Notes under the pieces: model-generated
Told to the model about the DNA's origin: nothing
Seen by the model: only the letters and a program-made list of their open reading frames with translations
Database searches by the model: none
In this document: piece after piece, positions 1 to 38,560 of the stretch
Layout of the letters: the number at the start of each line of letters is the position of its first letter
Position numbering within the stretch: the first letter of the stretch is position 1
Source of the DNA: Cumulibacter manganitolerans
GTDB lineage: Bacteria > Actinomycetota > Actinomycetes > Mycobacteriales > Antricoccaceae
Length of the DNA: 38,560 nt
Reading direction: 5' to 3'
Assembly (NCBI RefSeq): GCF_009602465.1
Contig: NZ_WBKP01000038.1
Location: forward strand, 1-38,560
Position numbers and translations under genes: made by a program

Positions 1-20
1 CCGCCCGGCTGTCCGACCGG

Positions 21-1525
<1,505 letters not shown>

Positions 1526-1529
<4 letters not shown>

Positions 1530-2482
1530 GCGGCACCGTCGCCGGCCTCCCGGTGCCGGTGATCGTCGGCGCGGCGTGCTGCGCGCTCGCCCTCGCGACC
1601 GGGTTCTACCTCGCCGTCGCGCCGGGCCGCACGAAGCTTCCGCTGGAGCGCCGTCGCCCCGACGTCGCGCTCGGGCCGACGCGCCTGGAGCAGACCACCG
1701 CGGCGGCTACCTCGGCGATCGACAAGCTGCTGCGCCGGAGGGGCGCCGCCGGTGCCGCCGCCGCCCTGGAGCAGGCCGGCCTGAAGACCCAGCCGAAGGA
1801 CTTCGCGTTGCTGGTCGTCGCCGGCGCCCTCGCGGCGGTCGCGGTCGGCACCGTCCTGTCCGGTCTCATCCTCGGGCTGTTGCTGGGGCTGCTGGCCCCG
1901 GTCGGCGCCAAGGTAATGCTCGGTCTGCTGGCCCGCAAACGGCAGCACGCCTTCGCCGACCAGCTCGACGATTCGCTGCAGCTCATGGCCAGCAGCCTGC
2001 GCGCGGGCCACAGCCTGCTGCAGGCGCTCGACTCGGTCTCGCGCGAGGCGGAGGAGCCGACCGCGGGAGAGTTCGCGCGGATCGTCAACGAGACCCGCGT
2101 GGGGCGGCCGCTGGCGCCCGCGCTCGAGGAGGCGGCGGCGCGCATGGACAGCCAGGACTTCCTCTGGGTGGCGCAGGCGATCGCCATCAACCGGGAGGTC
2201 GGCGGCAACCTCGCCGAGGTGCTCGACGGGGTCGGCAATACCATCCGGGAGCGTAACCAGATCCGCCGCCAGGTGAAGGCGCTCAGCGCCGAAGGAAAGA
2301 TGTCCGCCTTCGTGCTGCTGGCGCTCCCGTTCGGTGTCACGGGGTTCTTGTCCGTCAGCAATCCCGCGTACCTCGCCAAGTTCTTCCAGAGCCTCACCGG
2401 GTACATCCTGATCGTCGTCGCGATCATCATGCTCATCGTCGGTGCCCTGTGGCTCCGCAAGGTCGTCAGCTTCAAGTTCTGA
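1526..2482 (+). CDS. tadB: Tad pilus inner-membrane platform protein TadB (T2SSF family)
   Basis: Polytopic inner-membrane protein that couples the TadA ATPase to pilin polymerisation. It has 318 residues: an N-terminal membrane helix, a cytosolic linker, a second hydrophobic hairpin (about residues 92-135, rich in Leu/Gly/Val) and the T2SSF helical domain. That domain carries the DQLDDSLQLMASSLRAGHSL region and a downstream E-x-x-RVGRPL-type stretch. Two hydrophobic segments close the C terminus. The ATG start overlaps the tadA stop. Length and topology fit TadB. The next gene is a second T2SSF protein, as expected for the TadB/TadC pair. Confidence 0.92.
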
Positions 2483-2516
2483 GCCGTTCTGGTTCCGTAG
2501 GAAGGAGGACAGATCC

Positions 2517-3407
2517 ATGCCACCAGTGGTCGTGATCGCCGCAGGCATGGTCGGCATCGCGCTCCTGCTGCTCATCTGGTCCGTCTTCGGCGGTGCCAGC
2601 GAGGCGCAGATCCAGACGCTGTCGAACCTGCAGCGCGGCATGGAGAAAGAGCGCGACGCTGAGGCGACCTCGGGCGGTGGCGCCGGCGCGCTGCTGAACG
2701 CCCTCGCGCGCCGCTGCACGCCGACCGGCTCCGTGCAACGGCTCGAGCGGCTGCTGTCCCGCGCCGGCCGGCCCGCCGAGTGGCCGGTCGACCGGCTGCT
2801 GGCGGCGAAGGTGGTGCTGCCGTTCGTGTTCGGTGCCCTCGGGCTGCTGTACATCGTCTCCTCGCCGGGGCCGCTGGCGATCATGGTGACAGTGCTGGCC
2901 GTCGTCGTCGCGTACTTCCTGCCGGAACTGCTGCTGTACAGCCGCGGCCAGGAACGCAGCCAGCAGATCGGGCTGGAGCTCGCCGACACCCTGGACCAGA
3001 TGACCATCGCCGTCGAGGCCGGTCTCGGCTTCGACTCGGCGATCGCCCGTGCGGGCAACAACGGGAAGGGACCACTGGCGGAGGAGCTGATCCGGACGCT
3101 GCAGGACATCCAGCTGGGACAGTCGCGGCGTCAGGCGTACGAGGCGCTGGCGGCCCGCACCGACGCGCCGGACCTGCGGCGGTTCATCCGGGCGATCGTC
3201 CAGGCGGACATGTACGGCGTCTCCATCGCCGGTGTGCTGCGCACCCAGGCGGCCGAGATGCGGATGAAGCGTCGGCAGCGCGCCGAGGAGAAGGCGATGC
3301 AGATCCCGGTGAAGGTCATCTTCCCGCTCATGCTCTGCATCCTGCCGGTGCTGTTCATCGTGCTGCTCGGTCCGGCCGCAATGGACATCGTCAAGGCGTT
3401 CAGCTGA
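2517..3407 (+). CDS. tadC: Tad pilus inner-membrane platform protein TadC (T2SSF family)
   Basis: Second T2SSF-family platform subunit of the Tad pilus machine, 296 residues. The ATG at 2517 is chosen because a strong Shine-Dalgarno (GGAAGGAGGA, ending near 2509) lies just before it; an in-frame start further upstream would run inside the tadB 3' end. An N-terminal hydrophobic helix (VVVIAAGMVGIALLLLIW) is followed by a cytosolic segment, a central hydrophobic hairpin (about residues 97-135) and the T2SSF domain with ELADTLDQMTIAVEAGLGFD. A C-terminal hydrophobic helix follows KVIFPLMLCILP. The gap to tadB is 34 nt, so they are probably co-transcribed. TadB and TadC normally form a hetero-oligomeric platform. 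Confidence 0.9.
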   Translation: MPPVVVIAAGMVGIALLLLIWSVFGGASEAQIQTLSNLQRGMEKERDAEATSGGGAGALLNALARRCTPTGSVQRLERLLSRAGRPAEWPVDRLLAAKVVLPFVFGALGLLYIVSSPGPLAIMVTVLAVVVAYFLPELLLYSRGQERSQQIGLELADTLDQMTIAVEAGLGFDSAIARAGNNGKGPLAEELIRTLQDIQLGQSRRQAYEALAARTDAPDLRRFIRAIVQADMYGVSIAGVLRTQAAEMRMKRRQRAEEKAMQIPVKVIFPLMLCILPVLFIVLLGPAAMDIVKAFS

Positions 3408-3418
3408 GCACGTCGCAC

Positions 3419-4066
3419 ATGCTCACCATCGTCGGCGCCACCGTCGTGGTCGCGCTCGCCGCAGCGGCGCTCACCGGTTGGATCCGCCGGGTCGCCGAGA
3501 CGGAGTCGCGCTGGCTGCGTAGCGCGCTGCACGTCCCGCTGGCCGGGCTGGGCGCTGCGGGCGCCGCGGTGACGGCGCGCGGCTGGGCCGAGCTCCTCGC
3601 CTGGTGCGCGCTCGCCCTCGCGGCAGCGCTGCTCGTGGTGATCGACCTGGCGGCGTACCGGCTTCCCGACGTGATCGTGGGGCCGATGTATCCGATCCTG
3701 TTCGTGCTCCTGGCGGCCGCGGCGGCGACCAGCGGCGACTGGGGCCGGCTCGGTCGGGCCGCGCTCGCCGGGTTGATCGTCATCACCGTCTATTTCGTGC
3801 TCGCGCTCATCGCGCCCTCCGGTCTGGGCCTGGGGGATGTGAAGCTGTCCGGCCTGCTCGGCGCCTTTCTCGGCTGGTTCGGGTGGCCGCACGTCGTCCT
3901 CGGCGTCCTCGCCGGCTTCGCGCTGAACGCGGTCGTGGCGTTGACGCTGCTGGCGGTGACCCGCCTGACCCGGCACGGGGCCGTCCCGTTCGGGCCGTGC
4001 ATGATGGCTGGTGCCGTCGTCGGTGCGGTGTGGGGACTCGTGGTGTTCCCGGGCATCGGCGGCTGA
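3419..4066 (+). CDS. Prepilin peptidase, A24 family, minimal TadV/CpaA type
   Basis: Membrane aspartic protease that trims Flp pre-pilins. It has 215 residues with about six or seven hydrophobic helices. Both catalytic Asp regions are visible: the first in VVIDLAAYRLPD, the second in the GxGD signature GLGLGDVKLSG. There is no N-terminal cytosolic methylase domain with Cys pairs, so it is the short A24A/TadV form rather than a bifunctional PilD. The ATG at 3419 lies 11 nt after the tadC stop. The C terminus PFGPCMMAGA is typical of the family. No pilin or TadE/F pseudopilin gene follows here, so those must lie elsewhere, possibly before the window. Confidence 0.9.
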   Translation: MLTIVGATVVVALAAAALTGWIRRVAETESRWLRSALHVPLAGLGAAGAAVTARGWAELLAWCALALAAALLVVIDLAAYRLPDVIVGPMYPILFVLLAAAAATSGDWGRLGRAALAGLIVITVYFVLALIAPSGLGLGDVKLSGLLGAFLGWFGWPHVVLGVLAGFALNAVVALTLLAVTRLTRHGAVPFGPCMMAGAVVGAVWGLVVFPGIGG

Positions 4067-4068
4067 GG

Positions 4069-4080
4069 CGAAGATCTTCG
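4069..4080. other. 12-bp perfect palindrome CGAAGATCTTCG
   Basis: A perfect 12-bp dyad sits 2 nt after the prepilin peptidase stop and 16 nt before the DinB start. It has no loop or T-run, so it is not a convincing terminator. It could be a protein-binding site or chance. Confidence 0.35.
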
Positions 4081-4096
4081 AGGGCGGGAGTCGTTC

Positions 4097-4576
4097 ATGC
4101 GGGATGCGGACCTGAGGGAGCAGCTCACCGCGCAGCGGCGGCACGTGCTGGACGCGGTCGCCGGGCTGGAAGAGCGCGACCTGGCTCGGATCGTCGTCCC
4201 GTCCGGCTGGTCGATCACGCGGCTGCTCAACCATCTTGCGTACGACGACGAGATGTTCTGGATCGGCGCGGTGCTCGGCGCGGATCCGCAGGCCATCGAG
4301 AGCCTGCACGACGGGTGGCGGTCGGAACCGATGTCGGGGACCGACGCGATCGGTCGCTATCGCGACCAGATCGAGTGCAGCGACCGGATCCTGGACGGCC
4401 TCGATCTGAGCGCGCCGCCGCGCTGGTGGCCTCCGGCCTCGGTGTTCGACGCCCCGCCCATGCAGGACGGCTGGGAGGTGCTGTTCCGGGTCTTCACGGA
4501 GACGGCGGTGCACGCCGGTCATCTGGACATCGTCCGTGAGCTCATCGATGGACACCAGCACATCGTCGTCACATGA
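4097..4576 (+). CDS. DinB/DUF664-family four-helix protein
   Basis: A 159-residue protein of the DinB/YfiT-like superfamily, four-helix bundles with a three-His metal site; many actinobacterial members are thiol-dependent transferases or of unknown role. His46 (in LLNHLAYDDEMFW) and the HAGH motif (His139 and His142, in ETAVHAGHLDIVREL) match the expected metal ligands. The WSITRLLNHL segment is typical of the mycothiol-dependent/DUF664 branch, but a mycothiol role is inference. The ATG at 4097 follows GGGCGGGAG. It lies 30 nt after the pilus genes with no functional link visible. The substrate is unknown. Confidence 0.8.
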   Translation: MRDADLREQLTAQRRHVLDAVAGLEERDLARIVVPSGWSITRLLNHLAYDDEMFWIGAVLGADPQAIESLHDGWRSEPMSGTDAIGRYRDQIECSDRILDGLDLSAPPRWWPPASVFDAPPMQDGWEVLFRVFTETAVHAGHLDIVRELIDGHQHIVVT

Positions 4577-4598
4577 GCCGGGTGCCCAGACATGACGC

Positions 4599-4655
4599 GA
4601 TGCGGTGGCCTTTACCCCGCTATGCGGCCGATATCGGGGTATAACCCACCGCATC
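4599..4655 (+). promoter_or_regulatory. Long inverted repeat / stem-loop upstream of the DUF4921 gene
   Basis: Left arm 4599-4619 and right arm 4635-4655 pair over 18 of 21 positions. The outer 10 bp (GATGCGGTGG / CCACCGCATC) and inner 7 bp (TACCCCG / CGGGGTA) are perfect. The loop is 15 nt (4620-4634). No T-run follows, so a simple terminator for the DinB gene is unlikely. The right arm contains TATAAC (4640-4645), a good -10 hexamer match, so the dyad could be an operator over the promoter of the next gene, or a leader structure. Confidence 0.6.
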
Positions 4656-4689
4656 AAGCATGAACCAGCGCGCGAAGGAAGGAGGTCTC

Positions 4690-6066
4690 GTGTTCCCTAT
4701 CGCTGACGCCGTGTCCTACGGCACGCCGGACGCGTACCTGCGCACCATGGCCGACGGCACGATCAAGCAGATCAGCCCGTTCACCGGCACGCAGGTGTGG
4801 ACGGTTCCCGGGCGCGGGGACCGCCCGCTCGGCATCCCCGCCGTCGACCCGCGGCCGCTGCAGCACGACGCGCACACCCGCAGCTGCGCGTTCTGCAGCG
4901 ACAACTACCTGAAGACGCCTCCCGAGAAGGCGCGGGTGGTGCGGGCGGGGGAGAACTGGTCGACGCTGGTCGACGTGCCGATCGCCCGGCTGTTCGAGCA
5001 GGTCGCCGAGTTCCGCCGGATCCCCAACCTCTACGAGATCGTGTCGCTGGACTACTGGCGCCGCAACTACGGCTACCGCCTGCCCCAGGGCATCGCCGAT
5101 CGGATGACCCGGTACCTGTCGGAGCCGGCCGGGCGGGCGCACGTCCTCGGCCTGCTGCGAAGCAAGATCCCCGAGGCGCGGCGGGCCGACGTGGACGACG
5201 AGGACCTTCTCGAGCAGCAGGGCGCCTCGTTCTTCGGCGGCACCCACGACGTGATCGTCGCTCGCCGGCACTTCACCGACGACGCGATCGACGACAGCAA
5301 CTTGGCGTCCTCGGGAACGCTCACCGTCGAGGAGCACCACCAGTACACGCGCTTCGCCATCGCCTCGCTGCGCGAGCTCTATGCCGCCAACCGCTATGCG
5401 CGCTACGTCGCGGTCTTCCAGAACTGGCTCAAGCCGGCCGGAGCGTCGTTCGACCATCTGCACAAGCAGCTCGTCGCGATCGACGAGCGCGGGGTGCAGT
5501 CCGAGCTCGAGCTGGCCCGGGCCCGGGTCAACCCCAACCTGTACAACGAGGCCGCGGTCAACTTCGCGTCGTACCAGAACCTCGTGGTTGCGGAGAACGA
5601 CTACGCGATCGCGCACTCCGGGTTCGGGCACCGCTACCCGACGCTGGAGATCTTCTCCAAGAGCCCGCACAGCGAGCCGTGGAACCACACCGACGAGGAG
5701 GTCCGCGGGATGTCGGACCTCATCCATGCGGTGCACGCCGCGGTCGGCGCCGACGTGCCGTCCAACGAGGAGTGGCACCACAAGCCGCCGGACGTGGACG
5801 TCCCGATGCCGTGGCGGGTGATGATCAAGCTGCGCGTCTCGACGCTCGCCGGTTTCGAGGGCGGCACCAAGATCTATCTCAACACCATCAGCCCGGTGGA
5901 CCTGCGCGATCGCGTGGTGCCGGCGTTGTTCACGTTGCGCGAGCGCGGTCGCATCGCCGCCACGGTCAAGATCGCCGAGGAGTGCGAGTGCCTGCCGAAC
6001 TGCCTGGCCTACAACCCGGCGGTACGCCGCGCGGCCGGTGACCGCCTCAACCCGACAGTGCCTTGA
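4690..6066 (+). CDS. DUF4921 family, GalT/HIT-like nucleotidyltransferase-fold protein
   Basis: A 458-residue protein resembling actinobacterial DUF4921 proteins, which look like galactose-1-phosphate uridylyltransferases of the HIT superfamily. The start of the conserved core (DGTIKQISPFTGTQVWTVPG) is typical. A Cys pair (Cys66, Cys69 in SCAFCS) suggests a zinc site as in GalT. The HIT-like His-x-His-x-Gln (FDHLHKQL, His256/His258/Gln260) is the probable nucleotidylated centre. GTG 4690 is preferred because AAGGAAGGAGG lies directly before it; an in-frame ATG at 4660 has no ribosome site. The 3' end overlaps the convergent WXG100 gene by 20 nt. The real substrate is unknown; a nucleotidyl transfer or phosphorylase reaction is inferred from the fold. 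Confidence 0.83.
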   Translation: MFPIADAVSYGTPDAYLRTMADGTIKQISPFTGTQVWTVPGRGDRPLGIPAVDPRPLQHDAHTRSCAFCSDNYLKTPPEKARVVRAGENWSTLVDVPIARLFEQVAEFRRIPNLYEIVSLDYWRRNYGYRLPQGIADRMTRYLSEPAGRAHVLGLLRSKIPEARRADVDDEDLLEQQGASFFGGTHDVIVARRHFTDDAIDDSNLASSGTLTVEEHHQYTRFAIASLRELYAANRYARYVAVFQNWLKPAGASFDHLHKQLVAIDERGVQSELELARARVNPNLYNEAAVNFASYQNLVVAENDYAIAHSGFGHRYPTLEIFSKSPHSEPWNHTDEEVRGMSDLIHAVHAAVGADVPSNEEWHHKPPDVDVPMPWRVMIKLRVSTLAGFEGGTKIYLNTISPVDLRDRVVPALFTLRERGRIAATVKIAEECECLPNCLAYNPAVRRAAGDRLNPTVP

Positions 6067-6340
6067 CCATGGCATAGCCGGTCTGCTCGGCGATCGCGGC
6101 GATGGTGCTGGTGGCCTGGGCGCGCGCGGCCAGCTGCTGGGTGTACAGCGCGGTCTTCTGCTGATAGCGGGCGGTGCGCTCCTGCAGCCCGGCGCCGGTG
6201 AGCACGTCGAGTGCCTCGCTCACCACGCCGCCGAGGCGGGCCTGCACGCCGGCCCAGATGGCGTCCCACTCGCCCTGATGCGCGGCGGTGGCGGCGGCGA
6301 TCGCGCTGATCTGCTCGGTGTCGAAGGCGATGACGGACAC
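6047..6340 (-). CDS. WXG100-family type VII secretion protein (EsxA/EsxB-like)
   Basis: A 97-residue helical-hairpin protein with WXG-type turn Trp29-Ala-Gly (EWDAIWAGVQ), the hallmark of ESX/type VII secreted proteins that work as dimers. The second helix ends in a Gln/Ala-rich stretch (YTQQLAARAQATSTIAAIAE). The GTG start at 6340 is supported by an AGGAGG-containing ribosome site (6346-6352) that overlaps the stop codon of the gene before it, showing a coupled pair. The stop falls inside the 3' end of the convergent DUF4921 gene. No EccC ATPase or other ESX core gene is in view, so this is an orphan pair or a small fragment of a larger locus. Confidence 0.82.
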   Translation of the reverse strand: MSVIAFDTEQISAIAAATAAHQGEWDAIWAGVQARLGGVVSEALDVLTGAGLQERTARYQQKTALYTQQLAARAQATSTIAAIAEQTGYAMVKALSG

Positions 6341-6350
6341 GGCTCTCCTC

Positions 6351-6674
6351 CTAGATTCCCGCGGCGATGGCGGCGGCAAGCCCGCCGCTCTTGGCCGCGG
6401 CGGTCGCCTCGTCCGACCCGGCCTGCGCGACACCGACGAGGGTCTGCAGATCCGCGCGCAGCACGGACAGCTCCTCGGCCAGCGCCTTTCCGCCGCCGCC
6501 GAGCTCGCCGAACGCCGCGGAGGTGATGTGGCCGGCCGGAGCCGTCATGGCTGCGGTGCTCGCGTCCGCCTGGGCGAGGACCTTCGCGGTGACGCCGTTC
6601 ATCTGCGCGGTCGCGTCGTCCACGACCGCGATCGCTGCCTGCACCTGATCGAGGTCGATCTTCGGTCCGCTCAT
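6351..6674 (-). CDS. WXG100-like helical partner protein
   Basis: A 107-residue Ala-rich helical protein, first gene of a two-gene leftward unit with the WXG100 gene. It begins KIDLDQVQAAIAVVDD and has a Gly-rich turn (FGELGGGGKAL, near residues 55-65) between two long helices. There is no literal Trp-x-Gly; the turn probably replaces it. ATG 6674 is preceded by AGGGAGAG. By size, shape and pairing it is probably the heterodimer partner of its neighbour; that is inference. It is divergent from the GH3 gene across a 187-nt intergenic region carrying a strong inverted repeat. Confidence 0.72.
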   Translation of the reverse strand: MSGPKIDLDQVQAAIAVVDDATAQMNGVTAKVLAQADASTAAMTAPAGHITSAAFGELGGGGKALAEELSVLRADLQTLVGVAQAGSDEATAAAKSGGLAAAIAAGI

Positions 6675-6750
6675 CTGCTCTCCCTTGGGGTAGGTGGATC
6701 CGTACGGCCCCACCCCATCACCCGCCGGGCCGCGTCGGCGGCGCCATCGG

Positions 6751-6789
6751 GGCGTCTGTGGACCGGGGAGCGGTCATCCACAGGACGCC
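6751..6789. promoter_or_regulatory. Inverted repeat with TGTGGA / TCCACA arms between the WXG and GH3 genes
   Basis: The left arm GGCGTCTGTGGA (6751-6762) pairs with the right arm TCCACAGGACGCC (6777-6789) over 12 bp with one bulged base; the spacer is 14 nt. The right arm holds TCATCCACA, which fits the actinobacterial DnaA-box pattern (TCCACA core). It sits in a divergent promoter region, 72 nt before the GH3 start. It could be a regulator-binding site, a DnaA-box pair or a transcribed hairpin. Confidence 0.5.
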
Positions 6790-6861
6790 GTCCGCCGCGT
6801 TGACGCGCGCGCTGGTCCGCGGCACCGCCGGCGGACCGCGCCGACCGATACCGTGGGCCGG

Positions 6862-8103
6862 GTGAGGACCACGAGAAGACGTACCTGCCTGGCGGCGCTG
6901 GCGACGATCGGCGTCCTGACCGGTGCCGCCTGCGGCCCCGGAGGGCGGGACGCGGCCGGCCCGGCGACCCCGAGCGGCTCCTCGTCGCCGACGTCCGCCC
7001 CGTCCGACGCCGCCGTGCCGACTTCCGGTCCGGCACAGACCGGCGCTGCGCCGGCCCAGACCTGCGCCCAGCGCATCGGGGACATGCTGTCGCCACAGCA
7101 GAAGGCCGCCCAGCTGATTCTCGTGGCGATGACGCCGGGCTCGACCGCCGACGCCAGCGCGCAGCTGAAGAAGGGCAACGCGGGCGGGGTCTTCCTGCTC
7201 GGCGGCTGGCCGAGCCAGGCCGCCGCGAAGCAGGCCACCGATCAGATCCACGCCCAGTCCGCGAGCACGGCCCAGATCGGCACCTGGGTGGCCATCGACC
7301 AGGAGGGTGGCCAGGTGCAGCAGCTCAAGGGACCCGGCGTGAGCAGCATCCCGTCGGCGCTGGATCAGGCGATGCTCGGCCCGGAGACGCTGCGCGCGCA
7401 GGCCGCTCAGTGGGCTCAGCAGCTGAAGCAGGCGGGGATCGACATCAACCTCGCGCCGGTCGCCGACGTCGTGCCGGCGGACATCGGCAAGAAGAACGGG
7501 CCGATCGGGCGCTACGACCGGCAGTACGGCGACACCCCGCAGGCGGTCACCGCACCGATGATCGCCTTCCTGCAGGGGATGCAGGACGGCGGCATCGCGG
7601 CCACCGTGAAGCACTTCCCGGGGATCGGGCGCATCACCGGCAACACCGACCAGACGGCGTCCGGCATCGACGACGACGTCGCGAGTGCGGCGGACCCGGC
7701 GCTCGCGCCGTTCCAGTCGGCGATCCAGGCCGGGGTGCCCATCGTGATGGTCTCGACGGCCCGCTACCCCCAGCTCGATCCGCAGAACCAGGCCGCGTTC
7801 TCCGGCGCGATCATCGACGGGCTGCTGCGCGGCCAGCTCGGCTTCACCGGCGTCACCTTCACCGACGATGTCGGCGCCGCGAAGTCGGTGGCCGACGTCC
7901 CCGTCGCCGACCGCATCACCCGCTACCTGGAGGCCGGTGGAGACGTCGTGCTGACCGCCGTCCCGACGCAGGCCCAGACGATGGCCGCGGCGGTCGTCGC
8001 GCAGTACGGCGCGGAACCGGCGTTCGCCGCGAAGGTCGACGCGGCCGTCGACCGCGTGCTCGCGCTCAAGGAGAAGCAGCACCTGCTGCCGTGCTCGGGC
8101 TAG
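6862..8103 (+). CDS. Exported glycoside hydrolase family 3 protein, probable lipoprotein
   Basis: 413 residues: an N-terminal signal sequence with Arg-rich n-region and hydrophobic core (CLAALATIGVLTGAAC), then a Ser/Thr/Pro linker to about residue 70 and a GH3 N-terminal TIM barrel. Cys24 sits in a lipobox-like context (GAAC), not a perfect lipobox. The barrel shows AIDQEGGQVQQL, the substrate Lys-His of KHFPG (Lys250-His251) and the candidate nucleophile in FTDDVGAA (Asp335 or Asp336). The NagZ/LpqI-type HGxGDSH loop is replaced by GIGRITGNTD, so the usual His of the acid/base dyad is absent. Likely wall-associated, perhaps with altered glycan specificity or no hydrolysis. GTG 6862 is chosen because it starts the signal peptide; upstream in-frame residues are unrelated. 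Confidence 0.85.
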   Translation: MRTTRRRTCLAALATIGVLTGAACGPGGRDAAGPATPSGSSSPTSAPSDAAVPTSGPAQTGAAPAQTCAQRIGDMLSPQQKAAQLILVAMTPGSTADASAQLKKGNAGGVFLLGGWPSQAAAKQATDQIHAQSASTAQIGTWVAIDQEGGQVQQLKGPGVSSIPSALDQAMLGPETLRAQAAQWAQQLKQAGIDINLAPVADVVPADIGKKNGPIGRYDRQYGDTPQAVTAPMIAFLQGMQDGGIAATVKHFPGIGRITGNTDQTASGIDDDVASAADPALAPFQSAIQAGVPIVMVSTARYPQLDPQNQAAFSGAIIDGLLRGQLGFTGVTFTDDVGAAKSVADVPVADRITRYLEAGGDVVLTAVPTQAQTMAAAVVAQYGAEPAFAAKVDAAVDRVLALKEKQHLLPCSG

Positions 8104-8167
8104 CGCCCGCCGACGTGACGTGGCAGACGCCGCGGAGGGTTGACCGCGCACCGGACCTGCTGAGACG

Positions 8168-8179
8168 ATTCTATAGAAT
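8168..8179. promoter_or_regulatory. Perfect palindrome ATTCTATAGAAT, probable operator
   Basis: A 12-bp perfect dyad of mostly A/T in a GC-rich background, 24 nt before the acyl-CoA dehydrogenase GTG. It contains TAGAAT (8174-8179), a 5/6 match to a -10 box, so a repressor bound here would block the promoter. No good -35 lies at 17 bp. The regulator is unknown. Confidence 0.5.
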
Positions 8180-8203
8180 TCGATCCCGTCATTGGAGGAC
8201 CAC

Positions 8204-9358
8204 GTGTTTGAGCTGGACGCCGAGGAGCAGGCAATCGTCGACGCGGTGCGCGACTTCGTCGACAAGCAGGTGAAGCCGAAGGTGCAGGCGATCGAGCACG
8301 CCAACGAGTACCCCACCGAGTTCATCGAGGCGATGAAGGAGATGGGCATCTTCGGTCTGGCGATCCCCGAGCCGTACGGCGACGTCAAGGTGTCCACTCC
8401 CTGCTACGCGCGGGTGACCGAGGAGCTCGCCCGCGGCTGGATGTCGCTGGCCGGCGCCATGGGCGGGCACACGGTCGTCTCGAAGCTGCTGACCGACTAC
8501 GGCACGGAGGAGCAGAAGCAGAAGTACCTGCCGCGGATGGCCACCGGCGAGCTGCGCGCGACGATGGCCCTCACCGAGCCCGGCGGCGGCAGCGACCTGC
8601 AGAACATGCGCACCGTCGCCACGAAGGACGGCGACGAGTACGTCATCAACGGATCGAAGACCTGGATCACGAACGCCCGCAAGGCCGGTCTCGTCGCGCT
8701 GCTGTGCAAGACCGACCCGAGCGCCCAGCCTCGCCACAAGGGCATCTCGATCCTGCTGGTGGAGAAGGTCCCCGGTTTCGAGGTGTCGAAGGATCTGCCC
8801 AAGCTGGGCTACAAGGGCGTCGAGTCCTGTGAGCTGAGCTTCGACGGCGCCCGGGTCCCGACCGATGCGCTGCTCGGCGGCCAGGAGGGCAAGGGCTTCG
8901 CGCAGATGATGCGCGGGCTGGAGATCGGCCGGATCCAGGTCGCCGCCCGCGCGACCGGCGTGGCGCGCGCGGCCTTCGACGACGCGCTGAAGTACGCCCA
9001 GGAGCGCGAGTCGATGGGCAAGCCGATCTGGAAGCACCAGCAGGTCGGCGCCACCCTCGCCAACATGGCCACCAAGCTGACCGCCGCCCGGCAGCTGCTC
9101 TGGCACGCGGCCCGCTGCTACCAGGCCGGGGAGCGCAGCGACCTCGAGGCCGGCATGGCCAAGCTGTTCTGCTCGGAGACCGCGATGGAGGTCGCGCTCG
9201 ACGCGATCCGCGTGCACGGCGGCTACGGCTACTCCACCGAGTTCGACGTCGAGCGCTACTTCCGCGACGCGCCGCTGATGATCGTCGGCGAGGGCACGAA
9301 CGAGATCCAGCGCAACGTCATCGTCGGACAGCTGGTTCAGCGCGGCGAGCTTCCGTAG
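8204..9358 (+). CDS. Acyl-CoA dehydrogenase
   Basis: FAD-dependent acyl-CoA dehydrogenase of 384 residues, catalysing alpha,beta-desaturation of an acyl-CoA. The N-terminal helical domain (VFELDAEEQAIVDAVRDF) is followed by the middle beta-domain with ALTEPGGGSDL (flavin/substrate binding) and VINGSKTWITNA. The C-terminal domain contains RVHGGYGYSTEFDVERYFRD and the catalytic-Glu motif GEGTNEIQR. GTG 8204 is preferred over a TTG 12 nt upstream because GGAGG lies at ideal spacing before it and the TTG falls on the ribosome site. The crotonase gene follows after 10 nt. The chain-length or branched-chain substrate cannot be told from sequence. Confidence 0.92.
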   Translation: MFELDAEEQAIVDAVRDFVDKQVKPKVQAIEHANEYPTEFIEAMKEMGIFGLAIPEPYGDVKVSTPCYARVTEELARGWMSLAGAMGGHTVVSKLLTDYGTEEQKQKYLPRMATGELRATMALTEPGGGSDLQNMRTVATKDGDEYVINGSKTWITNARKAGLVALLCKTDPSAQPRHKGISILLVEKVPGFEVSKDLPKLGYKGVESCELSFDGARVPTDALLGGQEGKGFAQMMRGLEIGRIQVAARATGVARAAFDDALKYAQERESMGKPIWKHQQVGATLANMATKLTAARQLLWHAARCYQAGERSDLEAGMAKLFCSETAMEVALDAIRVHGGYGYSTEFDVERYFRDAPLMIVGEGTNEIQRNVIVGQLVQRGELP

Positions 9359-9368
9359 GCTGGCCGCC

Positions 9369-10142
9369 ATGACGACAACAGTGCGGCTCGAGGTGGACGG
9401 CGCTCTGGCGAGCGTCGTCCTGGACGACCCGGAGCACGGCAACGTGCTCACCCTGGACATGGCCGAGCAGCTACGCGACCGGGTGGCCGGGATTGCTTCC
9501 CTCGAAGGAATCCGGTGCGTCGTGCTGCGCGCGGAGGGCAAGCGGTTCTGCGTCGGCGGCGACATCGCGTCGTTCGCCGATTCGCAGGTCGGCGAACGCA
9601 TCAACGAGGTCGTCGCGCTCCCGCTGCACGATGCGCTCAACACGCTGGAAGGCCTGGAGGTCCCCGTCGTGTCGGTCGTGCAGGGCGCGGCCGGCGGTGG
9701 GGGCGTGGGTCTCGCGCTCGGCGCCGACCTGGTGATCGCCGCCGAGGAGGCGTTCTTCGTGACCGGCTACGGCCTCATCGGGCTGAGCCCCGACTGCGCC
9801 GTCAGCTGGACGCTGGCCCGGGCGCTCGGGGTGCAGCGCGCCCTCGAGCTGTACCTCACCAACCGCAAGATGTCCGCCACGGAGGCGTTCCAGGCGGGGC
9901 TCGTCAGCAGGGTGGTGCCGGCGGCCGACCTCTCGGGCTCGGTCGCCGAGCTCACCGGCGCCATCACCGCATCGTCCCCCGAGGCCGTCGCGCAGACCAA
10001 GCGGCTGATGCGCACGGCCTGGTCGCGATCGCGCAGCGAGCACATGGCGGACGAGGCCACCACCATCGGCGGGCTGGGTGACCGGCCGCCGGCCCGTGAG
10101 GGGTTCGCGGCCTTCCTGGAGAAACGACCGCCGCAGTTCTAG
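9369..10142 (+). CDS. Crotonase-superfamily enoyl-CoA hydratase/isomerase, PaaG-like
   Basis: 257-residue crotonase fold with oxyanion-hole segments FCVGGDIASF and QGAAGGGGVGLALGADLV. The two Glu residues of classical hydratase are replaced (Gly and Tyr by alignment to rat crotonase). It instead has the IGLSPD motif with an Asp where PaaG-type isomerases carry their catalytic Asp, so an isomerase role is more likely than simple hydration. It follows the acyl-CoA dehydrogenase by 10 nt, so they are probably one operon. The stop codon overlaps the stop of the convergent PucR gene within CTAG (10139-10142). Confidence 0.88.
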   Translation: MTTTVRLEVDGALASVVLDDPEHGNVLTLDMAEQLRDRVAGIASLEGIRCVVLRAEGKRFCVGGDIASFADSQVGERINEVVALPLHDALNTLEGLEVPVVSVVQGAAGGGGVGLALGADLVIAAEEAFFVTGYGLIGLSPDCAVSWTLARALGVQRALELYLTNRKMSATEAFQAGLVSRVVPAADLSGSVAELTGAITASSPEAVAQTKRLMRTAWSRSRSEHMADEATTIGGLGDRPPAREGFAAFLEKRPPQF

Positions 10143-12100
10143 CCGGCCGGGTCGGGGTTCGGTGAGGCGCGTCCCCTCAGTCGATGCAGGCGAATGGCGA
10201 CCTGGATGCGGAAGAAGTCGTCCGGCTCGCGCCACGCCGGCCCGAGGAGCTCGTCCACCCGGGAGATCCGTTGCAGGATCGTGTTCGAATGGAGGTGCAG
10301 CGCGCGCGCCGTACGGGAAGTGCTGGCATTGCACTCGGCGAACGTGCTGACCGTCTGCAGCAGCTCGGTTCCCCGATCCTCGTCACGGTCGAGCAGCGGG
10401 CCGATCAGCGTCCGGATGAATTCGTCTATGTCGTCGGCGTTCGGCTCGAACAGCCGAAGGTACGGGCGGTACGCCGCAGTCGCGACGGCCGCGTCGTGGA
10501 TGCCGAGCGCCGGCAGCATGTCCAGGCAGCGCCGGGCCTCCCGATAGCGTGCGGCGACCTCGTCGCAGCTGGACGCATGAGGTGCCTCGACCACGAGCAC
10601 CGGAAGCCGCAGCCTCGCGCGCACCCATCGATGGAGGTGCTTGCCGTCGGTCCTGGCCGACTCGGCGAAGACGACCAGCACGACCCCGGCATGCTCCGCG
10701 ACCAGGCTCGGCCGGGCGGGCATCGTTCGCAGCGTCCGCAGCACCTCGGCACGGTCCGAGCCCGCAGACACGATGAAGAGCCGAGTGAGCTCGTCGAGGT
10801 TCAACCCGCGGGCCCGAGCCCGGATTCGCACCTCCTCGGTACCCCGCGAGCCGGGCTCGACCAGATCATGCAGCAGGTCGCCGCGGACGCGTTCCTCGGC
10901 GTCGGCCTGCGCGTCCTGCTTCAGTCGCAGCAGCGCCATGATCCGCGCGGCATCCTCGATCGTCTTCAGCTGCACCGGGTCGAGCAGCTCGGCGGTGCGG
11001 GTGACGACGAGGGAGCCCAGATGCGTGTCTCCGGCCAGGACCGCGACCACCCCGGCGACCCCGGGGGCGGACGTCGGGACGTAACGGCCGGTGCTGCGAC
11101 TGGTCGCTATCGCAGCCACGACCTCGGGGTGGCGCCAGCATCCCTCGACGGGAAAGTGCGCCGGCGAGTCCACGAGCGGCTGTCCGTCGGTATCGAGAAT
11201 GAAGACCTCACGCCGCATGGAGGTAGCGAGCACCGCAGCCACCTGCGCCACGCTCTGCCCTCGAAGCACGCATTCGGTCAGCTCGACGTGGTCGTTGTGG
11301 GCCTGCTCCATCCTCTCGACGAGGGCAGCGAGCCGACGACGGGCTTCGCCCGCTTCCTCGGCGGAGGTCTGCGCCTGCGCGAGCAACCGGGCGCCCTGCA
11401 GGATCACCGCTCCATGGTCGGCGAACGCTGTGAGCAGCGCGATCTGCTCCGGATGGAACCTGGTCTCGGTCCGGGTCGCCACGCACAACGTGCCGATCAC
11501 CTCGTCGCCGGCGACCAACGGCACAGCCAGCACCGAGACGGCCCCCTCCGCCACCAGGACGGAGTCGGCATTCAGGTTGTGCCGGAACCGCGGATCATCG
11601 TGATATCGCGCCGAGTAGTGCAGTTGCTTGTGCGAGGCCACATGCCAGGCCATGCTCTGCCCGAACGTGATCCGCAGCCGCTCCAGCTCCGCCGAGACCG
11701 AGCCGACGGCTGCCTGCACCACCAGCTCGCCGCGGGGCACATCCAGCTCCGACAGCCAGGCGAGGTCCGCCCCCACCAGGTCGCGCGCCCGCTGCACGAG
11801 GCGCCGCAGCAGCGTGTCGAACTCGCGCTGCTCGGCCAGCTCCCTGCTGCTGGCGAACAAGGCCGCAACCTCGTCGCGACGGCGTCCCGCCCGCGACAGG
11901 TGCGCCTGCACCCGCTGGATCCGGTCGGTGATCTGCTGGCACGTCGCCTCGTCGAGGTCCTCGGCACCGATCAGGGCGGACAGCTCGTCGGGGTCGATCA
12001 CGCGTTCCTCGTCGAGCAGGTCGAGCAGCCTCACCACGACGCCCGCAGACAGGAGCCCAGGTCTCTCGCGCGAGGGGGTGCGGTCGAAAAGCTCCTGCAT
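10139..12100 (-). CDS. PucR/CdaR-family transcriptional regulator with GAF domain
   Basis: 653-residue regulator. An N-terminal helical region leads into a GAF sensor domain (about residues 75-225, including SVLAVPLVAGDEVIGTLCVA). A coiled linker (ARRRLAALVERMEQAHNDHVEL), a second sensor-like region, a CdaR GGDEF-like region and a PucR-type C-terminal helix-turn-helix follow (SRTARALHLHSNTILQRISR near the end). It is the last gene of the leftward operon after the CoA ligase (106-nt gap), so it probably controls that operon in response to a small ligand; the ligand is unknown. ATG 12100 was chosen because upstream residues do not look conserved and no clearer start exists. The ribosome site is weak (GGGGA). 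Confidence 0.88.
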   Translation of the reverse strand: MQELFDRTPSRERPGLLSAGVVVRLLDLLDEERVIDPDELSALIGAEDLDEATCQQITDRIQRVQAHLSRAGRRRDEVAALFASSRELAEQREFDTLLRRLVQRARDLVGADLAWLSELDVPRGELVVQAAVGSVSAELERLRITFGQSMAWHVASHKQLHYSARYHDDPRFRHNLNADSVLVAEGAVSVLAVPLVAGDEVIGTLCVATRTETRFHPEQIALLTAFADHGAVILQGARLLAQAQTSAEEAGEARRRLAALVERMEQAHNDHVELTECVLRGQSVAQVAAVLATSMRREVFILDTDGQPLVDSPAHFPVEGCWRHPEVVAAIATSRSTGRYVPTSAPGVAGVVAVLAGDTHLGSLVVTRTAELLDPVQLKTIEDAARIMALLRLKQDAQADAEERVRGDLLHDLVEPGSRGTEEVRIRARARGLNLDELTRLFIVSAGSDRAEVLRTLRTMPARPSLVAEHAGVVLVVFAESARTDGKHLHRWVRARLRLPVLVVEAPHASSCDEVAARYREARRCLDMLPALGIHDAAVATAAYRPYLRLFEPNADDIDEFIRTLIGPLLDRDEDRGTELLQTVSTFAECNASTSRTARALHLHSNTILQRISRVDELLGPAWREPDDFFRIQVAIRLHRLRGRASPNPDPAG

Positions 12101-12206
12101 GGATCCCCACAGATCGCCAGCATGCCGGCCTCGTCGTCGGGTTTCGTGCGGGCCTGGGTCCGGCTGGGGCCCGCGATCGAGCGTACCGCTCCATTTGTCG
12201 AGGGCG

Positions 12207-13733
12207 CTAGATCCGGTCACCCTTGGCTCTGTCGCGCAGCTCGTTCTTGCGGATCTTGCCGATGGAGGTGCGCGGGAACTCGTCGACCACGTGCACCTCG
12301 TGCGGGACCTTGAACCTCGCGAGGCTCTCCAGACAGTGCGCCCGGATCTCGTCGACGTCGATGCTTGCCCCCGGCGCCGGAAGCAGGAACGCGACGATCC
12401 GCTCATCGCGCCACGAGTCCGGGATGCCGACCACGGCCGCGTCGGCGACCGACGGATGGGTTACCAGCACCCGTTCCACCTCCGCGGAGGCCACGTTCTC
12501 GGCCTTCACCTTGATGACGTCCTTCGACCGGTCGAGGAAGTAGAAGTAGCCCAGCTCGTCCATCATCATCGTGTCGCCGGTGCGGAACCGGTCGCCGGCG
12601 AATGCGGCTGCCGTGATCTCCTCGTCGCGGTAGTACTCCGCCAGCCGCGGCTGCCCCGCGAACCGCGCTTCCCCGGGCGTACCCGCTTCGACCTCCCGGT
12701 CCTCCGCATCGAAGACCCCGAGGTCCATCCCCGGCTGGGGCAGGCCGATCGAGACGGGGTTCCGTGGGAGGTACGGCGGACTGCGGGTGCCGATCGTCGC
12801 GTCCTCGGTCATCCCCCACAGGTTGATCAGCGGCACGTCGTAGCGACGCTCGAAGTCCGCGATCTCCTCGTCGGCGAGCGCCATCCCGAACAGCATCATC
12901 CGCAGCGAGTGCCGCGCGTCGCGTGGATCCTCCGGCAGCAGCATCAGCTGGCGGATGGGGTTGGCGACCAGGCTGCCGACGGTGATCCCGTAGGTGCGAA
13001 CCTGGCTCCAGTAACGCTTCGCGTCGAACACCTCGCACACCACCACGGTGCTTCCGGTGACCACGGCGCAGAGCAGCGACAGGCTCATCGCGTTGATGTG
13101 GAACAGCGGCAGCACGCACAGCCCACGGTCCTCCGGGCGGAGCCGTTGATGCTGGGCGTTGACCTCGCCCGACAGCACCATCGCCTGGTGGCTGAGCACC
13201 ACGCCCTTCGGCCGGGCCGTCGTGCCCGAGGAGTACATCAGCACCGCGGGGTCGGAGGCTCGGACGTCGGCCGCAGGAGGCGCCTCGTCCGTGACGTACT
13301 CGTCGAGGTCGGCGGTGCACACCACCTCCGGCCGGCGCGGCTCGCACAGCTCGGCGGCCGCCTGCGCGACCGCCTGCCGGTCCGGGTCGCAGATGACGAT
13401 CTTCACCTCGGCGTGCTGCAGCACGTAGCGCAGCTCGTCCACGGCGTACGACGCGATCGTCGGGGTCGCGATCGCCCCGAGGCGGGCGATCGCGAACAGG
13501 CCGACCACGAACTCGGGCCGATTGCTCATATGCAGGACCACGTGGTCGCCCTGACGGACGCCCTGCCGGGCGAGCCCGCCGGCGAGCCGGCCGGCTCGTT
13601 CGTACAGGTCGGCGTACGACATCTCCGTCCACCGCTGATCGGCGGCCTCGAAGATCAGGCCGATCCGGTCGGCGTCGACCTCGGCCCGGTGCGCGATGAC
13701 GTGGTTCAGGGTGAGATTACCGGTTGCAAGCAC
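12207..13733 (-). CDS. Class I adenylate-forming acyl-CoA synthetase
   Basis: 508-residue AMP-dependent ligase that activates a carboxylic acid to its CoA thioester via an acyl-adenylate. Motif A3 is YSSGTTARPKGVVLSHQ, A5 is NLWGMTEDA and A7/A8 are FRTGDTMMMDELGYFYFLDR and KDVIKVKAENV. The catalytic Lys motif A10 is TSIGKIRK near the C terminus. GTG 13733 has AGGAGG 8 nt upstream. It lies 48 nt after the HyuB-like gene, so it is likely co-transcribed and probably activates the acid made by the HyuA/HyuB enzyme. In anaerobic acetophenone degradation a carboxylase is similarly paired with a benzoylacetate-CoA ligase; the parallel is inference. Confidence 0.9.
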   Translation of the reverse strand: MLATGNLTLNHVIAHRAEVDADRIGLIFEAADQRWTEMSYADLYERAGRLAGGLARQGVRQGDHVVLHMSNRPEFVVGLFAIARLGAIATPTIASYAVDELRYVLQHAEVKIVICDPDRQAVAQAAAELCEPRRPEVVCTADLDEYVTDEAPPAADVRASDPAVLMYSSGTTARPKGVVLSHQAMVLSGEVNAQHQRLRPEDRGLCVLPLFHINAMSLSLLCAVVTGSTVVVCEVFDAKRYWSQVRTYGITVGSLVANPIRQLMLLPEDPRDARHSLRMMLFGMALADEEIADFERRYDVPLINLWGMTEDATIGTRSPPYLPRNPVSIGLPQPGMDLGVFDAEDREVEAGTPGEARFAGQPRLAEYYRDEEITAAAFAGDRFRTGDTMMMDELGYFYFLDRSKDVIKVKAENVASAEVERVLVTHPSVADAAVVGIPDSWRDERIVAFLLPAPGASIDVDEIRAHCLESLARFKVPHEVHVVDEFPRTSIGKIRKNELRDRAKGDRI

Positions 13734-13781
13734 GCGTCACACCTCCTCTTTCGCGCACCTTGTGAGGTCCTGCCTGCCAGG

Positions 13782-15740
13782 TCAGGTCTGCGCCTCGCCC
13801 CGGAGGTCCTCGCGCCGCTGGCGCGTCGCCTCCTGGTCGACCTCGAGGCCCTCGGGGTCGGTCAACGGGTCGCCGATGACGATCACGCCGTAGTCGCGGG
13901 CCGCCGTCTCGGCGGTGATGTACTCGTCGCGGACGTCGCGCAGCACCCGGTCCGGTTCCCGCTCGAGCGGGTTTCCCCAGCCGCCTCCAGCGTTGGTGAT
14001 GTATCGGAAGACGTCGTTCGGCTTGGTGTGCCACAGTGGCTGGCTGCCGAACCAGAAGTACTCTCCCTTGTCCGGGTCGGCAGCCTTCGTGTCCGGGTTC
14101 AACAGACCGCTGACCGGCACCGACGTGCGGTACACCTCCGGATCATCCAGCGGTATCAAGTCCTCGCGCTGCGCGACGTCGTACTCCGCGGCCGGGAACA
14201 TCCAGACCGCCCCGGCGCGGCCGTCCTGGCCGCCGAGCACCCCGGTCCCGCTGCTGCGCTTGGTGTGCACCGGGCTCGAGGTGTGATTGGCGGGGGTCAG
14301 GAACATGCTGTCGCGGAGCACCGCGGCGCCGCCGCGGTTGTAGCCGGAGCCGGCCGAATCGGCCACGAACTCCTTGCGCAGCACGACGATCGGCAGCTCC
14401 GACTCGATCGCCTCGGTCGCCGGGTCCAGGTTGTTGGCCAGATAGAAGCCCGCGTACGAGTCGGCGTCGCCGTCCTTGGTCGCGCCCCACGGGCCGTGCT
14501 CGCCGCCGCACTGCGCGACGGTCACCCACGGCGTGCCGTCGGCGAGCTCGCCGTGCCCGTTGTGTATCGACAGTGAGCCGTAGTCGCCGGCGATCGCGTT
14601 CTTTCCGACCGCGGCCTCCAGCGCCCGGAACACCGCCAGCAGCGCCGGCTGCGACGCCTCCCAATAGAGGAAGACGGCACCGTCCGGTGGCGTGGCGCTG
14701 ACGATGGTCCCCGGTGGTACGACGATGTCGAGGTTGCGGTACGCGCCCGAGTTGAACGGAGTCTTCGGGTCGAGCATGTACTTCATCGCCACGCCGACCG
14801 CGGTCGCCGTGTCGAACATGCCGCAGTTGATGCTGGTCCTGGCCTGCTGCGAGGTGCCGCTGAAGTCGAACTCCATCTGCGAGCCGATCTTGGTGATGGT
14901 CACCTTGATCTCGTACTCGAGCTCGTCGTCGATGCCGTCCGCGTCCACCAGATCCCCGCCTGTGTACACCCCGTCCGGGATCGCCGCGATCGCCTCGGCC
15001 ATCGACTCCGCCGGGACGTCGCAGCTGTAGCGGATGGCGCCGAGCCAGGCATCGACGCCGTACCGCTCGATGCTCTCGCGCATCAGTCGCTCACCCAGCA
15101 GCAGGTTCTGGTAGATCGTGATCAGGTCCGGCAACAGCAGCGCGCTGTACCGCGCGTTGTCGAAGATCAGGTGGAATGAGTGATGGATGGGCTCGTCGTC
15201 GCGGTAGATCAGCATCGGCGGGATCACCAGGCCGGTCTCGTAGACGTCTTTCTTGACCGCCGAGAAGCCGGCCGGGACCACGCCGCCCATGTCGAGCTGG
15301 TGCGCGCGCAGGGCCACGAACGTGACGATCTCACCGTCATGGAAGACCGGCCGGATGAAGCAGATGTCGTTGACGTGGTTGCCCGCGCGGTAGGGATCGT
15401 TGACCATCAGCACATCGCCAGGGCGTAGATTCTCGGGGCCGAACTCGTCCACCGCGTTGCGGACCGCGTGCTCCATCGCGCCGGAGAACAGCACCAGGCT
15501 GTTGGAGACCGTCGACATCGAGTAGTTCGTCGACGGCGGCCCGGAGATGGTCGCGGCGAAGTCGTACCAGTCCCGCAGGATCAGCGAGAACGCGTGGTGC
15601 AGCATGTTGGTGCACATGTGCTCGACGATGTAACGCATCCGGTTGGACAGCACGGTCGCCGTGTAGCGGTCGCACGCGTACCTCGCGTGGAACTCCGCTT
15701 CGCTCAGGTCTCGGATCGGCGTGTAGTCGATGGTGGTCAT
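13782..15740 (-). CDS. Hydantoinase B / acetone carboxylase alpha-type subunit
   Basis: 652-residue HyuB-family catalytic subunit, as found in hydantoinases, 5-oxoprolinases and the acetone and acetophenone carboxylases. Conserved segments are NDPYRAGNHVNDICFIRP (about residues 110-127), the metal-binding HQLDMGG, the SGYNRGGAAVLR loop and the C-terminal NAGGGWGNPLEREPDRV block with DEYITAETAARDYGV. ATG 15740 follows GAGGGGACGACC and lies 10 nt after the HyuA-like stop, so the two are surely co-translated. The partner and the downstream CoA ligase favour ketone carboxylation over hydantoin or oxoproline hydrolysis, but sequence alone cannot separate these. Confidence 0.9.
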   Translation of the reverse strand: MTTIDYTPIRDLSEAEFHARYACDRYTATVLSNRMRYIVEHMCTNMLHHAFSLILRDWYDFAATISGPPSTNYSMSTVSNSLVLFSGAMEHAVRNAVDEFGPENLRPGDVLMVNDPYRAGNHVNDICFIRPVFHDGEIVTFVALRAHQLDMGGVVPAGFSAVKKDVYETGLVIPPMLIYRDDEPIHHSFHLIFDNARYSALLLPDLITIYQNLLLGERLMRESIERYGVDAWLGAIRYSCDVPAESMAEAIAAIPDGVYTGGDLVDADGIDDELEYEIKVTITKIGSQMEFDFSGTSQQARTSINCGMFDTATAVGVAMKYMLDPKTPFNSGAYRNLDIVVPPGTIVSATPPDGAVFLYWEASQPALLAVFRALEAAVGKNAIAGDYGSLSIHNGHGELADGTPWVTVAQCGGEHGPWGATKDGDADSYAGFYLANNLDPATEAIESELPIVVLRKEFVADSAGSGYNRGGAAVLRDSMFLTPANHTSSPVHTKRSSGTGVLGGQDGRAGAVWMFPAAEYDVAQREDLIPLDDPEVYRTSVPVSGLLNPDTKAADPDKGEYFWFGSQPLWHTKPNDVFRYITNAGGGWGNPLEREPDRVLRDVRDEYITAETAARDYGVIVIGDPLTDPEGLEVDQEATRQRREDLRGEAQT

Positions 15741-15750
15741 GGTCGTCCCC

Positions 15751-17784
15751 TCAGGCCCTGGTGATCCGCAGCTCGCCGTACTCGCCGACCTCGGCCACCT
15801 GGCCGGCCAGCATGAACGTGGTGGACAGTGCTTCGTGAATGACGGCCGGCCCTTCGATGCGGTCGCCGGCACGCAGCGATTCGCGGTTGTAGCGGCCCGC
15901 CTGGATCGGCTCGTCGTGCAGGTACATCAGCTGGAACGTCGAGTCCGGTTCGAGGATCCGACCGTCGCCGGACTCGATCTTCGGATAGTCCACCTTCTCG
16001 GCGCTGATCACCGCCTCGACCCGGTAGGTCACGCCCTGGACGGGCAGCCCGTCGAACCGATTGCCCGCCCGCGCTTGATAGACCTGGTGGAAGTTCTCGA
16101 TCATCTCGTCGATCTTCTCGGCGGTGATCTCGCCGGAGGGGACCTTGACGAAGGGCGTCTCCCACGTCTGCCCGGCGAGCCTTGCGTCCATCGACCGGAC
16201 GAACGTCAGCTCCCCCGCCGCGTGCACATCGGTGAACCGGGCGCGCAGCTCGTCCTCCATCTCGCGGTAGACCTTGTCGACGCTCGGCGCCGCCGACCCG
16301 TCGAGCATGAGATAGGAGCTGCGGCTTTCGCCGTATACCTGGTCGGTGCTCACCAGCCCCAGCGCGGAGAACAGGCCGGGGTGCGGTGGCACGATCACCT
16401 CGCGCGCATGCACCAGATCCATGCACGCGGGCAGCAACATCGGCCCGGCGGCGCCGAACGCGACGAGGCTGTAGTCACGCGGGTCGATGCCGTGCTTGAT
16501 CGCGATGTTGTTGATGCCCTCCGCGACGTTGTTGACGCCGATGTTGAAGGCGTAGCGGACCCGCTGGTCCAGGCTGAGCGGCGTGTCGAGATCCTCGAAC
16601 GCCTTCGCCGAGAGCGTGGGATCGAGCGAGAGCCGCCCACCGGCGAAGGTGGTCGGATCGATGACGCCCATCATCACCAGGGTGTCGGTCGATGCGGGCT
16701 GCGTTCCTCCCTTGCCGTAGCACGCCGGACCGGGGTCGGCTCCCGCGCTGCCCGGGCCGACCAGCACCTCGCCCTGCGGGCTGATCGTGACGAGGCTGCC
16801 GCCGCCCGCGCCGATGCTCTCGACCTCGTTGGACAACGCGTTGACGATCAGGTCGTGCTCGAGCAGGAACGTCGTGTTCACGTAGGGCTTGCCGCCGGAG
16901 ACCATGCTGATGTCGCAGGAGGTGCCGCCGATGTCGGCGCACAGCAGCTCCTGTCGGTTGATGAGCCGGCAGAAATGGGCGCTGGCGACGGTGCCCGCCG
17001 CCGGGCCGGCGAAGACGATCTCGAACGGCTGCTCCATCGCGATGTCCGCCCGGATCAGCTGAGCCGCGCAGTTGGCGTAGTTGAAGCTTCCGGTGAAGCC
17101 GAGGCCGCGCAGCCCTTCGTGCAGCTTGTCGGTGTACTCGCCGTAGATCAGCTTCATGAACACGTCGATGGTGGTGGTGGAGGCGCGCGCCCACTCCTTG
17201 GCCAGCGGTGAGGTCTCGCTGGAGATCGACACGGGGACGTCGCCGAGCTCCTCGCGCACGAGGTCCCGCAGCCGTTGCTCGTGCTCGGCATTCACGTAGG
17301 CGTTTATCAAGCAGATCGCGACGCCTTCGACACCGCAGCGCTTCAGCACGGCGAGCTGGCCGCGCGCCTGCTCCTCGTCGAAGGGGATCAGCGCCTCGCC
17401 GTCGGCCTTCATGCGCTCCTTGATGCCGCGGCGCAGGTACCGCGGAACCAAGGGACGTGACGCGTCGCCGAACGGACGTCGCCAGCTCGCGTCGGTGAGC
17501 GCGGTCAGCGGGCGGTAGTTCGACCCGATATCGAGGATGTCGCGATGACCGAAGGTCGTCAGGAACGCGATCTTCGGCAGCTTGCGGGTGATCACCGCGT
17601 TGAGCCCGTGGGTGCTCGCGTGGTTGAACACCGACGCCGCCCCCGCACCGGCCTCCTCAGCGCCCTGGAGGACGGCGAGGTGGGTGTTGTGCACATCGGT
17701 GGAGACCTTGACGGGGGTGATCGCGCCCTCGTCGATCACCACCACGTCGGTGAAGGTGCCACCGACGTCGACTCCGATCATCAT
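15751..17784 (-). CDS. Hydantoinase A / acetone carboxylase beta-type ATP-binding subunit
   Basis: 677-residue HyuA-family subunit with the ASKHA-like ATP fold; in acetone and acetophenone carboxylases it phosphorylates the ketone/enol and bicarbonate. It has DVGGTFTDVVVID at the N terminus, a second phosphate loop DIGGTSCDIS (about residue 285), GAGGGS, GPGSAGADPGPACYGKGG (about 342-359) and AFGAAGP. ATG 17784 follows GAGAGGA. The length is near that of HyuA proteins. It lies between the 85-aa gene (27 nt upstream) and the HyuB-like gene (10 nt downstream). Sequence supports ATP-dependent chemistry; the substrate is not determined. Confidence 0.9.
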   Translation of the reverse strand: MMIGVDVGGTFTDVVVIDEGAITPVKVSTDVHNTHLAVLQGAEEAGAGAASVFNHASTHGLNAVITRKLPKIAFLTTFGHRDILDIGSNYRPLTALTDASWRRPFGDASRPLVPRYLRRGIKERMKADGEALIPFDEEQARGQLAVLKRCGVEGVAICLINAYVNAEHEQRLRDLVREELGDVPVSISSETSPLAKEWARASTTTIDVFMKLIYGEYTDKLHEGLRGLGFTGSFNYANCAAQLIRADIAMEQPFEIVFAGPAAGTVASAHFCRLINRQELLCADIGGTSCDISMVSGGKPYVNTTFLLEHDLIVNALSNEVESIGAGGGSLVTISPQGEVLVGPGSAGADPGPACYGKGGTQPASTDTLVMMGVIDPTTFAGGRLSLDPTLSAKAFEDLDTPLSLDQRVRYAFNIGVNNVAEGINNIAIKHGIDPRDYSLVAFGAAGPMLLPACMDLVHAREVIVPPHPGLFSALGLVSTDQVYGESRSSYLMLDGSAAPSVDKVYREMEDELRARFTDVHAAGELTFVRSMDARLAGQTWETPFVKVPSGEITAEKIDEMIENFHQVYQARAGNRFDGLPVQGVTYRVEAVISAEKVDYPKIESGDGRILEPDSTFQLMYLHDEPIQAGRYNRESLRAGDRIEGPAVIHEALSTTFMLAGQVAEVGEYGELRITRA

Positions 17785-17811
17785 GGCGTGTGGTCCTCTC
17801 GTCGTACGGGC

Positions 17812-18069
17812 TCAGGCAAGGTGCAGGCCGTCGGAGACGAGCTTGATCGGACCGAGCCGATCCCACTTCGTCCTGCTCACGCTGCGCAGCGTCGGCTGGT
17901 GCTTCACGACCAGGTACCAGCCGCCCTCGGTCAGCACCGGATAGCGCTTGAAGTCGGACGCCGTCGACCCGGGGAAGTCCGCGAGGTCCACGCCGAGCGC
18001 CGCGAGGTCGTCCGCGGAGACCTCCTCGCGTTCGACGTGCACACCCGGCGCAACCGTTGCTTCGTTCAC
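17812..18069 (-). CDS. Small protein (85 aa) leading the HyuA/HyuB operon
   Basis: An 85-residue protein I do not recognise as a named family. It starts by GTG at 18069 with AGGAGG at 18075-18080, an excellent ribosome site. The N-terminal half is acidic (EREEVSADDLAALGVDLADF) and the C-terminal half basic and beta-rich (GGWYLVVKHQPTLRSVSRTKWDRLG). It contains no Cys. Acetone and acetophenone carboxylases have a small third subunit, but the acetone carboxylase gamma chain is about twice this size and has a zinc-binding Cys cluster. This could be a reduced third subunit or accessory factor of the HyuA/HyuB complex; that is inference from position 27 nt upstream of hyuA. Confidence 0.7.
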   Translation of the reverse strand: MNEATVAPGVHVEREEVSADDLAALGVDLADFPGSTASDFKRYPVLTEGGWYLVVKHQPTLRSVSRTKWDRLGPIKLVSDGLHLA

Positions 18070-18081
18070 GAGGTCCTCCTC

Positions 18082-18106
18082 GGGTCCAGTGGTCTGCTCT
18101 GGACCC
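18082..18106 (-). promoter_or_regulatory. Inverted repeat GGGTCCAG-N9-CTGGACCC before the Hyu operon
   Basis: A perfect 8-bp dyad with a 9-nt spacer, ending immediately next to the ribosome site of the 85-aa gene on the minus strand. It could be the operator of the GntR or PucR regulator encoded beside it, or a 5' leader hairpin that masks or insulates the ribosome site. Confidence 0.5.
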
Positions 18107-18217
18107 TACGACCGGGCGCGGGTGCGCGACCACAGACGATTCCCACACATTCGGCGGGGACCGCATGTGGGCTGCGCACCAAAACCGCTGGTCGGCCGGG
18201 TGCGGCGGCGAGCGCCG

Positions 18218-18904
18218 CTAGCGGAGGCCGACCTCGCGCTGGAGGTGGGCGATGAGCAGCTCGCCGACATTGCGGATGTGCGCCGACATCGCCACCCGGA
18301 TGGCGTCCGCATCCCGGCGGCGCAGCGCCTCGAGGATCGGCGCGTGATCGTGCACCGACGCGGAGGCCCACCCGTCGATGGCCCCGTACGACGACAACGG
18401 CACGTGCTGCACCGTCGAGCGCAGCAGGTTCGCCAGTCGCACGGAGCGCGCCGCCAGGTTGATCCGCCGGTGCACCTGGTGGTTGAGCCGGTCGACCTCC
18501 CGTGGGTCACCGTCGGGGCCCACGATGTCGAGCTCCTGCTGGAACGCCTCTATGGCGGCGATCTCCGCGTCGGTGAGGTTGTCCACCGCCCGAGCGGCGA
18601 GCTCCCCGGCGACGTACGCCTGGACGTCGAACAGGTCGCGCACGTCCTGCGCGGTCACCGGGATCACCCGGAACCCGCGCCGCGGCTCCCAGGTCACCGA
18701 GCCCTCCGACGCCAGCGTCATGAGCGCCTCGCGCACCGGTGTCTGGCTGACGCCCAGCTCGAGCGCGAGCTTCTCGGTGCGCACGAACTCCCGAGGGGTG
18801 AGGTCGCCGACCATGATCGCCTCGCGGACGCGCGCGGCGACCCGTTCGCTGAGCTGCGCTCCTCGGCCTGCCTGCTCGCTCAACGGGCGCAGCGGTTTCG
18901 ACAA
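18218..18904 (-). CDS. GntR-family regulator with FCD ligand domain
   Basis: 228-residue one-component regulator. The winged helix-turn-helix is at about residues 15-80 (LSERVAARVREAIMVGDLTP, then LALELGVSQTPVREALMTLA). An all-helical FCD domain follows, with likely metal/ligand residues in LFDVQAYVAGELAARAV, LNHQVHRRINLAARS and SAHIRNVGELL. The TTG at 18904 is chosen because AGGAGG (18913-18918) lies 8 nt upstream; a more upstream in-frame ATG would extend through low-complexity sequence. It lies just upstream of and on the same strand as the HyuA/HyuB operon (148-nt gap), which it may control. FCD members usually sense small organic acids. Confidence 0.9.
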   Translation of the reverse strand: MSKPLRPLSEQAGRGAQLSERVAARVREAIMVGDLTPREFVRTEKLALELGVSQTPVREALMTLASEGSVTWEPRRGFRVIPVTAQDVRDLFDVQAYVAGELAARAVDNLTDAEIAAIEAFQQELDIVGPDGDPREVDRLNHQVHRRINLAARSVRLANLLRSTVQHVPLSSYGAIDGWASASVHDHAPILEALRRRDADAIRVAMSAHIRNVGELLIAHLQREVGLR

Positions 18905-18980
18905 GGGTGTGTCCTCCTGTGGTGGCTGCGGCCAGCCTATCGCCTGGCCTGGCGGCCGACAGCGACCGTCGCCCGGTGCC

Positions 18981-19015
18981 CGGCTGTGGACGCCGCCGGT
19001 GGCTGTCCACAGCCG
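18981..19015. promoter_or_regulatory. Inverted repeat CGGCTGTGGA-N15-TCCACAGCCG between gntR and recQ
   Basis: A perfect 10-bp dyad with a 15-nt spacer in the divergent region between the GntR and RecQ-like genes, 47 nt before the helicase start. The right side reads CTGTCCACA (19002-19010 region), matching the actinobacterial DnaA-box pattern; the left arm is a near match. It shares the TGTGGA/TCCACA arms and spacing with the repeat at 6751-6789. Confidence 0.55.
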
Positions 19016-19062
19016 CCCGTCGTCCGGGCACGCTGTCACCGCTCGCACGTAGCCTGGCGACC

Positions 19063-21207
19063 GTGAACACCGCAGATCTCGATCTCACCGCCGACCAGGC
19101 CGAGCTGGCGTCCGACGTCCTGCACAAGATGGCCGGCCCCGATGCGGCGCTGCGCGACGACCAGCTCACCGCCGTCGCGGCGCTGTGCCGGCCCGCGTCG
19201 CGCGTGCTGGTCGTGCAGGCCACCGGCTGGGGCAAGTCGGCCGTGTACTGGATCGCCACGGCCATCGGCCGCGAGGCCGGGCGCGGTCCCACGCTGGTGA
19301 TCTCGCCGCTGCTCTCGCTGATGCGCGATCAGGTCGAGGCGGCCGCGCGCGCCGGCCTCACCGCGCGCACGCTCAACTCGTCCAACTTCGAGGACTGGGC
19401 GGAGATCGAGCGCGAGATCGGCGACGATGCCGTCGACGTCCTCCTGGTCTCGCCCGAACGGCTCGCCAACCCGACGTTCGGGCGCCGGGTCCTCGACCGG
19501 CTGGGTGGCCGGATCGGCCTGCTGGTGATCGACGAGGCGCACTCGATCTCCGACTGGGGCCACGACTTCCGGCCCGACTACCGCCGGCTGTCGACGATGC
19601 TGACCCGGCTCAACCCGGAGGCGGCCGTGCTCGCGACCACCGCGACCGCGAACGCCCGCGTGACCGACGACGTCGCCGCGCAGCTCGGCGACACCCTCGT
19701 GCTGCGCGGACCGCTGGCGCGGTCGAGCCTGCAGCTGGTCGTGCTGGAGGAGCAGTCGCCGATGGATCGCTTCGCGTGGGTCTGCGAGCGGCTGGGTGAG
19801 CTGCCGGGCTCCGGCATCGTCTACGCCCTGACGGTGGATCAGGCCGAGGCGCTCACCGCCGCGATCCGGGCGGTGCACGGTGACGCGCTGCCGGTCGCGG
19901 CCTACACGGGCCGCCTCGACGGCGCGGAGCGGCACCGGCTCGAGAACGCGCTGCGGCGCAACGAGATCAAGGCGCTCGTCGCGACGTCCGCGTTGGGCAT
20001 GGGCTTCGACAAGCCCGACCTCGGCTTCGTGGTGCACGTCGGGGCGCCGCCCTCTCCGGTGTCCTACTACCAGCAGGTCGGCCGCGCCGGGCGCGGCATC
20101 GACCGCGCGGTCGTGGTGCTGCTGCCCAGCGAGGCGGATCGGCACGTGTGGGACTACTTCGCCACCGCCACGATCCCGGTGCCGAGCCAGGTCGAGTCCG
20201 TCCTCGACGCCCTGCGGCAGGAGGACGCTCCGATCTCGGTGCCGAAGCTCGAGGCGCAGACCGGCGTACGGCGCACCCGCGCCGAGCTGATCCTCAAGCA
20301 GCTCGCGGTCGACGACGTCGTCGAGCGGCAGCCCGACGGCTGGGTCGCGACCGGCAAGGAGTGGGTGTACGACAAGGCGCACTTCGACTCCGTGATCGCC
20401 ACCCGCGAGCGGGAGGCGACCATCATGCGCGAGTACGCCGCGGGCAGCCGATGCCTCATGCAGCTGCTGCAGGAGAGCCTCGACGACCCGAGTGCCGCGC
20501 CCTGCGGACGTTGCTCGGTCTGCGATCCCGACGCGACCGCCGCGTGGCGTCAACCGGTCGACCCCGCCCTGCTGGCGAGCGTGCAGCAGGCGCTGCGCGG
20601 CCAGGTCGCCACGCTCGAGCCGCGCAAGATGTGGCCCGGTGCGCCGTCCTCGCGCAAGGGCCGGATCTCGGCCACCGTCGCCGCCGACTGGGGCCGGGTG
20701 CTCGTCGACTACGACGCACCGCAGTGGGCCGGCCTGGTCCGGGAGTCGTTGTCCGCGGACATGCCCGCGAGCGACGAGCTGCGCACGGCCGTGACGCAGG
20801 TGCTGGCGGCGTGGAGCCGCGGCGACCGGCGCAATCCGGCCTGGGAGCGGCGCCCCGACGTCGTCGTCGACCTCGCCTCGGGTGGTCTGCCCGTGCTCAC
20901 CGGCTCGTTGGCCGACCACATCGCCGCGGTAGGACGGATGGTGCGGGCCCGGCTGGACCCCGATGCGGTCGCGCTGGGAGCGCGTCGGGTCCGCACCGAG
21001 GATCTGCCCAGCGCCGCTCAGGCGGCGCTCTGGGAAGGCAGCGTGCAGTTGGACGCCGACTCGGCGGACGCGGTGCGCGGCGCCGCCGTGCTGCTGATCG
21101 CCGACCGCGACCCGATGGGATGGGCGATCACCGTGACGGCGGCGGCGTTGCGGGAGGCCGGTGCCGACGTGGTGCTACCGCTGCTGCTGCACCGCACCAA
21201 CGGCTGA
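19063..21207 (+). CDS. RecQ-family ATP-dependent DNA helicase with C-terminal PRTase-like domain
   Basis: 714-residue superfamily 2 helicase. Walker A is ATGWGKS (about residues 53-59), motif II DEAH (about 157-160, in LVIDEAHSISDWGHDFRPDY) and motif III ATTATAN. Helicase domain 2 has ATSALGMGFDKPDLGFVVH and YYQQVGRAGRG. A RecQ zinc site follows (Cys near 463, then CGRCSVC near 481-487). The tail of about 200 residues ends with VLLIADRDPMGW and LREAGADVVLPLLLHR, resembling a phosphoribosyltransferase whose PRPP loop has decayed. GTG 19063 is chosen as the start of the conserved protein. Likely DNA repair; the tail's role is unknown. The 3' end overlaps the convergent LysR gene by 33 nt. Confidence 0.88.
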   Translation: MNTADLDLTADQAELASDVLHKMAGPDAALRDDQLTAVAALCRPASRVLVVQATGWGKSAVYWIATAIGREAGRGPTLVISPLLSLMRDQVEAAARAGLTARTLNSSNFEDWAEIEREIGDDAVDVLLVSPERLANPTFGRRVLDRLGGRIGLLVIDEAHSISDWGHDFRPDYRRLSTMLTRLNPEAAVLATTATANARVTDDVAAQLGDTLVLRGPLARSSLQLVVLEEQSPMDRFAWVCERLGELPGSGIVYALTVDQAEALTAAIRAVHGDALPVAAYTGRLDGAERHRLENALRRNEIKALVATSALGMGFDKPDLGFVVHVGAPPSPVSYYQQVGRAGRGIDRAVVVLLPSEADRHVWDYFATATIPVPSQVESVLDALRQEDAPISVPKLEAQTGVRRTRAELILKQLAVDDVVERQPDGWVATGKEWVYDKAHFDSVIATREREATIMREYAAGSRCLMQLLQESLDDPSAAPCGRCSVCDPDATAAWRQPVDPALLASVQQALRGQVATLEPRKMWPGAPSSRKGRISATVAADWGRVLVDYDAPQWAGLVRESLSADMPASDELRTAVTQVLAAWSRGDRRNPAWERRPDVVVDLASGGLPVLTGSLADHIAAVGRMVRARLDPDAVALGARRVRTEDLPSAAQAALWEGSVQLDADSADAVRGAAVLLIADRDPMGWAITVTAAALREAGADVVLPLLLHRTNG

Positions 21208-22092
21208 GCGCTCGACGAGCCCGCGGCTGATGGCGACGGCGCTGAGCGTCGCCGGGCTCGCCCGGCTGCCGTGCCAGACCATCCGCAGCGGGAAGGTGGC
21301 GCTCACCGACGGGCCGAACGGCAGGTAGCGCACGCCTTCGACGTGGATGCGCCCTCGGGTGTCGACGACGACGGCCGCACCGATGCCGGCCGCGACCAGG
21401 GCGAGGAGGCTGAACGGGTCGGGCGCCTCCGCCGCGACCTCCGGCGCGAGACCTGCTCGCTCCAGCATGGCGAAGGCGGCGCGGCGTACCCATGAGCCGT
21501 GCTCGCCGGGATACATGACCATCGGCACCCCGGCCAGGTCGTCGGCCTCGACCCGGTGGCGCCCCGACAGCGGGTGACCGGTCGGGACGGCCAGCACGAG
21601 CCTCTCGTCGCGCAGCACCAGCGAGTCCAGGTCCCGGGGCGGCCGGCTCCCGGAGATGGCGAGGTCGAGCTCGCCCTCGAGCACCCGTTGCAGCGCGTCC
21701 CCGCTGTAGGTCTGCGGCGCCAGCTCGATCTGCAGACCCGGCGCCTGCTCGCGGGCGGCGCGGACGAGGTCGGCGAGGATGGAATACCCCGAGGTCCCGC
21801 CGAAGCCGGCGCGCACCGTCCCGACCGCCCCGCTGAGCCGGGCCGCGGCCAGCATCCGCAGCTCCTCGAGCCCGCGGAGCACCCGCCGCGCCGGCTCCAG
21901 CATCGCCCGGCCGTCGGCGGTGAGCTGCACCGACCGGGTCGTCCGCTCGAACAGCGTGACGCCGAGCTCCCGCTCGAGCTCGCGAATCGCGGCGCTCAAC
22001 GGCGGTTGGGACATGTGCAGGCTGGCCGCCGCACGGGAGAAGTGCTGATGCTCGGCGACCGCGACCAGCGCCCGGATGTGCCGTAGCTCCAT
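21175..22092 (-). CDS. LysR-family transcriptional regulator
   Basis: 305-residue LysR-type regulator. The N-terminal winged helix-turn-helix (MELRHIRALVAVAEHQHF, SRAAASLHMSQPPLSAAIR, LERELGVTLFERTTR) is followed by a periplasmic-binding-protein-like effector domain (about residues 92-295). It is divergent from the AidB-like dehydrogenase gene across a 105-nt region containing a T-N11-A type dyad, so it probably controls that gene and itself. The effector is unknown. The stop lies within the 3' end of the helicase gene. Confidence 0.92.
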   Translation of the reverse strand: MELRHIRALVAVAEHQHFSRAAASLHMSQPPLSAAIRELERELGVTLFERTTRSVQLTADGRAMLEPARRVLRGLEELRMLAAARLSGAVGTVRAGFGGTSGYSILADLVRAAREQAPGLQIELAPQTYSGDALQRVLEGELDLAISGSRPPRDLDSLVLRDERLVLAVPTGHPLSGRHRVEADDLAGVPMVMYPGEHGSWVRRAAFAMLERAGLAPEVAAEAPDPFSLLALVAAGIGAAVVVDTRGRIHVEGVRYLPFGPSVSATFPLRMVWHGSRASPATLSAVAISRGLVERSAVGAVQQQR

Positions 22093-22102
22093 CGCCGACT
22101 CT

Positions 22103-22123
22103 CATTCGCTGTCCGTATGAATG
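22103..22123. promoter_or_regulatory. Candidate LysR box CATTC-N11-GAATG
   Basis: A perfect 5-bp dyad with an 11-nt spacer, fitting the T-N11-A pattern of LysR-type regulator sites, 11 nt outside the lysR start and about 75 nt before the divergent dehydrogenase gene. The position suits autorepression and activation of the divergent gene. Confidence 0.55.
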
Positions 22124-22197
22124 TGCGGCCAAATCATCTTGGACGCCGTTAAGTAATGCTGTCACTGTAGAAGCATCGGGTCACGCGAAGGAGCGCC

Positions 22198-23898
22198 ATG
22201 AACTTTTACACCGCCGATGCCGCCGTCCAGCGACTCGTCGACCGGTACGTCGACGCCGCCGACCGGGAGCTGCTCACACCGCTGCTCGAGCGGCTGGGGG
22301 CGGACGCCGCGACCCGGCTCGACCCGCTGGCCGAGCTGGCCGACAAGAACCCGCCGACGCTTCGCCCGTTCGACAAGAACGGCGAGCGGGCCAACGCCGT
22401 CGAGTATCACCCGGCGTACACCGAGATGGCCGACATCCTGCTCGGCGAGTACGGCGTCGCCGCGGCCTCGCACCGGCCGCTGCACGGCTGGAGCGCCAAG
22501 CCGCCGCACCTGGTGAAGTACCTGATGACGTACGTCTACGTGCAGGCCGAGTTCGGCCTGGCGTGCCCGATCAGCATGACCGACACCGCGGCGCGCACGC
22601 TGCGGATGTTCGGCGGTGACGACCCGGAGATCGCTGAGGCGGTCCGCCGGCTCACCTCCACCGACGACGACCGGTTCACCGGCGCGATGTTCATGACCGA
22701 GCTGCAGGGCGGCACCGACATCGCGATGACCGAGACGGTGGCCGAGGCGGACGGCGACCGGTGGAAGCTGTACGGGCGCAAGTGGTTCGCCTCCAACGCG
22801 GGCGCGGACATCACCCTGGTGCTGGCCCGTTTCCCGGGCGGCCAGGAGGCCTCGACCCGCGGCGTGGGCCTATTCATGATGCCGCGCGTCAAGCCCGACG
22901 GCTCGCTGAACGACTACCGCATCGAGCGGCTGAAGGACAAGCTCGGCACCCGGTCGATGGCCTCGGGCGAGATCACCCTCGACGGCGCGTACGCCGTGCA
23001 GGTCGGCCGGCTCGATCGCGGCTTCCGCCAGATGACCGAGATGGTCAACCTCTCGCGGCTCTCGAACGCCGTCCGCGCGGTCTCGCTGATGCGCCGCGGG
23101 CTGCTCGAGGCGGGGCAGCACGCCGCCTCGCGCGTGGTCTTCGGTCGCCGGCTCATCGACCAGCCGCTGCTGCGCCTGGACCTGCTGCGGCTCACCGCGG
23201 ACGTCGAGACCGGGCTGAATCTCGTCTTCTACTGCGCCGAGGAGCTCGAGCGCGCCGACCGCGGTGACGAGGACGCCAAGGCGTTGATCCGGATCCTCAC
23301 GCCGCTCGCGAAGCACTACCTGTGCAAGCGCGCGCGGTTCGCGACCGGCGAGGCCATGGAGATGCGCGGCGGCAACGGGTACATCGAGGAGTGGATCCAG
23401 CCACGGCTGGTACGCGACGCGCACCTCGGATCGATCTGGGAGGGCGCCAGCAACGTGATCGCCCTCGATGTCCTGCGCTCGATGCGCAAGGTCGGCGCGC
23501 ACAAGGTGTTCTTCGACGACCTGCGCGAGCGGCTCTCCCGGGTCACCGACCCCGGCCTGCAGTCCCTGCGAGAGCGCCTCGCGCAGCGGCTCGAGTCGGT
23601 CAGCGCTCGTGCGGAGGCGGTGCTGAGCGCCGCCCCGGACGACGCCGAGGTCCTCATGGCGGCGCTGACGGACGACATGGCGACCGTCGCGATGGGCGTG
23701 CTGCAGGCCGATCAGGCGTCGTACGAGATAGCGACGCACGGGGACCACCGCGCCGCCATCGTCGCGGCCGCGTTCGAGCAGCTGGTGATCCGCCGGGACG
23801 AGACGTACGCGCCGGCCGGCCTCGCCGCCGTCCCGCAGATCGTCGCGGGGGAGCGCATCGGCGCACCGGTGGACGAGCGGGTCGTCGCCGCGCGATGA
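22198..23898 (+). CDS. AidB-like acyl-CoA dehydrogenase-family flavoprotein
   Basis: 566 residues, longer than standard acyl-CoA dehydrogenases and matching the AidB-like branch. An N-terminal extension (about 100 residues, through HPAYTEMADIL and HRPLHGW) precedes the flavin domains. Signatures are MFMTELQGGTDIAMTET, the YGRKWFASNAGAD strand region, and the C-terminal RGGNGYIEEWIQPRLVRD and GSIWEGASNVIALDVLR, where Glu of WEG aligns with the catalytic base region. A helical C-terminal tail (~100 residues) follows. E. coli AidB is a DNA-binding protein of the alkylation response, but many actinobacterial relatives are probably true acyl-CoA dehydrogenases. ATG 22198 has AAGGAG before it. Probably controlled by the divergent LysR. 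Confidence 0.88.
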   Translation: MNFYTADAAVQRLVDRYVDAADRELLTPLLERLGADAATRLDPLAELADKNPPTLRPFDKNGERANAVEYHPAYTEMADILLGEYGVAAASHRPLHGWSAKPPHLVKYLMTYVYVQAEFGLACPISMTDTAARTLRMFGGDDPEIAEAVRRLTSTDDDRFTGAMFMTELQGGTDIAMTETVAEADGDRWKLYGRKWFASNAGADITLVLARFPGGQEASTRGVGLFMMPRVKPDGSLNDYRIERLKDKLGTRSMASGEITLDGAYAVQVGRLDRGFRQMTEMVNLSRLSNAVRAVSLMRRGLLEAGQHAASRVVFGRRLIDQPLLRLDLLRLTADVETGLNLVFYCAEELERADRGDEDAKALIRILTPLAKHYLCKRARFATGEAMEMRGGNGYIEEWIQPRLVRDAHLGSIWEGASNVIALDVLRSMRKVGAHKVFFDDLRERLSRVTDPGLQSLRERLAQRLESVSARAEAVLSAAPDDAEVLMAALTDDMATVAMGVLQADQASYEIATHGDHRAAIVAAAFEQLVIRRDETYAPAGLAAVPQIVAGERIGAPVDERVVAAR

Positions 23899-23963
23899 TT
23901 CCGCGGCCCGAGCCGGGTCTATGCAGGTAGGACCGTGTCCATCCCGGCGAGAGGACGACCACC

Positions 23964-24311
23964 ATGCCCACCTTCATCACCGTCGGGTACGGCGACCGGG
24001 CCGGCTACGACCGCACCCCTCCCGCCGTCCGCGACGATGCGCATGCGCACGACGACCGGCTCCGCGCCGCCGGCGCGCGGATGGGTATCGCGGGGACGCC
24101 GGTGCAGGTGCGCAACCCCGATGCCGCGGGGCCGCGGACGACGATCGGACCGTACCTGCAGTCGGCCCTCCCCGTGGCGGGCTTCGCGCTGATCGAGGCC
24201 GCCGACCTCGACGAAGCGATCGCGCTGGCCGCGCAGACACCCTGTGCGGTGGCGCACGGCGTCGTCGAGGTCTGGCCGCTCACCGAGACCCCGGACGGCA
24301 CGGCACCCTAG
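23964..24311 (+). CDS. YCII-related (DGPF) domain protein
   Basis: A 115-residue single-domain protein of the YCII-like ferredoxin-fold group. The C-terminal half is characteristic: GFALIEAADLDEAIALAAQTP, then GVVEVWPLTE. The N terminus (MPTFITVGYGDRAGYDRTP) shows the first strand. Members often act as ECF sigma-associated or small metabolic proteins and their activity is poorly known. The ribosome site is weak (GAGAGGA). It follows the AidB-like gene after 65 nt. Its stop overlaps the stop of the convergent SDR gene within CTAG (24308-24311). Confidence 0.75.
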   Translation: MPTFITVGYGDRAGYDRTPPAVRDDAHAHDDRLRAAGARMGIAGTPVQVRNPDAAGPRTTIGPYLQSALPVAGFALIEAADLDEAIALAAQTPCAVAHGVVEVWPLTETPDGTAP

Positions 24312-25354
24312 CCGGCGGACCGGCGACCGGTCCCACGCCGCGCGGCACGCAGCGCCCGCGCGGCGCTGCCGGCCGCCCACGCGATCGAGTGCAGGACGGT
24401 CAGATCGCGCGCGGACGACTGCTCGGCCTGCCGCAGCGCCTCGTCCAGCGTCGTCAGGGGCCGCGAGATCGCCAACACGTCGCGGATGTCGTGGTCGGCG
24501 GCGACCGCATCGTGGGCGAGGCTGCCGACCAGCGGCCCGGCGAGCCCCGGCGGCACGGGCGCCAGCAGGGACACCGCGTGCCCGGCCAGCGTCGGGCCGG
24601 GCCGCAGGAACGGCATCGGGATCACCATCCGCCGCGACAGACCGGCCGCGCGGGCGAACCGGGCCGCGAGGTCGGCGTAGCTCAGCACCTCGGGGCCACC
24701 GATGTCGAACGTCCGGTTGACCGGAGGGTCCAGCGACGCCGCGGCGACCAGGTACGTCAGGACGTCCTCGATGCCGATCGGCTGTACGAGGTTGCGGACC
24801 CACGACGGCGCCACGGTGACCGGTAGCCGGTAGGTGAGGTAGCGGATCATCTTGAACGACGCCGACCCGGCGCCGATGATCACCGGGGCCTGCAGGACGA
24901 CGGTGGGCACCGGCGCCGCCAGCAGGATCTCCCCGACCGTGGCGCGGGAGCGCAGGTGGGTCGACAGCTCCCCGGGCGCGCGGGGTCCGCCGAGATAGAC
25001 GATCTGGCGGACGCCGGCCTCGGCGCATTCGTCGGCGAAGACCTCCGCCATCGCGCGCTCGCGGTCCGCCAGGTCGCCCTCGTCGTCCATCGAGTGCAGG
25101 AGGTAGTAGGCGACGTCGACGTCGGCCACCGCGCGCCGGACGTCGGCCGCGCGGGCGGCGTCTCCCTCGACGACGTGGACCCGGGAGCCCGGCGACGTCC
25201 GGGGCGGCCGGCGGGCCAGGACCCGCACCTGGGCGCCGGCGCGCAGCAGCGGGATGACCAGCTGACCGCCGACGTACCCGGTGCCGCCGGTCACCAGGAC
25301 GCGGCTACCGCGCAGCGGGAGGGGGCTGTCGTGCTGCGTCGTGGGTGCCGGCAT
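24308..25354 (-). CDS. NAD(P)-binding atypical SDR / epimerase-like protein
   Basis: 348-residue Rossmann-fold protein. The nucleotide-binding glycine motif is VLVTGGTGYVGGQL near residue 20, with an Arg-rich second strand (VRVLARRPPR) suggesting NADP preference. It has the DVAYYLLHSMDDEGDL and IVYLGGPRA segments of atypical extended SDRs (YbjT/NmrA-like). No clear Tyr-x3-Lys active site is visible, so it may be a sensor or ubiquinone-type NADH-binding protein rather than a reductase. ATG 25354 has GAGG upstream. It lies 61 nt after the alpha/beta hydrolase gene on the same strand and is probably in the same unit. Confidence 0.82.
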   Translation of the reverse strand: MPAPTTQHDSPLPLRGSRVLVTGGTGYVGGQLVIPLLRAGAQVRVLARRPPRTSPGSRVHVVEGDAARAADVRRAVADVDVAYYLLHSMDDEGDLADRERAMAEVFADECAEAGVRQIVYLGGPRAPGELSTHLRSRATVGEILLAAPVPTVVLQAPVIIGAGSASFKMIRYLTYRLPVTVAPSWVRNLVQPIGIEDVLTYLVAAASLDPPVNRTFDIGGPEVLSYADLAARFARAAGLSRRMVIPMPFLRPGPTLAGHAVSLLAPVPPGLAGPLVGSLAHDAVAADHDIRDVLAISRPLTTLDEALRQAEQSSARDLTVLHSIAWAAGSAARALRAARRGTGRRSAG

Positions 25355-25415
25355 GGGCCCATCCTCTGCGCAATCGCGTGCCGCGGCAAACTCGCGGCGG
25401 ATTCGGTAGGCGTCG

Positions 25416-26288
25416 CTAGTGGGTGCCGACCCAGCGCGCGACGCGCTCGGCCACCGGATCGGGGAAGCGCGCCCAGGTGAAGTGGTCGGGCCTGGCCAGC
25501 TGGCTGGACCCGGTGAAGCGCCAGCGGTCGACCACGGCCGACGGAGCCTTGGCGAGCAGCTGCTCCGCCGCGGACGGGGGCGCCAGGGCGTCGTTCTGCA
25601 CCGTGATGCTCAGGACCGGAAGTGCCATCGCGCCCAGCCCCGTCTCCAGATCGGCGAACGCGTCACGGGGCTCGAAACGGCCGGTGCGTCCCAGGTGCAC
25701 CCAGTCGGCCATCAGCGTCCGGGGCTGCGTGCCACCGAAGCCGAACCGGCGCCCCGGCCAGTAGCCGATCGTTCGAGTCACCACGTCGACGGCGGTGATC
25801 GCCGCCAGCATGCCGAGGCGGCGCGGCCCCACGGCGAACGCCTTCCACCAGACGGTGCCCGCGGCGACGAGGGCGACGCCCGCCACCGGGCGGCTGCCGG
25901 ACGCCGCGAACAGCATCGCGACATGGCCGCCGAGGCTGTGGCCGAGCAGCACGATCCGCGAGCCGCGAAATGCGTGGTGGACGGCGTCGTACACCCGCGG
26001 CAGGTCCTGCTCGACCATCGCCGCGTAGCCGAAGTCGACCCGTTTGGACATCGTCGGGACGCTGTCGCCGTGCGCCCGCTGGTCGGCCACCGCGACGTTC
26101 AGGCCGCGGGAGTTCAGCGCCGCGGCGAGACGCCGGTAGAACCGGGCGGGGGTGCCCATCGCCGGGAGCACGAGCAGGACGGGAGCCGTGGCCACCGGAC
26201 CCTTGTGCAGGTGCACGGCCAGCCGGTTGCCGCCCTCGGTCGGCACGTGCAGGACGTCGTCCGGCTCGATTCCGCTCACCACGCTCAC
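25416..26288 (-). CDS. Alpha/beta hydrolase
   Basis: 290-residue serine hydrolase. The nucleophile elbow is LGHSLGGHVAM (Ser of GHSLGG about residue 116). An oxyanion strand LLVLPAMGTPARFYRRLA, an acid candidate in SITVQNDALAPP and a His in RPDHFTWARFP complete a plausible triad. The DQRAHGDS segment is typical of YheT/lysophospholipase-type members. GTG 26288 has AGGAGG 9 nt upstream; in-frame GTGs 6 and 9 nt later are also possible. It is divergent from a crotonase gene. The substrate is unknown. Confidence 0.85.
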   Translation of the reverse strand: MSVVSGIEPDDVLHVPTEGGNRLAVHLHKGPVATAPVLLVLPAMGTPARFYRRLAAALNSRGLNVAVADQRAHGDSVPTMSKRVDFGYAAMVEQDLPRVYDAVHHAFRGSRIVLLGHSLGGHVAMLFAASGSRPVAGVALVAAGTVWWKAFAVGPRRLGMLAAITAVDVVTRTIGYWPGRRFGFGGTQPRTLMADWVHLGRTGRFEPRDAFADLETGLGAMALPVLSITVQNDALAPPSAAEQLLAKAPSAVVDRWRFTGSSQLARPDHFTWARFPDPVAERVARWVGTH

Positions 26289-26400
26289 CTCCGGTCGCCT
26301 CCTACCCTATGGGGCGTGCGAGCCGGCCCGGAGCCGTACCTCGCCGGGTTTCGGTGGCGTGGCACAGTTAGGGCGAACGCCCCGAACGAGAGGACTGCCC

Positions 26401-27165
26401 GTGCCTGGAATCAACCTGCGCGACGCCGGTGATGGAATCCGGATTCTCAGCATCGACAACGCGAGCAAGAAGAACGCGCTTAACAATGCGCTCTGCATGG
26501 AGCTCTCCGGCAAGGTGCGTGAGCTGGCCGACGACAAGCAGGCCCGCGTCGCCATCGTCACCGGCGAGGGGGGCGCCTTCTGCGCCGGCGCCGACCTGCC
26601 CGACGTCTTCGGCACGATGGGCGACGACGTCAACGACATCCGCGACCACCTCGGCGACGTCGTCTACCAGAGCTTCCTCGGGCTGCGCGACCTGAAGATC
26701 CCGGTCATCTCGGCCGTCGAGGGTCCCGCGGTGGGCGCCGGGCTGAACATGGCGCTTGCTGCGGACGTCGTCATCGCCTCGCCGACCGCCGACTTCGCCG
26801 CCACCTTCTCCAAGATCGGGCTGCACCAGGGCGGCGGCTGCACGCCGTTGCTGGTCGAGGCGCTCGGCCGGCAGCGCGCGATGAAGCTGCTGCTCGAGGG
26901 CGGCCGGCTGACCGGGCAGGAGGCGTACGACCTCGGCCTCGTCGCCGCGCTCGCCGACGACCCGATGGATGCGGCGCTCGAGCTGGCGAAGACGACGGCC
27001 GGCCTGGATCCGCGGCTGTCGCGCAACATCAAGACCGCCGTGAAGCTCTCGGTCGAGTCGGGGTTCGACGCGGCCCTGCAGTTCGAGACCTGGGCGCAGG
27101 CCTACACCGCCACCCAGCCGGGCATCCAGAAGATGATTGAGCGGCTGAGCAAGCGCTCGAAGTAG
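26401..27165 (+). CDS. Crotonase-superfamily protein (enoyl-CoA hydratase/isomerase-like)
   Basis: 254 residues with oxyanion-hole motifs AFCAGADLPDVF and EGPAVGAGLNMALAADVV. Alignment to rat crotonase puts Asn and Phe at the two catalytic Glu positions, and the third block reads IGLHQGGGCTPLL. It is probably not a simple hydratase; isomerase, hydrolase or non-canonical hydratase are possible. GTG 26401 follows GAGAGG. It appears monocistronic, facing the convergent crotonase gene with only 4 nt between stops. Confidence 0.85.
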   Translation: MPGINLRDAGDGIRILSIDNASKKNALNNALCMELSGKVRELADDKQARVAIVTGEGGAFCAGADLPDVFGTMGDDVNDIRDHLGDVVYQSFLGLRDLKIPVISAVEGPAVGAGLNMALAADVVIASPTADFAATFSKIGLHQGGGCTPLLVEALGRQRAMKLLLEGGRLTGQEAYDLGLVAALADDPMDAALELAKTTAGLDPRLSRNIKTAVKLSVESGFDAALQFETWAQAYTATQPGIQKMIERLSKRSK

Positions 27166-27169
27166 CCCG

Positions 27170-27895
27170 TCAGCGGCCGGTGAAGACCGGCGTGCGCTTC
27201 TCGGCCCGCGCCGCTCGCCCCTCCGCGACGTCCTCGCTGGCGAAGCACGCGTGGAAGTCGGCGACCAGCGACGGGTCGTCGACGCCCAGCGCGGGGTTGT
27301 TCAGCACCCGCTTGCTGTAGGCCAGCGACAGCGGCGCCAGGGTGGCGATCTCGGTCGCCCAGGCCAGGGCGTCGTCGAGATCGCCCTCGCGGTCGACCAG
27401 TCCGGCGATGACGGCCTCGTCGCGCTCGATCCGCCCCGCGCCGATCAGCAGCCGACGGGCCACGCCGCCGCCCGCGAGCTCGCTGAGCCGGCGGATCGTC
27501 CAGGGGTCGACGGCGAGCCCGTTGCGCGCGGTCGGCACGCCGAAGACGGCGCGCTCGTCGGCGACCCGCAGGTCGCAGGCGAGCGCGAGCTGGGTGCCGG
27601 CGCCGATCGCCGGTCCGTTGACCGCGGCGACGACGGGCATCGGGCTGGTCAGGATCGCGTCGAACAGCCCGTAGAGCGCGGTGAGGAACACGTCGTCGTA
27701 CACGGCGTCCAGGTCGGCGCCCGAGCAGAAGCTGGTGCCCTCGCCGGTGATCACGGCGGCCCGGGCCCCGCGCGACGCCTTCTCGTGCACGACCTCGCCG
27801 AGCATGTCGCACAGCTCGGCGTTGAGCGCGTTGCGCCGATCCGGCCGGTTCAGCGTGATGACGGCGACATCACCGTCGTCGTGGTGGTTCAGCAT
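27170..27895 (-). CDS. Crotonase-superfamily protein, last gene of the pxp operon
   Basis: 241-residue crotonase-fold protein with SFCSGADLDAVYDD and NGPAIGAGTQLALACDLRVA. The positions of the catalytic Glu pair hold Gln and Thr, so hydration by the classical mechanism is unlikely. ATG 27895 follows GGAGA. The gene starts 38 nt after pxpC, so it is likely part of the acyl-CoA dehydrogenase-pxpABC operon. Its proximity to pxpABC suggests a CoA-ester step linked to the oxoprolinase or carboxyltransferase product, as inference. Confidence 0.85.
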   Translation of the reverse strand: MLNHHDDGDVAVITLNRPDRRNALNAELCDMLGEVVHEKASRGARAAVITGEGTSFCSGADLDAVYDDVFLTALYGLFDAILTSPMPVVAAVNGPAIGAGTQLALACDLRVADERAVFGVPTARNGLAVDPWTIRRLSELAGGGVARRLLIGAGRIERDEAVIAGLVDREGDLDDALAWATEIATLAPLSLAYSKRVLNNPALGVDDPSLVADFHACFASEDVAEGRAARAEKRTPVFTGR

Positions 27896-27933
27896 GGCGT
27901 CTCCAGGCTCGAGGTCGGGTGGACGATGCCAAC

Positions 27934-28788
27934 CTATCCCGCGCGGAAGCGCACCGGGTGCCCGGGACGCGCCTGCGCGAGGTCCGGCAGGCTGGCCCGG
28001 CGGACGACGGCCAGCACCGGATATCCGCCCGTCGTGGGGGTGTCGGCGAGGAAGCACACCGGCGTCCCGATCGGCGGTATCTGCACGGCGCCCTGCATGA
28101 GGCCCTCGCTGGGCAGCTCGCCGTCACGGCACCGCTCGAGGTGCGGTCCGTCGAGCCGGACGCCGATGCGGTCGGAGTCCGGGGTGACGACGTACCTGCC
28201 GCGCAGCAGCACCGACCACGCGGCGTCGGTGAACCAGTCGGCGCGCGGCCCGCGATCGACCACGAGCTCGGTGACGTCGGGCGGCTCGGTGGCGGGGAAC
28301 ACGTCGTGGCCGGCCGGCGGCTCGTCGGGCACGTCGCCCACGTCGAGGACATCGCCCTTGCGCAGCGGATCGGGCCCGATGCCGCCCAGGGTGTCGGTGG
28401 ACCGGGAGCCGAGCAGCAGCGGTGCGTCGATGCCGCCGCGGACGGCGAGGTAGTTGCGCATGCCGCGCTCGGGGACGCCGATCGCGACCACGCCGCCGTG
28501 CGGCACGAAGAAGGCGGTGCGCACCCCGACCGGCAGGCCGTCGACCGTGACGGCGACGGTCGGCCCCGTGACGGTCATCCAGGCCGAGCGGCTGCTGCGC
28601 AGGCTGAGCCCACCGAGGGTGGTCTCGAGGCAGGCGGCGCCCGCCGGGTTGCCGAGGATCCGGTTGGCGAGGGCGTAGGCGCGCATGTCGGCCGCGCCGG
28701 AGCGACCGACGCCCAGGTAGGCGTTGCCGGGCCGGCCGCGGTCCTGCACCGTCGTGCGGCCGCCGGGGGCGAGGATCACGATGCTCAT
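27934..28788 (-). CDS. pxpC: 5-oxoprolinase subunit PxpC (KipA-like, biotin-dependent carboxyltransferase family)
   Basis: 284-residue subunit of the PxpABC complex, which opens 5-oxoproline to glutamate with ATP in bacteria. It shows the family N-terminal signature TTVQDRGRPGNAYLGVGRSG, the CLETTLGG block, the NYLAVRGGI segment and the C-terminal GAVQIPPIGTPVCFLADTPT with TGGYPVLAVV. ATG 28788 overlaps the pxpB stop (ATGA), showing coupling. Earlier annotations call this family allophanate hydrolase subunit 2 or urea amidolyase-type. The company of PxpB and PxpA favours oxoprolinase. Confidence 0.9.
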   Translation of the reverse strand: MSIVILAPGGRTTVQDRGRPGNAYLGVGRSGAADMRAYALANRILGNPAGAACLETTLGGLSLRSSRSAWMTVTGPTVAVTVDGLPVGVRTAFFVPHGGVVAIGVPERGMRNYLAVRGGIDAPLLLGSRSTDTLGGIGPDPLRKGDVLDVGDVPDEPPAGHDVFPATEPPDVTELVVDRGPRADWFTDAAWSVLLRGRYVVTPDSDRIGVRLDGPHLERCRDGELPSEGLMQGAVQIPPIGTPVCFLADTPTTGGYPVLAVVRRASLPDLAQARPGHPVRFRAG

Positions 28789-29396
28789 CGGGCCTCGAAT
28801 CGCACCCGCATGCCGGGCCGCAGGAGGGCGGGCTCGGCGCGGGCGCCGTCCCACACATCGGTGTCGGTCCGCCCGAGCAGCTGCCAGCCGCCCGGCGACC
28901 GGCGCGGGTAGACGGCGGTGAAGCCGCCGGTCATGGCGACCGAGCCCGCGGGCACGGAGGTGCGCGGCGTCTTGCGGCGCGGGACGCGGAGCCGGTCGTC
29001 CAGCCCGATGAGGTAGGCGAAGCCGGGTGAGAACCCGTTGAAGGCGACCGTGTACTCGGTGCCGGAGTGGATCGCGACGACCTCCTCGACCGGCAGCCCG
29101 GTCAACGTGGCGACGTCCTGCAGGTCCGCGCCGTCGTACGTCACCGGGATGCGCGCGACCTCCCGGCCGGCCTGCTCCGGCGCCGCGGCCTCGATGCGCC
29201 GCAGGGCCGGCAGCGCGTCGCCGAGCGCCTGCCGGTCGACGAACGACACGAGCACCGTCACGGCGGCCGGCACGATGTCCTCGACGCCGGACGGCGGCGC
29301 GGCCCGCAGCGCCGCGTACAGCCCGAGCACCTCGTCGATCGAGCCGACCTCCAGGAGGACGGCGCGCTCGCCGTACGGCAGCACCGTCGGCGTCAT
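28785..29396 (-). CDS. pxpB: 5-oxoprolinase subunit PxpB (KipI-like)
   Basis: 203-residue subunit of 5-oxoprolinase, close to the family's usual length. The conserved NGFSPGFAYLIGLDDRL core and the PRTSVPAGSVAM segment with GGWQLLGRTD identify it. Start and stop overlap both neighbours by 4 nt, so PxpA, PxpB and PxpC are produced from one translationally coupled unit. The alternative name is allophanate hydrolase subunit 1. Confidence 0.9.
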   Translation of the reverse strand: MTPTVLPYGERAVLLEVGSIDEVLGLYAALRAAPPSGVEDIVPAAVTVLVSFVDRQALGDALPALRRIEAAAPEQAGREVARIPVTYDGADLQDVATLTGLPVEEVVAIHSGTEYTVAFNGFSPGFAYLIGLDDRLRVPRRKTPRTSVPAGSVAMTGGFTAVYPRRSPGGWQLLGRTDTDVWDGARAEPALLRPGMRVRFEAR

Positions 29397-30148
29397 GCGA
29401 AGGCGGCGAGCTCGATGCTCGCCTCGCTGAGGGCACGGCGTACCGCGCTCGCGGTCGCGACCGCGGTGGGGGTGTCCCCGTGCACGCACAGCGAGTCGGG
29501 GGCCACCTCCAGGACGGAGCCGTCGAGCGCGACGACGGTGTGCTCGCGCGCCATCCGGACCGCGCGGTCGGCGATCTGCTGCGCGTCGGTGAGCTTGCCT
29601 CCGGCGGTGCCGCGCGGCGCGAGCCGGCCCTCGGGGGTGTAGGCGCGGTCGGGGAACGCCTCGTGCACGACGGGCAGGCCCTCCGCCGCGGCCAGGTCCA
29701 GCCACACCGCGCCGGGCAGGCCCATGACCGGCAGCTCCCGGCCGAACAGCCGCAGGGCCTCGACGACGGCGCGCGCCTGCGGCTCGTGGTGCACGATCGT
29801 GTTGTACAGGGCGCCGTGCGGCTTGACGTACCGCACGCGGGTGCCCGCCGACCGGGCGATCCCGTCGAGCGCGTGCAGCTGGTAGAGGACGTCGGCGGTC
29901 AGCTCGGGCGGCTCGACGTCGACGAACCGGCGTCCGAAGCCGATGAGGTCGCGGTAGGCGACGTGCGCCCCGATCGCGGCGCCGGTCGAGGCCGCGATCC
30001 GGCACACCTTGAGCATCTGGGTGGGGTCACCGGCGTGGAATCCGCACGCGACGTTCGCCGAGGTGACGATGCGCAGCAGCGCCTCGTCGTCGGTCATCGC
30101 CCACTGCCCGAGACCTTCGCCGAGGTCCGCGTTCAGGTCGATGCTCAT
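29393..30148 (-). CDS. pxpA: 5-oxoprolinase subunit PxpA (LamB/YcsF family)
   Basis: 251-residue TIM-barrel-like catalytic subunit of 5-oxoprolinase, with IDLNADLGEGLG at the N terminus, NVACGFHAGDPTQM, GAHVAYRDLIGFGRRF and VKPHGALYN. All are signature blocks of the YcsF family. ATG 30148 lies 17 nt after the acyl-CoA dehydrogenase stop. The Pxp genes normally handle 5-oxoproline damage; their joint operon with acyl-CoA enzymes is unusual. Confidence 0.91.
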   Translation of the reverse strand: MSIDLNADLGEGLGQWAMTDDEALLRIVTSANVACGFHAGDPTQMLKVCRIAASTGAAIGAHVAYRDLIGFGRRFVDVEPPELTADVLYQLHALDGIARSAGTRVRYVKPHGALYNTIVHHEPQARAVVEALRLFGRELPVMGLPGAVWLDLAAAEGLPVVHEAFPDRAYTPEGRLAPRGTAGGKLTDAQQIADRAVRMAREHTVVALDGSVLEVAPDSLCVHGDTPTAVATASAVRRALSEASIELAAFA

Positions 30149-30164
30149 CGCGCCTCCGTTCCGG

Positions 30165-31307
30165 CTACTTGGCGAGGTGGCGGGAGATGACCAGCCGCTG
30201 GATCTGGTTGGTGCCCTCGAAGATCTGCATGACCTTCACCTCGCGCATGAACCGCTCGACCGGGAAGTCCTTGGTGTAGCCGGCGCCGCCGAGCACCTGG
30301 ACGGCGTCGGTCGTCACCCGCATCGCGTTGTCGGTGCAGATCAGCTTGGCGACCGAGGCCTCCTTGGAGAACGGGCGCCCGGCGTCCTTGAGGCGGGCGG
30401 CGTGCAGGTAGGTGGCGCGTGCGCTGCTGACCGCGGCCTCCATGTCGGCGAGCAGGAACCCGAGGCCCTGGTGGTCGATGATCTTGCGCCCGAAGGTGGT
30501 GCGCTCCTTGGCGTACGCGACGGCGTTGTCGAGCGCTGCCTGCGCGACGCCGACGGCGCACGCGGCGATGCCGAGCCGGCCGGAGTCGAGTCCCGCGAGC
30601 GCGATCGGCAGGCCCTGCCCCTCCTCGCCGATCCGCTGGCCGGTCTCGATGCGCACGTTGTCGAAGCGCATCGTGGTGGTGGTCGAGCTCATCAGCCCCA
30701 TCTTGTCCTCGGGCTTGTCGGCGCTCAGGCCGGGCGCGTCGCCGGGGACGTTGAAGCAGGTGATGCCGCGGCCGCCGTCGTCGGATGTGCGCAGCATGGT
30801 GATGTAGTAGTCGGCGTGGCCGCCGTGGGTGATCCACGCCTTGGCGCCGTTGGCCAGGTAGCCGTCACCGTCGCGGGTGGCCCGCGCGATCATCGCGGCC
30901 GGGTCGGAGCCGGCGTGCGGTTCCGACAGGCAGTAGGCGCCGAGCGTCCTGCCCCCGAGCATGTCCGGCAGCCACGCCTCGCGCTGCTCGTCGGTGCTGA
31001 ACATCGACGCGATGCCGCAGGTCAGGGCGTGCACGCTGGTGCCGATCGCGACCGCCGCCCAGCGGGCCGCGATCTCCTCGAGGACCTGCAGGTAGACCTC
31101 GTACGGCTGGCCCCCGCCACCATGCTCCTCGGCGAACGGTAGGCCGAGCAGGCCGGCCTCACCGAGGGCGGTGAACGCCTCGCGCGGGAAGCGCTCCTCG
31201 CGCTCGTAGCGGGCCGCCTTCGGCAGCAGCTCCTTGTCGGCGATCTCCCGGGTGAGCGCGATGAGATCCGCGCCCTCCTCGGTCGGCATGAGTCGCTGCA
31301 CCGCCAT
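30165..31307 (-). CDS. Acyl-CoA dehydrogenase, first gene of the pxp operon
   Basis: 380-residue FAD acyl-CoA dehydrogenase with YCLSEPHAGSDPAAM, YLANGAKAWITHGGHAD and the catalytic Glu motif QIFEGTNQIQRLVISRHL. It contains the LGGAGYTKDFPVERFMRE block typical of short/branched-chain members. ATG 31307 has GGGGGAAG upstream. An inverted repeat 17 nt upstream (31324-31341) is a probable operator. The gene heads a leftward operon with pxpA, pxpB, pxpC and a crotonase gene. The substrate cannot be inferred. Confidence 0.91.
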   Translation of the reverse strand: MAVQRLMPTEEGADLIALTREIADKELLPKAARYEREERFPREAFTALGEAGLLGLPFAEEHGGGGQPYEVYLQVLEEIAARWAAVAIGTSVHALTCGIASMFSTDEQREAWLPDMLGGRTLGAYCLSEPHAGSDPAAMIARATRDGDGYLANGAKAWITHGGHADYYITMLRTSDDGGRGITCFNVPGDAPGLSADKPEDKMGLMSSTTTTMRFDNVRIETGQRIGEEGQGLPIALAGLDSGRLGIAACAVGVAQAALDNAVAYAKERTTFGRKIIDHQGLGFLLADMEAAVSSARATYLHAARLKDAGRPFSKEASVAKLICTDNAMRVTTDAVQVLGGAGYTKDFPVERFMREVKVMQIFEGTNQIQRLVISRHLAK

Positions 31308-31323
31308 GGCTTCCCCCGTTGTG

Positions 31324-31341
31324 AGTTAATCGGCACTAACT
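31324..31341. promoter_or_regulatory. Inverted repeat AGTTA-N8-TAACT before the pxp operon
   Basis: On the minus strand the site reads AGTTAGTGCCGATTAACT. Its arms are perfect and it lies 17 nt upstream of the acyl-CoA dehydrogenase start. It overlaps the last codon and stop of the upstream gene. The symmetry resembles TetR- or GntR-type operators near fatty-acid catabolic genes. Confidence 0.5.
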
Positions 31342-32024
31342 GAGGCTGAGTTTACCGCCTGGTCCGCGGTGGTCTGCTCCTCCTCGACCCGCTTCTTGAT
31401 CCGCCCCATCCCCGGCAGCGAGCCGAGCATCTCGTTGAGCTCCTTGGAGACCATCAGCAGGTCGCGGATGTCCGGGCCGACGGTGTCCAGGGTCGCCAGC
31501 ATCGGCAGGATGTCGGTGCGCAGCGCCTCCATCAGCGCCGGCGTGGTGTCGATGAGGTGCACCATCGCCTGGACCTCGTCGGGGCTCGTGGAGCCGGCGA
31601 GCGCATCGAGGGTCGGGCGAAGCCGGCCGAGCGACGGCTCCAGACCGTCCAGCAGGGCGCTCGTGCGGGCGGTGAGCGAGGCGGCCCCGTCGAGGATCGG
31701 GTGGGTCCGGGCCACGGCGTCACCGGCCTGCTCGATGACCGGTCCCACCTCGGTCACCGACGCGGTGGCGGCCCGCACGAGCCCGTCGGCCTGGGCGACC
31801 GAGCGCGCGGCCTGGTCGAGGACCGCGTCGGCGCGGTCGACCGACTCGGTGGCCCGCGCCGCGACCAGGTCGATCCGGTCGACGAGCTGGTGTACCCGCT
31901 CCACGAGGTCCTCGGCCGACGCGACCACCGCGGCGGCGCGCGGGACCAGCTCGCTGATGGTGTCGATGGTCGAGCCGACCCATCCGACGGCGTGGACGAG
32001 GTCGGCAGGCGCTGGAAGTCGCAT
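31326..32024 (-). CDS. Predicted helical coiled-coil protein, unknown function
   Basis: 232-residue protein I cannot assign. Between about residues 15 and 160 it is an almost continuous Ala/Val/Asp-rich amphipathic helix with heptad-like spacing (VERVHQLVDRIDLVAARATE, VDRADAVLDQAARSVAQAD, VIEQAGDAVARTHPILDGAA), then a Gly/Pro-containing helical tail. The start MRLPAPADLV resembles other actinobacterial proteins of this shape whose function is not established. No signal or membrane segment is evident apart from a weak N-terminal amphipathic stretch. ATG 32024 lacks a good ribosome site. The stop overlaps a probable operator for the next operon. Confidence 0.7.
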   Translation of the reverse strand: MRLPAPADLVHAVGWVGSTIDTISELVPRAAAVVASAEDLVERVHQLVDRIDLVAARATESVDRADAVLDQAARSVAQADGLVRAATASVTEVGPVIEQAGDAVARTHPILDGAASLTARTSALLDGLEPSLGRLRPTLDALAGSTSPDEVQAMVHLIDTTPALMEALRTDILPMLATLDTVGPDIRDLLMVSKELNEMLGSLPGMGRIKKRVEEEQTTADQAVNSASVSAD

Positions 32025-32076
32025 GCGCTCACGGTACGCGGCGAGTACCCACGGCGGCGGCGTACGACGAGGGCTC

Positions 32077-32784
32077 TCAGCCGAGCCAGACGAACACGCC
32101 TGCGCCGATGAAGGCGATAGCCCAGATGCGGTCCATGTTGACCCACGCCGTCCGCAGGATGCGCAGGCCGAAGATGCTGTAGACGGCCAGCGCGACGGTG
32201 GTCGCGACGACAAGCATCGACAAGCCGTGCACGATCGCGGCCAGGACGGCGGTCCAGAGGGAGCCCGACAGCGCGTGCTCCAGCACGTGGTCACCGCCCG
32301 AGCCGCCGGCGATGAACGGCGCGAGCATCAGGCCCGCACCGGTCGCGGTCGACATCAGGAAGGACCACCACGCGAGCTGGCGAGCCGACAGCCGCATCCC
32401 GACCCAGCGGAAGTGCCGTCTGCGCAGCAGCAGGTAGGTCCCGAACCCCACGAGCAGGACGGCGAGCACGCCGACCACCACGGCGCGGGTGGCCTGCGAG
32501 GCGAACACCGCGGTCGCCACGGCGACCGGCAGGACGGACAGCTCGTGGCCGACGGCGATGGGCAGCATCGAACGGACGATCGCCGCGCGATTGCGCTCCT
32601 GCAAGCCGAACGACGTGGCGAACAGCCAGCCCATGCCGGGGTTCAGGCCGTGGAAGGCACCCAGGCCGATGGCCGCGAGCAGGACGCCGGTGCGCGCGCC
32701 GCCGGTCGGGACGTCGCCGTGCGCCAGCAGCAGCTGCGCGTGCGCCGGCAGTGCAGCCAGGGCCGACCCGTCGAGCAGTGACAC
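32077..32784 (-). CDS. Polytopic membrane protein, possible metal transporter (NicO/HupE-like)
   Basis: 235 residues with about six hydrophobic helices. The N-terminal helix holds GAFHGLNPGMGWLFATSFGL, a His-x3-Asn-Pro-Gly motif that recalls the His-rich first helix of NicO/HupE/UreH-type transporters. A second His occurs in IAVGHELSVLPVAV and a third in AIVHGLSMLVV. GTG 32784 lies 16 nt after the methanethiol oxidase stop, so the two are probably one unit. A copper or other metal role for the SBP56 enzyme is inference. No close family is recognised. Confidence 0.65.
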   Translation of the reverse strand: MSLLDGSALAALPAHAQLLLAHGDVPTGGARTGVLLAAIGLGAFHGLNPGMGWLFATSFGLQERNRAAIVRSMLPIAVGHELSVLPVAVATAVFASQATRAVVVGVLAVLLVGFGTYLLLRRRHFRWVGMRLSARQLAWWSFLMSTATGAGLMLAPFIAGGSGGDHVLEHALSGSLWTAVLAAIVHGLSMLVVATTVALAVYSIFGLRILRTAWVNMDRIWAIAFIGAGVFVWLG

Positions 32785-32800
32785 GTCAGACCCGGTCGGG

Positions 32801-34213
32801 CTAGGAGAAGCAGTAGGAGTCGCTGGAGGCGTCGCCCCCGCCGAGGTGGGTCTGGTGGACCCGGTTCCCGCGGAAGTCGGCGCCGTGCGGGAAGAACCGC
32901 TCGTCGAGGCTCATGCCGCCGTTCTCGGTGTCGATGTCGGCCTTGATCATCCAGGCGCCGACGCCGTCGGGATAGAACTGGTCGTCCCAGGCGCCGTAGA
33001 GCGAGTTCGTCCAGTAGACGCGCTTGCCGTCGCGGCTGATCTCGACCATCTGCGGCGCGCCCGCCAGCGGCTCGTCGGGCTGAGAGGGGTGCGCCGCCTT
33101 CGAGACGATGCCGCCGCACCGCAGGGACCCCGTCTTCACCGGGTTGAACGGGTCGGTGACGTCGAGCTGGATGGCCTCGCCGGTGCCGAAGCACGAGACA
33201 TACAGGAACTTGTCGTCGACCGACAGGTCGATGTCCGTGATCAGCGGCGGTACGGCGCCGAACGGCTTGAGCGCAGGCGGCAGCAGGTCCGGGTCGGCCG
33301 GCTCGGCCGGCACGGTGAAGATCTTCCGCGCCTTGAACTCATCGCCGTCCTTGTACCAGCACCAGATCGAGCCGGAGAGGTCCTCGGTGCTGATGACGAC
33401 GCCCAGGAACCCGTACTCCTTGTTCGGGTCGTGCGAGGGGCGCAGCTCGAGGGCCATCTGGTGCTGGGCTCCGAGGTCGACCTCCTGCAGATGCTTGCGG
33501 GTGCGCAGGTCGAAGAAATGGATCTTGTGGCCGTACTTGTTGGCCAGCAGCAGCTCGGGGTTGACGCCGTTCTCGATCATCGACGGCGTGCCCCACTCGC
33601 TGGTCACCATCACGTCGCGGTTGAGATGCCACCAGAAGTCGTAGGCCAGGTACTGGCTGCCGCGGTCCTTCTCCCACTGGCCCTTGACCTGGAAGGTGTC
33701 GTGGTCGAGAAGCGCGATCCCGCCGGGCCCCTCATCGCCCTCGGCGGTCCCGAGATTGGTGACATAGATGCCCTCCGGCCCACAGTGCGCGGTGTGCGGC
33801 CGGCTGTAGCCGGAGGCCTTCTTGTAGTCCTCCGGCTCGATGATCTTCGCGATGGTGGGGTTGCGCGGGTCGGACTTGACGTCGACGAAGTGGATGCGGC
33901 TCGAGCGCAGGCCCATCATCAGCAGGTACCGACGCTCGACGTGCGGGTGCGGGTTGTTGGGGCACAGCGCGGAGCTGCAGGCGTTCCAGCCGTGGTGGTG
34001 CAGCTCGTCGCCGACGTTCGGCATCTCGCACCAGCCGACGACGCTGCCGTACCGGTCGCTCGCGGGGTCGACGTCGACGACCGCGAGCGCGTCCTTCTGC
34101 GGCTCTCCCTCGTCGCGCCAGAAGCTCGCGACGTACGCGAGGTCCTCCGTCGGTCCTTCCATCGCCAGGCCCGGCGACGGATAGAAGGTGGGATCGGGCT
34201 TCCAGGTCGTCAT
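32801..34213 (-). CDS. Selenium-binding protein SBP56 family / methanethiol oxidase
   Basis: 470-residue beta-propeller protein of the SBP56/SELENBP1 group. Bacterial members (MtoX) oxidise methanethiol to formaldehyde, H2O2 and sulfide. Recognised segments are YVASFWRDEGEPQKDALAVV, CEMPNVGDELHHHGWNACSS, the HPHVERRYL region, SRPHTAHC (metal-binding His/Cys), TSEWGTPSMIENGV and GAQHQMALELRPSHDP. ATG 34213 has GGAGG upstream. The neighbour at 32077 is a membrane protein. Substrate assignment is by family, and cytosolic or secreted location is unclear because no signal peptide is visible. Confidence 0.88.
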   Translation of the reverse strand: MTTWKPDPTFYPSPGLAMEGPTEDLAYVASFWRDEGEPQKDALAVVDVDPASDRYGSVVGWCEMPNVGDELHHHGWNACSSALCPNNPHPHVERRYLLMMGLRSSRIHFVDVKSDPRNPTIAKIIEPEDYKKASGYSRPHTAHCGPEGIYVTNLGTAEGDEGPGGIALLDHDTFQVKGQWEKDRGSQYLAYDFWWHLNRDVMVTSEWGTPSMIENGVNPELLLANKYGHKIHFFDLRTRKHLQEVDLGAQHQMALELRPSHDPNKEYGFLGVVISTEDLSGSIWCWYKDGDEFKARKIFTVPAEPADPDLLPPALKPFGAVPPLITDIDLSVDDKFLYVSCFGTGEAIQLDVTDPFNPVKTGSLRCGGIVSKAAHPSQPDEPLAGAPQMVEISRDGKRVYWTNSLYGAWDDQFYPDGVGAWMIKADIDTENGGMSLDERFFPHGADFRGNRVHQTHLGGGDASSDSYCFS

Positions 34214-34290
34214 GGCGCCGCCTCCAGATCGGGATTCTCGAAGCGTAGCCCCGGTCCCGCCAGCGGCGATAGGTCCGACCGGAGCCGCCG

Positions 34291-35454
34291 CTACTCCTCC
34301 AGCCAGGCGCGGACGGCGTCGTTGTCGGCGCCGAGCGCGGGCGGGCTGGTGTGCTCCCGGGTCCACTCGGTGTCACCGTCGAACATCCGGACCGGTGGTC
34401 CGGGCAGCTCGATCCGGCCGAGCACCGGGTGGTCGACGTCGACGACGAGCCCTTGGGAGCGGACCTGGTCCCAGGCGTACACCTGCTCCAGGTTCTTCAC
34501 CTCGCCGCACGGGATGCCGAGCGCGTTGAGCTTCTCGAGGAGCTCGTCGTTGCGGTACTGCGCGAACGCGTGGTTGATCGCCGGGATCAGCAGGTTGTTG
34601 TTGCGCACGCGGTCGCCGTTCGTCGCGTACGTCGGATCCTCCGGGTCGAACCCGAACGCCGGCGCGAACTTCTGCCACTGCGACTCGGCGCCGACGGCGA
34701 TCTGCAGCATGCCGTCCTTGGACGAGAACAGGCCGTACGGCGAGACGCTGGGGTGGAACGCCCCCTCGGCCTTCGGGAGGTCCTTGCCGACCGTCCAGCG
34801 CGTGCCCTGGAACGCGTGCACGCCGATGATCGAGGCCAGCAGCGACGTCCGCACCACCTTGCCGCGCCCGGTGCGCTCGCGCTCGTAGAGGGCGCTGACC
34901 ACGCCGTACGCCCCGTACATGCCGGACAGCAGGTCGGCGATCGGGACGCCGACCTTGGACGGCGTCTCGGGATCGGGGCCGGTCATCGACATGAGGCCGC
35001 CCTCACCCTGCGCGATCTGGTCGTACCCGGCGCGCCCGGCCTGCGGGCCGTCGTGCCCGAAGCCGGTGATCGACATGACGACCATGCGCGGGTTGATCCG
35101 GTGGATCTGCTCCATCGAGAACCCGAGCCGGTCGAGCACCCCGGTGCGGAAGTTCTCCAGGAGCACGTCGCTCTTGCCGATCAGCTTGGTCAGGACCTCC
35201 TTGCCGTCGTCGGACTTCAGGTCGAGCGTGATCGACTCCTTGTTCCGGTTGCACGACAGGTAGTAGGTCGCGATGTCGTGGTTCGGCCCGACGAACGGGG
35301 GACCCCAGCCACGCGTGTCGTCGCCCTTGCCCGGCGACTCGACCTTGATGACGCGGGCGCCCATGTCGCCGAGCATCATTCCGGCGTGCGGCCCGGCGAG
35401 AGCCCGCGTGAGGTCGATGACGGTGATCCCGTCGAGCGGTCCGGCGCTGGTCAT
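34291..35454 (-). CDS. Class III CoA-transferase (CaiB/BaiF family)
   Basis: 387-residue CaiB/BaiF (formyl-CoA/L-carnitine-type) CoA-transferase. It shows the N-terminal GITVIDLTRALAGPHAGMML and DMGARVIKVESPGKGDDTRG, the NRNKESITLDLK block and VLLENFRTG. The catalytic Asp lies in GYDQIAQGEGG (about residue 144). ATG 35454 has GGGAG 8 nt upstream. The acceptor is unknown; the 77-nt gap to the SBP56-type gene downstream leaves co-transcription open. Confidence 0.92.
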   Translation of the reverse strand: MTSAGPLDGITVIDLTRALAGPHAGMMLGDMGARVIKVESPGKGDDTRGWGPPFVGPNHDIATYYLSCNRNKESITLDLKSDDGKEVLTKLIGKSDVLLENFRTGVLDRLGFSMEQIHRINPRMVVMSITGFGHDGPQAGRAGYDQIAQGEGGLMSMTGPDPETPSKVGVPIADLLSGMYGAYGVVSALYERERTGRGKVVRTSLLASIIGVHAFQGTRWTVGKDLPKAEGAFHPSVSPYGLFSSKDGMLQIAVGAESQWQKFAPAFGFDPEDPTYATNGDRVRNNNLLIPAINHAFAQYRNDELLEKLNALGIPCGEVKNLEQVYAWDQVRSQGLVVDVDHPVLGRIELPGPPVRMFDGDTEWTREHTSPPALGADNDAVRAWLEE

Positions 35455-35484
35455 CTGTGCGGCTCCCGTCGTGCGGCGATGATT

Positions 35485-35499
35485 GCGTACAACCTACGC
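35485..35499. promoter_or_regulatory. Short inverted repeat GCGTA-N5-TACGC in a divergent region
   Basis: A perfect 5-bp dyad between the CoA-transferase gene and the rightward unknown operon. The 124-nt region (35455-35578) should hold both promoters. The site is a plausible operator, but 5-bp dyads are common in GC-rich DNA. Confidence 0.3.
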
Positions 35500-35578
35500 G
35501 GGCGCCGGTATCCGCTCCGTCGCGGCGGTAGGGTGGCGGCAGCACCGCGCGCCGTACGCCGCCGACGAGGACGGATCC

Positions 35579-35971
35579 TTGCTGACCGACGCCGAGTACC
35601 AGACGTATGTGACCGGCTATCCCGAGGGCATCGTGTACGCGATGCAGAACCCGGACACCGGTGACACCTGCGACTTCGCCGCCTTCGTCGACGGCCACCT
35701 CGTGCACACCGTCGGCTCGCTGCACGGCGCCGTCCGCCCGGACGGGTCGCTGCCGGAGCAGACCGCTCGCAGCTACCTCGGCCTGGCGAGCGTGCAGCTG
35801 AAGGCGGCCGCCGGAGTCCCCATCCGGTGGGTCTGCCAGCACCCCGAGGACGCCGACGCGCTGCGCGCCCTGCTGGCCGATGTCGGGCCGGAGCTGCGTG
35901 GCGTCGTGCCGTTCGGCGCCATGGTGGTCGTCGCCGTGCCGCCGGCGCCCGAGCCGCCGGCGGTTCGGTAG
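35579..35971 (+). CDS. Unknown protein (130 aa), first gene of the four-gene unknown operon
   Basis: 130 residues with no recognised family. It has an early aromatic stretch (AEYQTYVTGYPEGIVYAMQN), a beta-rich core (DFAAFVDGHLVHTVGSLHGA) and a tail ending in GVVPFGAMVVVAVPP. A Cys-His pair (VCQHPEDAD) is visible. The TTG at 35579 is preferred since GAGG lies 8 nt upstream; an in-frame TTG at 35483 would add 32 residues. The gap to the next gene is 10 nt, so it is probably co-transcribed with the repeat-domain genes. No function is proposed. Confidence 0.65.
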   Translation: MLTDAEYQTYVTGYPEGIVYAMQNPDTGDTCDFAAFVDGHLVHTVGSLHGAVRPDGSLPEQTARSYLGLASVQLKAAAGVPIRWVCQHPEDADALRALLADVGPELRGVVPFGAMVVVAVPPAPEPPAVR

Positions 35972-35981
35972 CGTTCTGCGA

Positions 35982-37259
35982 ATGACGAGGTCAGCATCGA
36001 GCCCCGCCGCCGCCATCCTCATGCCGCTCGGGCAACCGCTCGGCGAGCACCGGGACGCCGACGACGAGCGGTACCTGCAGGTCCGGCTCGGCGGCGACAT
36101 CCATCGGCTCGACGCGTCCGCCGGTGCGCTGTGGTCGGCCCTGCACCACACCCGCCCGGGCACCTCGCGCGGCATCGACCGCGGGCTGCTGCCGGCGCTC
36201 GACCTCGCCGATCGCGGCGTGGCCGACCCGCAGCGCGATCTGGAGCTGCTGCTGGACCTCGGGCTCGTCGTCGAGCTCGCCACCGCGGCCCCCGACCAGC
36301 GGCTGGCGTTCGCCGAGAGCTACCGGCTGCTGCCGCTGCAGACCGTGCTCGGGAACAGCGAGACCGACCTCGAGCGGTTCGCGCTGGTCGCGGGTGCGCA
36401 GCAGACGGTGACGGTCGACGCCGCGATGCGCGAGGTGCTGGTCTACGCGCCGAGGGCGGCGGACCTGTACGCGACCTGCTTCGTGCGCTCGGGGGCGATC
36501 GGCGCCGCGGAAGGGTTCGAGTCGCTCGGCGAGCCCGAGGCGATGGTCGAGCACACCCTCGCGGCGGTCCATCCGTTGCTGGCGGCGCACGCCGCGTACT
36601 TCGACGTGGCGATCGACGCGCAGGCGGACGCCGAGGCGGCGGGTCGTCGGTGCGATCCGGCGTCCGTCGACGTCGGCGAGGAGCATCGCGGCGGCACCGG
36701 CATCTTCCCCGTCGGTTACCAGGCCGGCGCGACCTATGTGTGGCTCGGCCTGGAGAGCGTACGGGTCCGCGTCGGCCCCGCCGAGCTCGAGCTCGCGAAC
36801 GAGCAGGCCTGGCTGCTGTGGACGGCGGCGCACGGCGTCGCCACCGCTGACGGGATCGACGACAGCGAGCAGGCGATCTGTGACAGTGCGAAGGCGGCCG
36901 GCGCCCGGTCGCCCATCTTCGACCTGGACGACCAGCAGCAGCGGGGGCTCGTCGCGCGCCCCGAGGGCTACGCCGGGCTCGTCGAGCTCGCGGCGACGCA
37001 CCGCCTCGAGCCGCTGCTCGCCGGGCTCGGCGAGGCACCCGACGGGCAGCTGCTCGGCGGGGACCCCGGACGACCGGTCACCGTGCTGAACGCCGAGCAG
37101 TACGCGGTCTGGCGTGACGCGCACCTGAGCGCGAGCCTGCTGGATGCCGCCTATGCCGCCGGACGGGCCGGCTCGGCCCGGGACCTGCGCGAGTACCTGC
37201 GACTGGTGCAGCTGCTGCTCCTGCGGCGCGCGGCGTACCTGGACCTGGTGCGCGAATGA
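35982..37259 (+). CDS. Unknown repeat-domain protein, two tandem copies (425 aa)
   Basis: I do not recognise the family. It contains two diverged copies of one domain: copy 1 about residues 14-213 and copy 2 about residues 238-425. Each starts with a PLG-like motif (MPLGQ, FPVGY) and has a beta-strand then helix with Trp (GGDIHRLDASAGALW, GPAELELANEQAWLLW). Each also has a Leu-rich block (YRLLPLQTVLG, HRLEPLLAGLG) and a repeat of the strand-helix pattern (QTVTVDAAMREVL, PVTVLNAEQYAVW). Each ends in AAYFDV or AAYLDL. The same domain forms the next two genes. ATG 35982 lacks a clear ribosome site but is 10 nt after the previous stop. The 3' end overlaps the next gene by 4 nt (ATGA). Probably cytosolic. 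Confidence 0.75.
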   Translation: MTRSASSPAAAILMPLGQPLGEHRDADDERYLQVRLGGDIHRLDASAGALWSALHHTRPGTSRGIDRGLLPALDLADRGVADPQRDLELLLDLGLVVELATAAPDQRLAFAESYRLLPLQTVLGNSETDLERFALVAGAQQTVTVDAAMREVLVYAPRAADLYATCFVRSGAIGAAEGFESLGEPEAMVEHTLAAVHPLLAAHAAYFDVAIDAQADAEAAGRRCDPASVDVGEEHRGGTGIFPVGYQAGATYVWLGLESVRVRVGPAELELANEQAWLLWTAAHGVATADGIDDSEQAICDSAKAAGARSPIFDLDDQQQRGLVARPEGYAGLVELAATHRLEPLLAGLGEAPDGQLLGGDPGRPVTVLNAEQYAVWRDAHLSASLLDAAYAAGRAGSARDLREYLRLVQLLLLRRAAYLDLVRE

Positions 37260-37852
37260 TCGACCTGCCCGACCGGGTCGTCGTCCCCCTCGGCCGGGCG
37301 ACCAGCGTGGTGTGGGATCCCGCCGCCGCCGAACGGGTGGTCTCAATCGCCGTCCCCGGCGGTGCGATCGGCCTCACCGAGGACGAGCACGCGATCTGGG
37401 CGCATGCCGCGCGCGGGGTGTCCAAGGGCGACCTGCTCGAGCGGGCGCCCGTCGACGGTCCCCGGACGGCGTACGACGCCGTGCACGGGTACGGGCTGCT
37501 GGTCGAGATCGCGACCGGCGGGGCGACGGCGCTCCGCGAGGCCGCGTCGCTGCGGCTGCTCGCGCACGCCCGCTCCGGCGTCCACCCCCGGCAGGGGCTC
37601 GTCGTCGGTGAGCCGGCGGCGGAATTCGTCCGGCTCTCGCCGGTGGTGCAGGAGATCTACGGCTGGTGCGCGGGCACGCACTCCCTCGCGATGGCGGTCG
37701 TGCTCGTGGCGACCGCGGCGAGCGAGGCGGGCGTCAACGACCCCGCCGTCATCCGCCCCGAGCGGCTCGTGCGACGGGCGTTCGCGGAGCTCTTCCCGCT
37801 CGTCGGGGCCGGGTTGGCGTCCTTCGGGCCGGCGGAAGGCCTGGTGGCGTGA
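37256..37852 (+). CDS. Unknown single repeat-domain protein (198 aa), paralogue of its neighbours
   Basis: Third copy of the operon's domain. It begins RVVVPLGRATS, has GGAIGLTEDEHAIWAHAARG (strand then Trp helix), a GYGLLVEIA strand, LRLLAHARSG, and a second strand-helix motif AAEFVRLSPVVQEIYGW. The C terminus is GAGLASFGP rather than AAYxD, so the final motif is degenerate. The first block aligns with copies 1, 2 and 4. The ATG overlaps the previous stop and the stop overlaps the next gene, so all three are translationally coupled. No enzymatic motif is visible. Confidence 0.72.
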   Translation: MIDLPDRVVVPLGRATSVVWDPAAAERVVSIAVPGGAIGLTEDEHAIWAHAARGVSKGDLLERAPVDGPRTAYDAVHGYGLLVEIATGGATALREAASLRLLAHARSGVHPRQGLVVGEPAAEFVRLSPVVQEIYGWCAGTHSLAMAVVLVATAASEAGVNDPAVIRPERLVRRAFAELFPLVGAGLASFGPAEGLVA

Positions 37853-38433
37853 CCGAGATCCTCATCGGGCTGGGGCAGCTGCTCGCCGTCGACGCGGACA
37901 ACCTCGCCGGCGACCTGCCGACGACGTCGGTCAGGGTCGCCGGCGTCGAGGCGACGCTGCGCTCCGGCGACGACTTCCGCGTCTGGAACGCTCTGTCCCG
38001 CGCGCCGCAGCCGCTGGATTCCTTGCCCAGTGCGGTTGTCACCCCCGACGCGCCCGGGCCCGCGGAGCTGCGGGGGGCTGTCGAGCGGCTGCGGGACGCG
38101 GGGCTGGTGGTCGGCGTCGCCGAGGGTGTGGCGCACCTGGAGCTGGCGATGCGGATCCGGCTGCTCCCGTTGTGGCGGGCCAACACCGCAGAGCTGGCGA
38201 CGCCGGAGCGATACCCGATCGGCACCGCGACGACGACCGTCCTGTCGCTGACCGGTCCGCAGCACGCGGTGTGGTCGATCCTCGACGAGCGCAATCGGAT
38301 CGCGGACGTCGCGGTCGGGACCGCCGTCCTCGCCGGGGACGACGACGTGGAGCGGCACCTGCCCGCCGCGTGGGCCGGCTGCATCGAGCTGGTGCGCCTC
38401 GGCGCGGCCTACTTCGACGTCGTGATCGCCTGA
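37849..38433 (+). CDS. Unknown single repeat-domain protein (194 aa), paralogue of its neighbours
   Basis: Fourth copy. It starts by GTG at 37849, overlapping the previous stop (GTGA). Visible motifs are ILIGLGQLLA, SVRVAGVEATLRSGDDFRVW, LRDAGLVVGV, MRIRLLPLWRANTAE, TVLSLTGPQHAVWSILDE and the C-terminal CIELVRLGAAYFDVVIA. The match to copy 1 is strongest at the C terminus (AAYFDV). The two strand-helix-Trp halves in each copy look like tandem winged-helix-like units, but that fold is a guess. No transmembrane segment is obvious. Confidence 0.72.
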   Translation: MTEILIGLGQLLAVDADNLAGDLPTTSVRVAGVEATLRSGDDFRVWNALSRAPQPLDSLPSAVVTPDAPGPAELRGAVERLRDAGLVVGVAEGVAHLELAMRIRLLPLWRANTAELATPERYPIGTATTTVLSLTGPQHAVWSILDERNRIADVAVGTAVLAGDDDVERHLPAAWAGCIELVRLGAAYFDVVIA

Positions 38434-38465
38434 CCGCGGCAGCCACCCAGAGATCCGCGGCGTAC

Positions 38466-38477
38466 TTCGGTACCGAA
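38466..38477. promoter_or_regulatory. Perfect palindrome TTCGGTACCGAA
   Basis: A 12-bp perfect dyad after the repeat-domain operon and about 57 nt before the next gene. A second perfect 10-bp dyad, CGTTGCAACG, lies at 38500-38509. Both sit in a stretch of 55% GC. They suggest an operator or promoter region for the following gene. Confidence 0.4.
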
Positions 38478-38533
38478 TCATCCCTTGGGTTCTAGGGGTC
38501 GTTGCAACGCCTTTGATCAGGAGGACGTTGCAG

Positions 38534-38560
38534 GTGGGTACGTATCAGCGATTTGGTCGC
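38534..38560 (+). CDS. Start of a gene cut by the window edge
   Basis: AGGAGG at 38519-38524 lies 9 nt before GTG 38534, which opens a frame of nine codons (VGTYQRFGR) to the window end. The ribosome site is strong and the upstream region has two palindromes. The product cannot be recognised. An in-frame TTG at 38528 is too close to the ribosome site to be the start. Confidence 0.4.

What the first reader, a model, noticed from the sequence alone, without database searches (positions are those of the whole stretch)
35982..38433. Operon of three overlapping genes carrying four copies of one unknown domain
Reading the proteins side by side, copies 1 and 2 (425-aa protein), the 198-aa protein and the 194-aa protein share the same order of motifs: a PLG-like start, a strand plus helix with Trp, a GLVVE-like strand, an LRLLPL block, a second strand-helix-Trp block and (copies 1, 2, 4) a C-terminal AAY[FL]D. 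Genes overlap by 4 nt, so the products are made together in fixed ratio. I recognise no family. Tandem duplication followed by divergence within one coupled operon suggests a hetero-oligomer of paralogous subunits.
Basis: partly seen in the sequence, partly recalled or inferred. Interest (0 to 1): 0.72.

Follow-up and report, generated by a model that had tools for sequence, protein, structure and literature searches.

The report
Protein quartet beside giant secreted proteins
Four related small proteins that match no family in the databases searched are encoded, in relatives of this bacterium, beside a type VII secretion system and its enormous secreted protein, and they probably hold sticky membrane-inserting parts of that protein safe before export.

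Summary
Three overlapping genes (35982-38433) encode four copies of one roughly 200-aa unit that no Pfam or NCBIfam model recognises. Each unit is itself a tandem: AlphaFold models of two units (pLDDT 88 and 93) show two winged-helix halves resembling RiPP peptide-recognition (RRE/PqqD-like) domains.

The meaning lies outside the window, which ends in a repeated element. In the other four genomes of the family the array lies in a type VII (ESX) locus with EccB, EccD, a subtilase and a giant protein. Units occur in 54 of 397 genomes of the order. Of 33 multi-unit loci I fetched at length, 24 carry ESX core genes and 22 a bordering frame over 1,500 aa (longest 10,954).

In 12 of 16 giants beside four-unit arrays, four glycine-zipper-like hydrophobic modules cluster. 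Five solitary units precede an ORF with one module.

Best reading: soluble, acidic partners that shield these modules before export, like ExiAB in Staphylococcus but with another fold. Binding is untested, a strict 1:1 rule is not established, Modestobacter keeps a unit pair without EccB, and targeting or pure immunity remain possible.

The parts
35483..35971 (+). 162-aa protein heading the operon (TTG start as listed; true start unsure); weakly like a Tox-REase-5-like stretch of the G003 giant, whose D/DAK letters it lacks (by eye)
   Evidence: Homologs directly upstream of the array in G001, G002 and G004, none found in G003; no Pfam hit; own-profile match to the G003 giant at aa 1532-1575 E 0.0025 and 1431-1503 E 0.2; Pfam Tox-REase-5 on that giant E 0.21, below cut-off
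35982..36698 (+). unit copy 1 (N-terminal part of the 425-aa protein): two winged-helix halves, RRE-like
   Evidence: AlphaFold pLDDT 87.8, pTM 0.82; best structural row PqqD 5sxy Z 8.3, 92 aligned, rmsd 2.8
36699..37259 (+). unit copy 2 (C-terminal part of the 425-aa protein), stop included
   Evidence: hhalign to copy 1 94.4% and to copy 4 96.5%; a separate gene in G003 and G004
37256..37852 (+). unit copy 3, 198 aa, 4-nt overlap with copy 2
   Evidence: hhalign to copy 1 70.9%, weak to copies 2 and 4; aligned in A1 and A2
37849..38433 (+). unit copy 4, 194 aa, GTG start, 4-nt overlap with copy 3
   Evidence: AlphaFold pLDDT 92.9, pTM 0.87; TigE 8vpo Z 8.6 (80 aligned, rmsd 3.1) for 1-92, lasso B1 6jx3 Z 7.7 (82 aligned, rmsd 3.5) for 103-189
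38484..38560 (.). end of a repeated (insertion-sequence-like) element that stops the contig where relatives have the giant gene's 3' end
   Evidence: last 77-79 bases found identically at five other places of the same genome, two of them at base 1 of a contig

Best explanation
The four units are soluble, acidic, dedicated partner proteins of a giant type VII (ESX, T7SSa) exported protein. Each unit is a tandem of two RRE-like winged-helix domains, a fold that in RiPP pathways grips a peptide strand. In the cytoplasm each unit would hold one hydrophobic glycine-zipper module of the giant (four modules, four units), keeping it soluble and harmless to the producer until EccC exports the giant. 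The units would thus act as chaperone and cytoplasmic immunity in one, as ExiAB does for EsxX of the Firmicutes T7SSb. SHOWN by computation: four homologous units, the internal duplication, a winged-helix fold, linkage to ESX genes and to the giant, four clustered and partly interrelated modules in most giants beside four-unit arrays. INFERRED: the peptide-gripping character, physical binding, unit-to-module pairing, export of the giant and release at export, and that the giant is an antibacterial toxin.
For: Linkage: in G001-G004 the array borders the giant gene; a subtilase, EccB and EccD follow, and EccC wherever the stretch reaches it (G001, G003, G004, second G002 locus) (families by Pfam on examples). 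Of 33 multi-unit loci fetched at length, 24 carry ESX core genes in the same stretch and 22 have an open frame over 1,500 aa bordering the array. Dedicated pairing: G002 has two giants, each with its own four-unit array. The window's own genome has the giant's N-terminus, MycP, EccB and EccD on contig C67. Modules: 12 of 16 giants beside four-unit arrays show a cluster of four hydrophobic segments (picked by eye); modules 1-2, 1-3, 2-3 (20 columns only) and 2-4 match at 71.6-86.5%, 1-4 and 3-4 do not (no composition control). A profile from these 48 modules finds four in G004, which was not in training (E 2e-4, 4e-4, 9e-10, 0.01), and 6 of 9,468 non-giant frame entries (4 distinct), one of them the ORF after the solitary unit of L097. 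Iterated, it also recruits the ORF after solitary units in L081, L086, L087 and L096. Fold: for copy 4, 19 of the top 22 structural rows are RiPP enzymes or RREs (that the matched parts are RREs is recalled for most); for copy 1 the top row is PqqD. Units are acidic: median pI 4.8, 98% of 93 under pI 6. Precedent: ExiAB sequesters the EsxX glycine zipper (PMC12744356, abstract and passages).
Against: No binding was modelled or measured. Module counts do not match unit counts everywhere (E up to 0.05): G268 two units, 0 modules; G325 two, 0 (1 after iteration); G388 two, 5; G392 two, 3; G204 two, 3; G001, G002 and G002b four units, 1-2 hits. The profile was trained on giants of four-unit loci; leave-family-out profiles find only 0-2 modules per giant. 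ORFs after solitary units have a hydrophobic segment in 11 of 17 cases against 70 of 163 background ORFs, Fisher p 0.12. Units and EccB do not co-occur across whole genomes: 36 of 54 unit genomes have EccB against 236 of 343 others. 14 of 15 genus-g27 (Modestobacter) genomes with a unit pair lack EccB, yet its first unit is under purifying selection. Six of the 33 loci have neither giant nor ESX genes, and 11 further g27 pairs, all in genomes without EccB, were not fetched at length, so 24 of 33 overstates the share among all arrays. RRE matches are Z 6-8.6, near the level that common arrangements reach (notes); for copy 1, ranks 2-9 are other proteins; Foldseek gives nothing below E 0.001.
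Confidence: 0.45

Rival explanations
1. Immunity first: the units are cytoplasmic immunity proteins that neutralise Gly-zipper toxin modules, also those arriving from neighbours, and play no part in secretion.
For: Orphan immunity genes would look so. Units lie at the 3' end of the giant gene, where immunity genes often sit (recalled). ExiAB is called an immunity pair.
Against: One family serves giants of very different length. In four f14 genomes (G325, G388, G392, G396) the units sit next to eccD rather than at the giant's end, where a machinery-linked role is likelier. The Modestobacter genome that keeps a giant (G268) shows no module in it.
Confidence: 0.25
2. Targeting adaptors: like EspG, the units recognise a peptide or the N-terminal helical part of the giant and bring it to EccC; the Gly-zipper modules are incidental.
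For: RRE domains are peptide binders (PMC12710340, abstract and one introduction passage). No EspG gene is found in G000-G004, so the EspG post may be vacant. 19 of 24 giant frames examined, module-less G268 included, have a hydrophobic segment near the N-terminus (of the other five, G002 and G077 have their N-terminus in another frame, G045 is truncated, G264 and G388 show none).
Against: Up to four diverged units per substrate is more than one targeting step needs (inference); unit copies keep separate identities by array position.
Confidence: 0.2
3. The units are winged-helix transcription regulators of the locus.
For: Winged-helix fold; some solitary units lie beside XRE-like regulator genes (family by eye); weak profile hits to RstA (E 0.2) and a MarR-family protein (E 0.38); HTH_20 in 2 of 74 units at E 0.062.
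Against: Median pI 4.8 over 93 units; for copy 4 structural ranking prefers RiPP recognition domains to DNA-binding winged helices; four tandem coupled copies are unusual for regulators (inference).
Confidence: 0.05
4. One reading: the four paralogs form a hetero-oligomer with each other, with the giant as at most an indirect partner.
For: 4-nt overlaps, copy number and order kept within genera, copies 1 and 2 in one chain in genus g1.
Against: Not tested. Array size varies (1, 2, 4) and solitary units exist, so a quartet is not needed in every setting.
Confidence: 0.15

Closest known systems
ExiA/ExiB (DUF5085), immunity pair of the T7SSb toxin EsxX, Staphylococcus aureus (PMC12744356: abstract and passages seen)
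   Same: Soluble paralogous proteins, each a duplicated small fold, encoded beside a T7SS substrate with a glycine-zipper segment
   Different: GyrI-like duplicated SHS2 fold instead of tandem RRE-like winged helix; Firmicutes T7SSb; one zipper and one pair instead of four modules and four units; binding shown there, not here
EspG (PF14011) of mycobacterial ESX systems and its structural relative EsaE (PMC10653861: abstract and one section seen)
   Same: Dedicated partner proteins of T7SS substrates; here too the genes lie in ESX loci, next to eccD in four genomes
   Different: No sequence or profile similarity; structural relation not resolved here
RiPP recognition elements (PqqD, TigE, MccB N-domain, TbiB1, TruD; PMC12710340 abstract and one passage seen)
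   Same: Winged-helix halves with strands before three helices; recurrent among the best solved matches for both halves
   Different: No match to RRE or PqqD sequence models beyond 1 of 74 at E 0.077; tandem in one chain; locus linked to T7SS
Eag chaperones of T6SS effectors (PMC7773334: abstract seen)
   Same: Small dedicated chaperones that shield effector transmembrane segments before export
   Different: Other secretion system and family; no Eag-family match in the Pfam scan of 74 units

Membership tests
RiPP recognition element (RRE / PqqD) | strands then three helices, winged-helix order (definition quoted in PMC12710340) | tested here: met
   DSSP of both models: strands then three helices in both halves, with extra strands. 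Structural rows up to Z 8.6 are near the noise level, so this supports RRE-like, not RRE
RiPP recognition element (RRE / PqqD) | match to curated RRE/PqqD sequence models | tested here: not met
   74 units against Pfam and NCBIfam at E up to 0.1: only weak scattered rows; TIGR04248 (PqqD-related) in 1 of 74 at E 0.077
RiPP recognition element (RRE / PqqD) | encoded with a RiPP precursor and modifying enzymes | tested here: inconclusive
   Neighbours identified are ESX genes and giants; RiPP enzymes were not searched for
EspG (PF14011) | match to the EspG sequence family | tested here: not met
   PF14011 found in 28 of 101 genomes (25 over cut-off) but in none of G000-G004; hhalign of 93 units vs 22 EspG 0.6%; not among the Pfam rows for 74 units
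EspG (PF14011) | EspG fold | tested here: inconclusive
   EspG chains not among the 50 rows shown for either model, which excludes nothing
EspG (PF14011) | gene inside an ESX locus | tested here: met
   24 of 33 multi-unit loci fetched at length carry ESX core genes in the same stretch; not all do
ExiAB (DUF5085) | match to the family's sequence models | tested here: not met
   No DUF5085 among the Pfam rows for 74 units
ExiAB (DUF5085) | sequesters the glycine zipper of a T7SS substrate | not testable with these tools
   Neighbouring giants carry such modules in most four-unit loci; binding needs experiment or co-folding
Eag (T6SS chaperone) | match to the family's models and T6SS context | tested here: not met
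   No such family among the Pfam rows for 74 units; context is T7SS

The most novel reading that the evidence does not exclude
An undescribed class of actinobacterial T7SS partner: a peptide-gripping RRE-like fold, doubled within each unit and amplified into two- or four-gene arrays that co-duplicated with Gly-zipper modules of giant exported proteins of up to about 11,000 aa, one unit per module, so that the array is a ready-made set of caps for one substrate.
Probability: 0.3. Interest if true: 0.85.

Novelty: new variant of a known kind. Interest (0 to 1): 0.68.

Why it matters
How actinobacteria without EspG keep giant, partly hydrophobic T7SS substrates soluble and export-ready is open. 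A compact unit family tied to them gives a testable answer, would extend the RRE fold beyond RiPP biosynthesis if the fold call holds, and gives a marker for finding T7SS giants in genomes where current family models leave these genes unnamed.

Tried and rejected
EspG membership was the first idea after ESX was seen; sequence and profile tests failed. Pfam and NCBIfam top rows for copy 4 (glycosyltransferase 9, heptosyltransferase, E about 0.04) are below cut-off and were rejected. PDB sequence searches: nothing for the 425-aa protein, three weak winged-helix rows for the profile, E 0.2-0.38.

A strict unit = module count rule was tested and not established. Naive hydrophobic-segment counts do not separate four-unit from two-unit giants. 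The hydrophobic-segment test on ORFs after solitary units was not significant. A genome-level link between units and EccB is absent.

EspG is not among the rows shown; this excludes nothing. No plasmid record matched the 425-aa protein. The first genome-contig scan with it found nothing. No sigma-70-like promoter or terminator was found at 35300-38560. Literature: 'type VII secretion' with 'RiPP recognition element' gave one paper, on Staphylococcus chromogenes by title; with 'glycine zipper' 27 papers, 10 listed, Firmicutes or reviews by title except one on Caulobacter; with 'glycine zipper', 'actinobacteria' and 'WXG100' two papers; further searches. No listed title describes this family; only PMC12744356, PMC10653861, PMC7773334 and PMC12710340 were opened, in part, so I do not claim it is absent from print.

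Rows dropped or chosen: units covering under about 90% of the profile were left out of the 93-unit set (107 domain hits, 93 kept) and near-identical ones out of A2 (93 to 70). Partial units stayed in the position tree. The 12 giants for the module profile were picked by eye because they showed four clear segments. The 33 loci were my choice; 11 further g27 pairs, G232 and others were not fetched at length, and two of the 54 unit genomes (G024, G260) rest on single weak hits (E 2e-4, 8e-4). L095 and L170 were 100-base placeholder fetches and hold nothing.
Full report
WHAT IS THERE. Three plus-strand genes overlap by 4 nt (ATGA at 37256, GTGA at 37849): 425, 198 and 194 aa. The 425-aa protein holds two copies of the unit, the other two one each. 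All-against-all hhalign of three-species profiles supports homology for copies 1-2, 1-3, 1-4 and 2-4 and only weakly for 2-3 and 3-4; 20 control comparisons stay at or below 2.0%. A 20-row alignment of units from five genomes has two invariant columns, G17 and W51; in 74 units the consensus runs PVGxxLG ... VRxG ... VWxLAHG ... GLL ... FAxxHRLxPLxxGLGN ... YLD. Each unit is itself duplicated: its N- and C-halves match at 73.6%, E 2.9e-5, ten controls at most 5.1%. The operon therefore holds eight half-domains. A 162-aa gene ends 10 nt upstream; its family heads the array in G000, G001, G002 and G004 and was not found in G003.

FAMILY. Scans of the window proteins and of 74 units against Pfam and NCBIfam give no family over cut-off. 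The A1 profile finds units in 54 of 397 genomes of the order, 19 of 85 genera; two of the 54 rest on single weak hits (E 2e-4 and 8e-4), and only seven candidates per genome were scored, so high counts are lower bounds. A class-wide draw of 394 genomes, which includes members of the same order, gave 2 at E up to 1e-6: the window's own and G673, of another family. All five genomes of the window's family carry a four-unit array, and G002 carries two. In G003 and G004 the 425-aa protein is two genes. On a tree of 78 units, array-position labels need 18 changes against 49.9 in shuffles, none of 200 as low; deep branches are unresolved.

FOLD. AlphaFold models of copy 1 (20-row alignment, pLDDT 87.8, pTM 0.82) and copy 4 (74 rows, pLDDT 92.9, pTM 0.87) have the same order of elements. 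Foldseek finds nothing below E 0.001; its top rows are Rickettsia methyltransferases. In the VIA-align second look, copy 4 has TigE Z 8.6 (80 aligned, rmsd 3.1), MccB 8.0-8.4, lasso B1 7.7 (82, 3.5) and TbiB1 7.5 (85, 3.7); 19 of its top 22 rows are RiPP enzymes or RREs. Copy 1 has PqqD 5sxy first, Z 8.3 (92, 2.8), then eight rows of other proteins (Rv2067c, GdmN, Rickettsia PKMTs, Z 7.2-7.9), with RiPP rows from rank 10 on, 18 of 50 in all. That the matched parts of these chains are RRE domains is recalled for most. The rows cover both halves. These Z values are only just above what common arrangements reach, and DNA-binding winged helices follow at about 5.6-6.4 for copy 4, so I call the fold RRE-like, not RRE. 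The units are acidic (median pI 4.8 of 93), which speaks against DNA binding.

NEIGHBOURHOOD. The window is a whole contig (C38, 38,560 bases). Its last 77-79 bases recur at five other places of the same genome, two of them at base 1 of a contig, so assembly stops in a repeated element about 50 bases after the array. In the other four genomes of the family the array is convergent with a giant gene, beyond which lie a subtilase (MycP-like), EccB and EccD, and EccC wherever the stretch reaches it. Pfam on examples confirms WXG100_2 at the N-terminus of five of five giants tested (E 8.7e-13 to 8.6e-24; G001, the second G002 locus, G003, G004, G204), EccB, EccD/YukD, FtsK-type EccC, peptidase S8, WXG100 and YbaB. 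My N-terminal profile did not find this domain in the G015 and G037 frames, and in G002 and G077 it lies in a separate frame. In the window's genome the WXG100_2 start of the giant (a 2,879-aa frame running off the contig), MycP, EccB and EccD lie on contig C67; the giant's conserved C-terminus was found in the four other genomes but not in this one.

I fetched 33 loci with two or more units at length. 24 carry ESX core genes in the same stretch. 22 have an open frame over 1,500 aa bordering the array (within 1.6 kb). In G325, G388 and G392 the units sit beside eccD with the giant further along; in G396 they sit beside eccD near a contig end. The two G045 loci have a giant frame but end near contig edges; the window ends at its repeat. 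Six have neither giant nor ESX genes: G037:C6, G040, G224, G370, G013:C66 and G026:C66. Another 11 unit pairs of genus g27 were not fetched at length and lie in genomes without EccB, so the share with ESX among all arrays is lower. Giant open frames run from 1,859 to 10,954 aa, stop to stop. G002 carries two giants, each with its own four-unit array.

THE MODULES. The giants carry hydrophobic Gly/Ala-rich segments. In 12 of 16 giants beside four-unit arrays four such segments cluster towards the C-terminus (chosen by eye). Profiles of the four match for pairs 1-2 (84.7%), 1-3 (86.5%), 2-3 (73.7%, over 20 columns only) and 2-4 (71.6%), not for 1-4 and 3-4; no composition control was run on these. 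A profile from these 48 modules finds (E up to 0.05) exactly four in 13 of the 16 giants, 12 of them training; G004, the 13th, was not. The other three have 1, 2 and 2. The seven two-unit giants have 3, 2, 2, 0, 0, 5 and 3. Of 9,468 other frame entries (duplicates included) 6 are hit, four distinct: a frame at the 3' end of the G045 giant, the ORF directly after the solitary unit of L097, an antisense frame and one weak row. Iteration adds the ORFs after solitary units in L081, L086, L087 and L096, and a probable false positive in L091. Leave-family-out profiles find at most two modules per giant, so the clean '4' rests partly on training and a strict 1:1 rule is not established. The simple hydropathy test on ORFs after solitary units is 11 of 17 against 70 of 163, p 0.12.

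MECHANISM. The best-supported reading is a soluble partner set that shields hydrophobic Gly-zipper modules of a T7SS substrate in the producer. The closest precedent is ExiAB, a soluble paralogous heterodimer that sequesters the glycine zipper of EsxX and protects the producer before export (PMC12744356, abstract and passages). Eag chaperones do the like for T6SS effectors (PMC7773334, abstract). EspG and EsaE are the other T7SS chaperones compared (PMC10653861, abstract and one section); EspG is absent from G000-G004 by profile and shows no profile similarity to the units.

AGAINST. Units occur without EccB in 14 of 15 g27 genomes with a pair. So it does something without a T7SS of its own, perhaps as orphan immunity. 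G268, the one g27 genome with EccB, has the ESX genes, a 2,700-aa giant frame and two units but no module. Across genomes EccB is no commoner with units (36 of 54) than without (236 of 343). Targeting and pure immunity therefore stay open, and no complex was modelled.

Noticed in passing
G015:C1, frame 7470109-7502970 (L171, L163, L068): A single open frame of 10,954 aa beside a four-unit array and ESX genes, among the longest bacterial frames I know of (recalled)
   Followed up: partly
window 35483-35971; L021:8553-8996 and 12044-12781: 162-aa protein family heading the array; looks by eye like a restriction-endonuclease-fold toxin domain without its catalytic letters (weak profile evidence only); G004 has two copies
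   Followed up: partly
window 38484-38560; G000 contigs C71, C95, C78, C90, C51: Repeated insertion-sequence-like end; the giant's C-terminus was not found in this genome, so the element may have interrupted or displaced it
   Followed up: partly
L079, L081, L087, L097 (upstream of the unit); L063, L098, L099: Solitary units are preceded by an 86-105-aa helical-looking ORF, or lie near XRE-like regulator genes, two of them with a small DUF397-like ORF (names by eye)
   Followed up: partly
   Followed up: partly
G268:C1 giant, last 300 aa of the frame: Gly/Pro/Arg-rich stretch that reads like a shifted frame, and no Gly-zipper module
   Followed up: no
window 6050-6713 (-): Two small ORFs that by eye resemble WXG100-type helical proteins; Pfam finds no WXG100 match
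   Followed up: partly
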